Assembly (NCBI RefSeq): GCF_963662255.1
Contig: NC_085055.1
Location: 21,066,704 to 21,130,703 of the forward strand
Reading direction: 5' to 3'
DNA length: 64,000 nt
Origin: Cinclus cinclus
Taxonomy: Eukaryota; Chordata; Aves; Passeriformes; Cinclidae
The position numbers and the translations under genes were made by a program. Below are positions 1 to 64,000 of the stretch, piece after piece. The notes under the pieces are model-generated. The model did no database searches and was not told the DNA's origin. It worked only from the letters and a program-made list of their open reading frames with translations. Each line of letters starts with the position of its first letter. Position 1 is the stretch's first letter.

Positions 1-167
1 CCCCAGCAATTTCATCCTAACCCTGGGAGCGTTATCCAAACACTCCTGGAGTTTTGGCAGCTGTGGGACCGTGCCCATTCTCTGGGGAGCCTGTTCACTG
101 TCCCAGCACCTCCAGAGGGAAGAACCTTTTCCTGATTTCCAACCTAACTCCCTCCCAACACGGCTTG
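1..167 (-). mobile_element. CR1 LINE fragment cut by the window edge
   Basis: Read on the minus strand this is the CR1 3' region. The phrases for 'lowest-copy' landmarks such as GGAACAGGCTCCCCAGGGAA-type sequence appear here in complement as 'CTCTGGGGAGCCTGTTCA', followed by the complement of the 'aggttcttccc' landmark. The 3' terminus lies beyond the left edge of the window. It resembles the variant seen at 9.9-10.66 kb. Confidence 0.8.
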
Positions 168-935
168 GTAACCCAGATGCTGCTCATTCCCTGCCCAGAA
201 CATCTCATCTGGGGGATCTGAGGGCTCTGCCCCACAGCACTGCACAGCCCTCATTCATCCCAGCAGCCACAGACTCTCCCTAATCATATTCCTGAATGTC
301 ACGTCAATAGAGGGAATGTTTGCAGTCAAGTCTGCCCTTTAAGGCGCTCACTTCCAGCCAGGCATCCAGAAAGGACTCTTCCCCAAAGACTGCACAAGAT
401 CTCAGCTGGAGTTTCAACGAATGAGTGGAAAAAGTGGGGAACAGGGTGCTGGAAGAAAAAAGAAAAAAGCAGAGGTGTTTTTAAGATGCTGATTTAGAGT
501 GCTATTAAAAATGCTGCCCACATAGCCTTTTAACCCTCCAAGATATCAGATAAGTTTCTCTTTCCTGCGGGGAGATGAAGTGGCTGTCATTATCTGGAAG
601 GGCTGTATCATATCGGAATCTGCCGGCGCAGGTCAGCGAGTCCGGGCTGTTCTGGGCCCGGCTCTGGCACTGAATTACATTTCCTGGGCACAAAGGCTGC
701 AGAATGGGTGGGTGCTTTGTCATTTAAACTGCATAAAGAGGCAGAAATTGATTTTTATTGTGGATCTTCATATCTAATAAAGCTCTGAGGGGCTCTTTTC
801 TTCTCCGATTGAATGGCCATTGAATGCTTTCAATCTAGTTCTGTGTTTCATGCCTAAACTGAATAGTGGCAGGAGGAAAATAGATGGGGGGAAGAGAGGC
901 CAAGTCACTTTCCAGATTGAAAAGGATACAGAAGG
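168..935. other. Unique non-coding sequence
   Basis: No gene or recognised repeat is visible. Open frames of up to about 105 codons on both strands show no domain, and they overlap one another in several frames. Confidence 0.6.
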
Positions 936-1003
936 GAAATAAATAAAAAAATAAAGTAAAATAAAGTAAAAATGAATCAGAAAAAAAAAAAAAAAGAAAG
1001 CCA
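936..1003. repeat. A-rich low-complexity tract
   Basis: A run of AAATA/AAAGTA-type units ends in an uninterrupted A15 followed by GAAAG. It makes the minus strand encode a phenylalanine-rich frame that is not a gene. Confidence 0.85.
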
Positions 1004-1265
1004 TTTAAGCAGAAAGGGGAACTTTCTTGGTGCTGAGGAAAAAATTGCATTGTGCCATGGGCATATGCAGGAGCGTCTGCGGGCACAGGGACAGTGTGGG
1101 ATGACATGGGACTCCATGGAATGCTGCTGAGGGACCCTGATCTTGCCTGCACCTCTGTTCAGTGCTTTGGGACTGGAAATTTCCATCTCCCTGGCCAAAA
1201 CAGGTTAATAGTGCTCATCCCAGAGCTGGCTTGAGTGTGTTACCCACTGTAACTGAATGGCTTCC

Positions 1266-1378
1266 TCTGCTATAAAACAGGAATGACTCCGTTTATGTTG
1301 ACATTAATTAGAGGAGAGATTGGTTTAGAATACAGTGTTTTTTAATGTAATTAGTACCTAGTTCATCACATCCTCCTC
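1266..1378. repeat. Local duplicate, copy A
   Basis: About 110 bases starting at TGCTATAAAA recur at 2818-2955. The first ~53 bases (to GAGGAGAGA) differ at about six positions. The rest aligns with small gaps through TTTAGAATA, TTTAATGT and TTCATCAC. It could be a local duplication or two members of an unnamed dispersed repeat. Confidence 0.75.
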
Positions 1379-2205
1379 AAATCAACAAAGAGACAATAAT
1401 ACATAATGGCTTTTCAGTTCCTCTTTGATATGTATTGCTCATTTAGTCCTGGTCCCCTTGGGGAGCTCCATCAAAATTAACAAGGCCAGTAGCATTAACA
1501 TTAATTGGTCGGGCTGATGGCCTGATCTAAGGTCCTAAGGACTCCTCCTATAGCATTGCAGACTGGTCAGACACTCCTGGGAACTCTGCCTAATTGAATG
1601 TTGAGTCTCTTGATCGTTAGACCCAGGAGACAAAGTCATTGCCAGTTCAGAGGCTCAGCCTTTGAAGCAGCAAGACTTGGGATGAATGAAATGCTCCCCA
1701 ACAGCCTGGGCAGGACCTGGAAGGGGGTGTCCTGAGGCAGCCAATTCCATCGGGGTGCCCTCCTGCCCAAGTCACCAAACACCAGAGCTGTTCTGCACTC
1801 CGGCATCTTCAAGTTCTTTAACTTGTCATCTCACAGATGTCGAGATCCTAGGAGTGCATTTCTTCTGTGGCAATTCTTCTGTTTTCAGTCCTCGTGTGAG
1901 ATTTGACTCATGTCCATGAACCTCCACAGCCAAGACTGGGATTCCCCTCCCACAGATGCTGGAGCAGGAGATCTGATTGGCTCCCCACCAAAAAGCACAA
2001 GGCATCTTCCATGCTGAAAATACTTGGATTTGGTTTTCTTGCAGTTACCCCCTGCTGTAGGTGTCTGTCTTCTCAACTGCAACAAAATTGAGGTCATAAG
2101 AACTCCAAACTCTTGATGAATCCTGGACCTGAGCAAACAAAGACTCTCACATGTGCCTGAAAAGCTGGCCCTTGAGTTTGAACCATGAAGGCATTGAGTA
2201 TCATT
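1379..2205. other. Unique non-coding sequence
   Basis: The first part (to about 1520) is AT-rich with homeodomain-like TAATT/ATTAA cores, for example ATTAACATTAATTGG near 1495. No gene is visible in the remainder. Confidence 0.5.
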
Positions 2206-2472
2206 TGTCAGGACAAGAGGAAACAGCCTCAAGCTGTGCCAGGAGAGGTTCAGGTTGGGCATCAGGAAGAAATTCTTCATGGTAAGGGTAGTCAGGCAAT
2301 TGAAACAGGCCCAGGGAGGTGGTGGAGTCCCCATCCCCTGAAGTGTTCAAGAAACAATGGGACGTGGTACTCAGTGCTCTGGTCTGGGTGACAAGATGGG
2401 GATCAGGCACAGGTTGGATTCTGTGATCTGGGAGATCTTTTCCAACTTCAGTGACTCAGTGGTTCCATGATC
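2206..2472 (+). mobile_element. CR1 LINE 3' fragment
   Basis: It carries the sense-strand CR1 3' order: GGAAACAGCCTCAAGCTGTG, AGGAAGAAATTCTTCA, GGGAGGTGGTGGAGTCCC, the 'gagatcttttccaac' block, and a terminal 'tggttccatga' that is a decayed ATTCTATGA octamer tail. It is strongly 5'-truncated. It sits between the two copies of the 1.27/2.82 kb duplicate. Confidence 0.9.
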
Positions 2473-2817
2473 CCTGTGTTTCCTTGCATTTAAGGGCATT
2501 AAAACCTCACTGAGTGCCTCTTGAAACATCTGGTGCCTCCTCAGAGCCACTGGTTACGTGGCTGGGAGGGCAGAGGGCTTCCTGGAGCTCTTGGGAGCTC
2601 AGATTTTCTTTTTCCTAGCTCTGTCTCACATCTACCCCCAACTGTTTTATTCTTAGGACATAATAAGGAAGAGAAGCTGAAGATTCCAGCTGAATTTTTC
2701 CTCTGCTATCCTGGAGAAGAAGAGAAGACAGCCTTAGACGTTAAACAAAGCAAACCTTCCCCTGGTTGCATGACTCCTTCTCTGCACCCTTCCTTCAGGA
2801 AAGAGTTTTTCCTCAGG
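2473..2817. other. Unique non-coding sequence
   Basis: No gene or recognised repeat. A 101-codon open frame on the plus strand has no recognisable domain. Confidence 0.5.
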
Positions 2818-2955
2818 CTGCTATAAAATGGGAATAACTCAGTTTATGTTGGCAATAATTAGAGGAGAGAATTTTGGGTTTAGAATAGTGATGTTTAATG
2901 TCATTTGGCTTTTCACCTGCCTGTTTCATCACCCATAGAAACTTCCTCCAAATAG
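2818..2955. repeat. Local duplicate, copy B
   Basis: This is the partner of 1266-1378 in the same orientation. It is slightly longer because of small insertions between GTTTAGAATA and TTCATCAC. The distance between the copies is about 1.55 kb. Confidence 0.75.
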
Positions 2956-3832
2956 CTTTGCCCCAGGCAGTCAAAGGAATGCCAAAAGTAGGATGGCTCC
3001 AACTTTAAATTCCCTTGGAAAATCTGACCAAGCCTTTCAGAGTAACAGAAGGAAATCTGTGGAAGTGACCTTCTCCCATCCCATAGCAGAGAGCTCAGCA
3101 AGAACCACTGGGAAAGGACCAGCCCTTTCTAGCCCTGAGAATTCATTTTTTTGCAAATTGGGCCCCAAGTAGAGAATCTTCATGAAAAAAATACATAAAA
3201 TAAAAACCCAAACTACAAAAATTGCACATGGTTTTTGCAAATCCTGGTTTCCTTTGCCAAGAGCTCAGCGCAATCTCAAAATGCGTTGGTGATCCAGAAA
3301 ACCAAGGAAATGCCAGGCTGTATTAAAAAAGAGGGAATAATACTGAAAACGCTGTAATGGAATAATGGAATTACAGAACTGTATGATACACATTCACTCA
3401 GAATAATGTTCCCTGTTTCGACCTCCCTGCCTTGGAATGCAGACACGGGAAAGGTCTAGGGGAGGGCAAAGGAAATGATTAAGGGCATGGAAAGACGTCC
3501 ATGCAAAGAGAGATTAGAAAGATCATGGCCACATAATTTAGAGCCGACATGAATAAGAGAAGCCATGATAGAGATATAGAAAATAATTTGCCTTTTTTTC
3601 TGGTTTGCAGAGCTTTTGTGAACTCAGCCTGCACTGGTTTTCCTTCAGATTCACACAGGAATCGGATGTGCTTGGCAAACGGGAAAACAAGCATCATCAA
3701 ACTGGAGCACGCATTCCAAGAGCCTAGAGTGGGAAATCTTATTTGAGATTCCAAATGAGTCTCTTAAGGAAATATTGTCCTTCTGGTACTGGATGGAATG
3801 ACCTTAGGATAAAGGGGAAATCTCTCGGGAAC
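2956..3832. other. Unique non-coding sequence
   Basis: No gene or repeat family is recognised. The open frames present (up to ~91 codons) have no domain or signal. Confidence 0.5.
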
Positions 3833-3986
3833 AGGATCACAGAATCCTTAAAGTGGGAAAAGACCTCCAAGACCATCAAGTCCAACCCTCAGCTGAATCC
3901 CACCATTAAACCCTATTATGAAGTGCCACGCCTACTCATTTCTTGAACAGTTCTGGGGATGGTGACTCCACCATTTCCCTGGGGAC
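3833..3986 (-). mobile_element. CR1 LINE 3' fragment, left arm of inverted pair
   Basis: On the plus strand it reads AGGATCACAGAATCC, GGAAAAGACCTCCAAGACC, ATCAAGTCCAACC, then GATGGTGACTCCACCATTTC. That is the complement of a CR1 3' end, whose terminus lies at the left. With 3997-4300 it forms a head-to-head pair with the 3' ends pointing outward. Confidence 0.9.
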
Positions 3987-3996
3987 TCAGTTCTAT

Positions 3997-4300
3997 CAAG
4001 GTGGGGTCGGACTCTGCTCCCAGGGAACAAGGGACAGGACAAAGGGAAACAGCCTCAAGCTGTGCCAGGGGAGGTTGAGGTTGGATATTAAGAAAACTTT
4101 CTTCCCCAAAAGTGCTTTCCAGCCCCAGTCCAGCTTCCCAGGGCAGGGGTGTAGTCCCCATCCTTGGAGGGATTCAAAAGCCATGTGGATGTGGCACCTG
4201 GGGACCAGGGTTGGTCCTGGGCTTGGCAGTGCTGTGAGAATGGATTGACTCAATGATCTTTGAGAGCTTTTCCAAGCTAAACACCCCTGTGATTTTGTGA
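3997..4300 (+). mobile_element. CR1 LINE 3' fragment, right arm of inverted pair
   Basis: Sense-strand CR1: GGGGTCGGACTCTGCTCCCA, GGGAAACAGCCTCAAGCTGT, GGTTGGATATTAAGAAAAC, 'atgatctttgagagcttttcc', and a decayed tail 'gtgattttgtga'. The repeat arm shared with the left copy covers roughly the last 150 bases. Confidence 0.9.
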
Positions 4301-6061
4301 AATTGTCTCTCAGCAGAGTGAGAGGGTTTTGTGTAAATGCTGTTTCAAGCAAGGTGTTTCAAAGAGAATGTGAATTTTGGAGAGGTACAAAGGGGCTCAT
4401 ACTCCTGAACACTTGTCCATTTCTTCCAGCTGTTGGTCTAAAAAAGGTTATTGAGGTCTCTCTATACAAAGTCTCTCTTCTCAAGAGGAAGCACTTCTGA
4501 CACTCACGATACTGTCCAAACTGCAAACCTTTCATACTGTAGTCTTGGACAAAGACTTCCATCCATGGGCGAGAAGGGAAAGGGGAATAAAACCCCAACC
4601 CAGCATGTAACAAAAGCACGAAGAATGCAGACAACAAAGGTGCATGGAAGAATGGTCCATTAAATTAAATGGTGAGACTGCAGATGGACTGAGACACACA
4701 AATACCTCATTTAACCTCAAGGCACAATGAGTCACAGGGGACAGAAATGAAAGCAGAGATCAGCTAGGTGCCAAGTGGATTGTTCTCAAGTTCCCTGAGG
4801 AGGAGAGAGCTCTACAGCACTTGACAGAATGGTTTCTATCCACTTCAGGTCCTGCCAAGGTCCAGAATTAAAAAGTTGAGGACTTTCTGACCTTTCTGAA
4901 TAGTTGATGGGTATATGCAGGTCCGAACACAGGGTACAGTTTCTCAAGGCATCTTATTCCCATGTAGCAAAAATTTCAGATTTTGACATCACTAATTAAT
5001 GGAATTAGTGAAAGGCCTTGGAATTATGGAGGCAGCTGTACAGACCTGTGTGGTATCTAGCAATGTCCTCTGGGATCCCCAGGGGAATTTTGCAGCAAAG
5101 CCGGGGGCAGAAGGATCTCAGCCAGGCCCTGTGGACAAGCTGGAGCACACATGGTCTTTTAGGATTGGTAGGTATTTCCTTTCCAATTCAAGCTCCAAGC
5201 AGTTTAGGAAACCGTGAATGTCACAGCAGGCTCACCACTGAAATACAGGCCTTCCTCAACAACTTAAAGAAAAGCACATCAGTTTGAATGGACTCTCCCC
5301 TAAAGGAGGAGCAAACTTGCTGAAATAGCAGCTGGAACAGGGTAAAGACATAATTGAAGTGAGGTGGTGCCCAAAGTGGCAAGCCAGCTGGCTAGAAGTT
5401 TATAAACTGAGTGGGAAAGGGGGCTGCTGGGTATTACTGAGCTTTGCACTGTACATCATTCCCCTTTAAACCATTCCTGCTGGGCTGTAAAATGTGTCCA
5501 GTCTGAAAAACAAAAATGGCAGGGAAGAAACAGACAGAACCCAAGATGAAACAGATCTTCCCTTGAACACCAATGTTAACTACAGGTTAGGAGACCTTTA
5601 AAAGTCTTCACTTGGAGGATAAAAGTCCTCTTTATTTTTGTTATCCACCACTGTCAGCTGGCTGCGCCCAGAGCTGAGGATAAGGAAGGGCAGATGCTGC
5701 TCTCCTGGGGTTTTTCACCTCTGACCTGACAGTAAGTGTGCCTGATCCAAGGGGAGGGTCAACGATTGGGAAGTTTCCAAAGTGCCGCTCCGCAGGCGAG
5801 GGCTGGTGGCAACAAGAGCTCCAGGTGAAGTGGTCAAAGCCAGGCTGAAATGAGAGCCACTGATGGTTAACACTGTAAATTCCAACCTGAGACACCAGAG
5901 GAGTCTGTCAGGCAATTTTTCTTGGTTTTCTCTGGAGCACCCTCCCTTTGCAGTGCCTATTTGGGTGTCACTTGTGCTGGGTGTGTCTGGCCTGTCAGAG
6001 AGATTGATTCATGGCAGTTAGTTTTGCCAAGGAAAACTAAACGGCACCCTCTCGCAGATTC
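4301..6061. other. Unique non-coding sequence, 1.8 kb
   Basis: No gene, RNA gene or recognised repeat. Overlapping open frames of up to ~92 codons on both strands show no family resemblance. Confidence 0.5.
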
Positions 6062-6200
6062 CTGGAATCATTGAGACTGGAAAAATGTCCATCAAATCCA
6101 ACCTATGCCTGATCCCTACCTTGTCACCAGCCCAGAGCACTGAGTGACACGTCCAGGTATTCCTTGGACACTTGCAGGGATCCCTCCCTCCTCTGATCCC
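6062..6200 (-). mobile_element. CR1 LINE 3' fragment
   Basis: It reads GGAATCATTGAGACTGG, ATCAAATCCAACC, 'ccctaccttgtcaccagcccagag' and 'cactgagtgacacgtccagg'. This is the same variant as 62108-62440, more decayed. It lies just upstream of a duplicated unique segment (6241). Confidence 0.8.
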
Positions 6201-6240
6201 TCTCCTGCCCTGCTGCTCCTGCTCCATGAGAGAGCAGGCC

Positions 6241-6340
6241 TATGCAACCCTATATAATAGGATAACCAGCACATTTTTGTGATTAACTCAAGTGGATGCA
6301 AGCCTCCCCCAAAATTACCCAGGGCAAAATTGCTTTCTCC
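6241..6340. repeat. Second local duplicate, copy A
   Basis: The segment starts TATGCAACCCTATATAATAG, continues through GTGATTAACTCAAGTGGATG and ends near AAATTGCTTTCTCC. It aligns to 7158-7245 at about four matches in five, mostly differing by transitions, with small gaps. Confidence 0.7.
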
Positions 6341-7157
6341 ATGTCTCACCTTTCTACCTTTCTCCTCCCTCATGGCATGGTCATATTTGAACAAATTAGT
6401 AATTTTAGTTCATTTTTGAACCATTGCAAGAGGCAGGTTTTGGAGATGGATGGCCTTCCACTCCAGCTGTTGGGACAAATCCTCAATTTCTGATTTTAGA
6501 TCAGAAAAGGACCTTACCTGAAATCCATCTTCACAGAGCAGGGTCTTTCCATGCTTTGAGGGGGTACCACTGGGGAGGGTTAATGCTGCAGTTCTCCATC
6601 TGCCACACCTCCACAGGAGGTCCTGCTCTGTTCATATGGCACTCACTTGTTTCAATTGTGCTTGTGTACTTGTTTGGGGGTTAATGGTTTGGATTTGTGT
6701 TTGGATCACCCTGGATCTGAGCAGCCCTTGGTGATAGAATTTGGCTCCCGAGGTCAGCAGAGCTGTGGCTAGTGTGCTGCATTGTCTGGGTGGGGTTTCC
6801 TGTGCCATGAGCTCCAGCTGGTGCAGTGGTTTCTGGGTTTTTCCAGCAGGATTCCCACTCACCCTGCTCTGTTGGAGTGCGTGCTGCTGCAGAAACTGTC
6901 CCTCATCTCTATTAAAAAATATTCAAAATGATGCGGGGAGTAGAAGTTTGAGTTAATTACAAATTATTCTCGATTTCACTAGCATTTTATTAACAAATCC
7001 ACATTAATCCAGTATTAAAGCAGGGTGGGATTATAGGATTTCTCTCATCTGAAGCTTGGAGCAAGGGAAGTCTATAATAAACCTACCTATTCATTTGACA
7101 CAAAGCTGTTCTATCAAATCTACCCCAACATGGGGCCCCCCTTCCCTGCTACATCCA
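6341..7157. other. Unique non-coding sequence between duplicates
   Basis: No gene is visible. The part at 6950-7020 is AT-rich with ATTAA and TTATTAAC cores. Confidence 0.5.
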
Positions 7158-7245
7158 TATGCAATCCTATACAATAGGAACAGTATATTTCTATGATTAA
7201 CCAGAATGGATACAAACCCAAGATGGGGGGAAATTGCCTTCCCAG
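7158..7245. repeat. Second local duplicate, copy B
   Basis: The segment starts TATGCAATCCTATACAATAG, continues through ATGATTAACCAGAATGGATA and ends at AAATTGCCTTCCC. It is in the same orientation as 6241-6340, about 0.92 kb downstream. Confidence 0.7.
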
Positions 7246-8480
7246 CACCACTGCCCTTAAAGAAGTTTTTCTGGCTTCCCTAGCTGTGCAGGTGACCTAC
7301 TGGGAGCACCTTCCATCCACTGGAGTCCTCCCAGCTCCACGTTTGAGTCCATCTCCACCACAGAACTATCCCCAAAGCTGTTTAAATGGCCATATTAATT
7401 TAACAGCAAGATGAGCTCATGGGAAAGGATGCTTCCTCTGCAAATCGAGGCTTACACCATGAGGCAGGACACACCAGAGGAAGGAGCAGATCTGAGCTGG
7501 AAGAAATAAGATGGAAAAGCAGAACTGTTTCATCTTGATCCTGCCACGGTCCTGAAAATTGTCTTGAAAGTTTTCCCAGGGAGAAGCTAGCAAAGGACTG
7601 AAATAGTTTGCTTTAAGATATAATCCTTTTAATAAAATGTGAGGGTCAGAATTTCACGTTGGAACTGAACATTTTGCTAAATAGGGCATGATGAGTTTGC
7701 TGTTCTGCTCCAGGACTGGGCGCTCGTGCTCGTGTGGCGTGGGGGATAATAATTGCATGAAATCACCATCTCTGCCAGGGCTGGGGCAGGTTGAGCACTC
7801 CAAAGTGTAACAGCTCCTGAGCTCAAAGGATTCCTCTTCATTTCACAGACCTCACTAACATAAACTTCTGCCTTGACAACAAAAAAAAATTCCAGAGAAA
7901 ATGAAGAAAAAGTTCAGCTTTTGCAGATCTTCATTGTCTCGCTCATCAGGGGCACCATGGAGATCTGAACACTGAAATCATTTCATTTTATCCCTACAAA
8001 ACTATTCACTTTCATACAGGTTTCTCATGCAATAAAAAGGGGATTTGCTCATGGATAATTCTGCTGATTCCAAAAGCTGCATTTCTGTCTCAGAAATCGG
8101 CATTTTCAGCCAAATCTCATTGCTTTCCTCTTGATTTAGATGTGACACAGGCTTGGAGTTGGGCAGAAATGGGACTGTCTGTGACATGTTGTTGATGGGG
8201 CTTGGGAGTGGCTGTCCTCCAGAGCCATGTTGGGTTTTTTAGCATCTCTTTATGTTACCTGCTGTCCAGGCCTGTTTTCCCAGGAATATTTTTGAGATTA
8301 ATAAACAAGGGAATACATATTAGAGAAGAGAGGTGAAGCCAATTTCCACCTATTAGAGAGTCAAGGGCAGTATTTTATTTTTTGGCAGAATTATTTTATT
8401 TGACCCTGTATCTGGACCCGGAGCACTCTTTTTTAGGGTAGAGATGGTTTCACCATTTTCCATTTTAGTTTTTCATTTTC
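7246..8480. other. Unique non-coding sequence
   Basis: No gene or recognised repeat. Open frames do not exceed about 73 codons. Confidence 0.5.
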
Positions 8481-8509
8481 CCCAGTGGGGAGCTGAAGAC
8501 CCCACTGGG
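8481..8509. other. Perfect 10-bp inverted repeat (hairpin)
   Basis: CCCAGTGGGG (8481-8490) and CCCCACTGGG (8500-8509) are exact reverse complements around the nine-base loop AGCTGAAGA. It is GC-rich and would fold stably, but no T-run follows it. Function unknown; chance is possible in a window this size. Confidence 0.8.
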
Positions 8510-8737
8510 ATCAGGAGATTTTGTGGCCCCCCTGCACCTCCCCAGCCTTTGCATTTGGGAGATGAGTCCTTGTGTGTGAGTCTGAACATCCCAGAGATTT
8601 TTGGGTAGATCACCCAGCTGGGGTAAGGCTCTGTCCACCTCCACTGATAACAAACCTGCTGTTGGTCTCCAGGTCTCTCCTTTGAGCCAGGCAAGAGCAT
8701 AGGGAAATGCTGCCCCAAGATGTCAGCCTTGATTCTG

Positions 8738-8782
8738 ACTGTGGATGATCTCAGAGGGCTTTTCCAACCTAAATCTTTCTCT
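8738..8782 (+). mobile_element. Possible CR1 3' remnant
   Basis: 'Ggatgatctcagagggc' followed by TTTTCCAACCTAAATC matches the end of CR1 3' regions. The upstream sequence is too decayed to confirm it. Confidence 0.5.
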
Positions 8783-9676
8783 GAGTCCTTGGAGCTCAGA
8801 GCCTGGACAAGCAGCAATTCCAAGTTTTTGCAGCTCCTTGCACAGCCAAGGGAGAAGCACGGAGAGGTGAGCAGCTGTGGGAGTCACACCAGAATGCCAG
8901 GGTAGGAACTGAACCCCTGATGGGTTTTATGCAGAGTGGAACACGGATCCATGGATGTCTCATTCCCACCACGCCTGTCTGGCTTCACTCCATCCATGCT
9001 TTAAAGCAGGTCCAGCCTGGGTTTCTTCTCCCCAGCTGGAATGTCACAAACACTGTCACTTGATCTGGGGACCACTCGGTGACACTTCCTGGGTGGCACA
9101 GTGTGGTTCCTGTAGCAAGGCATCGATGACAATGCTGTCAAACAGAATTTTAATTCCTGCCTTTTTCCAGGTTGCACTGGAAAAACCATCACCTTCAGAG
9201 TGCTGCTGGGGGCGGCTTCAAGGGCTGGGTGGAGCTTTCTTTGGAAGGGAATTTATTGTCCCTCTGCTCAGTGCCAGGTCTCTGCCACCTTCCCTGCAGA
9301 TAATTTGGAGTACAAACAGCCCTATTGTGCCTGTCACTTCAGGAGCCCCTGATAAACAAGGCTCAGGAGGGGAGCTGACGTGAAAATATGAGATTCCTCC
9401 TGCCCACAGCCAGTGCCAAGATCTCAGACAAAATGCGCCATCTGCATCAGGTCCTATTAAATAAATTATTGCCCTGCAATTTTAAAAGAAAATAAGAAAG
9501 TAGTAAAAAACAGAATGAGTCCAAGGAAGTTCTTTTGCAAATTTGTCACGATTTGCAAGAAAAATGATGCAATTGAAGGAGTTCCAGGACAACAAATGAG
9601 CCCAAGGCCGAGACATCCATTAACGGGACCATTTGTATCAAGAAGTTTCTTCTCTCCCACCTCATCTCAAGCTCCT
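8783..9676. other. Unique non-coding sequence
   Basis: A 142-codon open frame at 8955-9383 (+) is the longest here. It begins at an ATG without an evident exon context, has no splice structure I can place, and shows no domain. I do not call it a gene. Confidence 0.45.
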
Positions 9677-9709
9677 TTTTTTTTTTTTCTTTCTTTTTTT
9701 TTTTTTTTA
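9677..9709. repeat. T-rich tract
   Basis: T-runs of 13 and more bases are interrupted by CTTTC. Confidence 0.85.
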
Positions 9710-9911
9710 TGGGTTGAGATATGGATGCAGATGATCACTGAATGATCTCCTGGCTGTCCTGAACCCTGATCTCAAAGCCAGGGGGAGGCAGTGGTACCTA
9801 AGGGATATACTGAGGATATTTACCTCTGGTACTGAACCAGGAGGAGCTGTTGGCTGCCTGGGAAGCAGAGAGCCCCCACAGAGAGACTTGGGCAAGCGAG
9901 GCAGCTGGGCA

Positions 9912-10662
9912 GTCACCAACTGAATTAACCTGAACAGAGACAAGTGCTGGATTCTGCTGCTGGGACTAAACTACCCTGGAAATACAGAGTGGAGAAAGAG
10001 GGACTGGAGAGCAGCTGTGGGAAGGGACCTGAGGGTCCTGGTCCATGGCCAATTGGATCTCATTTGGGAGCGTCCTGGAACCAGGAGGGACATCCCCGTC
10101 CTGGGGGCTATCAGGAATTGCCAGCCAGGCCAGGGAGGGGATTATCCCTCTCTGCTCTGCTCTGGGGTGGCCTCACCTTGAGTGCTGGGGCAGGTTTGGG
10201 TGCCACAATATCAGAAGGACCTGAAGTTACTGCAGAGCATCCAAAGGAGGGGTATGAAGATGGTAGAGCATCTCCAGGGGCAGCCATATGAGGAGTGGAT
10301 GAGCCCATTTGGCTTGTTCAGCTGGAGAAGAGGAAATAGAGGTCAGACCTCACCCTGATCTGCAGCTCCTCCCGAGGGCAGCTCCAATCTCTGCTCTCTG
10401 GGACCAGGGGCGTGTCCCAAGGAAACAGCTGGAGCTGTGTCATGTTTGGATTTTGGGGAAAGGTTCTTCCCCCAGAGGGTGCTGGGGCACTGCCCAAGCT
10501 CCCCAGGGAATGGGCACAGCCCCAAGGCTGCCAGAGCTCCAGGAACATTTGGACAATGCTGCCAGGAATGCACGGGGTGGGATTGTTGGGGTGTCTATGC
10601 AGAAGCTGGACTGGACGATCCTCGTGGACCTCTTCCAGCTCAGGATATTCCATGACTCTAAC
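9912..10662 (+). mobile_element. CR1 LINE, longest copy in the window
   Basis: About 750 bases of sense-strand CR1 3' region. Landmarks in order are GACAAGTGCTGGATTCTG (~9939), GAGGGTCCTGGTCCATGG (~10031), CTCACCTTGAGTGCTGGGG (~10170), GGTTTGGGTGCCACAATAT (~10193), TTGTTCAGCTGGAGAAGAGG (~10315), AAGGTTCTTCCCCCAGAGGG (~10460), 'ctccaggaacatttggacaatgct', and the end CTCAGGATATTCCATGACTC (10639 onward). The overlapping open frames of 131-206 codons on both strands are accidental products of this repeat. As I recall it, this 3' end type is common in passerine genomes. Confidence 0.9.
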
Positions 10663-11260
10663 AGAAGCAGCATCCAGGGGACCTGCAGCCTGTTTGCTGT
10701 TGCTTGGAGGCACGGGAGGGAAGGACAGACCTCGCTGTCATCCTGGACAAGTGATATTGAGGACAGCACAAGACCTGTTCCTGGGAAAGCAGAGGCATCT
10801 CCCATGGGAGATCCTACAGGAATTGGAGTGTTCTGGAGCATGGTGCCCGTGGGAATTGCCAGGCTGTCTCTGCTTGTTCCTTGTTGGCAATACCAATCCT
10901 TCATCCCCCAGCCTGAAGGATCCTCCTGAGCTCCCTCAGCACAGCCAGACCCAGCCATTAAACACATCCCAACAAGTCTCAGTACAAGGCTTTCGAAAAG
11001 CTGGGCTCAAAATAACTCCACTCTAATGTGAGCAGCAGACAAAGGCAGAGAAAAGCAGAGGAGCAGGCACCCTTCAAGCTAAAGCATGTTATTAAGGAAT
11101 TTTCCTTTTTTGAAGTTTGTTGATTTTATTTTTATCATATTTTAGCACAAACCCTTTTCATGTTATAAATTAAGTAACTACTGCAGAAGGGTTATGTTGT
11201 GGGGTGCTTTTTTTTTTAAGATGAATTTCCTATAGAGAGATTTTTAAAGTTTCCAGTACA
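10663..11260. other. Unique non-coding sequence
   Basis: Nothing recognised. The last 200 bases are AT-rich. Confidence 0.5.
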
Positions 11261-11303
11261 AAAAAAAAAAGAAAAAGAAAAAAAGAAAGAAAAAAAGAAA
11301 CAG
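11261..11303. repeat. A-rich tract with AAAAG units
   Basis: A-runs separated by single G bases (GAAAAAG, GAAAG), typical of low-complexity slippage. Confidence 0.85.
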
Positions 11304-11880
11304 AACTAAAAAAGTGGAAAGCTGTGTTGAATTATGTGATACATTGAAATTAAAATGAAATTCCAAATTATCTTGCAGTCAGGGGCTGATGTGGACTGAG
11401 TGATAATAAATAAAGGTTAAAAGGACATTGGCAAGTCTTTTTTCATGGCTTTCAATTTTTCCCCTCCCTGTTGTTTGTAAAAACCTCTTAGAAGATTAAA
11501 AATAATATTTCTTCCTCTATTGATTTTTTTTTCTTTTTCCACATTTGAAAACAGCATTTATTTACTTTCTGTGTTTCTAATGGAGCTGGGATTAATGTGG
11601 CTTTATTTGGTCTCTGCTTGGCTTGTGCTTTCAGTTTGTGCAGGGACTCGGTGTGGCCCAGGGAAGGATGATCCCCAGCAGGATTGCAGGAACCCAGCAC
11701 CAAATTCCACAGCATATTCCCAGCCAAGGGTCAAGGGCATCAGAAAATCTTTTGACCTTGGTGCAGCCACACAAAAAACTGATCTCATCTCACTTTGATG
11801 CCCTCTATCACTATGTCTTATGTTCTGCCTGGTCCAAAGGCTCCATCCCATCATGTCCCAACTTCTGGAGGGGAAGAAGA
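11304..11880. other. Unique AT-rich non-coding sequence
   Basis: No gene is visible. Open frames of up to ~102 codons run into the neighbouring CR1 copy. Confidence 0.5.
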
Positions 11881-12106
11881 GATCATAAAATCATGGAAAC
11901 CCAGGATAGTTTGGGTTGGGAGGAATCTTAAAGCCCATCCTGTTCTACTCCATTCCATGGCCAGGGACAACTTCTACTATTCCAGCTTGCTTCAAGCCCT
12001 GTCCAGCCTGGCTTTGGACACTTGCAGGGATCCAGGGAGAGCCACAGCTTCTCTGGGCACCCTGTGCCAGGCCTTACCACCCTCACAGGGAACAATTTCT
12101 AAATAT
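11881..12106 (-). mobile_element. CR1 LINE 3' fragment
   Basis: In complement it reads ATAAAATCATGGAAACC, TTTGGGTTGGGAGGAATC, 'ggccagggacaacttctac', CCCTGTCCAGCCTGGC and CTTCTCTGGGCACCCTGTGC. The 3' tail (AATCATGG type) lies at the left end. Confidence 0.9.
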
Positions 12107-12466
12107 TTGGTGGGATCATTTATGGTGAGTAAAACTTTACATGCTTCCTCCCTCAGGTTTCCTTCTCCTCTCTTTTGACCCCAGAAAAAAATGGACCAAA
12201 TCACTCTTACTCCTTCACTCCGTTACACTGCCTACCAACATTTTTTTGATAGGAAGGTGTTGTTGTTTTTTATTTTTATGTAAGAAAGCTATTTCCTTCA
12301 GCAAATACCAGTTTTTATCCATAAAAATGCATTTCTGTAATGGGATATGTTTTTGTTTTGGAGCTGTCTCACATGAGGCCATGAGGGTGTGGAACCTCAG
12401 GAGAATATCTGCCCGTCTTTCCTGCTGGATCCACCACCATGCTGTGGAGGACAGGTTGTAGCTAGG
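12107..12466. other. Unique non-coding sequence
   Basis: A 360-base spacer between two CR1 copies that point outward. Nothing else is recognised. Confidence 0.5.
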
Positions 12467-12763
12467 TAGGAGTCAGGCTCTCCTTCCAGAGAACAGGAAC
12501 AGAATGAAAGGAAACAGCCTCAAGATGTGCCAGGAGAGGCTCAGGTTGGACATCAGGAGGAATTTCTTCACTGTAAGGGTGGTCAGGACTTGGAAAGGAC
12601 TGCCCAGGGAGTTTTGGAGTCCTGATCCCTGCAGGTGTCCAAGGAAAGCCTGGACGTGGCACTCAGTCCTCTGGGATGGTGACAAGGCAACGACTGAACA
12701 AAAAAAGTTGAACTCAATAATCTTGGAGGTCTTTTACAACCTCAGTGATTCTGGGATTCTGTG
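12467..12763 (+). mobile_element. CR1 LINE 3' fragment
   Basis: Sense CR1: AGGAGTCAGGCTCTCC, GGAAACAGCCTCAAGATGTG, GGTTGGACATCAGGAGGAA, CTTGGAGGTCTTTTACAACC, and a tail GATTCTGGGATTCTGTGA that keeps the octamer spacing. An A-rich run follows immediately, which is unusual because CR1 ends in octamers rather than poly(A). Confidence 0.92.
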
Positions 12764-12801
12764 AGGGAAAAAAAAAAAAAGAAAAAGAAAAAAAAATAAA
12801 A
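12764..12801. repeat. A-rich run at a CR1 3' end
   Basis: GGG is followed by A13, GAAAAAG, A9 and TAAAA. It abuts the CR1 tail. Confidence 0.85.
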
Positions 12802-14430
12802 GTTGTGTTGCCTGCTCTGCACCTGGGGAATTTCCTGCCAGGGGAAAAGATACAGCAACCACCATTACTTTTTAGGGATGTGTTAAATCTAAACTGCTCT
12901 TAAGGACAATCCATCCTAAAATCCAAGATGTGAAGAGGGAAAGTGGCATCCCTAGCAAGAAATTGAGCTGTCTGTGACCCCTTTGCAGCACTGGTCTATT
13001 GCTATTTCCTGGGACAAGGCTGATCCCATTCCCACAGCAGGGAGCTAAGTAACATCCCAAAAGCTGGGACAGCTCCTGGCATCCATTCCAGCATGATATG
13101 AGCCAGGTGGGGGAGAGGCTGCATGAACTTCCTCATCTTTTCCTCATCAACCTAAACGCTCTACGAGGAGGAGACTGGTGTTCCACTGATTTTTGAGGGG
13201 GTTATTTGTGCATCCACTTCCAAGAAGAAATCCCAAATTTGGATAATCCATCTGCCTTTAGAGGATTGTAGGTGACAGCAGGTGGCTTTGGCTTCACATT
13301 TTCAGCTCCGTGGTCTCCATAATGGGCAGTTTTGTCTTGAACATCATTGGGTGTGGTGGGTGGAGCTCTGGGGCTCAAAGGTGCTGGCATATCCAAGCAA
13401 GGTCACTCCAGCTTGGAACACCCAATATTTTAGGCAGAGACAGTCTGGGATGTGGATAAGGTACAGCAGGAGGATGTTGGGAATGCAGACAGCACACAGG
13501 AGGTGGTGCCAGCAAAGCTCTGCCAGCAGAAACCAGGCTGGCAAACCCTGTGGGGAACCTGCAAACCATCCCTCCTCCGTGGTCATCCACACACAGGGAT
13601 GTGTTTCCTTACATTCCCTTATCCGTGCATTCCTTACACAGCCCACTCCCATGCTGGGAAAGCCCCTCCTAGAGAAGGAAAGGCATTTCTTTTTGGGTGT
13701 CCCATCATGTCCCCAGTGCAACTAAAGCTCTGAAAGCCTCTGCTCTTTGTCCAGCTCTAAGCTCTTTAGAAGGCGGAGAGCCTGACAAGATATATTGGTG
13801 TAGGGTCCATCACAGCAGGAATTTACAGTCAAAAAAAAAGAAAAACTCAGTAGGAGAACAACACCAATAGATGTTGCTGAGATTTAATTCCTTGGGATGA
13901 TAGCTTGGTGTTTAAGGGTCCTTAGTGTGCCAAGAAAAGGGTGCTGAGAGCAAAGGCGTTCATTTTTCAGTGTATATTAAGACTTCTAAAACCTTTGCTG
14001 TAAGCCAGTATTTCCAAGTAGCAGATGACTTTTCTAAAATCAAAACCAAGAGGGGAAAGGCAGAGGAGCAGCCCCTCCCTGGCTCCCCTCTATTTCCCTT
14101 ATCCAGCAGAGAAAAGGAATGTCCATGAGCACTGGGATATGATCAGCTCCACGGAGCCTGCTCTAAATCCCCGCAGGAGATGCACGTGAAATATGCAGGA
14201 TCCATCTGCAGAAGGGTGTTTTGGGGGGCTCAGGGAATGAAAAAGGGAATGAAATGAAACCCTCCCAGTTTCCAAGTCTGCACTGGGAGCCCAGCAACAA
14301 GTCCAAAGGCTGCTTGCCTTGGAAGCAGGAAGTTTCACCAGAGCAGACTTTCTTATCGCTCTGCCTACAACGGGGCTGATACTTTATTAGCATCTTCCCC
14401 GGTAATCCCAGCAAAACTGAGGGGGGAAAA
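12802..14430. other. Unique non-coding sequence, 1.6 kb
   Basis: Overlapping frames of up to 147 codons at 13.2-13.75 kb occur on both strands, with no recognisable domain, so I do not call a gene. Confidence 0.45.
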
Positions 14431-14684
14431 AAAAGTGTCAGATCAAAAGGGGGAGTCTGAAAGCGGGCGGCTAAGCAGGTTGCTGGGATGCTAATGATTG
14501 CTTCCTTCATTCTCTGAGTGTCACGCACAACATCCCTAAGCCCGGCGCGGCGCGTAAGCCACACAAATAGCCATATTTGTTAACATTCATGTGACTCTTT
14601 CGTCTGAGCTGTATTTCCTTGAGTACACCACAATGAAGAGTTTCTTTTAATAGGGATCAACCAGGAAAAACAACTGTGAGGGAC

Positions 14685-14742
14685 TTTTCTCTCCCTCTCC
14701 CTCCCTCCCTCCTTCTCTCTCACTCCCTCTCTCACTCTCTCT
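14685..14742. repeat. Pyrimidine tract (CTCC/CTCT)n
   Basis: 58 bases of almost pure C and T with CTCC and CTCT units. It encodes a low-complexity arginine/glutamate frame on the minus strand that is not a gene. Confidence 0.9.
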
Positions 14743-14773
14743 AAACCTTTTACACTGCGGTTGAACAAGCCTC

Positions 14774-14792
14774 TGGATAAAGACTTTATCCA
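14774..14792. other. Perfect inverted repeat TGGATAAAG-A-CTTTATCCA
   Basis: Nine-base exact arms around one base contain the dyad ATAAA-GAC-TTTAT. The same ATAAA-N3-TTTAT dyad occurs twice near 21.9 kb. It is compatible with a symmetric binding site (GATA- or posterior-homeodomain-like half sites), which is inference. Confidence 0.75.
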
Positions 14793-14950
14793 AAAACCCC
14801 CTCTTTAAAGTTATTTCAAATTTCTCTGCAAGGCTTTCAGAAATCTGTTTGTTTGAGGGCAGAATTAGATGTGACCGGCGTTTTATTGTGACATAAAACC
14901 ATATTTCTTCCCTGGAAGATTAAAAAATAAAATCGGTTAATAAGAAAAGC

Positions 14951-14975
14951 TGTCAGCAACAGAAAATGGCTGACA
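14951..14975. other. Inverted repeat TGTCAGC-N11-GCTGACA
   Basis: Exact seven-base arms separated by 11 bases. The left arm carries the CTGTCA core bound by TALE homeodomain proteins (MEIS/TGIF type) as known for that family. Occupancy is unknown. Confidence 0.6.
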
Positions 14976-15080
14976 TAATCCGTTTATCCTCCGAGCAATA
15001 AAGATATTGGTCCTTGGGAGTCTATCCTCTCTCTCATGTTATTTCGCCCAAAACATTATCTTCCCAGCATTCTGATGGAT

Positions 15081-16179
15081 TAAGAAGTCATATGGGAGAT
15101 AGCAGGGAAATGACAGATACAAAAAAAAATAATATCCTTTCATTTCCCCTCCTCCCTGCACACTCTCTCTCTCTTTCTCTCTCCCATTTTCTCCCCGGCC
15201 CCTCCTTTCCCTGCCTCCCTCTGTCTCTTTTTCTCTGTCCCCTTGGAAAAGTGCTCCATCTCTTTATTCCCAGCATCCCAGAGCTCTGCCGAAGTCCCAA
15301 GCCGCTAACCCCAGAGTGACGGGGAGAAGCGACTCAGAACTTCTTGGTCCCTCTCACGCACGTGGAAGCACTGCTTGGCACCATTCCAAATCCAAATAAA
15401 TTGGGAATTTTTAGGGATTGTTGTCCCAGCTCTCTGTCCCCACACTGAAACACTCTGAGTGACTTGCTGGAGGAAGAGAGATTAAATCCACCCCTGGGTT
15501 TGGGTGTACTGGAGCTGGGGCTTTCTCCTGGGGTTTTTTGGTGCTGAAATCCATGGATGAAAGAGGGCTCTGGTCTTTGGAATCCTCTTCTGCACCCACA
15601 AATCTCTTCTTGATGTCCCCTTGCAGAGAAGTGCAGCCACTACAGGAGGTCATCTCCACTCATGTGGGATCAGTTCTGGTGGCCTCATTGTCTTGGGGAC
15701 TCTGGTGGCCCTGGGGCTCCTTGAGAGAGGAGCCAGCCCAAGACTGAGGTCCCAAGGCTGTGAGACACACTGTTGTGACCCTGATCCTGTGTCCAGTGGC
15801 TTTCTGTTCCACGTGAGTAGTCCTGGTATTCCCCCTTCCCTGAGGAAATCTGAGAGCTCCCTCTGCCACCAGCTCCCGCCCTGCCGTGGCTCAATCTGAC
15901 CAGGATTTGCTGCAACATGACAACAAATTCCTGGGAAGGCTTTGGAGGTGGAGGATTCAGGACTGAGAGGCACATGAGGTACCATTTAATCCCTTCCCCC
16001 TGCCCAAGGTGTGATCACACAGGTATAAAGCAGCCCTGACAGATGCTCACCCATCCTCTTCCTGAAAACATCCCACACTGGCCACTCTGCCACCTCCCAA
16101 GGAAATTTATTCCAGTGTTTCTCTATCTTTAGCACCAGCGTTTTTTTCTGAGCATGTGATTTAAATCTTCTATGCTGCA
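15081..16179. other. Unique non-coding sequence
   Basis: It begins with a pyrimidine-rich part (15163-15238). Open frames of up to 111 codons at 15.6-16.0 kb lack any recognised domain. Confidence 0.45.
15163..15238. repeat. Pyrimidine-rich tract
   Basis: CTCTCT and CCCTCC units with few purines. It is the second such tract within 500 bases. Confidence 0.75.
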
Positions 16180-16293
16180 TTCCCAGAATGGTTTGGGTTG
16201 GAAGGGGCCTTAAAGCTGATCTCGTTCCACCCCCAGTCATGGGTAGGGGCACCTTCCACTAGACCAGGTTTCTTCAAACTCCATCCAACATAC
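16180..16293 (-). mobile_element. CR1 LINE 3' fragment
   Basis: It reads AGAATGGTTTGGGTTGGAAG, 'cttaaagctgatctcgttccac', 'tcatgggtaggggcacc' and CCACTAGACCAGG. A T14 run and AACAAAAC repeats (16294-16335) follow its 5' end. Confidence 0.9.
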
Positions 16294-16335
16294 TTTTTTT
16301 TTTTTTTTCTTAACAAAACAAAACAAAAAATCCCA
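16294..16335. repeat. Poly(T) plus (AAAAC) run
   Basis: T14 is followed by CTTAACAAAACAAAACAAAA. Confidence 0.8.
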
Positions 16336-16677
16336 ACAAAAACCTACTTGCACTGGCAACCTTCATGGAAATTTTCCTCTCTGATGTATTCCATGTTTCA
16401 TCTCTTTTTACATCTTATGGGCATTTAAATTAATTTCTTCACTTTTGCAGAATCAGCTTTGCTTTGCTATTTCACCTGATTGAATGAATTATAAAGGATG
16501 TGGTGTCAACTTTTTCCTCACTGTTCACCCCACATCCATGTCGGGTTGTTTTCCCATGCATGTTCCCCCAGATCTGTCCACATGTGTCACAGGCAGGAAT
16601 GTTTTCATTTTGAGAACCATGTTACAAAATCAAAAATACGTAAACATAACCATGATAAAACACATTATTTAGAGACC
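16336..16677. other. Unique AT-rich non-coding sequence
   Basis: Nothing recognised between two CR1 fragments on the same strand. Confidence 0.5.
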
Positions 16678-16812
16678 ATAAAATCACAGAATCGTGGAAT
16701 GATTTGGGGTGGGAGGGACCTTAAAACTCATTCAGTGCCACTCTCTGCCACTCCAGCCTTCCACCATCCCAGGTTGCTCCAAGCTCTGTCCAACCTGGCC
16801 TTTGGCACTTTC
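16678..16812 (-). mobile_element. CR1 LINE 3' fragment
   Basis: ATAAAATCACAGAATCGTGG, TTTGGGGTGGGAGGGACC, 'catcccaggttgctccaag' and CTCTGTCCAACCTGGCC mark the complement of a CR1 3' end. Confidence 0.9.
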
Positions 16813-19507
16813 AATTTGAGCTTTCCTTGAAAGTGACAATTCAATCAGTTTTAATGCCATTAAAATTGCAAAATGCTGCATGGAGAGATGGGTACAGTAG
16901 TCCCATAACACTCTGGGCCTCAGGAAAAAAACATAAAAATTTCTTCCTTCTGCCAGCATTTGTTTCCCATTGTGAAAGAACCTATGCAGATTAAAAAAAA
17001 AAATAATCACAGATTGATGACAGTTTTACCAGGTTGAAAATGGTTTCAAGATTTCCAACTGTTTTTTGGAGTGCAACAGTAAGAGAAAAATAATTATGTA
17101 CTGAAAAACTTGTCGGGACACTATAATTATAGTGGAAAACAAAAATCATATCAAAATGAGGTTTTAAACTGTCCTTTTCCTTCCACATTTTAGTCTCCAC
17201 TACTTTGCACCAAAAAGTATAGATTTTTAAAAGTTTTATCAACTTTTAATGATTCTTAAAAGTCCTTAAATCCCTTTTCTCTTCCTTTATTAATGAATGC
17301 CAACATCCCCTTGTTGATACTTGCGAAGTGATGAAGGAGTCTTCATATCCATCTAGATATGTTGGAAAGCTCAGCCTGGCACCAAAAATATCAACACCAG
17401 TTTGGAAATGCCCCATTGAAATTCCCTCCCAAAAGAAAACCTTTTCCACCCAAGAACTCAAACCTTGCTGAATGGACAGGTCTTACCCCTTCAAAGGGGG
17501 TAGAAGACCCAGAATTCTGGTGGCAACCATAACATCTTCCCACATTTCTCCTCACAAGTTCATCCATCTTTCTGGTGAACTTTGAAGAAGATGCATTTCG
17601 TGGTTTTATGCATGTATTTATCTGAGATTTATATGTGGAAAATAATAAAGCCCCAGTATGAATATGAGAGGCTGATTTTTCCAGAACTGGCTGAAGAATT
17701 GCTTCATTAGGCCACCCCAAAATCTGACCAGATTGCACCATTATAATGCACTGAAAATCCCAGTTTATTTCCAGTAAAGATTCTTTTTTAATGGAAAGCT
17801 TTAAGCTGAAAGTTTTGTTCATCCTTAACTCCACCCACCACTTTTGTGCCTGCCCAGGCATGAGCAGAGGTTCAAAAACATTTTTATTTCCACGATGGGG
17901 CCAAGAAGATCCTGGAGATCCTGTCCCAAAAACTGACAGGCAATTCAAGGGATTTCCAGGGGTGAAGAAGGGCCAGGTGGAAATACATAAATACATGGGA
18001 AAAGCAGAACCAGGGAGTAATCTGCCTATCAGCAGCAGCTCAGGTGGCTCTCAGGGGAGGAGGTGGTACTGATCACAAACAAACACAGGCCATGGGCAGG
18101 GAGGAGGAGGGAGAGAGGAGTATATTTACTTCCAGCTGAGCAAATTTGTCAACTGCCTGTAAAACACACAATTATCATGGAATTACATGTATTACATTCC
18201 GTGTTTATCTTGATTCTTATTTAATATAGAGATACTCTCTGGGGCTGGACTCGAGAAAACCAAGGAGGAAATGCAAGAAGCAAACCCGGAATTCAGTGGC
18301 AGCTTAATAGAGGAAATACTAAAGCAAGCAAGTGGGGGGGTCTGAACTAAAAACAAGGCCATGATTTAAGGAAAGGAGGTGAATCAATATCACTAACCTG
18401 GGCAAACCCTCCCACAGAAGATGTTTGTCAAGCCAGTGTGTACTTTTGATTAAATAATTGTGCCCCCTCTAACTTTCCTGCACAGATTGTGGTTGCCAAA
18501 CCTCTAGTGAGTTTTGTTTATACCATTTTTGGTTTCATATGAAAATTTCCCCTCGACCACTCATTCCTATGGTAACCTTGGGCAGGATATCTGCCCACAT
18601 CTTTATTCCCCCCCTGTGAAATATGGGGAACACTCCTAAAATATCCATAGAACTGCTGCTGGGGATGGTGTGAGTGCTCTGGAAAAACAGAGGTGAGAGG
18701 GAGGAGGAGGAAATGCTCCATGAAGGATGAATGGCTGGTGGGTGAAGGGATGAGTTCCCATGGAGGCACCTCCTGGAAGGGAAGTCCAGCTGGATGATGC
18801 TTCTGCATCCAAGCATTCACAACATCTCATCATGATTCATTGACTTTGAGGGGGCTTTCCAGTTTTGCAACCTTGTTTGTGTCACTACCAAGACCAGGGA
18901 ATGCTCTTCCAGTGGGAAGTGACTCTTCCTTGCTGTGTGCATGAAGGCTGTCATCCTGGTGATTCCTGAAATTGTGGGGCAGCCACTAGACTGGAAACAC
19001 ATTTCTTTTGTGACCTGGAGAGAGAAGTTTTTGTCTTAAACTTTCTCCCACCAGTTTAAGAGGCAAGACCTTGTCCAGATATGACCCTGTCTATGACTGG
19101 AAAACATGGAAACTATGGTGAGAGTTGGTGGCATATCATCTCCCTTTGGCACAACCAGAGAAGCCAACACCACTGAGACAGCAGGATTTGGTGTGAGACC
19201 ACCCTCTGTGTCCATGGGTTTCTGGAGCACTGCTCTGAGACACCACTCAGGGTGATCTTTTCTCTCTAATATTTCTCATTTTTCCATGGTGGCACTTCAA
19301 GGGCTCCTCCAGATGAGGTTAGACAAGGTCAGGTCTACATCTTAAAATCACCCTCTCCTGAGGCACCAAGGAATTTGGGCAGTCCAAAAGCCTTGAACTG
19401 GCATCAACCTCCAGTATTTGCACCTCTGCTGATGTGTAAGAGCACCCTAGGAGTGCTGCCGGCTTGGCACGGGCACAGGAGACAGCAAGGAGGACGGAGA
19501 GGAGGAG
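16813..19507. other. Unique non-coding sequence, 2.7 kb
   Basis: It contains a 16-base palindrome at 17119-17134. A 201-codon minus-strand open frame (17391-17996) has several cysteines but no recognised domain; its initial ATG has no promoter or exon support. I do not call it. No other family is recognised. Confidence 0.45.
17119..17134. other. Perfect 16-bp palindrome
   Basis: CACTATAATTATAGTG is its own reverse complement and contains a central TAATTA homeodomain core. One such palindrome is expected by chance in about this much sequence. Confidence 0.8.
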
Positions 19508-19531
19508 ACACACACACACACACACACACAC
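19508..19531. repeat. (CA)12 microsatellite
   Basis: Twelve uninterrupted AC units. On the minus strand it gives a CVCVCV frame that is not a gene. Confidence 0.95.
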
Positions 19532-20689
19532 GCTCACAGGGATAAAAAAAGGATAACTGGATCCATGAAAATAAGCCAAGCACTGCCATCGTCGGTCTAA
19601 ATGCAGATAAGTATTGTACTGAAAACAAAGATTACTTGTACTTTGTAGATAGAGACGTGTTTTGTTACAGGATGCTTTGTATGGAATTGGGTCACAGCAG
19701 AATATGAGCCAACTCCCCCCCGCCCGCCTCCTCCCAACCTCCCTCTCCGCCTGCCTATCCTTTGAATCTGGAGCCAAATCTCAAGGGTAATGGAGAAGAA
19801 ATTGCTACAGTTTCGCCGTTTTTTTCCCTTGGCTGGGATTTGCTTTTCATTTGTGGGGCAATACTCGCGCCTCTCTGCCATTCATCTATTAATTAATATC
19901 ATTGATTAGGAGCTGCTGCTGCTCAGCCTTGTGTCTGCAAACCTCTGGAGGGAGTGGGGGAGGTGAGGTGCATCCAAAGGATCCCAATCTCAAGTGCCAA
20001 GGGAAGCACCAAAGCTTTGCTACCCTGCCCTGGCCTCACAGCCCCTCATCATGGCTTTGTGTGCTGTCACATCCTCTTTGGCCATCACCTCGGCATTCGG
20101 CCACCTGCTTCTCTTTCCCCAAAGCAAAGCAGCTCCTGATGGCCTTCAGGAGCTCTCCTGTGCCAGGAAAGAGTTTGCACCCACATTGTTTATGGGTACT
20201 ACAGCCTGCCCTTTGTGGTTATTCCAGTCCATGACTTGGGCACCTTCTACTGAAATTTGTCAGCAAACCAAAGTTAACGCCCAAGACCTTGGCCAGCCTA
20301 AACCTTTCTAAATCCCAGGCTTCTCCATTCTTATCCAAGACATGACAACCGAGATCAAGTGTCTCCAGAATCTTTCAATCTGTGCCTGCATGCTTCCCCT
20401 GGATTGTCTTCCTTGGTTCTGGATGCTGGCACTCCTGGGTGAGTGTATGACTTGTCATGAATGCCACAGAAGAAAGGACATCCAAATTCCAGCCATGCTT
20501 ACATGTAGGGGGTTGACCAAAAAGAGAGTTTTCTGATTCCTTGGAAACGCTGATTTCTTCTCCTTTCTCCTGACAAAACAAAAACTGCCCTTGGGACTCT
20601 TTCTAAGGAACCAAAGCACCATGTCCACAAATGTTTGTAACACAGCTGGAGACATGGATTACTTTTTTCTCCAGCTATGGAGGTAAAAA
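19532..20689. other. Non-coding; possible regulatory block near 19.78-19.93 kb
   Basis: 19780-19930 is repeat-free with CpGs (TTTCGCC, ACTCGCGCC) and a run of homeodomain-like cores (ATTAATTAATATCATTGATTAG). The rest shows nothing recognised; open frames of up to ~110 codons have no domain. Confidence 0.4.
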
Positions 20690-20851
20690 TTCCTTTTTTC
20701 TTTTCATTTTTCATTACTTTTTCTTTCTTTTTCTTTTTTTTCTATATTTTAGTTTTACTTTATTCCTTTTCTGTTGTTGTTGTTTTTCCCTTTTATTCTA
20801 GTTATTTTTTTTCTTTTTCTTTTTTCTATTTTCCTTCTGTTTTTTTTTTTA
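20690..20851. repeat. T-rich low-complexity tract, about 160 bases
   Basis: T-runs are broken by CTTT, ATTTT and a (GTT)4 unit near 20772. It yields a phenylalanine/serine-rich frame of 90 codons that mimics a membrane protein. Confidence 0.9.
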
Positions 20852-21458
20852 ACATGCAGAGTACCGAGGAGCATCACAGCCAGCAATGGGGCTTTGAGAA
20901 ATGGGCCAAAAAAGGCCCATCTCTGAAATTTGTGACCTCTGAGCTCTGACATAGCACCTAAGACTGGACCTACCAGCCTTCAATCAAAATTTCAATCAAG
21001 ATTCCCAGAAAATGTGAAACACCTTGTTTGTACAAAAGACAGGGAAGAATTTTGAGTTAGTGCGCTCTGGATGTCAATTGGAATGTGCAATATTGACTCT
21101 TGGTGTGATTGCTGCTCACTCTTTATTTTACCCATAAGAAGTCAAGCTTCCAGTGGCACAAGCTGGAAATTTGAGTGGATTTACATTTCCTTGCACTGTT
21201 AGCAGTGTCAGACCTACAATTGTTTTCAGGCATATGCCACCTGAACCACTCTGTGCCATATGGCATCTCCAAACCCTCTCTGATGTGTGGGACTTCCTCT
21301 CATGGAAGTTGCTCCCAGCAACCAACAGCCTGGGAACTGCAGGGTTTCAGAACCTTCCCTTTCCCACACCATGAACGAGGCACGATGGCTGGGACACCTC
21401 AAAACATGCCCAGTGTAGTCCAAGATGTCAAGGCCATGAGCTGCTGGACTTAAAATCT
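20852..21458. other. Unique non-coding sequence
   Basis: No gene or recognised repeat. Confidence 0.5.
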
Positions 21459-21594
21459 GCCTGGAGGTGTTCAAGGCCAGGTTGGATAAGACCATGAGCA
21501 ACCTGGTTTAGTGGGGGATGTCCCTGTCCATGGCAGGAATTGGGACTGGGTGGTCTTCAAAGTTCCTTCCAACCCTTATATGATTCCATGATTT
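21459..21594 (+). mobile_element. CR1 LINE 3' fragment
   Basis: GCCTGGAGGTGTTCAAGGCC, AGGTTGGATAAGACCATGAG, 'gtccatggcagg', AAAGTTCCTTCCAACCC, then the tail TATGATTCCATGATTTTT, a good octamer tail. Confidence 0.92.
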
Positions 21595-21830
21595 TTGCCA
21601 GCTAAAATAATGCATAGGCTGGGTTGGACCCTCTTAATCTCTCCAGGAAGTCCAGATGCCATTTCTTCAAAGAGGTCATTGCTTCCAGCTCTGAGTTTGG
21701 GGGGGTTCAAATTGGTTGAACGCCTGAGAGTTACTCAGATAAGGAGGTTTTTTTCTCCCAGTGCTGAGTCAGGTGTCACTTCCCTCCTGTCTCTGCACTT
21801 CACTCAGGGCCTGACCCAGCCCCATTAGAG
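21595..21830. other. Unique non-coding sequence
   Basis: Short spacer; nothing recognised. Confidence 0.5.
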
Positions 21831-21899
21831 CTGATGAATCCCCAGCGAGCACAGACGTCATGGCGTGGTGCAGCATAAAGTTTTTATGGGTGCATGTTG

Positions 21900-21956
21900 G
21901 GAATGAGGCGCATAACTCAGCGCTGCGGTGCCACTTGTGAGTAATGCGCCCATTCC
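21900..21956. other. Long imperfect hairpin of 18 paired bases
   Basis: The left arm is GGAATG (21900-21905), a bulged A, GGCGCAT (21907-21913), A, then ACTCA (21915-21919). The right arm is TGAGT (21938-21942), A, ATGCGCC (21944-21950), then CATTCC (21951-21956). Eighteen bases pair, with one A-A mismatch and one bulge, around an 18-base loop. No repeat explains it. Options are a structured non-coding RNA, a small-RNA precursor, or a dyad-symmetric protein-binding element. Confidence 0.75.
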
Positions 21957-22205
21957 ACACTCGGCGGATAAAACCTTTATGACCCTCCACAGCTCCGGGT
22001 ATTGCATCTAATATATGCACCACTGTAATGACGAGCACTGAAAACCTGCTTTTTTAACCTGTTTTCTTCCCCCCCTTCACCTCCCTTTCTCCTTCCCACC
22101 CTTAAATACCCCTCCGCGGCTGCTTCCTGGCGCTCCGCTTCTGCTTTGTCAACTACCTGGGGAACCCACTCCATTGATATTCTGGACAAGGTTTTGATTT
22201 GGGGA

Positions 22206-22226
22206 AAAAAAAAAATAAAAAAAACA
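22206..22226. repeat. A-rich run
   Basis: A-run interrupted by a single T. Confidence 0.8.
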
Positions 22227-22720
22227 ACCCACACCACAGAGTGAGCGGCATAATTTAAAAATCAAAGAAATTCATTTCAGTAGTAAAAGGTTAACAGCCT
22301 TTAGGAGGAACACTTTTTAATCACCCACGTCTAGACTCTATCACTCGAATCACCGGCAGCGGGAGTGAAATATGGCTAAGCCCCCGTCACCAAACAGCAC
22401 CTAAAGACTGTTGTATTTAATCATGTCTGTGCACTAGTTATGGATTTTCATTATGATTCCCGATGCTGTTGCGCTGTGTAAAATATTAATATCCATAGTA
22501 ATGATGCATGAAGCTTGGAGTGTAATTTCTTCACTCTCCTTGTCTGATATTAAATTGTTACCACTTTATCATTTGTGTAGAACTGCACGTTTCAATTAAT
22601 CTTTCCGTATCAGCAGCCCTGATTAATATAGATCATGATTCATAAGCTTATCGTCACTATAGTTTTAACAGATCATTTATAAAGATCTTAAATTTCAGGG
22701 CCTGGGAGGCGCAGCCACTC

Positions 22721-22978
22721 CGTCCAAGGCTGTTCTCACTTCTTGCTCCAGCAGGTTTCTCCATTCACACAACTAATTCCAGGAAGGAAAATTAGCCAGA
22801 TAAAAATGCCTTCTTGATTTTTCTTTTTTTTTTTTTAACTTTCTTCAGACTCACCTGTAAACTTCTTCCATGTTCACCTCAAAAAGCAGGAGCTGTATGA
22901 GTACAGCTGCTCATCAGCTTTGGTTTTCCTTGCTTCTTCCCCTCCATGGGAGCTGCCCTGGTTCCTCACATGCGTTCT
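22721..22978. other. Unique non-coding sequence
   Basis: It contains a T-run near 22825. Nothing else is recognised. Confidence 0.5.
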
Positions 22979-23129
22979 CATGGAATCACAGCATTGTTTG
23001 AGTCAGAAGATTCCCTAAAGATCATCCAGTTTCACTTCCTGCCATGGGCAGGGACATCTTTCACTATCCCAGGTTGCTCCAAGCCCCATCCAGCCTGGCC
23101 TTGAACACTTCCAGGGGTGGGGCAGCTCC
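22979..23129 (-). mobile_element. CR1 LINE 3' fragment
   Basis: TGGAATCACAGCATTG, 'aaagatcatccagtttcac', CTGCCATGGGCAGGGAC, 'ccatccagcctggccttg' and GGGGTGGGGCAGCTCC. It is the last CR1 before a ~9.7 kb interval in which I see none. Confidence 0.92.
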
Positions 23130-24289
23130 TTGATAATTGCCAGTATTTTTCATGTCCATACGATGGTTAATTTTTGGTGTTACAAAGCCGTGCTGGAAGA
23201 GACCCGTGGGCTGAAAAATCACTGGGATTATGCACTTTCTGCTAGTCAGAAAGACTTTTTTCCACTTCACCCCTTCCCAAAACCTTTGCAAAATCATGGA
23301 GGGTTAATCTCTACATGTGCACGAAGAAGTGACCTCCTGCCAGATCCAGCCCTCCTTGTCCACATTATCCCAGATGCACAGCAGTCTGCCATTGCCCCAG
23401 CTGCAGCACAACGAGTGGCCAGGGCTCCTACAAGGCGATTTTCTTGGTGTTGGGAAGCGATTCCCACCCCCTGAGCTCCCCACAGAGAGGTCTGGCATTA
23501 CCCAGTGCAGAAACACGGGGGCTCCTCAGGCAGGATGCTCTCCAGCAGCGCGTGGAACAGATGTTTGCCTTGAAAATTAATGGCAGAAAGTGGGAAGGGC
23601 TGCTCAGCTGGGGATGAAGAGACAGCATCAGGCGTTTTCAGGACACTCTGATAATCGTGGTAATGAAGAACAGCGACCGATTAGTCATTTTTTAGTGGAT
23701 AGAGTTGGAAAAGACGCATTAGATAGTTTTAAAAATCCATCAAAGGTCCCTGTCTAGCTTTCTGTGTATTCTCCAGGGCTTTGTCAAGTGATCTTAAGTG
23801 TCTCAAATAATGGCGAGACTCATGAGACTATTTAAAATCCTAATAGATGATTTTTTTCCCCCCCTACTTACATATTTTCTTTGCTGACAGTCCCAGAATT
23901 CCTCATTACAACCCTCAGTTGTGATTTGCAATAGGATGTGGGGTTAACAAGGAGGAACAGCTCTGGAAATCCCACCGAGAGCCAGGTGTGAGACAGAGCA
24001 ATCAGACACCGAGCTTGGTAGGGGCAGGGGCATGGAAAAGCTGGGAATTAACAAATCCCTGCCATTTTCTCCCTCACCTCTGTGCCCGTGGTACCGCTGA
24101 GTGTAGGTGAAGCACAACTCCAAGGAGCCCCTCCTCGTTGGAGTAGGATATGGTGGGCTCCTCTCCTATCTGCTTCTCACCCCTGTGCCAAAACTGGTGT
24201 GATGATGGCAAGGCTACGGTGTTTTATTAACCTCCTGCACAACCCGACTAACCCAGGGGAAGGGGAAAAACCCTGGGAAGTATACATCC
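23130..24289. other. Non-coding; possible regulatory block 23.63-23.95 kb
   Basis: 23630-23950 is repeat-free with motifs such as TGATAATCGTGG, GACTCATGAGAC and CAAGTGATCTTAAGTG. Otherwise no gene or repeat is recognised. Overlapping frames of up to 114 codons occur near 23.3 kb. Confidence 0.4.
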
Positions 24290-25060
24290 CTATCTGAAAT
24301 CTATACAGCAAGACAGATCTGGCTGGAGCAGTCTTTAGGGCATATATACATTACGAGGCTACAGTGAAATATGGCCCGGAATTTGTCTCCCAAGATGAGA
24401 TAATGTAGCTGCGTTAACAGCTGCAACTGTCACTTCCAAGTGAAGTAGTGGGTATTGTGTGGAGTACATTTGCAGGGCAATTTTCCAGTTGGAATAAAAG
24501 GCTTTCCGAGGTGAATTTTGCTTGGGTTTTATCCATCTATCTGAGGTTATTTTTATATATATATTATACAAATATTGACTGGATCTGAGGGCAATAGAGG
24601 TAAATTATTGCACTAGGAAAGAAAATAGTTCCCAAGTCTCTCTATATAAATTTTGGCCTCAGCTAAAAGCTCAGGGCAATATATGCCATTTTTCCCCTCA
24701 GGGCACAAAATTTTACTGCTCTTGCTTCTTAGCTATTTTATTATCCCTTTGTATGTTTGTATAGAGGAAAGAGATAGGGGAGTGCTGGGCTTGGGGGTTG
24801 CTGCACAAAGCAATCAGCTCTGGAAGAGTTTTGCCTGAAACGTGAATTTGCATTGCCGGGATCTGTGTTTTAAAGGCACTGTGTAAAATACAGATAAATA
24901 CCCTTCCCCCTGACTTTTTCCCCCTCTAAAAATAAATACAATATAATAAATTCTCACCATTATTCACAAGGAGAGTTCCAACAGAGATCAGGGCTCTGCT
25001 GTACCAAGCTCTCTGAAATATATTTTAGGTAGCTTAGGTACCAGGCAATTTATGCATGGA
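24290..25060. promoter_or_regulatory. Candidate conserved non-coding element
   Basis: Repeat-free, AT-rich block. Paired E-boxes lie near 24415-24431 (GTTAACAGCTGCAACTGTC contains CAGCTG and CAACTG). Later parts are TA-rich (24551-24571). E-boxes bind basic helix-loop-helix factors; use here is inference. Confidence 0.3.
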
Positions 25061-26999
25061 CAGAAAAGCTGTGCTGGTTTAAGGAGATCCAGACTTTCAG
25101 TGGCAGCAATGCCACATCCGCCCATTTGCACACCCACCACACTGGGAATGTGACATCCATGTGGATGGACGGTGCTGAACCCCTTTAGACACCCAGCGAG
25201 GGCAAACTAAAAGTGTCCTTTCCAAATTTGCCCTGAAAACTTGGGTGCCGCTTTTCGGATGAGAAGTGCCAGCAGAGAGCCTGGGGGAGTGAGTGAAGGA
25301 TGATGGCCAGGGAAGGGATTTATGTCAGGGGCATTGGGGCAGGAACAGGACAATGTCCAGCTCTGGTCCAGCTTCACTGAGCAGCTGCTGAAGACACAGA
25401 GGCATCAGGATGGCCCAAGGGAGATGGGGAGATGCTGGGAGACATCAGTCTGTCAGAAACGAAAGCAAGACTTCAGCTCTTGGGGGCATCTTCCTGTTGA
25501 AGAACAGGGAAAAGCTGGTGAATGGAGACTAAACCTAAGTTTGTCATTACATTAATTTTTCCCTGCAGTTGGGCTGAGCCACAGGATGGGATTTGGCTCC
25601 TTCACTTTTGGCAGGTCAACTGTGCTCCTCGGCAGCAGGTGCTGGACAAACCAGCAGTGGGAGCAAAAACAAAGGGTGGTTCCTCTAAGCACTCATTGGT
25701 CGTGTTTGGGCTGTGTCTTCCCCATGGACTTGTTCAAGACCCATCCAGCTCTTCCCACATCTGTTTTGGCCTTAGGGCAGGCATTGGTCTTGAGGACCCA
25801 ACCCTCATACATGGCAAACTCATTTTCCATCCAAGCCATCCTGCAGAGCTGACCCAGGCGGAGATCCAGCCACCCAAACCTTGTCCCCAGAGAGATGGCA
25901 GTGAGGCCACTGTGGTCCCCAGTGCTGAGCAGTAAGAGAGTATTGAGAGAGGAAACAAATCGCTGGTGGCACCTATAGCCACCTGCAGAAATTAGAGAGT
26001 CTGACTATAAGGTCACAATAAATCAGTGCACTGACAAGGAGATCTACCCTTTGTCCAGGGTACAAGATTTATCTCTGACCCCAAGCAGGGGCATTTCTTC
26101 CTTGATTTGTTAAATGCTGAGGAGAAAATGGAGCTAGATCGAAGCCTGATGAGAACCTGATTGCAAACATTCCATCCCCGCACCCGCTCTTCCCCCTTGG
26201 CAGACACGACACGCTCTTTCCCAGGATTCTGTATTGTATTTGAAGAGAGCCTCTATTTTTTCTCTCCATGATGGACCAGATTTTGCAGACGTTGATTTTG
26301 TGGTTTGTTTTCCTGATGACATTTTATTCAGATGGCTCTCTCTCTCACAGTGCCCGTGGGATGGCACAGGACAGGATGGGTGTTTGCCAGAGGGAAACGC
26401 AACACATCCCGGTGCTGGGGAAGGGGAGAGACCACGCTGGGGTGCAGGAGGGATCCACACACCAGAAGGAAGAGAGTTTTCTGAACATGTGTTTAGTTTC
26501 CAGGGTTTCTTTAAAAAAAGTCTTTCAAACCCACAGTTAAATACAACATGATCAGGGGAGAATTAATTTTGCACAAGCGAAGGATTTCACCTGAAGGAGG
26601 CACAGACCATCCCAGATTCCATGCATGGCTGGACAGGGTTGAGATGAACAAATGGCCTTGGGTAAGACCTGCAACCAGTAGAGAGGAAATGTGCAGGAAC
26701 ATTGGCAGCACCTGACCTCTGCCTGGTCCAGGTCCAGCCACAATGTCTGGGCTGTGTCCTGTGCCACCTCCACGCTGCTGGACCAGTCAGATCCAGAAGA
26801 ACACTACCTTCTCCCCAAAATGGCAAACAGGATTTCCTCCCTCGCCCCCTCAGACAATACCTGCAGATGTTCGAGGTCCACTTGTAAAGGGTTTTACACA
26901 GAATTTATAGTAGCCTGATCTAATTTAACAAAACCACCCCCCTGCTGCCATCCCACCCACTCTGCACCTTGCAACACAGGCACTGGCAGCAGCAGTGGG
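25061..26999. other. Unique non-coding sequence, 1.9 kb
   Basis: Several overlapping frames of 80-137 codons (for example 25522-25935 +) show no domain. No repeat is recognised. Confidence 0.45.
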
Positions 27000-27480
27000 A
27001 AAAACAGGGAACAATCAATTCATTTTGCCATTGCTTTGCAAGCCTTATACGACCAAAGCTCTTAGTTTTCCATGTTTTTCGTCTCTTACCACTAAATTAT
27101 TCCTTAATGGACTATTGTCGCAATTTGAGGAACTTTTGACATATTATAAATGCAAACGTGCCTGTAAATCTCACTGTAAAAACTCAGCAGGAGAAGCCTG
27201 AATAATCATAAACAGTAAATATTTTGCCGTGGCAATGGTTCATAGGGGAAAAATTAGCATTTTGCTTCAGTTTGGCCCAAATGTGTTTTGATTTCCTTGG
27301 AGGTTGTTGAGGGATTTTTTTTGGTGCAGTCTCTTGCAATATAAATAATAATGCAGCCAGATGCTTGGTACATAAACACATGGCTGATGAGCAAAGGGAT
27401 GTGAAGGATAATGTTCATCATCTTTAAAACATTAAGAAACAGGGCTACTGCTTTTAAATTGTAAAAATTTCACAGCATAA
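27000..27480. promoter_or_regulatory. Candidate conserved non-coding element
   Basis: AT-rich, repeat-free, with few long frames. Homeodomain- and fork-like cores include CTAAATTATTCC, AATAATCATAAACAGTAAAT and AATATAAATAATAATGC. The function is inferred only from texture. Confidence 0.3.
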
Positions 27481-30400
27481 ACCAAATGTTAATATCCAGG
27501 CGGGATCACAGTGGTGATTGGAATGATGGTGCAGTCTGGGGGAGGTTGACCACAATCCTGCCCTTTCTGCACAGAAGTTTCAAAACTTTGTAGATGTCAC
27601 CAATTTTGGAGAAGAGAGCTGGAATATGGTGGTGGATTAAGCCATGAAGCAGGACCAGAGCTGTCTAAAGTCACCTCCCCACATTTGGTTCCTTCCTGCT
27701 CCATCTGGAGTCATTTGGAGCAGGAGGTTCAGTCCCTCCTGAATGGGACCACATCTCTGCTGGGTATCCAGTGACTAGAGAGTCCAGAGATTCCTCTGGA
27801 AAACAGGCTTCTCTTTTCACTTTCTATGGTCGTGGGAACCACATCTGAATAACAACTTACCTCTGAGTTATGAAAAGGAATAGATCCTTTAATAATCGAG
27901 TGATTATTAAATGTTAAATATTTATCACTTCTCTGCGCACGTGACTCTAAATTCCAGAGATTTAGCAGCACCAGCAGCAGTTTGGGTTGATTCCCATTGT
28001 CCCATTCAGCTTCATATCCTCCCAGATTCCAGCAGACTACAAGGGTGATAGCAGGATGGAATCAATACCTCCTTTGTAGAAAAGTCTATAGCCATGTACG
28101 AAGAGAATTCCCAGCACCCTTTGCTCCAGAAAAATCTGCATAGAGTTTCCCATTTCTGTTCCATTGGTGCCACCTATTGGTAAGTGCACATGTCATTCCA
28201 TGGAAACTCATTTTCCTGGAGGAGCTGTGACAGAGACATGTGCCTCTCACCAAAGGTGGCCAGATGTGGTAATGACATAGGCACCATCTGGCGCAGGTAG
28301 AGACCAAACTCCTTTGGTCCCATCCCCACTGACCATTTTCCACCAAGTTCAGTTCCCTTGAACCTTTACTCAAACCTCTTGGTGCAGCTGAGTTGAGTAG
28401 AAAATTCAGCAGGCTGGATTCTGCTTGGCCTGGACACCACTTTTGTCCTCTGGAAAAGACCAGTGGCTCGTCTGTCCCACAAGCAGGATGTGGTGTCCCT
28501 TGGAGTCTGCCCAATCCTAGGGGGATCTGACCTTCACAAAACCTCTCCTTGGTTCCAGATTTTTCTGACCCAGTGATTTAGCCACCAAAGCCTCAGTGTG
28601 ACGTTCTTAATGCCGGGTATCCATCCACAGGGCAAGTTCCCAGGTGGAGTTTGCTAATATTACTTCCAGGAAATGGGAAAAATCCTTCTCTATGTGATTT
28701 ATTTTGATGTTCCTGTTGAATAGTTAACCCTTATCAAGAATATTCTCTTTCTCCATTGACCAGGTCTTCTTTTGGAAGACTTCCCAGACAAAATGGAGGA
28801 AGGGAAAGAAAAGGAAAAATCCCTCATTTATGAAGATTAATAGTTATTGCAGATTACTTTATCTCCCTGCAGAGCATCTCCCAGGAAATCCATTAGGCAA
28901 CTTTGGGAAAGAGAATGAAGCTCAGCTGGAGTGTCACCAAACTTTGCCAGGCAGGAGACCTGTCCACAGGCACACTGAGCTTCTCTGCTCAGTTCAGACC
29001 CGGAAAAGATTAAAAGTCAGATTCCAGCAGGATACCCAGGGACATCGGCAATCCCTCAGTCAGGTCCTTATGCCAGATCCTCCTCCAGTTTAAGCAAAAC
29101 ATTTGTTTCCTCAGCTCTTTCCTCCTTGCTGATGCTGTTGCCAGATTTTTAGGAAGTGGAGACGAAGATCAGAGGGAGAATTTGTGGCCTGGATAACCTC
29201 GGGAGAGTCCCAGAGTCCTGCACCCAGTGATCCTATAGGATCCGCAGGCACAGAGGGAATTCCCTTGTGCAATCCAGGGGCATCACCCTGATCCCACCTT
29301 GGCTTCCAAGGAGCAGCACATGACCCCAGATTGCCCCAAATTCGTGGATGAATCAGAATGAGTCCTGCTGAGAACACACTTTATCCATGTTCCCATCTGA
29401 GGAGTCATTCCTAGCAATGCCTTCTCCCCCATCATTTTCCATGAAGGCTGGAGCCAGCCCAGAAAGGTGCTGTTCAGCATCCTGATCACCTCCACCCCAC
29501 CATTTCCAGAATTCCCCAGCTCTCCCAGAGCCCCCTGTCTCTGATCCCAACCCAGCCCTTCCCGTCCCTTATACTTTCATTTCTGTTTCTTTACATCTTT
29601 ATTAAACTGTATAGCCACTTTGATAGGAAAATTGAAAAGAAAAAGATATGAGGAACAACAAAAAAAGCCATAATTATGAAGATTCAATTTAATTTTAAAG
29701 GTTGTGGAAGGAGGAAAAAAAAAAAAAGAAGCAGGAGAAGAAGAAACCAAATTAATTTAGCAGGAAAGCATTGCATGAAATATTGTTGGAGTTTAATAAC
29801 CATGCAAAGACAGATGATATGTGTGGAAAAATTAGTTGTAGGACCTCATAATAGTCTATTAATATTTTCTACAGGCACAGAAACCCTTTGCTGAATGATT
29901 GTAACAAAGTAATCTTTTTTTTTTTTTAAGACATTAAAAAATATCTTCAAAAGGAGAAGACGGCAGCAATGTACAGATTGTAAGGAACGGAGACCCCGGC
30001 GGGGTGGGAGAGATCCCAGGAGAGATCCAGCACCAGCTGCTCTGCTCTGCCACCACCGAGGGTCTCCTAGCTGTCCCAAATGGTGGGACAAGACCCCCTG
30101 CAAGGTGTCTCTCCCCAGTTTCCCACTGGTGGGACCACCCACCCAAATACCTAAATGCCAAAGGCCGGGCAGCGGGAGGGGCCAAGCGCAGCGGGAGCCG
30201 ATGGGTCGGGGTGAAGAGAGATCCACAGAGGGGCCCACGGCCATTCCCACACACAAACTGCACTGCTCCCTTCCCTTCCATTCCTGGGAGAGGTTGGACA
30301 CAGCTCTGTTCCCCTCCATCCTTGGCTGTGACCTCACAGCTCTGTTTTCTGCAGATCCCCCAGAACCTCCCTGACCTCCACAGCCGGGTCTGTGTCACCA

Positions 30401-31062
30401 GAATGGGACAGCAATGGGCAGGGGCACCCCAAACGACAGCAGCAGCCCTTCCCACAGCCTCAGCACACCAAGGGTGATCATCAAGTTCTTCTGGAGCCTG
30501 GAACAGCCTTGGATTTGGTCCAGTGCAAAGAAGGATGCTTGGAACTCGCCATCTTCTGTCCAACAGGCACAGGACAAAGACCTGCCCACCACAGCACAGT
30601 GGGGGAAACCTGAGGATGCTCAGCCAAGGCATCGGTGCTGCTCAAAGCCTGGGACAGCTGGAAGGAGCCTGGATTTTGGGAAGATAAAGGGAATGGGTCA
30701 GGCCACAGAAGAGTTGCGCCCATATTCGGCAGCATTTGGCCGCTCCAGAAAAAACATTGAGAATATTTTTTTATCTGGGGGGCTGTGTCTGTGAAGGAAA
30801 GGGTGGAGTTACCAATTCTGAGACACAAAACCTGGATGTGCACACGTGTCTCTAAAACCAGCACTGACCCACTCGAATAAAGCAGCACCAGGACTGCACC
30901 AAGACAAAGGATGTAATGGAGAGAGGGAGGGGAGGTCTCCGTCGGCGGACGTTTTAACTTGGTCTCTGGAAAGGATGTATTTGCTTGGTCCTAAATGGGA
31001 TTTGCTTTAGCTCCAGACAAAACCCTTAGGATCCTGTAAACTCAACTAGGTCACTCCTGCAA
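27481..31062. other. Unique non-coding sequence, 3.6 kb
   Basis: No CR1 is recognised. It includes a GC-richer part (29.98-30.45 kb), where frames up to 232 codons open on both strands simply because stop codons are rare. It also includes an A-rich tract near 29714-29750 and a T-run near 29918. Confidence 0.45.
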
Positions 31063-31183
31063 GGAAAAAAATAAAATGAAAGAAAGAAAGGAAAGGAAAT
31101 TAGAGGCTGAAATTAAAAAAAAAATATATTAAAAGGATGAAATGAAGGGAAATGAAATAAAATATAAAAATAAAATAAATTAA
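31063..31183. repeat. A-rich low-complexity tract
   Basis: AAAG, AAAT and AAATA units with an A10 run, about 120 bases. Confidence 0.8.
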
Positions 31184-32787
31184 ACCCAGGACAAAACCAA
31201 ACTGAAATTCCTCATTCAGATTCCCCTTTCTCCTATTTTAATCTGTATAGTACCATCCAGTTCCAGCCTCCCCCTTCCCCTTTTTTTAAATACAGTCTAA
31301 TCCTGAGTGTGAACTGATGTAGTTTGTGTGTTAGGGGGAAAAAAAATCTCTCTCTCTTTCTGCCTTTTTTTTCCCTTCTTCTTTCCTTGGCCCAGTTCAT
31401 TATTTTTCTTTCTTGTCACTCAGTGTGATAGGTTGAACAGAAGTGCACAGATGAGCACTGAAAACGGTGTCACAAGGCCTTAATCTAGTCTTTAATGCCT
31501 GACTTCAGAGATGTCATTTATCTTCTAACTGCAGCAGGCTTCCACCAACTTTATCTCTAATAATATATTGATGGATTAAAAGGGTCGGGCAGGAGACCGG
31601 GCTGGAAAAATTGCTTATTGACATCAAAATACAGTGCCCTCAACCTGATAAACATGGAGGGGCTCGTGTATCTCCCAGAATAGTTGGCGTTGCTATAATT
31701 TTTTTTTCCAGCGTGTTTCTCCCAGGTTCATGGGGTGGTCCAGTAAAATAAACAAACGGAACAAATAAATGGGAAATATGGTTTGTGCGTTGAGGCAGCT
31801 GAGTGGGAGCCCAGGCATTGCTGGAATAGTTTCTTAATGACAGCACTAGGCAGGGCTTTTTATCACAGAGCACGTTTGGAGGCGACCTGACAGGGAAAGG
31901 CTGCCATTGTTTCACAGGGTCGGGGGATTTAGGATGTGTGGGATGAGAGATTGTGGCACCCCGGAATAGCATTTTGGGAGGCTGCTCTTTCCCCTGTGGT
32001 GTGAAAGTCAGGAGCTGTCTGGCAATCCTTATGGCTGAAATTCATCCCTTGCTGCATGGATCTTGAGCAAGGAGAATTAAACGGGGGAGAAGAAGGGAAT
32101 GGCACACAGAGCATCAGCAGGAATGCTGCCCCGACCTCCTGTCTCTGACAGATGGGCACCCAGAGGGGAAGTGAGGGGTGGTTAAACCTTCCTTTGGGGA
32201 TGATGCAGCTTCTTGCAGATACAGCTGGAGGAAACATCCCCCTTGCTCCTCAGCCACCACAGGCAGTTGGAGGGGATGCTCATTTCTGATTTATCATCGG
32301 TCCTTTCTGATTTCCATTGCTCCTCCTGGCCTTGGGAGTGCTCTCTCAAGGCTCTCCAGCACAAAAATTGGGCCGTGGCCAAAAAGCTTCCCAGCACCAC
32401 ACCTGAGGCTCAGCATCACACAGCTTCCATAAAAGACAGCACCACCACGCTCCAGTTGCTTTTACTAATCCTATGGGACTACTGGCAGGAAAACCCTTTT
32501 GTTTATCTCCTGTCAAGGAAGGTTGTTGCAAATAGAGATGACTAAAAAGCATGGATGTTCATCCTGAAAGATGTTCCAACAGTTTACGTCCAGTTTATGG
32601 TAAGACCAGGCTGAATGACAAAATCCTGAAGCCTTTCCTTGGAAGGTGAAGTTGGAAAAAACATCCTAAGCAGGATATTGCACTTTGGAATGATGTCCTG
32701 GATCAACTCATGCTTTACCTTCATCAGGAACTGGAAGGATAGGAAAAGTGCTAATGGGTCCAGTGAGATATTTAAGTCAGATATATA
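31184..32787. other. Non-coding; possible regulatory block 31.4-31.83 kb
   Basis: 31400-31830 is repeat-free with AT-rich motifs (TTAATCTAGTCTTTAATGCC, CTAATAATATATTGATGG). The remainder is ordinary unique sequence with no recognised gene. Confidence 0.4.
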
Positions 32788-33009
32788 AAAGAAATCCTTC
32801 CCTGGGAGGGTGCTGAGACCCTGGCACAGGCTGCCCAGAGAAGCTGTGGCTGCCCCTGGATCCCTGGAAGTGTCCAAGGCCAGGCTGGACAGAGCTCAGA
32901 GCAACCTGGGATAGTGGAAAGTGTCCCTGCCCATGGCAGGGGGTGGAATGAGATGGGCTTTACAGTCCCTTCAAACCCACACCATTCCATGATTCCATGA
33001 TTCGATGAC
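32788..33009 (+). mobile_element. CR1 LINE 3' fragment
   Basis: GAAATCCTTCCCTGGGAGGG, 'gctgcccagagaagctgtgg', TGTCCAAGGCCAGGCTGGAC, GTGTCCCTGCCCATGGCAGG and the tail CCATTCCATGATTCCATGAT. It ends the CR1-free interval, and faces the minus-strand copy at 33409 (tail to tail). Confidence 0.95.
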
Positions 33010-33408
33010 CTACAGCTGCCCTCCATCCCAACCCATCTGGTCTTCAGCAGGGATGACTCAAAAATCCCACCCATTGTACACTAGGATGGACATACTCCAC
33101 TAAACTACTGTAGAAGCTTCCTGGGAAGCCCATGAGACACTCAGACAGATACAGAGATAAACACTGTCACCAGAGAAAGCATTTCATTTCATTTCCCTGG
33201 AAAGAAATTCCATGAAAATCAATCTTCCCACAGAAAATGTTGATTTTTGGCAAAAAGCCTTTTTGTGATCGGGAACTGCTTCAATCCAAAAGCATCTGAG
33301 CATCTGTGGTTGCAAGAAGGGTCACATTTCACTGGGATGGACTTCATGTGAAGGCAAGTTTGAGGGAAGTGCTGACCACCACCATTCCCATTCAGGAGCC
33401 CTAGCAAC
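33010..33408. other. Unique non-coding sequence
   Basis: A 400-base spacer between tail-to-tail CR1 copies. Nothing recognised. Confidence 0.5.
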
Positions 33409-33580
33409 CATAGAATCAGGAAATTATTTGGGCTGGAAGGAACCTTAAAGTTCATCCAGTCCCACCTCCTGCCATGGGCAGGGACACCTTCCACTGTCCC
33501 AGGCCGCTCCAGGCCACGTCCGGCATGGCCTTGGACACTCCCAGGGATGGGGAGTCTGCAACCTCCCCCTCTCCCTATGG
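33409..33580 (-). mobile_element. CR1 LINE 3' fragment
   Basis: CATAGAATCAGGAAATTATT, GGGCTGGAAGGAACCTTAAA, 'ctgccatgggcagggacacc' and CTTGGACACTCCCAGGGATG. Confidence 0.93.
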
Positions 33581-34984
33581 GGAGGAATATAATTGTAAAA
33601 TAAATAAACAGAGATGGAGAAAGTGGAAAAATCAGCCTGGTGGCCCCAGATTAATCAACCAAGCCACGACTCTGGCTAGGAATATCACCCCAGGAGTGAC
33701 CAGCTGATCATCCCGTGGTCTGGAGTCCCAGTTCCTCAGATGGGAATGACTGGCAGGCACTTGCAGACAGCAGAACACATGCCTTACATTATAAGATTGT
33801 CTTTCCGAAATTTACCCTCTGAAACGCTGCATTTATCAGCTGAATTTATCAGCTGAAATGCCTCAGACTTCTGGGAATGCTGCCTCTGGCCGACCACTTG
33901 ATGGGAAGAACATCTCCGATTTTTTTAGGCATGTGGAATTAAAGCAGCTCAGTCTCTTTCCCCTACACCTGCCAGTCACTCCTAGTTGCATTTTATCTGA
34001 GCACCATTTTCTAATTTCACCATTATCATGATGCATTTCTGTAGGAGGTGGCTAAATGACAAACCACAAGGATTGGTACATTTGGAATATAAATTGAATA
34101 AATTACTATAGTTAAAAATAGCCATTTAATACCCATATTCTCTTAAGAAAAAAAGAAAAATAAACTGATTATTTTGTAAGCACCGATCTTCACAGGTTTC
34201 TCCATTTTCAGACTCCCTGGCAAGCGGAGGAAAAAAAAACAAATAATGTTGTTTTCTTCCTCAGACATGGAATTCTCAGAAGCTTTTTGCAGGACTTTGT
34301 TTCATTCTCTCTAAATTCCCTGGAAGGTTCCACAGTGACATGACCAGTGCAGAGTTTGGCCAACACTGCTTGGTTTTATCATTCTGCTGCTCTCTGAGAC
34401 ATTTCACACATCAACTTTTTCCTTTATTCCCTTTGATTGCCCCATCCCTTCCTGAATTTCCAGCTAATCTCTTGTCACTGCTTATTCGAAGGGAGGAGAG
34501 GTAGCATTTTTCATCCCAAAGCCACATGTTATGGCATTTGCCAGGCTGTGAGGTACCTTGAGCTCCATCCTGCAGCCAGCTCCAGCCCTTCCCTGAATTC
34601 TGCTGGGGCTTTGCAGCACTGGGGTTTTCTCCTCAAGGTTCAACTATTTTCCACTGTTAAACATTAACATATTTTACATGGGAGTGATTTCACTGCCAAG
34701 TGGAATAATAAACTCAGTGGATAGGTTTATTTCCCAGGGTTGGTCATTGAAAATAAAAAACATCCATATCACGCTTGGCCATCCTTACCTGTTTCCCTGT
34801 TACTCTCCAGAAGCAATAGCCCAGGATTTAGCCCAAAGGCATGGGCGTGCCCAGCTATTTGTGATACCACATCCTGGCCCTTCCAAGGCACCTTCTCCCT
34901 CAAACTGCTTTGCCCCTGAAGAATCACCCAGTCAAAACCCTCATTATTTTATAACTCCTCTGCCCCTCTTGTCTTCTCACCTTG
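33581..34984. other. Non-coding; AT-rich block 33.78-34.25 kb
   Basis: An exact 13-base tandem duplication (ATTTATCAGCTGA twice, 33831-33856) is present. 33960-34180 is AT-rich and repeat-free. 34680-34984 may be further decayed sequence of the adjoining CR1 ORF2 piece, but I cannot align it. Confidence 0.4.
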
Positions 34985-35262
34985 TTTAATACTTCTGGAG
35001 CAAAAGGAGTTCAGTAGCTCTACCATTTTAGCAACACCATTGATTTTGTCTCCCTCTTCATTTATTAATGGAACTACTTTCTCTCTAGTATTCCCTTTTC
35101 CCTGATATAATTGTAAAAGCTCTTTTTATTCCCCTTAAGCCTTTCTGCTCTCTGAGCTGGCCTTATCTTTTCCCTGCAAGCCTTAACTGACTGTATATTC
35201 TTGTTTAGTTCTCTTCCCTTTCTCCTGTTTGCACTATAGGTTCTTTCTTTACCGTCCTATCT
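34985..35262 (-). mobile_element. CR1 LINE ORF2 remnant
   Basis: Unlike the other copies, this one carries coding sequence. Translated on the minus strand it contains ACREKIRPAQRAERLKGNKK and then SFYNYIREKG, followed after a frameshift by VVPLINEEGDKINGVAKMVE and LLNSFC. These match the CR1 ORF2 stretch between the endonuclease and reverse transcriptase domains (known pattern 'CREKIRKAK...NKKSFYRYI...PLLNEEGD...AEVLNAFF'). It is broken by the frameshift and stops, so it is a dead fragment. Confidence 0.85.
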
Positions 35263-36117
35263 TTCCCTGGTGCTTTGTTATGCCACATTGGATGCTACTT
35301 GTCCTTCCATTTATTTCCACAGCAACTGTGGCGTGTCTCACTCTATGGGACTATTCCGGAATTTCTGGCCTTTTGTCACCCCTCTGGATTTAACTCCCTG
35401 GTGCTCCTGGTTCACACCTGGCCACGGAGGCACCAGGTCAGGCTGGAGAGGGAAATCCCATACTTTGTCACCCCAAGGTCACAGATAAATGTCCCCATCT
35501 AGGAGGGGGGGACGAAAAAAATCTCTCCCAAACCACAAATCATTTTCAGAGCCAACTCTTATTTACAAACCCAAGGTCATGGGTTTTACAAGAAGCAAGA
35601 GAGGAAGTTCATAGTGAGGCTTTAATTATTAGAACAACCATCATCTGGAGCAATCCAAAAATCTGGATGGATTTTTCCAGGGTCTCTGTGAAAATTCTGA
35701 ATGGCATTTTGCATTATTTGCTTTACTTTTTGATTTATTTGTTCATATTGCTTTGCAATACCAGTGGGTGAGACCAAAGCACTCAGGAGCCACCGTGGTC
35801 CTCCAGGTCTCCTGCTTTTTGTGAGTGGAATATCTTCATTCCAAATAGGTAACAGTTTAAAAAGAAGAGAAATCGCTGTATTCTTTTTAATGAATCATCA
35901 TTTCATCTGGGAGAATCAAAGCGCTGCATTTTTAAAAATAAGCAAACACTCCAATTCCATTAGATTCAGAACACCCTAAAATGAAGCCCGTTCCTGAAAT
36001 TCTAACAAATTTACACAATTATTTTGCTATGTTTGACGCTACATTTTTCCATACATTATTTTTTTTAGCAGCAAGTCCCCAGAATAGGTGTGGGAAATAT
36101 CATAAGAGCAGAAAACA
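35263..36117. other. Unique non-coding sequence
   Basis: No gene. 35.55-36.1 kb is AT-rich and repeat-free. Confidence 0.5.
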
Positions 36118-36240
36118 ATGCCTCTGAGGAAAGATTGAAGAAGTTTGGGTTGCTCAGCTGGAGGAGGGGTGGAACGTTGCTCTAATCTCCAGGTTCAGAG
36201 GAGGCTTATGGAAAGAGGAAGGGATAGCTTTTCTTCCTGG
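36118..36240 (+). mobile_element. Probable CR1 fragment
   Basis: AGTTTGGGTTGCTCAGCTGG followed by AGGAGGGGT and later GGAGGCTTATGGAAAGAGG resembles the CR1 block 'ggttgttcagcctggagaag'. Decay makes the ends uncertain. Confidence 0.6.
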
Positions 36241-37463
36241 TAGGTAAGATAAGTAGTGAGCTTAAACCACAGCAGGAGAGGCTGAGGCTGGGGCTGAGGG
36301 GCTGGGGCTGCTGAAGTGCAGGGCCAGGCTCTGGGGGAGCAGGCTGTGCCTGCATTGACAGAGGGGTCTTCTCACCCACCTGGATCCAGCTGGTGCTGCT
36401 GCAAAGGTCATCCCAAGGTCCCTTCCACCTCCCTTTCCCTAGGATTTCACTGACCTTGCTGTCCCAGCAACCCCTAGTCTGCCAGTTAAATGGGTTTTGG
36501 ATGCTGCAGTGCTTCTCTTGCACTGTGGGGTTTGGTGGGTCCAGGGAGGAACATCTCAGAAGATTTGCTTGGTCTCCAAGTCTCCCCCAAGCAGAGCTGA
36601 TGTGCCAGGCACTGTCCCGGTGGGAAGAAGTGCTGAGGAGTGAGTTTCTATAAAAACACTATCAAGAACATGAAAGACCCAGGCACTGAATGCCAGCAGG
36701 ATCCATGAAGCCAAAAGCTGCCAGGAGCTGTGCTCCAGCAAACCCTCCCCAGGAGAGCCCTGAGCCCTGGCACGGGCAGACAAGGAAAGGTGGGATCCTT
36801 CAGGGAGTTTGGCTCTGGTCCCTTCTCCAAGTCTCCCTGTGGTGCACAGGAGTTATGGCATCACTAATTACAGGAAATTAAAGAGAAAGTGATAGAAAGA
36901 GATTCCTGAGCTGAAAGAGTCCTGGGAAAGACTGTGGATGTTCTGCAATGCCACCACTGCAATTAGACCCACAGAAAGTGGAACTGCAATGGAAAAGCTT
37001 CTCCTAGGAGGCAGGGAAAGGCTAATTATAGCCTATTTCTTTGGAATATATTTTTGAGGCATTGCATATTTGTAAGATTACCAGAAAAGAAATGTAACGC
37101 AGTCTAGGCTAGAGTGACAGCAATGGGAGGCTGTGGCAGAATAGAACTTGTCCTCAGCCCATAGCAAATGTCCCAGGCCAGGGGACATTTCCATCCAGGA
37201 AAGTCTGCTGCTAGGAAGAGCTGAGCAGGTCCAAATGCCACCAGTTCTGGAACAGGTATCCATACAGTCACATTGGTTGCTTAAGGACATAAAAATGTAG
37301 GATTATGACCGTGCTGGTTGCAACATCCAACAAAGCCAACCACACTGGATGCACAAAAAAAAATCTGGTAATTGTAACTTATCTAACAACTCTTTCATTA
37401 GTCCAAGCACATCCTTGAAACAGTTCTTTCCAGCATTTTGGAAACATTCTTCCAACAAGATAT
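36241..37463. other. Unique non-coding sequence
   Basis: Open frames of up to 105 codons around 36.2-36.8 kb on both strands. No domain is recognised. Confidence 0.5.
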
Positions 37464-37658
37464 ATTGGGAAGAAATTCTTCCCTGTGAGGAGACACGTTG
37501 CCCAGAGCAGCCGTGGCTGCCTCATCCCTGGAAGTGCTCATGGCAAGGTTGGACAGGATTTGGAGCAACCTGGGATAGTGGAGGGTGTCCCTGCCCACAG
37601 CAGAAGATGATCTGTAAGGTCCTTTCCAAACCAGGCAATTCCACGATTCTATGATTTA
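37464..37658 (+). mobile_element. CR1 LINE 3' fragment
   Basis: TTGGGAAGAAATTCTTCCCT, 'cagagcagccgtggctgcc', GGTTGGACAGGATTTGGAGC, AACCTGGGATAGTGGAGGG and the tail ATTCCACGATTCTATGATTT, close to the intact octamer. Confidence 0.95.
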
Positions 37659-39681
37659 CCACCAAAATTCTCAAAATATAGTACTGTGCTTTCAGCTTCC
37701 ACAGCTGAGCATCTCCTCTCCTGGCTCTTCCATGGCATCCAAGAACACAGGATTAATGTATTTCCATGCTTTTGACCACTACATCAAATAACCCCTTCCC
37801 TCCCCCATCCCTCTGCACAGTGACTGGGAGATTTGCCTTACTGGTTTTGCCAGGAGCCATCCCCCAAAGCCTCAACACTTTAAGGTTTGGAGCACACCAA
37901 CCCACCAGCCCCAGCATTCCCGTGGTGTAATCGTGGCAAGTCTTTAAGCATTTTAAAGAGGGGGGTGGTGGAGAAAGGAGGTCCGTGTTTGCAGAAAAAA
38001 AGGGAACAATAATTCCTTCGGCAGTTTGATGTTAAAAAAAACTAGACGCTTGTAAGCTGCTCTGAAGCTTGAATGTCAGAAGTAGACCCCGGGGACGTGG
38101 ATTAGAGGGCACAATGAAGGTGAGGCTGTGAAATGAGCATCACGGATCTTTGGGCGATTGTTAATAAGAACACAGAAATGCAAATCTCCGAGAGCTGGTG
38201 AGCTACCAGCCTGTGTGCCTACAAATCCACATGTGGCTCCAAGCAAATTATGGGAGAGGCACACCAGGATGGGAAAAGGCACGTGGCTGGTGAGGTTTGT
38301 TCCAGAACAGAGGTCTCATCTCCAGCTGGTGGACAGCAAGAGGTCCCACATCGGAGCAAGCCCAGGGTCTCTTCAGGTACAAAGATAAAGGGAAGTGACC
38401 CGATCTAAGTTTGTCTGGGTCCATGAATATCCTCTTTGGAAGCACTTGGCCATCATTCGGCTGAGAGAGTCACATCCCTTGCATGTGACAACAAGCAGTT
38501 TGCAGGTAATTTAATTAATCCTTACTGTAACTACAAGTAACAGATTTGTTTGTCTCCTTCCTCTGCTTTTTTACTTGGTTTTACATGGGAATCCATCCCA
38601 AATTCTTTATGGAGCTGAGCTGCTGCTAGAGGAGAAAGCCAATCTGGAAGTCGCACACAGGTTCCTCCCGCAGCGAGGGTTTTCTTCTTGCTGACCGTGA
38701 TTTGTGTTGCTCTGTTGTTTTGGGTTTCCAGGCTGAAAAACGAGCTCTAATTCCATCCTGCTCCAAGCTCTGTGCTGCGTCAGAGGACAATGAGTCACTG
38801 CAGATTTCCCTTGCACAAGCATAAGCTCTCATGAAAGTGGTTCCTCAGCTCCACTCGATGAGACAGACCAACGCTTCCGTGACAAGATCTGAGTCCTCTC
38901 CTGAATGGCACAGCCTTTGGATTGCTGGGGATTCAGTGGGGAAAGGGTCTCTCCCCAGCTCTGGACTCTGCTCAGAACAACCCTGGGATGGAATCTGCAG
39001 ACACCTTTCCAACCAGCACTTGGTCCTTACACAAGTTTTTCTGCTTCTGCTCAGATGCTGCCATTGGACCTTGAATGCAAGTCAAAGAGCAGAATCACTA
39101 GATATTGAATACCTGATACCCTCTAGCATCCTGGGAATGACAGGGAATACCATCCCACTCCTCTAAAACTCTGGCTTTTAAGCTGCTCCAGATTTGGCCC
39201 AACCTGAGCTGGCCCTTGAGAAATGCTCTAAGCAAAGACAGCTGGGCCAAGGCGGGGATTCACAACAGACTGAGGGTAGAACCTAACCTTTGGTGGGTGC
39301 ACCTCCAATCCATATCCCTCCCAGAACCCCCAGCTAGCAGCAAGAAGAAAATGTGCCACACCAGAGTTAGCACTGGGAGGGTTTCACGTTGTGCCTCCAG
39401 GCAGAGGAGACAGCACAGCCTTCCATGGGCTCATCCCTCCTTCTTTCTCTTTGGAATCCTTTATTTTTCCCCCCTTTCTCATTCTGTCTTTGCTTGAATT
39501 TCAAGGTTAAAAAAAGTCAGGATACAATAGTAAATATGTAAGATTAGCTCCTAAAATATGTTAGCAAGTGAAAGCTAAAGAAAGCCAAATGAATTTAAAA
39601 AAGGCTTTCTTGAAGCTTAGAACAGAGACAGTTCTTTTGATCCTTTATCACACCATAACAAAAAAAGCACCACGCAAGATC
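37659..39681. other. Unique non-coding sequence, 2 kb
   Basis: No gene or CR1 is recognised. Frames up to 111 codons (38831-39166 +) have no domain. Confidence 0.45.
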
Positions 39682-39717
39682 CATATATATAATATACATA
39701 TAATATATATATTTATA
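39682..39717. repeat. TA-rich alternating tract
   Basis: ATATATAATATACATATAAT-type sequence directly precedes the (TG)n array. Confidence 0.85.
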
Positions 39718-39732
39718 CCCCATGTGCTGGGC

Positions 39733-39738
<6 letters not shown>

Positions 39739-39787
<49 letters not shown>
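39739..39787. repeat. (TG)24 microsatellite
   Basis: 49 bases of perfect TG alternation, the longest pure dinucleotide run here. It produces CVCVCV frames. Confidence 0.97.
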
Positions 39788-39789
<2 letters not shown>

Positions 39790-40736
39790 TTTAATTCACA
39801 TAGGCTTTCCTTTCTTTAAAATGCTGCAAGAAGCTTTTTTTCTGCAGATTTCTTTTTCTTTCTTTTTTTTGATATTTCAAAGCTGGCAGTTCAGTAAATG
39901 GCTGGAACTGCCACATCTCTGTTCTTGCTAAAGAAATCAATGCTAATCCTATTACTGGCAGTTATCACCTATCCCAGAAACCGCGGCTAAAAGAAAAAAA
40001 AAACACTGAGATGTCAAAGTAGGAAAAAAGCATGGGGGAAGGGGAGAAAGCGCCCTTCATTCACTTTCAAACAGTGATTGTTTTCTTATTTTTGATCATT
40101 TTTTCCTGTTAAGAGAGAAACTAAACCACAAAAAAAAAACAGAAAAGAAAAAAAAAAGCTGGGGGAGGGATGGAAAAAAATAAAGAACAAATCCATGCTC
40201 AAATAACATTAAGGGCCTGATTTAAACCCATGCACCCACACGGAAACCCAGGCATGGCTCAGAGCAGCCTCGCAGCACTGTGCTGAGGTGGGGACAGGGG
40301 TCCTGGGGTCCCACTCCCCTGACCCTCTGCCTTTTCAGCCCTACAGCATCTGCCTGCAGATCCCAAAAGATTGTTTGGGGCCACGCATCAACACAAGGGG
40401 GTAGGAGGGGGTGCCAGCCCCTTTCTGGGTGTGCTCCAGATGTGAGGACCCTCCCAGAGCATCCAGGGAGGCAGGAGTTTCTGGGTGCTGACTGGTTTCT
40501 GTGCTGGCTCCGTCTGCTGCAGCCAGCTGGGATGTGAACTCAGATGTCCTGTGCCCCCCTAATGTCATTTGGGGATCTGTCCCTCATATCTGCAGTCCCA
40601 GGGCTGAGGATCTCAAGGGCTCAGGTAGGTCAGTGCAGGTCATCCTTCTTGCTTCACCATCCACGTGGGATCCTGGATCCCCCAAAATATTTTAACGTGC
40701 TTCCATCTTTTCTTCCCTTCCCATGTACTCCTACAG
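39788..40736. other. Non-coding with A- and T-rich runs
   Basis: A-rich runs near 39990 and 40127-40160. The section 40.25-40.7 kb is GC-richer with frames of up to 94 codons but no domain. Confidence 0.5.
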
Positions 40737-40985
40737 AGAGCCACAGAATGGTGAGTGATGAAAGGGACCTTAAAGCACATCTCACTCCACCCCCAGGTTG
40801 CTCCAAGCCCTGTCCAGCCTGGCCTTGAACACTTCCAGGGATCCAGGGACAGCCACAGCTTCTGTGGGCATCCTGTGCCAGGGCCTCATCTCCCTCACAG
40901 GGAAGGAATTCTCCCTAAAATCCAGTCCAATCCTACTGTCCGTCAGTCTGAAGCCATCCCCCTTGTCCTGTCACTCCAGTTCCTG
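40737..40985 (-). mobile_element. CR1 LINE 3' fragment
   Basis: GAGCCACAGAATGGTGAG, 'gggaccttaaagcacatctc', CCAAGCCCTGTCCAGCCTGG, CACTTCCAGGGATCCAGGG, and 'gaagccatcccccttgtcctg' at its 5' end. Confidence 0.92.
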
Positions 40986-42502
40986 ATGAACCTCATCCTC
41001 ATCACTCCTTGAGTACCCTTAGGGTACAGCTTACCTGCGATTTCAAGGTCCCAGTTGTGGTTGTGAACAGAGGATGATGAAAAGATGGAGCTCCTGAGGT
41101 CACCTCCCTCCACGAAGGTCCTGTCCTGCCTGTCCTGCGTGGCCCACTTCATTCCTCAGGAGTCTGGGGGGATCAGGCATCCCAGCTGAGTCTGTGTTAG
41201 TGTGAAATGAAAGAGCAGCAGCAGTCTGGAACATGTGCTTTGGGAAGAGGCACTCAGCTCTTCTCCCTCAGACCACAGCATCCTGTTCCCTGCCAGAAGT
41301 GACATGTTGGTCCTCAGTCATACCGAGGACAGGGCAGCACCACCTGGTACCAAGCAACAGAGTGGAGACAAACCAAAACAACAGCCAAGAAAGAAATAAA
41401 TCACAGCTCAGATCAAGGGCTTGGACATCAGAAGCTTTGTCCATGCACCTACAAATCAACATTTTCCTGGCACCATGGGAAGTATTTCCATAGCTCATCG
41501 CTCCCACCAGCCACACCGCCATGGCCATCCCTGCCAAACTCTGGCTTTTATCCAAAATCCCAGTTTATCCTGGGCATTGGTTCACTGGCCAACAAGCCAC
41601 TGGCAATACCACGAGCACACTGGGGATGTTTTTCTCCATTTTGAAACTCTAAGGCAGAGTCAGAACCAGTTTAGGCCTCTGAGAATATCTGGAACCTGTG
41701 CAAAATGAGTTTGAAAAGTCTCAGCAAAGGAGGGGCAAGCCTCTAAGGGCTGTGACAAGAAAGGGGCAAAAACCATACATTTAATTTTGGATGTTGCTTG
41801 GAACCAGCAAAGCTGAACAAAAAAAAGGAAAAGCACCAGAGAGGAGGGAGGTGTTTGACTCAGGTGGTTGGCAGGTCCTGGGCAGGCTTGTTCTCATCCC
41901 CCTGCCCAGGAGGCACCGCCACAGCCACCTCTGATGGTCCAACCAGGACCATCCAACCAGAATCTCCAGCTTCTCCAACTGCAAACCCTACCCACTGCAA
42001 GGATACTGTTTGCTTATGGTGGGAGTGCTAAAGGGAATTGGGATTGCAATTTGGTATTGCTGGCCAACCCCAAAATAAATTAGTCCTAACTTGACTCAAG
42101 CCCATCACTTTGCTTCCAGTTTGCTGCAAGATGCCTTCATGGGTTTAGTGGTTTAGTGCAGCTGAAGTCATTATTAACAAAGAAGATTCTTTGACATGAG
42201 TGGGGAGAAGATGTTGCCGGTAAGTCAAACTATTATTAAAATAATTTAGAAGTATCAAACTATTTTTGTGGGCATTTTTTATACACCTGAATACAGTGCT
42301 GAAACCAAATCTAGAGTGATGGAAAACTGAGCCCCAAGTGGGAACAGACCCAGGGTCTCCATTGTGTTCCCTGAGCCCTGAGAATCAGAAGATTCACTAA
42401 GGAATGGGAAAGAAGAATTTTCTTCTGTGCTGGTGGACACAGTGGGGTAAACCCTGTCTGGACCCCTCTCCTGGGCTTGGCCACCAGCAGGAGGGCAGTG
42501 GA
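40986..42502. other. Unique non-coding sequence, 1.5 kb
   Basis: No gene or recognised repeat. Confidence 0.5.
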
Positions 42503-42660
42503 GAATCAAAGAATCATGGAATAGTTTGGCTTGGAAGGGATCTTAAAGATTATCTTGTTTCACTCTTCCACTAGCCCAGGCTGCTCCATGCACCATCCAA
42601 CCCAGAGCACTGCCAGGGATGGGGCAGCCTCAGGTGCTCTGGACAAGCTGTGCCAGAGGA
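42503..42660 (-). mobile_element. CR1 LINE 3' fragment
   Basis: GAATCAAAGAATCATGGAAT, AGTTTGGCTTGGAAGGGATC and 'ccaggctgctccatgcacc' mark the complement of a CR1 3' end. Confidence 0.9.
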
Positions 42661-43605
42661 CCTGGGGGTCACCATGGGTGGCTCAAGTTACAGGGCATTA
42701 ATCCCACCCATAAGACTTCCCTTCTTAAAAGAACTTTAAAAATAATAATTATTTAGGTTTTTCTAAGTTTTTTTTTTGTCTAGTTTTCCAACTTTAAAAT
42801 AAATTCCAGCTGAAGAGCTGACTTGGAATATTGAAGGGAACAACCTACAGCACCAGAAAAGGAGTGCCTACATAATTAGAAGCATAACTCACTATTTATA
42901 AGGCATCACTTCTCTCCCAGTATCAATATTTGGCAATTCCCTTCAGAACTATGGGGGCTTTATCCATTTTTGTAGCTCAATCAATAAGAAGATGGCTCTG
43001 TGCAAGCACTGAATGTGAAAGGCATAAAGAACCTCCTAATTAGGCTGCTAACGAGGGACAGAAAATGAAGCAGTGTGCCCCTGCAGGCCACTTGCCATGT
43101 ACCACTGTCCCGTGGGGCAGGGCCAGGTTGTGACTGGGGGCTCGAGGAGGGCTCTCATTTCCCTGGGAATGGGATGGATGCAATGGGATGGGTACAGAGC
43201 CTTCAGCAAAGGGGTTTGGAGAGAAATGTGGATGGTCTTAAACAAGAATTGCCCTTTTTCTGGGGCTACTTTGAGCTGCAAACAATCCTCTTGATATGTT
43301 GCAAATTCATGCAGAATTTTTGCTTGACAGAGGAACCTGGGGAGTTACCTGTAGGGCATTTGCTTCCAAACACATTCCCAGTTGATCCTGTGTCCTAGCA
43401 GTGAGCAATTGCAAGTGACAGAAGTCGGTGGTGCTCCAGGGATGGGTGGTCGTGTCCCCCACAGCATCACCCCATGGAAGTGGGGAAGTGATTAACACAA
43501 TCTCACCACGCCAACAGGCCTCCTATGGGAAAACCAGACCCTGATTCCCAGGATTTTCCACCCTAGAGGGCTGGAAGGCTGAGCAGGGACTTGAAGGCAG
43601 CTCAC
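42661..43605. other. Unique non-coding sequence
   Basis: AT-rich in its first half; a 107-codon frame at 43.08-43.4 kb has no domain. Confidence 0.5.
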
Positions 43606-43653
43606 TGGATGGATGGATGGATGGATGGATGGATGGATGGATGGATGGATGGA
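43606..43653. repeat. (TGGA)12 microsatellite
   Basis: Twelve units without interruption. It makes MDGW-type frames on the plus strand and HPSI-type frames on the minus strand. Confidence 0.97.
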
Positions 43654-44084
43654 AGTCCTCCAGGGATGTGGGAATCATTGCTGGGAGAACAAAAGCCATC
43701 TTGGGAAAACCAACATCTCTCAACAAAAGGGAAAAATCTTTCCCCACAGCTTCCCAGCAACCCACAGCATGAACCCAACAGCCTGGTCCCAGAGCCCGGC
43801 TGGGATGCACTCAGCACGGTCACCTGGATCCTGTGTCCTTCCCAGCACCTCTCCCTGGCTGGTTTCCTGCGTTTCCCACTCCAACACCACCCCCGGTTCC
43901 TCCCTTGCCCGTCCGGCCAATGAATCCAACCCGGGAGGAGCAGCTCCTGCTCTCCAGAGCAGCACATTCCCCAGTCCCGCTCCCTGCCCACCCCCTTCTT
44001 TCCCTTCCAGCCAGACTTCTGTCGAGTTGCTAATGTCTGCTGATTAAACAAGCCTTGAATTTGAATAGGGAGCAATAAAGAGAG

Positions 44085-44196
44085 AGCGAGAGAGAGGTAC
44101 ACGGCCATCCGCGCACGGAGCGGGCGCCCCGCGGGCAGCAATCAACGGGAGCAGGAGATGCTCCAGCCGAGCTGCCGGCTCCCAGGATTTCGGGAG
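44085..44196. promoter_or_regulatory. Small CpG-dense patch
   Basis: Roughly twelve CpGs in 110 bases, in a window where CpG is otherwise scarce. It is shorter than a classical CpG island. It may be a regulatory element or a weak promoter. No TATA box or gene is attached. Confidence 0.35.
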
Positions 44197-44216
44197 GGAG
44201 GGTCATAGGGTGGTTT

Positions 44217-44230
44217 GGGGGGGGGGGGGG
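44217..44230. repeat. G14 homopolymer
   Basis: Fourteen consecutive G residues. Length may be uncertain, since such runs often collapse in assemblies. Confidence 0.8.
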
Positions 44231-44454
44231 TTATTAATCGAACGCAATGCTCAGAAACCTGAGAAAGTCTTGTTCTCCGTGCCTGGAGGTGTCTCATGGG
44301 GGGCAGCCCCCCAGCCCAGCTCCGGGTGATGCTGTGCTGGCTCCACCTTCAAGGAGCAGCTCCTCTCTGCAAAAAAAATGGGATCTCTGATATGTCCTGT
44401 GCACGGTGAAACAGGGTGGCGTGGGGCTGAAGGATTTCCACAATACAGAAGGGA

Positions 44455-44548
44455 ATCGTGGAGTCGTGGAATTACAGAGCCACAAGATGGTTTGGGTTTG
44501 GAAGGGACATTAAAGCTCATCTCATTCCAACCCCCAACATGCAAACCG
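44455..44548 (-). mobile_element. CR1 LINE 3' fragment, very short
   Basis: GAATCGTGGAGTCGTGGAAT, ACAAGATGGTTTGGGTTTGG, 'agctcatctcattccaaccc'. Only the terminal ~90 bases remain. Confidence 0.9.
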
Positions 44549-45233
44549 AGCAGGGATCGGTGGCAGGGAAAAATGGAGGGGTGCACATCTTCCCAAATCA
44601 TCCTCAGCTCCCTAACTGTGCCTACAAATACAGCAGGGAGGGGGAAACAGCTGATGCCAGACCCAGGAGGGAATTTTTGGGGATGCTCCCGGGCACCTCC
44701 TCCCTTCCGAGCCGAGTGCAGCCCAGCCCGGTGCTGCTCAGAGCTGGCAGCCTGCAGCCACACAGGGAACTTCTTCCCTCCCACCCCAGACAGTTTTCCC
44801 GAGAAAACTGCCATTTCTGTGAGATCTGGAGATGTTTTCCCTGCCAGCAACAACGACAGGCTGCTAAATGGTGTCAGCGACTCGCTGTCTGAGTCCCGGT
44901 TAAAATAAACCATCATCTTCACACCAGTGGCGTTTCACATCATCAGCACCAGGCTGGCTCCACTCAGGAATAGACATCCCTTTAATTATATAAATCAAAA
45001 TAAATAAAATATCACGCCCTCGGGCCCACTGCAGAGCGTTGTGGCTGATAGGAAAGCTCTGGGAGGCAGAGTGGGTTTGGGAAGAGGCAGCTCCTTGTGC
45101 TGCACAGCTGAGGGGAGGAAGGAAAAGCTGAAATGATCAAACCCACGTCTGGAAGCTGCTGAGAGAGCCCATAGCTGGGAAATAAATTGTCTCAGATTAA
45201 AAAAAAAAAAAAATCACAAGCAAATAGTTGGGA
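44549..45233. other. Unique non-coding sequence
   Basis: Open frames of up to 223 codons cross this part and the CR1 copy next to it; none has a domain. An A-run lies at 45198-45213. Confidence 0.45.
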
Positions 45234-45330
45234 AATCACAGACTGCCCTGAGTTGCAAGGAACCCCAAAGGATCAGCAAGTCCTATTCCTGTCCCTGCAC
45301 CCCAAGGATCCCACTGTGTTCCAAGGCAGG
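45234..45330 (-). mobile_element. CR1 LINE 3' fragment
   Basis: GGAAATCACAGACTGCCCTG, AGTTGCAAGGAACCCC, 'aaaggatcagcaagtcctattcc', 'ccctgcaccccaaggatccc'. This is the complement of the variant at 9.9-10.66 kb. Confidence 0.8.
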
Positions 45331-47354
45331 AATGACTGGAAAACACCTGACAGCTGCTGCAAGGGAGGGAGACAGCCCAAATATCCACACTCCTGCCTGG
45401 GGCTGGCAGGAAAAACTGTTTACCTGGAAATTAAAGCAAAAAATAAATCATTACATCTCTTTTATAAATCTCTTTAACTGCTCATTTCTTTCCTGCAGCC
45501 ACGTCCTCAGGGCTAGGTTTACACTTTCTTTACCTTTCACTTTTTGGGAAGTTAAAGCTGGATCTCCCCATTCACTTCATTTTACAACTAATCCATCCAA
45601 GCCACAAGGAAAATGGTTCTTGCACTGCTCACCCCAGTGGCCAGCTGGAAAGGAGAGCTGCTAGGCCAGACTTGCACTGAAAGTCTGCTTATGTGGCTGC
45701 TTTTAGTTTCTTGCTATCACTGGCAAAAGTTAATTTATTCAAACAAAAATCTCCCAGTCTAGGAGAAGGAGAGGAAGAGGTTAGGACTGTACAAGCTTTG
45801 GTTTCTTTTCTTGACCTCACAGACCTCCTCTTTAACAGCCAATAAAACCACGACTGATTGGGAAAAGAATTTTTAAAACCGGACTCTAATTATTTTTTGT
45901 CGTTTTATAGAACTCAAGTGAGACACAAGAGGGATTAACCTTTTCAGAACTACCTTGGGGAAATAGTTTGCCTTTTTTGAAGGCAGAGAGCAGCTCAGCA
46001 AAGCCACCAGTTAGTTCTTGATCTACTTAAGATCTGGAGCAAAGACAGGAGGTACAACCAGAGGATATTGATGAGATCAGCTGCAAACGCTTGGCCCAAA
46101 GGGGAGGGGGTCACTGGGGCAGAAAGGTGGAGGGAGGGACCAGCTCTTCAGGTGGTCATGGTGGTTTTTGTCAGGCTCTGACACCTCTGGGGCTACAAGC
46201 AGGGATCACTGGTGCATAATTACCTTATCTCTGATCTTAATTTCAAATATTTCTCCATGAAATGTTGTCTGTTTCCATTCCCAGTCCTAAAAATTTCATA
46301 TCAGCAAATGGCATAATGTTATATTTATATTAATTGGATATTCTAGGTTTACTGCTCGCTCCATTGGCAGGGGGGAGGGTTAGAAAGCACACAATATACA
46401 ATCTAAAATATAAAATCCATGTTTGTGCACAGTGTATAATTTAATGCATGAGATACAGAAGATCTTCCAGCAGAGAGTGTTTTAAACAACAGCATTTTAG
46501 CCTCTAAAGCACAGCAGTGAGGGAAACATTTTCCATGCTCAGTTTCTCTGCTATTGGAACATTTGTTTTTTATTCTGAATATTTCAGCACATCTATTTAC
46601 CTGGCACTATATTTAGTACCACAGTACCAAGATGGCATATATAAAGATTCAATTGCAATTCCCATCTGATGTCCCTTCCCTCTCCTTTTTACCCCCTTTT
46701 TTATGTCCGCACTCTGAATTCAGCACAAAGTTGGTGTGTTTAATTTAAAAAGAAGTAAAACGCGCCAGGAGACGCCTCAGACCACTGCAAATCACCTACT
46801 TTATAGAGGCAGTAAAATTGTGTATCGGATTAAAAGTGATGCTGATCTGAAATTTATGATAACTTTTAATGGCATTATAATTTTTTTTCCCTGTGCGTTC
46901 CATCACCGGATCGTTTGGATGCACAGTGCAGCAAGATGAAATTTGTAAGGGAGGAACATTACATAGGCAAGCTCCGAGTGGGGGGAAGGCTCTGGAATAA
47001 TGCAGGAGGATGCTCCATGGGGTTGGATGTGGGAGGATGGACAAAGGTGGGGTGTGCTCCGAGCCAGGGAGGGAAGCGTCACCCTAAAGCTGAAGGTTAT
47101 TTGGGAGGACACAGGGACAAACCCATCCTGCAGCTCGCAAAGGTCTGGTGTTGGTTTTGTCTGTGCCTGTGTGAATCAAGGCTCGTTTCCCTCTGCCAGG
47201 CAAGGACCACTCCAGAGAGCTCAGCCTTCCGAGGTGGATCTGCCCTGAGAGCCGCAGGGATCCTGCTTTTGGCACAGCTCCACCCTTCTGGCTCTGCTTA
47301 GGACAGGCCTATGAGGACACCTCCAGCCAGCACCAACAGCTTTGGCGGAGAAAC
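45331..47354. other. Non-coding; AT-rich block 46.2-46.95 kb
   Basis: 46200-46950 is AT-rich and repeat-free and might hold regulatory sequence. No gene is recognised. Confidence 0.4.
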
Positions 47355-47461
47355 ATCCCCCTGAGCCTCCTTTTCTCCAGCTGAGCCCCTTCCCCAGCTC
47401 CTTCCGCTGCTCCAGCCCCTTCCCCAGCTCCGTTCCCTTCTCTGGACACGCTCCTGGAGCC
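47355..47461 (-). mobile_element. CR1 LINE fragment (internal 3' region)
   Basis: CCCCCTGAGCCTCCTTTTCT followed by CCAGCTGAGCCCCTTCCCC and TTCTCTGGACACGCTCC. The central C/T phrase is duplicated (CAGCCCCTTCCCCAGCTC occurs after a first CCCCTTCCCCAGCTC). Confidence 0.85.
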
Positions 47462-48799
47462 ACACACTGAAGGATGAGGGAAACCTCAGATCATGATATT
47501 GTTGTTACCTCAGCACCTCCTACTTGCCCAGCCAAGGAAATAGAGCACTACAGCTGTGTAATTAAACACTCTGTCACAATCCTACACACAAGAAACTACA
47601 ACCAATCCCAAAATCCGTCCTTCCCGGACCTCAGCTTTGCAAAGCAGCATTGTCCAACAGAAACATAGAGAGTTTCATATTAGTCTTCTGAAATGAGCAT
47701 AAATTACTAAAGTATTGAACCCGTGCATGTAAAGAGTGAATTCATTTATTAACAGCCACAGGAAACTGAATCCCACTATTTTGATCTAAAAAATACTTGT
47801 GCCAGAGCAAACCCACCCAGAGCTTGGAATTCTTCACAAGTATCTCTGCACTCAAGGAACCAAAAACACTGTGAGGGCTTGAGGAAGCTGGGAAAAGCTG
47901 CTGGGAAAGCCAGCAGATGCTGGAGGACAGATTGTTCCCAGCAGACACCTGGCAGGAGGGAGAGGAGCTCACTGGGGTGAATCTGTGTCATCCCAGAGGT
48001 AAAAGAACAGGAACTACAGCTCCCACAAATAAGGGAAAATTGCACTGATACAAGGTGTATGAACGCAGGTGTCAGCTCAAAATCCCCTTAGGAACAGCAT
48101 GGGAAGAAACCTGAATTATTTTTCCACTGGCCACTTTGCTCTGTAGAACATAAAGGAGAAAACACAGTGGGTTTTCCATGCCACATGCCCCAGGACACAC
48201 TGGATTCTGTCGCAGGGCACTGCCACACCTTCCAGTGTGTTAATAGAGATGGGGATCTGTGAGCAAACACAAGGACAGGTGACACAGCAGCTCTGTTGGA
48301 GAGGCTTTACTGCCTTCATTTGCAGTGGGGTTCTTTTGCAAGATGAATTTGCAAAAAATAGGGAATTGCATTGTCCACTTGGGGTCTGAGCTGGTGTGTC
48401 CCGCACTGAAGGGATTTTGGGGGCCACTCAGCCTCAATCTCATGGATACCTGCTTAAATTACCAGCCATGTGAAATTTTGGATTTTGCAGTCCGAAACTG
48501 TGACGGCACCCCAGTTTTCCACTGGCACCTTTGATGTTGTGTTGGGAAACTTCCATTCTCCCCCTCCTCTTTCTCTGCCTCATTTTTATCCTCTCCTCCT
48601 CCAAATTCCATGATCCTACTCCACAATAAAACACGACTGCTGTAAGTGATTGTTTTGCTGTATTATGTGAAGTCAAAAACCTTTTGAATCGTATTTTGCA
48701 GTGAACCTGCCTTTGAATCCCCACGTTTTATCATTCCACAGCAACACATATAATTTCAAACAAACAAGCGAACAAACCCGATGAAAATGGCCTGAATCT
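47462..48799. other. Unique non-coding sequence
   Basis: No gene; 48.6-48.8 kb is AT-rich and repeat-free. Confidence 0.45.
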
Positions 48800-48805
48800 C
48801 TTATC

Positions 48806-48870
48806 AGTCAGTTTTACACTGGCGTAACTCCATAAACTTCAGTGGAATTAATCTTGATTTACACTGTTGG
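48806..48870. repeat. Possible ancient dispersed repeat
   Basis: TTTTACACTGGCGTAACTCC, then 'aaacttcagtggaattaatcttg' and GATTTACACTG. The TTTACACT octamer recurs at 48813 and 48858. It recalls the 'gatttacaccggtgtaa' type of old sauropsid repeats; that recognition is from memory and uncertain. Confidence 0.35.
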
Positions 48871-51854
48871 GAGAGCAGGAACAGGCACTGTAAATAGCTG
48901 TATACCAGTGCACGACACTTAAAAGCAGGCACACCAGAAATGCCTGGCAGGAGATGAGGATGAAGGCGTAAAAAAAGCTTTCCCAGTGGTGCTAATCCAT
49001 GGGCACAAGGATAAACCCCAAGGACAACGATGGAGAGGTTGTGCCAGGCAGGGAGCACAGTCCATGATGTGGAGAGACCCATTAATCACACCGGTGGTGG
49101 CACCAGGCTGTGCCAAGTGGGCACACTCTGGGGACATTGAGGGGGGACAGACCGTGGGTTTCACTCAGAGGAGGGGGTGGCTGGAGGGTGTGAGAAGGAC
49201 CCCAGGGCTGAGTGTGCTCTGTGGTCGTGGCTGGAGGGGATTCTGCTGTGGATGTGGTGATGTGGCACCAGCAGATCCCTGCACTTCACGCTGAAGGCAC
49301 AGGGAATGGGGCATCTCAAGCTGATTTGTAAGCTCCAGCACTCCCAGAGAGGTGTGGGCTTCTACAGTTGCCAGTTCCTCTCAAAAAACCTCTTGGGGAA
49401 CAGCACCAGGGGACACTTCAAAAAATGTCCCTCAAGAGCTCAAGGCATGAGGTCAGGTTTGTTACCAGCTGTTGCTCCCTCCAGAGAGAGGACATGAATG
49501 CCCAAAGCCAGGGATCAATCCCTCTGGGAGCAGCATCATCCTCTGCCAGAGCTCCTGACCAGTAACAGCAGGTGGCTGCCAGGGCATTCCCTGCAGGAAT
49601 AATCTTTAGCAGATACATTTAAATTAAACTTTTGAAACCTAAATGGACTCTGTCCCTTCTCTGCTAATTGCCAGGGCAGAAGTTTGGGTGTGAGGCATTT
49701 GCCAAGTCACTCCTGTCACCTGTGCTGGATACAAGGGATGGGCTTTGCTATTCCAGCTATTTTCAAACTCCTCTACTCCAAACCATGGCAGAACATGGAT
49801 AACAAGATACCATTTTATTTTTCTCAGGGATACAATTATTAATTTTCACTGAGGTTGCACTGGTTAGAACTTCAGGAGAGGACAGAGGAGCACACAAAAA
49901 GGAAAAGGTGGGATCTGCCACAAAACAGACAATGTGCATCCCAATGCCCTTCCCAAACACTGCAATCCCTGTGCTCCAGACACCTCTCTTGGAAAACAGC
50001 CCAGCAAAGAGGACAACGTGGAGGGACACCTGGGCTGGGCTGGATCCTCAGCCTCATGCCGGGTCCATGAGTGAGGAACCACGGGAGAGCTGGCACCAGG
50101 GACAGGTTGGTCATGGAGGACCCAGGCTGGCTGGATGCAATCTGAGCCTGGAGCTGGTCATGGAGCATTGTGGTGCTCCCAGGGGAGTCTGTGAGGGGCT
50201 GTGCCAGGCAGCCAAGGGTCTGAAGGCGCCAAAAAATGTTCTTTTACTGATCCAAGGGTTTGTGTCTCTTGGGTCAGTGATACACGGTAGAGTAAATGAG
50301 AAGGAGTGGGATCTTGCAGCACAGGGGACACCTGCTCCTTGTTACTTTTCCTTCAACTCATTGTAATGTCAGCAGGTCTCTGCATCATCCTCCCATCCTA
50401 ACCTACAAAACCTTTTGCACTGCGTGTTTTCCAAATTAAGCACCGAAAGGTTAACTCTCCTGATTAAAGTTTCCAGTGCTGCCACTGCAGCCCGGGCGGA
50501 GAAGCCTCAGGTTCCCGTATCCCTCCTGGGATGCACTGCAGCCTGCCAGCTTGGCAGCCATCTCCTGCCAACCCCAGGAAGATCAGAGGTGGTTACGTGG
50601 CAGCCCAGACTTTACCCAATTGCTCTTATCAATCTTCATAACAAAGAGAAAACAACTAGACCATCTCTTGTGGGAAATAAATTGAGTCTTCCTCTGTATT
50701 AGCCCTATTGACGAGGCCCTGCTGAAGAGCTCCAGAAACAATTAAAACAAGTGCTGTAGATCCAGGCGTACCTGGATAACGCTCCTGTTCTCCCCTCCTC
50801 CCTGGGTCCCTATCACCCCCTGGAATCAACACAAGGTGCATTAGAGATGATGCTTCATAAAGAAAATCTGCTCTTCAGGCTGAGACAGACTTGATCCAAC
50901 TGCACTTCAATTAGCAGAGTCCCAGGGACTCCTGGCCAAGCTGCGGCCGCAGAGATTAAGACAGAAGGATGCCTTGGAGTTGGGAAAGAGGATCCAGGGT
51001 GGAGCTTGCTCTATTTTCACATCCTCCACTTCCCATTTGGTCCACTTCCCAGCTGCCCTGCCAAGACCACTGGGCCCAGACTGCTTGGAAGGCCCAGGTA
51101 ATGTATTTCCAGATCTGTCAGAGCAGACACCACATCTTCAATCGAGGAGATCCGAGGCTCAACCTTATTTAAATGTTCTCTCAAAAAAGGTCAAAACTTA
51201 TCTGACTGCTGAGCCCTCCCCCCCCCCAGTCTTGCACCTGGAAAGGAAACATTTTGATGTTAATTAATTCTTTCAGATGAAACCAGCAAAAATGTCAATG
51301 TAACAAATTAGACCCACATTGATTATTGGCTTTAAAAAAAAAGAGTTAATGGTTGTGGTCCGGAAAAGGGGGTTAGGCAGGTCTTTAAAGTGATGCACAC
51401 ATGCAATACTTTATGTTCATACAGGCTCTGGATTTGGTGTTTTAATTGGAAAAATGGGAATTCTTTATGTCTCTTATTCGCTGCTCCTCTTTGCTCCTCA
51501 TATTCCCTCCTGCTCAGGAGGACAGTCCAGGCAGCTGTAAGGTAACACCAACACTCTGTAAGCAAAGCTCTGCAGAAGCCATTTGTTCCCTGCCATGTCC
51601 ATAGGAAAAGGGCCACTGACCACCATCGTTTTTGGGAAGCACCCAGGGGCCAAGGAGCTGCAATTCATGGAGCACAAAATACTGCCTGTGGAGCAGCTGC
51701 CATGCCACTCTTGGAGGAGGAGGTTTCACTCAGCTACAACCTGACCCAGGAGTAATTGAGTGTTACCAGAGATTACCAGAAGAAATTGATGGTCCAACAT
51801 TATGGAGTTAAAGGTCCTGCAGAGACACAGGTATGAGGAATTGACCAACAGGAG
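48871..51854. other. Unique non-coding sequence, 3 kb
   Basis: No CR1 is recognised. Frames of up to 152 codons (49908-50366 +) have no domain. Short C-run at 51217-51228. AT-rich parts at 51.2-51.5 kb. Confidence 0.45.
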
Positions 51855-51993
51855 ATGCCCCATCCCCGTAAATGTGCAAGGCCAGGTTGGATAAGATTTG
51901 GAGCAACCTGGGATAGTGGAAGTTGTTAACTGGAGTGGAACTGGGTGAGATTTAAGATCCCTTCCAGCCCAAACCATCCTGGGACTACATGAC
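51855..51993 (+). mobile_element. CR1 LINE 3' fragment
   Basis: GCAAGGCCAGGTTGGATAAG, TTGGAGCAACCTGGGATAGT, 'gggtgagatttaagatccc' and TTCCAGCCCAAACCATCC, with a decayed tail. Confidence 0.9.
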
Positions 51994-53696
51994 CTGCCAG
52001 CAGTAGAGATATATTGAAATTATATAATGCAATTCCAGGCTGAAGTTCCTGTGCCAGCACCAAACTGAGTGAAGAGGATCACCTTTTCCCCTCTCTTCCC
52101 TGGCTTGTCTCATGCACAAAACACCACCAGTCAGGAGCGTGTGGCAGCAGGAGAGGAGCAGCAAAAACTGAGGGTTTACATTTAGTGCAGGGTGCTGGGG
52201 AAGGGACTGAGGCAGGATCCAAAAGGCAATTTCAGCAGCACACAATGAAGGACCATCCAAGGCAACAGCAGTGACATCTGGGGAGTCTGTAAAACCACGG
52301 TGTGGTCATTGTGAGGAGCTGGCTGAAATTGCACATATTTTAATCAAAAATCCAGACTGTAGATTAAACTTCAGAAAAAAAATCACACGGCAGTATTTAA
52401 TTAATGAAGGCTTTAAGTGACCTAGAAGAAAATACTCCAGCGATAACTCCTCGGCTGGCTTAAGTCAGTTTGCACTGATGATACATATTATATATCCTGT
52501 CCACTGAAATAATCACCATTAATTCCCTGCCTGGAAAAGTCGCTTTGCCCTGGTAAAGGATGTTTAGAACAGCTCTGGAAATGAAGACTGTGTTGAAGAG
52601 TCATGCAGTGATAGTTTGATTGCAGCCTGGGGCTCACTAAGGCCATGCAGAAGGGTTGTGACCCCAAACCAGCCGTGTGCCAAGCCCAGTGCCCCATACA
52701 ATAAACCACACTGTGAATTCAGAAAATACATCCTCATCCCAAAGCCTGCATTTTCACCTGACTTTTAATAAGCTAAAGCATTTGCTTCCTTTGTCAGCAA
52801 TGGGAGAAAATGACAAAAATTCCTCCCCTCCATTTCAGACCCCTCTGAAAAGGAGCATGACTACAGGCGAGTTTAACTGCAGCAGGAATGTCCTAGGGTA
52901 ACAAGGATGTGATGAAACACACGCTTTACAACTGTGTTTAAAAAGGGGGGGAAAAAAAAGGAAAGAAAAGCTACATTCAATGGCAGAAAAAATTGATTTA
53001 ACCACATAAAATATTACAAGCAAAAATCAGAGGTTAGAAGTAGAGTTGAAATGCAAACCATTACCTCCATTATCCAAAACAGGCTGTTTATTTACAGCTC
53101 AGAACTGTAGAAATGACTTGGCTTAATCGTAATTAAAACCTTTTGGTATCTTTAGAGCAGCAGAAGTGTTGCACGCGAAGGTAGCAGGGCCGTGAGGAGG
53201 AGGAGATGCTCGGGCTCACAACAAGGACATCTCGGGCTGCAAGGAGAACAAAACAAAAGCCTGACGAACACGATATTAGGCTGAGAACAATTTCAACTGT
53301 GGCAAGACAAGAGGCTCTGTAATTCAATTTGCAAAAGGCCATACAGCAAAACTGGAGCTAAACTACTTGTAACATCCATTAACTGAGAGAGGCATTCCAA
53401 GGCAGGAAGGATCATCTGCTGGGAGAGGCACTAAAGGCTCCCCAGCTCCCTGCCATTCCCATCTCCAGCCAGGAATCCCACAGCTCCCAGTATGTCCTTG
53501 GGACTGTGAATGGGAGGAAGGTTGGGCCTTTTCCCAGGCTTTTCTGTGTTGTGTTGACTCCCATCCACGAGGATGACAATGCACACCCGATGTCCTCTGC
53601 TGCGATGGGATGGAGAAGGACATGGAGCTGTTGGAGTGACTCCGGAGCAGGGCACAGAGGTGCTCCAAGGGCTGAGCCCATCTGCTCTGGCAACAG
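51994..53696. other. Non-coding; AT-rich block 52.3-53.1 kb
   Basis: 52300-53100 is largely AT-rich and repeat-free (e.g. CAGTATTTAATTAATGAAGG near 52390). No gene is recognised. Confidence 0.4.
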
Positions 53697-54080
53697 GCTG
53701 AGAAAGCTGAGGGTGCTCAGCCTGGAGAAGAGAAGGCTCCAGGGGTAACTCTGAGAATCTTACAGTGCTTAAAGGGCCTCAAAGAGAGCTGGAGAGGGAC
53801 TTCGGATAAGGGATGGAGGGACAGGTCAAGGGGGAATGGCTTCCCACTGCCAGAGGGCAGGGGTAGAAGGGTTATTGGGAAGAAATCCTTCCTTGTGAGG
53901 GTGGTGAGACCCTGGCACAGAGAAACTGTGGCTGCCCCCAGATCCCTGGAAGTGTCCAAGGCCAGGTTGGATGGGGCTTGGAGCAACCTGGGATATTGGA
54001 AAGTGTCCCTGCCCATGGCAGGGGGTGGAATGAGATGGGCATTAAGGTCCCTTGCAATATAAATCATGATATTATGTAAC
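53697..54080 (+). mobile_element. CR1 LINE 3' fragment
   Basis: GGGTGCTCAGCCTGGAGAAG, AGAAGGCTCCAGGGGTAAC, 'ctggagagggacttcgg', GAAGAAATCCTTCCTTGTGA, TGTCCAAGGCCAGGTTGGAT and GTCCCTGCCCATGGCAGGGG. About 380 bases long. Its tail grades into an (ATGAT)n microsatellite. Confidence 0.95.
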
Positions 54081-54157
54081 TGATGATGATATGATATGAT
54101 ATGATATGATATGATATGATATGATATGATATGATATGATAGATATGATATGATGGA
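54081..54157. repeat. (ATGAT)n microsatellite at a CR1 tail
   Basis: TGATGATGAT is followed by ten perfect ATGAT units (54091-54140) and two imperfect ones. Confidence 0.95.
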
Positions 54158-56611
54158 TAGGCTATTACGAAAGTGTAAAAGTGTATTTGTAGAAGTGTTA
54201 CAAATCTTTGTACAGGAATGTAAAAAACCTTTGTTAAGCTGCCCCTGCGATCCCCAGCCCTACCACCAAGGCATCAATGGGAGCAGAACCTGCAAACACT
54301 TCTGAACCTGACCCCATTTCTGAAAGAAACTCTTCAGGAAACCACAGTGCTGAGAGACTGCTGAAGGCAGCCCTCAGCAGGATCAGAAATCCTTCATGGA
54401 AGGGTCATGGAATCTAAAAATAGATCACACGTCTCCAAACATGGTGAACTGAGCTCTCACAGGTTGGAGAAACAGGATCTCTCACACCAGGGACTCCACA
54501 GCCCAGATGATCTCCCTGGGGCACTGGACACAGAGGACATCCCATCCCCAGGCTCTGTGGTGGTGCCCTTCGGCAGTGTTTCTGGGGCCATGGAGATCTT
54601 TCAGCACCCAATGTCCCCTCCCTGGTATCTCCCACAGTGAAAAGTTGCCACCTGCAACCTCACCCTGAACAGCAAAATAGTGCCAGAAAGAGGTGAAAAT
54701 GGCAAGGAATGGGTGGTGGAGGCAGATTCCAGGACTGGGCGCTCCCTTTGTGCACTATGGTCGAGCCCCAGATCCAGGCCATGGGATTTCCTCACCTGCA
54801 CCAGGGGACCAGAATCCACTCAGGAAATAGTGGGAAGGAAACATGGATGTCTCTCAAGAAACTTCCTGTTTAAAAAGGCAAAGGAAATTGAGCAACTACA
54901 AGGATTTAGCAGCATTCAGAACATTTTGGCTGAGGTGCTTCACTCTGAGTTGGAAAAGTGTCTTACCTGTCCCAAGCATCATTTTATTCTCTGGTGTGCA
55001 AATCCTTCCACCAGGGCACATGCAGGGGAGGTGGAAGGTGCCCAGCACAGTTTGCAGTGGTATAATCTACTCCAAGGAGATCCTCTCCACCTTGTCCTCC
55101 AGTACCTGGTCCCTCTATCCTGGTCTGGATGGCAGAACATAAATACACCAGTTGGATGTGCACATTAAACCAAGACTAAAGCTTCAGCTGGGGCTGTATC
55201 CAATTCTTTGGCACATCAAGGATGGGAAAGGAGGCACGGATGGCTTGTTCACTAACCCACGCTCTCCCTGCCAGAGAGCTGTGCCAGAAGTTATCAAGAA
55301 AGCTGCAAAATGAAAGCATGATATGCTGTGTTAATTATGTGTGCTTGGATATTTTTGTTTTCACAAATGTTTTGCCTTTTAGTAAATATTCTTTAGCATC
55401 TCTGTTGTCCCATTGCAGAGCAGTCAGCTGTGAAAATGATCTCCTCATCCTGGTTAACTCTGTCAGTGCCACACATAGGACATTCCCTGTCTAGCTAGGC
55501 CAGCTTGAAAGAGCTCATGGGGTTGGAGGGACCAAGGACACGCTCTGGCAGAGGTGTGGGAGGAAGTTTAGTGGCACCTGTGAGCAGTCTGTGTCTTTTA
55601 CATGCTGGTAATTCAAGCATCACAGTAGTCCAGTAGTTTCTCAAAGATTTTCCCCACCTGAAGCAAAGAAACAAGTTGGTCTGGACCCCTCCAAAAGCGA
55701 GACATTTTGGATGTGCCTCTCACACCCATGGTTGCCCCTTACACCAGTCACACCACGTCTGTAAGGAGCCTGGAAAACTCCTTCCCCTTCGTGTTAATTG
55801 TACCCTCTTTGAATAAATGCACAAAGCCTTTGACTGGAGGTGTGTAAATATTTACAGGGCGTGCCCAAGGAGGGTCAGAAACCAATACATCACCTGAGGG
55901 AAGAATACAAGCTCAGCGACCGTGAAGCCCTGAGCAATTACAGTTAAGTAACTGCAATACCAGCACATATTTAAGTACTTATGCAAGGAAAAGGGGCTGA
56001 TGACCTCGATTATATTTGCATTGTGTTTCCTGTTGTTAGCACTTCCTTGGCAGAATTACTGCAATACATCTTGGACTCCAATTTCATCTGCCAGCTCCAC
56101 GAGACTGCAACCAGCCTTTGGAGAGGTCCAAAAATGCTTAGGAGTCAGGCTGTATTTCTTCTTGTACAGCTCCTCTGTCTCGGCAGCTGCTCATGTCTCC
56201 AAACCGCCTTGTCAAGGAGAGCAGCAGGAGAAAATTTGCCCCAAAGCTCCTCTGAAATTCAGGAACCAACCTCAGCAAACAGGCAATGAAACCTTTACCT
56301 GGCTGGATCATGACTTCCCAGATGAAATGCTCCATGGAATGCGACATTTCAGAATAGGTTGCTTGATGTTATTTAAGAAAAAAAGCAGCTTTATAACTTT
56401 TTGTCTCAAGTAAAACCACAAAAATTTCATAGCTCTAGCCTGGGGGAAGGAACCTTTTGCAGAGAATTATAAATCTATTTGCAGATGATTTCTCACCTGA
56501 AGACTCCATGTAGGTAGACACCCCCCAAAAAAATAAAATGTTGTAAGGTGAAAGACCAAGGAGCTGTTAAATGCCATAATCAGGGTGTTTGTTTTCTCAA
56601 GCCTGGAGAGA
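54158..56611. other. Unique non-coding sequence, 2.4 kb
   Basis: Frames up to 162 codons (54680-55168 +) have no recognised domain. No repeat is recognised. Confidence 0.45.
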
Positions 56612-56733
56612 AGGACAGAGATTCAAAAACCCCTAGATGGTGACATTTAGGGACATGATTAGCAGTGGCCTCGGCAATGCTGGAGGGACTCAATGACCTT
56701 AGGGGGCTTTTCCAACCTATATGATCCCATGAC
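56612..56733 (+). mobile_element. CR1 LINE 3' fragment
   Basis: GACATTTAGGGACATGATTA, GGCCTCGGCAATGCTGGAG, 'gggactcaatgacc', GGGGCTTTTCCAACCTATAT and the tail ATGATCCCATGACC. Confidence 0.88.
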
Positions 56734-57998
56734 CTGGTGACATCCTATTTCCACGGTATTCTCCCTCTTCACTCAGCACTTGGGATGCCAGGGTTGGGAA
56801 CAACAAGGTGGTTTCAGCTGGTGTGTTCATCCTCTTTGCCGCTCATTCCCAATGTAGAAATTCCTCCACTTCAGCCTGGAGATTATTCCTCATGGATTTG
56901 AGTTGGCCACACAGAGCGGGGCATCCCACCAGCCCCTCTGTAGGATTCTCCCGTTCCTTGTCACTGAGATAAGGCTTCACCTGCTGTACTTTGAAAGAAA
57001 AGCTGAAAGAACCCAACTTCTCTGATTGTGGCACCCATTTGGAGAGGTGCGTCCTGTCCATCCACAGCTTCCCACAGATGGGAAAAAACACAGATCTTCC
57101 CATCTGTAACTCTGCTCCACAGGTCGCTTCCCAGTGCTCCTCCTTTCCCAGTGTGGGAACAGCCACTTGGAGCACTCTATCCTGAAACGTGCATCCATCC
57201 TCAGGGGAAATCAACATTCCCAATTTTCTCATTTATACAAAACCTTCTTCTCCTGCCAGCCCTACCAGAGCAGCGCACGGGGCCGTCTCTCAGGGGGCCA
57301 GGTGCAGTATGGAAATCTCCAGATGCTGGGGGATACAAACAGCTGGACCTGCCCAGAGCAACACCAGTGTCCAAGACCAGTGTCACTGCACCACCACCGA
57401 TGCCAGGAGGAGATGCAGAAAATCCCAGGACAGGCTGCAGTGGAACAACCCCCTGTAAGTCCTGGAACGTGGTGGCTCCTATCTTCACTGACAGCTTTTT
57501 TCCTGGGTAGTATAACAGCAGAACTTGGCTGCAGCAATGTCTCGGGGCAATGAATGCCCGAGGCTATGGATGAATTGCTCACAAAAGTGTCTTTTTATCA
57601 CTTTTCAGTTCTGTTGCCTTTCAAGTTTATTCAGTCTCCCTTTGAATGAGACACTGTTGTAATTGTCTAAAAAATAAATTTGACTGCCTGCTTGACCTCC
57701 TTTATACCGTTTATTGCAGTCATTTAATTTTCTAGTTATTCTTTCCTGGGAAAAAAACAGACAATATTGTCACTCCAGCACACTTGGAAGCCTTTGTATC
57801 ATATCTAAGCTTTTTTGTTGTTTGCTTGTTTAATTTTGGATGTGGCACAACCAGAACTTCTCACCAGCTTCAAGGTGGGAGCCTAGACTTGGCCATAGAA
57901 ATATCAGCTTGGGCACCAATTATTTGTTTAAGCAGGTCATTGTTTGTTGCTCCTTTTTATCATTGCTAAAGGAACAGTGCATAAAGCAAAGAGCAAAT
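56734..57998. other. Unique non-coding sequence
   Basis: Overlapping frames of up to 160 codons at 56.9-57.6 kb on both strands, no domain. 57.6-57.98 kb is AT-rich. Confidence 0.45.
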
Positions 57999-58520
57999 AG
58001 CATGGCCTGGATTGGAAGGGACCATAAAAATCCAACCAGATTCCCACCCCCTGCCAGGGGCAGGGACACCTTCCACTGTCCCAGGTTGCTTCAAGCCCTG
58101 TCCAGCCTGGCTTTGGACACTTCCAGGGATCCAGGGGCAGCCACAGCTTCTCTGGGCAACCTGTGCCAGGGCCTCACCTTCCTCAGAGGGAAAAATTTCT
58201 TCCCAATATGCCATTTAAACCTACTCTCTTTCAATTTAAAGCCATTCGCCCTTGTTCTCTCAATCCACATCTTGTCCAAGGGTCCCTCTCCAGCTCTCCT
58301 GGAGCCCCTTTAGGCTCTGCAAGGGGCTCTGAGCTCTCCCTGGACCCTTCTCTTCTCCAGGTGAACACCCCCAGCTCTCCCAGCCTGGCTCCAGAGCAGA
58401 GGAGTCCAGCCCTTGGAGCAGCTCCATGGTCTGCTCTGGCTTCACTCCAGCAGGTTGCTGCCCTTCCCATGCTGAGGATCCCAGGGCTGGAGGCAGCTGT
58501 GCCCATCCTGCCATACAAAC
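57999..58520 (-). mobile_element. CR1 LINE 3' fragment, about 520 bases
   Basis: ATGGCCTGGATTGGAAGGGA, CTGTCCCAGGTTGCTTCAAG, CACTTCCAGGGATCCAGGGG, 'ggcaacctgtgccagggcc', AAAGCCATTCGCCCTTG, CCCTCTCCAGCTCTCCTGG, 'ccagcctggctccagagcagagg'. It is the second longest copy and reads as a passerine-type CR1 from memory. Confidence 0.93.
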
Positions 58521-59935
58521 ATCCCTGTGTCCCTGCTGCTGGGCTTTGCCATGTTCCCTCCAGCTGCTCCCACAAGGACCCACCGTGGCTGGTGCTCCAC
58601 TAGTTTTCCCAATCCCAGCTGTGCTCCCAGAGCTGTGGTTTCCCGAGTCACTCACAGGCTGGTTCCAGACCTGGCCCCATTCCACTGCTCTCCAATTTTC
58701 CACCCAGACACGATTCTCCCTGGCCTTGGAAGGGCTGGTGATGAATGGTATGAAATAGCACTGAATATCCACACTTCTGCAGGGGGGAAATGGGATGGGA
58801 TGCAGTCCAGGACCTGCCAGAGTGCTTCCCCAATTATTGGAAGGGGTCGCTGTTCAATGACAGGCACAAAGCCCGTCCTCTACGCTGGATGCATTTTCCC
58901 TGCAGCGCCGGGAGCCTTTGCCAGCCTGAGAAATGAGAGACTGGGGCTCAAAAGAAATAATCTTTTAAAACATAAACGGCCAAGCTGATTTGCTTCCAAA
59001 TATGTAACAGCAACAACAACAAAAAAAAATTGCTGTTGGGCAGGGCCCTCGTTTGCCAAGTTTCAACAGAGCAAAATTTTACAGCGAAGTTATAAACACT
59101 TGAAATACCATTGTTGGTTTATAATGGAAAACCTGGCAGGCTCATAGTTGAGAGAGCTCTTCCAAGGAATGCTTACCATGATGCTAACTCCACATACGGG
59201 ATAAGCTCAAGAGCCACGTGATAAATGTTGGGTTCACACGATAAAGCACACAAAACCATCCTTATCCACTTGCTCCATGATTTTCCCAGATCTAGAACAA
59301 TTCCAGAGTTTCCTCCAGGAGTTCACTCCCCTCAGCCAGTCACCTCACCTCAACTTGACAAAATCACTTCTGTTAATTCCCAAGGCTGTGAAATTCCTTT
59401 CTCTACTGAACCACATGTAGAGGAGTAACAAGAGCTCAGAGCCTTTAAAGTAACTCTGATAAATAGAAAAAAAAAAAAAGCTTTGATTATGGGCAATACC
59501 CAAAGGAAGGGAAATTTAATGTAGTGTTGATGAACGGGTACATAAAATCCTAATATTAGTGATAACAGAGGGACATTTCCATGTGTTTTACTATGGCTTC
59601 TCCTTAGAAGTGCTGGAGATGCAGATGGGCTGAACCACTGGAAAGCACAAATTTGGGTTAAACAACCATTCCAGAAAACATCACTGTTTTCTGAAAAATT
59701 CCACTCTGGGGATTTCACTTAGGGACTCCAGAATAAAGCCAAGCCCATTCTCTTCAGCAAATTTTGGCCAGACCAAGCAGATCCAATGGGGTGTGGGGTG
59801 CAGAATGAGAGATCTGGAGATGCCTGCATGAAATAGCTGCAGCTCCCTCTGACATCACTCCTCTGCTGTGGTTTACTTGTCCCTCCTTCAAGCTTTGCAG
59901 TGGGGTTAGGAACAGGGTTTGTGCTCCATGGGTTG
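58521..59935. other. Unique non-coding sequence
   Basis: Nothing recognised. 58.92-59.13 kb is AT-rich. A 12-13 base A-run lies near 59469. Confidence 0.45.
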
Positions 59936-60213
59936 CATCCCATCCCGTCCCGTCCCTTCCCATCCCGTCCCGTCCCGTCCCATCCCATCCCATCCCGTCC
60001 CGTCCCGTCCCGTCCCGTCCCGTCCCGTCCCGTCCCTTCCCATCCCGTCCCGTCCCGTCCCGTCCCGTCCCTTCCCATCCCGTCCCATCCCGTCCCGTCC
60101 CTTCCCATCCCGTCCCATCCCGTCCCATCCCATCCCATCCCGTCCCATCCCGTCCCATCCCATCCCATCCCATCCCATCCCATCCCATCCCATCCCATCC
60201 CATCCCATCCCAT
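59936..60213. repeat. 55-unit pentamer array (CATCC/CGTCC/CTTCC)
   Basis: About 276 bases of five-base units: 26 CATCC, 25 CGTCC and 4 CTTCC by my count. CTTCC always sits between CGTCC-CGTCC and CATCC. The left and middle parts are CGTCC-rich; the right ~60 bases are almost all CATCC. The minus strand is (GGGAT/GGGAC)n with GGG every five bases, ideal for G-quadruplexes. Long open frames here (up to 277 codons, GWDGM repeats) are artefacts of a five-base period without stop codons. Confidence 0.97.
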
Positions 60214-60700
60214 ATTGCCCCTGCAGACACCTGGTTATCCACTGCTATCCCATTCCTTACCAGCCCATAAAAACAAGGCAGAAATATTGCCTGGGTAGGA
60301 ATAACAAATCCTTTGTAACAGAGAGCCAGGCTTGTGCGAGGCTTGGATGGAGACCCCAGTTCCATGCCAGGGTGAGGCAGAACTCCAAATGTGACCCCCA
60401 AGCACAATGAAGCTGAGGAGGAAGAGCCACCAGCCCTTTTCTTCCCCCCAGGGCCTGAGCCTGGCCAGGCTGCCCCATGTCCATGTTCCAAAGATGTTCC
60501 TGGGGTGCAGCCTCCGACAGCATCATTCTGGAAGTTCCTTGGAAGCCAAGGAGGCTGTTGCAAGCTTCGTGCTTCGTTTGCATTCATTTCTTTCCCAAAC
60601 TCTCATTACCCGAAAGAGAAAGAGAGAGTGAGTGCATTCAAGTGGAAATGGTTGGAGTGCACTTAGAGGAATTTAGCCAAAAGGAAAAGGATAGATGATG
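60214..60700. other. Unique non-coding sequence
   Basis: No gene or repeat recognised. Confidence 0.5.
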
Positions 60701-61290
60701 GTGGCTTTTTAAATTTTTTTTTATTCTCTCCAAAAAAAAAAAAAAAAAAATCCTCCAGAACTTAAAACTGTTTTAATCAGCTGAAAAACATACGTGGGCT
60801 TTACAGCTCTGAGACAGCTTGCACAGGCTCTGATAAATGCCTATCGCTCATTTGCATACGCTAACAGCTACACTTTAATCAGCCTCCTAATCCCTGATGA
60901 TATTAATGAATTTTTTTTATGCACTCTCTCTCTCTCCTCCCCCACCCCCCCGCGTATTTTTTTTTTTTTTTTTTAGTATCATGTTTGCTAATTCAAAACC
61001 GATCAGCGGCTTCTGTGTGCCTTTTTTTATGCAGGAAATAATGGGTGAGCTTGGTACTCCTGTTATCCTGCTCTCACAAATAATTAAGACTACAAAGGGT
61101 ACAAATCAGTCTGAATGCACGGCACAAAGGCTCAAGCTATGCAAAGGTCTTTTTCTCTCTCTCTCTCTTTCTCTCTTTTCATTTATTCTCTTCTTCTGAC
61201 AAGAGGTGGCTTAGAAAGATACTTAGCAAAGCAATGAACTGGTCACTCCCCAAAAAGCAAGAATTTCCCAGCCATTTTAAATGCTCAGGA
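60701..61290. promoter_or_regulatory. Candidate conserved non-coding element
   Basis: Repeat-free sequence lies between homopolymer runs (A19 at 60732-60750; T18 near 60957-60974; pyrimidine tract 61149-61198). It contains an exact octamer ATTTGCAT (60850-60857, the POU/Oct site), a TTAAAAC-T-GTTTTAA inverted repeat (60762-60776) and many TAAT/ATTA cores. The regulatory role is inference. Confidence 0.35.
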
Positions 61291-62107
61291 TACACAGAGG
61301 GACTTTTTTTAAAAGTATTGTTTGCTCCATTATTTGGTGCATCCTAATTTTGGGGGAGGAGGTTGCCTGCTGGAGAAATATTCTTCAAACTGGTTTACCT
61401 TTGTTTTGGTGGCTCTGCTTTTCTCCTTGGGAGTGATACAGATTTTGAGGGAGGCAGACTTGAGAAAGACTTTCTCGCAGATGTGGTCACAGGGAAGAGA
61501 AGCAACAGAACAAACAGATCCATGTGGTGTGAAGAGCTGTCCAAAGGCAGGAGAATTAATCCAGCTCCAGAGGCTCCAGGTGTGCTCTGGTGTCAGCCCA
61601 ACTCTGAGACCTCAGGTGAACTGCCAGCCCTTCAGGAAAATTCCTCCTGCCCTGTCCAAGGTCAAATCATAGATCCGGTCCTGCATCCCTTCTCTTCCCC
61701 TGTCCCCCCTCAGGAGCAGCCATGGGAATTCAAGGTGGAGGTTGTGTCACTGTCACCTCTACAGCTCTGGGGTGCATGGCTTCCCAGAAGCCCTCCCTTT
61801 GGAGCACCTTCTCACCTCAAAACTAAATCAGGTACAAAACCTCTCCTTCTGAATCCCTGTGCATTTTGCTGGGAGCCTGGAACAGGAGGCTCCACAGACC
61901 AACAAAATGCTACAGACTGGGGCTGATTGGAGCAGAAATGGATTGATGGACACACAGAGGCCAGCCTGGTGGAGCAACCAAGGAAGGCTGACAAATATCC
62001 AGCTCTGTAGCAGTGGGTCTCAATGCACTGAGACAAAGAGGGACCCAACCCATGCCATCAGCCATAACAGTGACAAGTACCACTGTAGTTCCATAAGAAT
62101 TATGCAC
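61291..62107. other. Unique non-coding sequence
   Basis: A 187-codon plus-strand frame (61363-61926) has no domain I recognise and no clear exon signals. I leave it uncalled. Confidence 0.45.
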
Positions 62108-62440
62108 CATAACACAGGATCACAGTTTGGAAAAGCCCTCCAAGACCATCAGGTCCAACCTGTGAACAATCCCCACCTTGTCACCCAGCCCAGAGCACTG
62201 AGTGCCCCATACTTCCAGGGATGAGGACTCCACCACCCCATGGGCAGCCCCCTCCATGGCTGACCACCCTTTCCAGGAAGAAATTCCCCCTGATATCCAG
62301 CCTGAAGATCCCCTGAGGTGATTTCCTTGAGGCCATTTCCTCTCATCCTGTCATCCTGTCCCTGTTCCCAACCCCCCTGGCTGTCCCCTCCTGTCAGGGA
62401 GAGCCAGAAGGTTCCTCCTGAGCCTCCTTTTCTCCAAATC
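62108..62440 (-). mobile_element. CR1 LINE 3' fragment
   Basis: GGATCACAGTTTGGAAAAGC, CTCCAAGACCATCAGGTCC, 'ccaccttgtcacccagcccagagc', GGAAGAAATTCCCCCTGATA, 'gaggccatttcctctcatcctg', GAGCCTCCTTTTCTCCA. It is in the same orientation as the copy at 63068. Confidence 0.93.
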
Positions 62441-63067
62441 AACCCCATGGAGTCACACAGACACCAAAAGGCAAAACAGCTGAACCTGAGCGGGTGACAA
62501 AACAGGATGCACTGGGTGCATACAGAAACCAATCAACATATCCGACAGAAAATATTCACACATTAGAACAAGCAAAATAAGGATTTGAACAAATTAAAAA
62601 AACCCATAACAAAACATCTGAAGGAAGCCTGCAGGCATGTCTGATGTGTGCAAGTCTAGACTTCCAAACTCCAGAGGATTTTTGCATTAGGAAGCTGGGT
62701 AAGGCTGATGGAAAAGATTCCTACTTCTGCTCAGTAATTCTTTTAGGAGATGCAAGCAAACATCTCTGTAGGGTAATCTCAACACTAACATATCGTGCCC
62801 AGATCTCAGAGGATTACCATGAGTCTGAAGCAGCAGCACATCCTAAACCTTATGTTTAGGATAACCACGAGCACTGAGAACACAGAAATGTTTATGTTCT
62901 TTAGCACAGCTTTGCAGTTAGCCAAGTGAGGACAGCTGGGATTATGTAATCTCTGGCTAGGAAGTTTTTTGGGAATGCATGAGAGCACAGGCACTGTTCT
63001 TCCTGCTAATAATACTTCAAGGACAGAGGAATACTCCCTTACCAAGACTCTTTGTGCAAGATTTGCT
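62441..63067. other. Unique non-coding sequence
   Basis: Spacer between two CR1 copies; nothing recognised. Confidence 0.5.
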
Positions 63068-63545
63068 GCAGCCTTTTCCAGGAAGAAATTCCTCCGTTGT
63101 CCCACCTGAACCTCCCCTGGCACATCTTGAGGCCGTTCCCTCCCCTCCTGTCCCTGTTCCCTGCGAGCAGAGCCCGACCCCCCCGGCTGTCCCCTCCTGT
63201 CAGGGAGCTGTGCAGAGCCACAAGGTTCTCCCTGAGCCTCCTTTTCTCCAGGCTGAGCCCCTTCCCAGCTCCCTCAGCTGCTCCTGGTGCTCCAGACCCT
63301 TCCCCAGCTCTGTTCCCTTCCCTGGACACGCTCCAGCCCCTGAATGTCTCCTTTTCTGTGAGAGCCCAGAGCTGTCCCCAGGACTGGAGGTGTCTCCCAG
63401 GTCCCAGCACAGAGGGACAGTCCCTGCCCTGGGCCTGCTGGACACGCCATGGCTGGGACAGCCCGGGGGCCATTGGCTTCTTGCCCACCTGGGCACACCT
63501 GGGCTCATGTCCAGCTGCTGTCACCAGCACCTCCATGTCCCTCTC
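63068..63545 (-). mobile_element. CR1 LINE fragment reaching further 5'
   Basis: CAGGAAGAAATTCCTCCG, CTGAACCTCCCCTGGCACAT, 'cttgaggccgttccctcc', CTGAGCCTCCTTTTCTCCAG, TTCCCTGGACACGCTCCAGC, GGCCATTGGCTTCTTGCCCA and CCTGGGCACACCTGGGCTCA. Its 3' terminus is missing at the left, so it is truncated at both ends. Frames of 169-244 codons across it are repeat artefacts. Confidence 0.93.
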
Positions 63546-64000
63546 CACTGGGCCACTTGGATCTCACAGACAGCACAGAACAACTCCAAGATAACTGCCA
63601 ATAGAATAAGGTTTGGTGTAAAGTATCAGTACTGGAACATTCTGAGGTTACCTGGGAGTATAAGACCCAAAGTGATGCAAGGTCACTTTGGCTCTGGCCC
63701 TCTGGCAAGATGACAATCTGGCTAAAACCCACCAAAAGCTCAGCTTGCACTTGGAATCCTGGCAATTGTTTTAGGTCACGAGTATTTTCATGAATATATT
63801 TATGGGAAGAATTCAATCAAGATTGAAAGAGACCATAAAGCACCAAGAGCCACAGAGAAAAATCCATTGTACAATGAGCCACCTGGACTTCAGAAAAAAA
63901 ATGTAATGAAATTGCAAAAGTACTCATTAAATGTGAAATACAGGCCCAGTAAGGAGCTTAGCAGATATGCTTTCAAGAACACCTATAAATAATGAAAGCA
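63546..64000. other. Unique non-coding sequence to the window end
   Basis: Nothing recognised; AT-rich. Confidence 0.5.

Follow-up and report, generated by a model that had tools for sequence, protein, structure and literature searches.

A 126-base imperfect palindrome at the edge of a CpG-retaining, candidate regulatory block in the genome of Cinclus cinclus

Conservation is the defining property of vertebrate conserved noncoding elements and developmental enhancers and, to our knowledge, a palindrome of 126 bases is not a usual hallmark of such sequences. MicroRNA precursors are imperfect hairpins whose stem of 33–35 pairs, roughly three turns of the helix, is nearly uninterrupted and whose MFEI is typically ~0.85 or more. 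Non-autonomous DNA transposons of the MITE type consist of inverted arms about a short centre. With regard to ancient repeats, PMC5753468 places the Eulor and UCON families of the human genome in Repbase and classes Eulor5 and Eulor6 as Crypton relics, and PMC3500645 gives 130 conserved repeat families common to mammals and chicken. The locus described here, found in a stretch of 64,000 nucleotides from Cinclus cinclus (hereafter, the window), shares features with each of these systems and differs from each as well.

An earlier note on this DNA had reported a hairpin of three stems, interrupted by a bulge and an A-A mismatch, around an 18-base loop, and the sequence bears out this anatomy to the base. 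The inner left arm (21900–21919, plus strand) reads GGAATG-A-GGCGCAT-A-ACTCA and the inner right arm (21938–21956, plus strand) TGAGT-A-ATGCGCC-CATTCC, with the loop at 21920–21937. Stem 1 pairs GGAATG (21900–21905) with CATTCC (21951–21956), stem 2 pairs GGCGCAT (21907–21913) with ATGCGCC (21944–21950), and stem 3 pairs ACTCA (21915–21919) with TGAGT (21938–21942); the irregularities of the inner stem are the bulged A at 21906 and the A-A mismatch 21914/21943. Both arms and the loop are seen in the fold as well as in the sequence. When the plus strand is folded, the inner stem comprises 20 pairs, and a mini-stem appears within the loop, where GCGC (21920–21923) meets GTGC (21928–21931) in four pairs, one of them G-U.

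The extent of the element, however, had been missed: the reported core is real but makes up only the inner half of an inverted repeat that spans 21865–21990. Local alignment of the left arm against the reverse complement of the right arm, together with a fold of 21840–22020, delineates an imperfect palindrome of 126 bases, with arms at 21865–21919 and 21938–21990 and an alignment score of 47. In that fold, the outer stem, which was absent from the earlier note, has 13 pairs and joins the outer left arm CATAAAG-T-TTTTAT (21874–21887, plus strand) to the outer right arm ATAAAA-C-CTTTATG (21968–21981, plus strand), i.e., CATAAAG to CTTTATG and TTTTAT to ATAAAA; beyond it, GTGG/CCAC completes the palindrome. 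The segment between the outer and inner stems matches poorly (21888–21899 on the left, opposite 21957–21967 on the right). Over 21874–21919 and 21938–21981, the arms are identical in 36 of 47 alignment columns, and a single 12-column run accounts for 7 of the 11 differences, a clustering that is weak by permutation (p 0.04). Other imperfect palindromes in the window include a long one at 28149–28281 (arms 28149–28194 and 28235–28281, score 36), which is not among the listed tandem repeats, and one at 7895–7992 with arms of ~40 bases (score 37).

Folding, which had been proposed as a check, gives −35.8 kcal/mol and a z-score of −3.8 for a 77-base stretch on the plus strand, equalled by 1 of 200 shuffles, and −33.5 kcal/mol with a z-score of −3.5 on the minus strand, where none of 200 shuffles is as good. 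Over the 181 bases 21840–22020 of the plus strand, the fold stands out less, with a z-score of −2.0 and an equal or better energy in 6 of 200 shuffles. The matched core and outer stems consist of Watson-Crick pairs only, which is no strong argument either way because this property is built into a search for reverse-complement identity, and free folds of a 136-base stretch do include G-U pairs (3 of 48 on the plus strand and 2 of 47 on the minus strand).

With its score of 47, the palindrome ranks first in the 64-kb window, where the runner-up (41) lies within a TGATA tandem array, and none of 20,000 local shuffles of 201 bases reaches this value. Both observations argue against chance symmetry, that is, against the explanation that a regulatory block carries a good inverted repeat by accident, the symmetry itself being functionless. 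In favour of chance, shuffling within 500-base blocks yields a match for the full palindrome in 4 windows out of 500, and shuffling of the whole window does so in 3 out of 500, ~0.7% per 64 kb, so that many such palindromes are expected genome-wide, probably on the order of a hundred in a genome of ~1 Gb. The core on its own, which the earlier note had placed far beyond chance, does not stand out to that degree: its score of 30 (with arms of up to 30 bases) is equalled or beaten in 65 of 400 block-shuffled windows. Places scoring at least 30 with arms of up to 30 bases number 0.18 on average per shuffled window and two in the real window, the second of these being a TGATA tandem array near 54111.

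Chance symmetry is also favoured by nine other listed places in the window with an equal or better folding z-score. A scan of 6392 80-base windows, of which the best 220 were refined and the best 24 distinct places listed (z being set to zero where shuffle energies were nearly constant), ranks the hairpin about tenth among the listed distinct places, and this in its best phase (z −4.0, minus strand, 21881–21960); the other five combinations of phase and strand give z-scores of −3.5, −3.2, −2.7, −2.5 and −2.3. Among the nine places ranked above it, 60001–60080 and 54081–54160 are inside tandem arrays and 20641–20720 overlaps one. The palindrome is moderately unusual, then: it stands out within the window, yet chance would be expected to yield many of its kind per vertebrate genome. 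We regard chance symmetry as a serious explanation, if on balance an unlikely one, given also that the palindrome coincides with a CpG-retaining block, although this coincidence was spotted post hoc.

That block, a candidate regulatory element with the palindrome at its left edge, extends over ~880 bases (21846–22721) and contains 28 CpGs. The CpG observed/expected ratio (o/e) is 0.62 over 21800–22600 against 0.18 for the whole window. In 300-base bins, it amounts to 0.67 at 21900–22199, 0.73 at 22200–22499 and 0.45 in the next bin, to 22799, compared with 0.07–0.22 in the five bins on the left (20400–21899) and 0.07 in the bin on the right (22800–23099). The block is not the sole CpG-retaining stretch here, since the bin 23400–23699, some 700 bases to its right, has an o/e of 0.48, and with a GC content of 0.44, the segment 21800–22600 is not a classical CpG island. 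An 800-base stretch beginning at 21865 ranks within the top 0.17% when the window is ordered by CpG o/e, and within the top 2.8% when it is ordered by CpG count; ranked by count, stretches of 126–800 bases from 21865 reach the top 1.4–2.8% only, and a 400-base CpG peak at 21738 is third in the window.

In agreement with the description of the hairpin as lying outside any repeat, neither self-comparison of the window nor a tandem-repeat scan reveals a repeat that covers it, and the same holds for the whole of 21846–22721. The nearby repeat at 21460–21593, which we take to be the 3' end of a CR1 element, is matched at as many as four further places in the window and ends before the block. The retention of CpGs provides independent support for the earlier impression of a regulatory-looking block, and suggests that the block could be a constrained or hypomethylated regulatory element; CpG retention can, however, come from hypomethylation without selection on the sequence. 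Like vertebrate conserved noncoding elements and developmental enhancers, the block is several hundred bases long, free of window repeats and of moderate GC content, with its CpGs retained; unlike them, it is characterised from a single sequence.

On these grounds, our tentative preference is for paired protein-binding sites, in which case the palindrome would act as DNA at the edge of an enhancer-like element. This is the symmetric binding element that the earlier note had offered among several options, and we favour it on indirect evidence. Under this reading, short protein-binding sites would be repeated in mirror image, one set per arm, and two copies of one factor, or a pair of factors, might bind in inverted orientation ~30–45 bases apart; the working form would most likely be double-stranded DNA. 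A role at the DNA level is favoured by the similar folding of both strands and by the arrangement of well-matched patches of the arms around a poorly matching middle. The first rank of the palindrome in the window, the few shuffled windows that reach its score and the CpGs kept by the block, including a mirrored one on the two arms, also count for this reading. We infer from the palindrome and the CpG retention that the block may be an enhancer, that the arms may hold its binding sites and that their symmetry may matter.

The motif content of the arms was surveyed with eight strings, chosen by eye, which we read as sites of TEAD, NRF1, CDX/HOX, AP-1 or C/EBP-ATF. CATTCC, presumably the core string of TEAD sites, occurs in mirror image across the arms (21900 on the minus strand, 21951 on the plus strand). 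TGCGCM, containing TGCGC, which we take to be the core string of NRF1 sites, is present at 21907 (minus) and 21945 (plus) and occurs 10 times in the window when both strands are counted; a mirrored CpG is kept on both arms (21909 and 21947). TTTATKR is found at 21883 and 21976 on the same strand, i.e., not in mirror image, and TGAGTMA on a single arm only. Just beyond the palindrome, at 22001–22008, lies ATTGCATC, in our estimation close to a C/EBP-ATF composite site. For TGACGTCA, TGASTCA and ATGCAAAT, there is no site within 21800–22060. The paired motifs are not independent evidence for binding, because a palindrome automatically doubles any string that it contains. Should the block prove to be a conserved enhancer, its palindrome would make selection on the symmetry itself simple to test.

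The arms could, instead, have been inherited from an ancient repeat with inverted arms, either a relic of a MITE-like DNA transposon or a member of a low-copy family of the Eulor/UCON type, that was later kept as regulatory DNA. The size of the palindrome, its inverted arms and its constrained-looking setting would all be compatible with such an origin, and its organization as arms about a short centre is that of MITE-like elements. Like the Eulor and UCON families of Repbase, it is short and noncoding and lies in surroundings that may be under constraint. Against this origin, self-comparison finds no second copy in the 64-kb window: the only matches of the palindrome, other than to itself, are between its two arms in inverted orientation and to short strings at E of at least 1.3. 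Furthermore, no target-site duplication with matching termini was detected among starts at 21855–21904 and ends at 21950–22000 (flanks of 3–10 bases, at least 8 of 10 terminal bases matching), a test that is insensitive to decayed or 2-base duplications; the longest flanking repeat, TTTATG, belongs to the arms themselves. The incomplete match of the arms noted above is another difference from MITE-like transposons. We therefore consider exaptation of an ancient repeat unlikely; should it be the case, the locus would be one more example of ancient repeats turned into regulatory DNA.

Another alternative is that transcription across the palindrome produces a structured RNA or a microRNA-like precursor, the inner stem of which would form a duplex of ~20 pairs. 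The hairpin is stable on both strands, as the z-scores of the 77-base stretch indicate, and the pairs of its inner and outer stems count in favour of an RNA. As an imperfect hairpin with a stem of ~20 pairs and an 18-base loop, it is reminiscent of microRNA precursors. It differs from these in its MFEI of 0.73–0.75 and in an interrupted lower stem, in which 12 by 11 bases of poor matching separate the two stems. Its rank of about tenth in the folding scan and the lack of a clearly favoured strand also speak against an RNA. A scan of the whole window with Rfam at the gathering level gave no matches, and none of the 10 matches obtained for 21600–22300 with E up to 10 is on the palindrome; in these scans, the palindrome corresponds to no described microRNA family. 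ARAGORN predicts no tRNA. The earlier proposal of a structured RNA or small-RNA precursor thus gains little from the analysis: given the unexceptional stability and the lack of a family match, an RNA is not the leading explanation, and we deem it quite improbable that the palindrome functions as one.

A more far-reaching reading would be a conserved palindromic regulatory element outside the described repeat and RNA families, with selection keeping the arms mirrored, whether a protein dimer uses them as an inverted platform or an RNA derived from the enhancer folds them into a hairpin. This is improbable. What has been gained is a redefinition of the element, which measures 126 bases and lies at the margin of the ~880-base block, along with a sober estimate of what chance produces; we see it as a modest lead.

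Searches for relatives were confined to microbial and viral collections and their misses are therefore uninformative on birds. The pattern of the hairpin occurs nowhere in the viral contigs and microbial genome contigs, a 28-base piece of the block has no match in either collection, and the pattern of the outer right arm is absent from the viral contigs. The pattern of the right arm, with 17 specified bases, was matched in three viral contigs, which we take as chance on a rough estimate of how large that collection is. By blastn, 21780–22520 has no match among plasmids or phages. In the literature, no report naming this locus was found in titles and the openings of abstracts; of the strings from the window that were searched for, GGCGCATAACTCA occurs in three published papers, and five others gave no match.

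As regards coding content, ten open reading frames elsewhere in the window, none of which overlaps the block, contain no Pfam domain above the cut-off; one sub-threshold match, to DUF4658, has an E of 0.029. Ranking the window by codon usage against a human table brings out no clear exon, and a 66-codon stretch that runs across the palindrome on the minus strand (21772–21969) has a modest score of 10.5. Coding-like codon usage is observed on both strands around 44080–44200, where three frames were tested and have no Pfam match. The surrounding segment, 43793–44900, is rich in CpG and GC, with 22 CpGs (o/e 0.61) in the 400 bases from 43793. Over 400 bases, CpGs are nowhere in the window more numerous than at a CATCC/CGTCC tandem array (59936–60213), which has a 30-base period and 9.2 copies.
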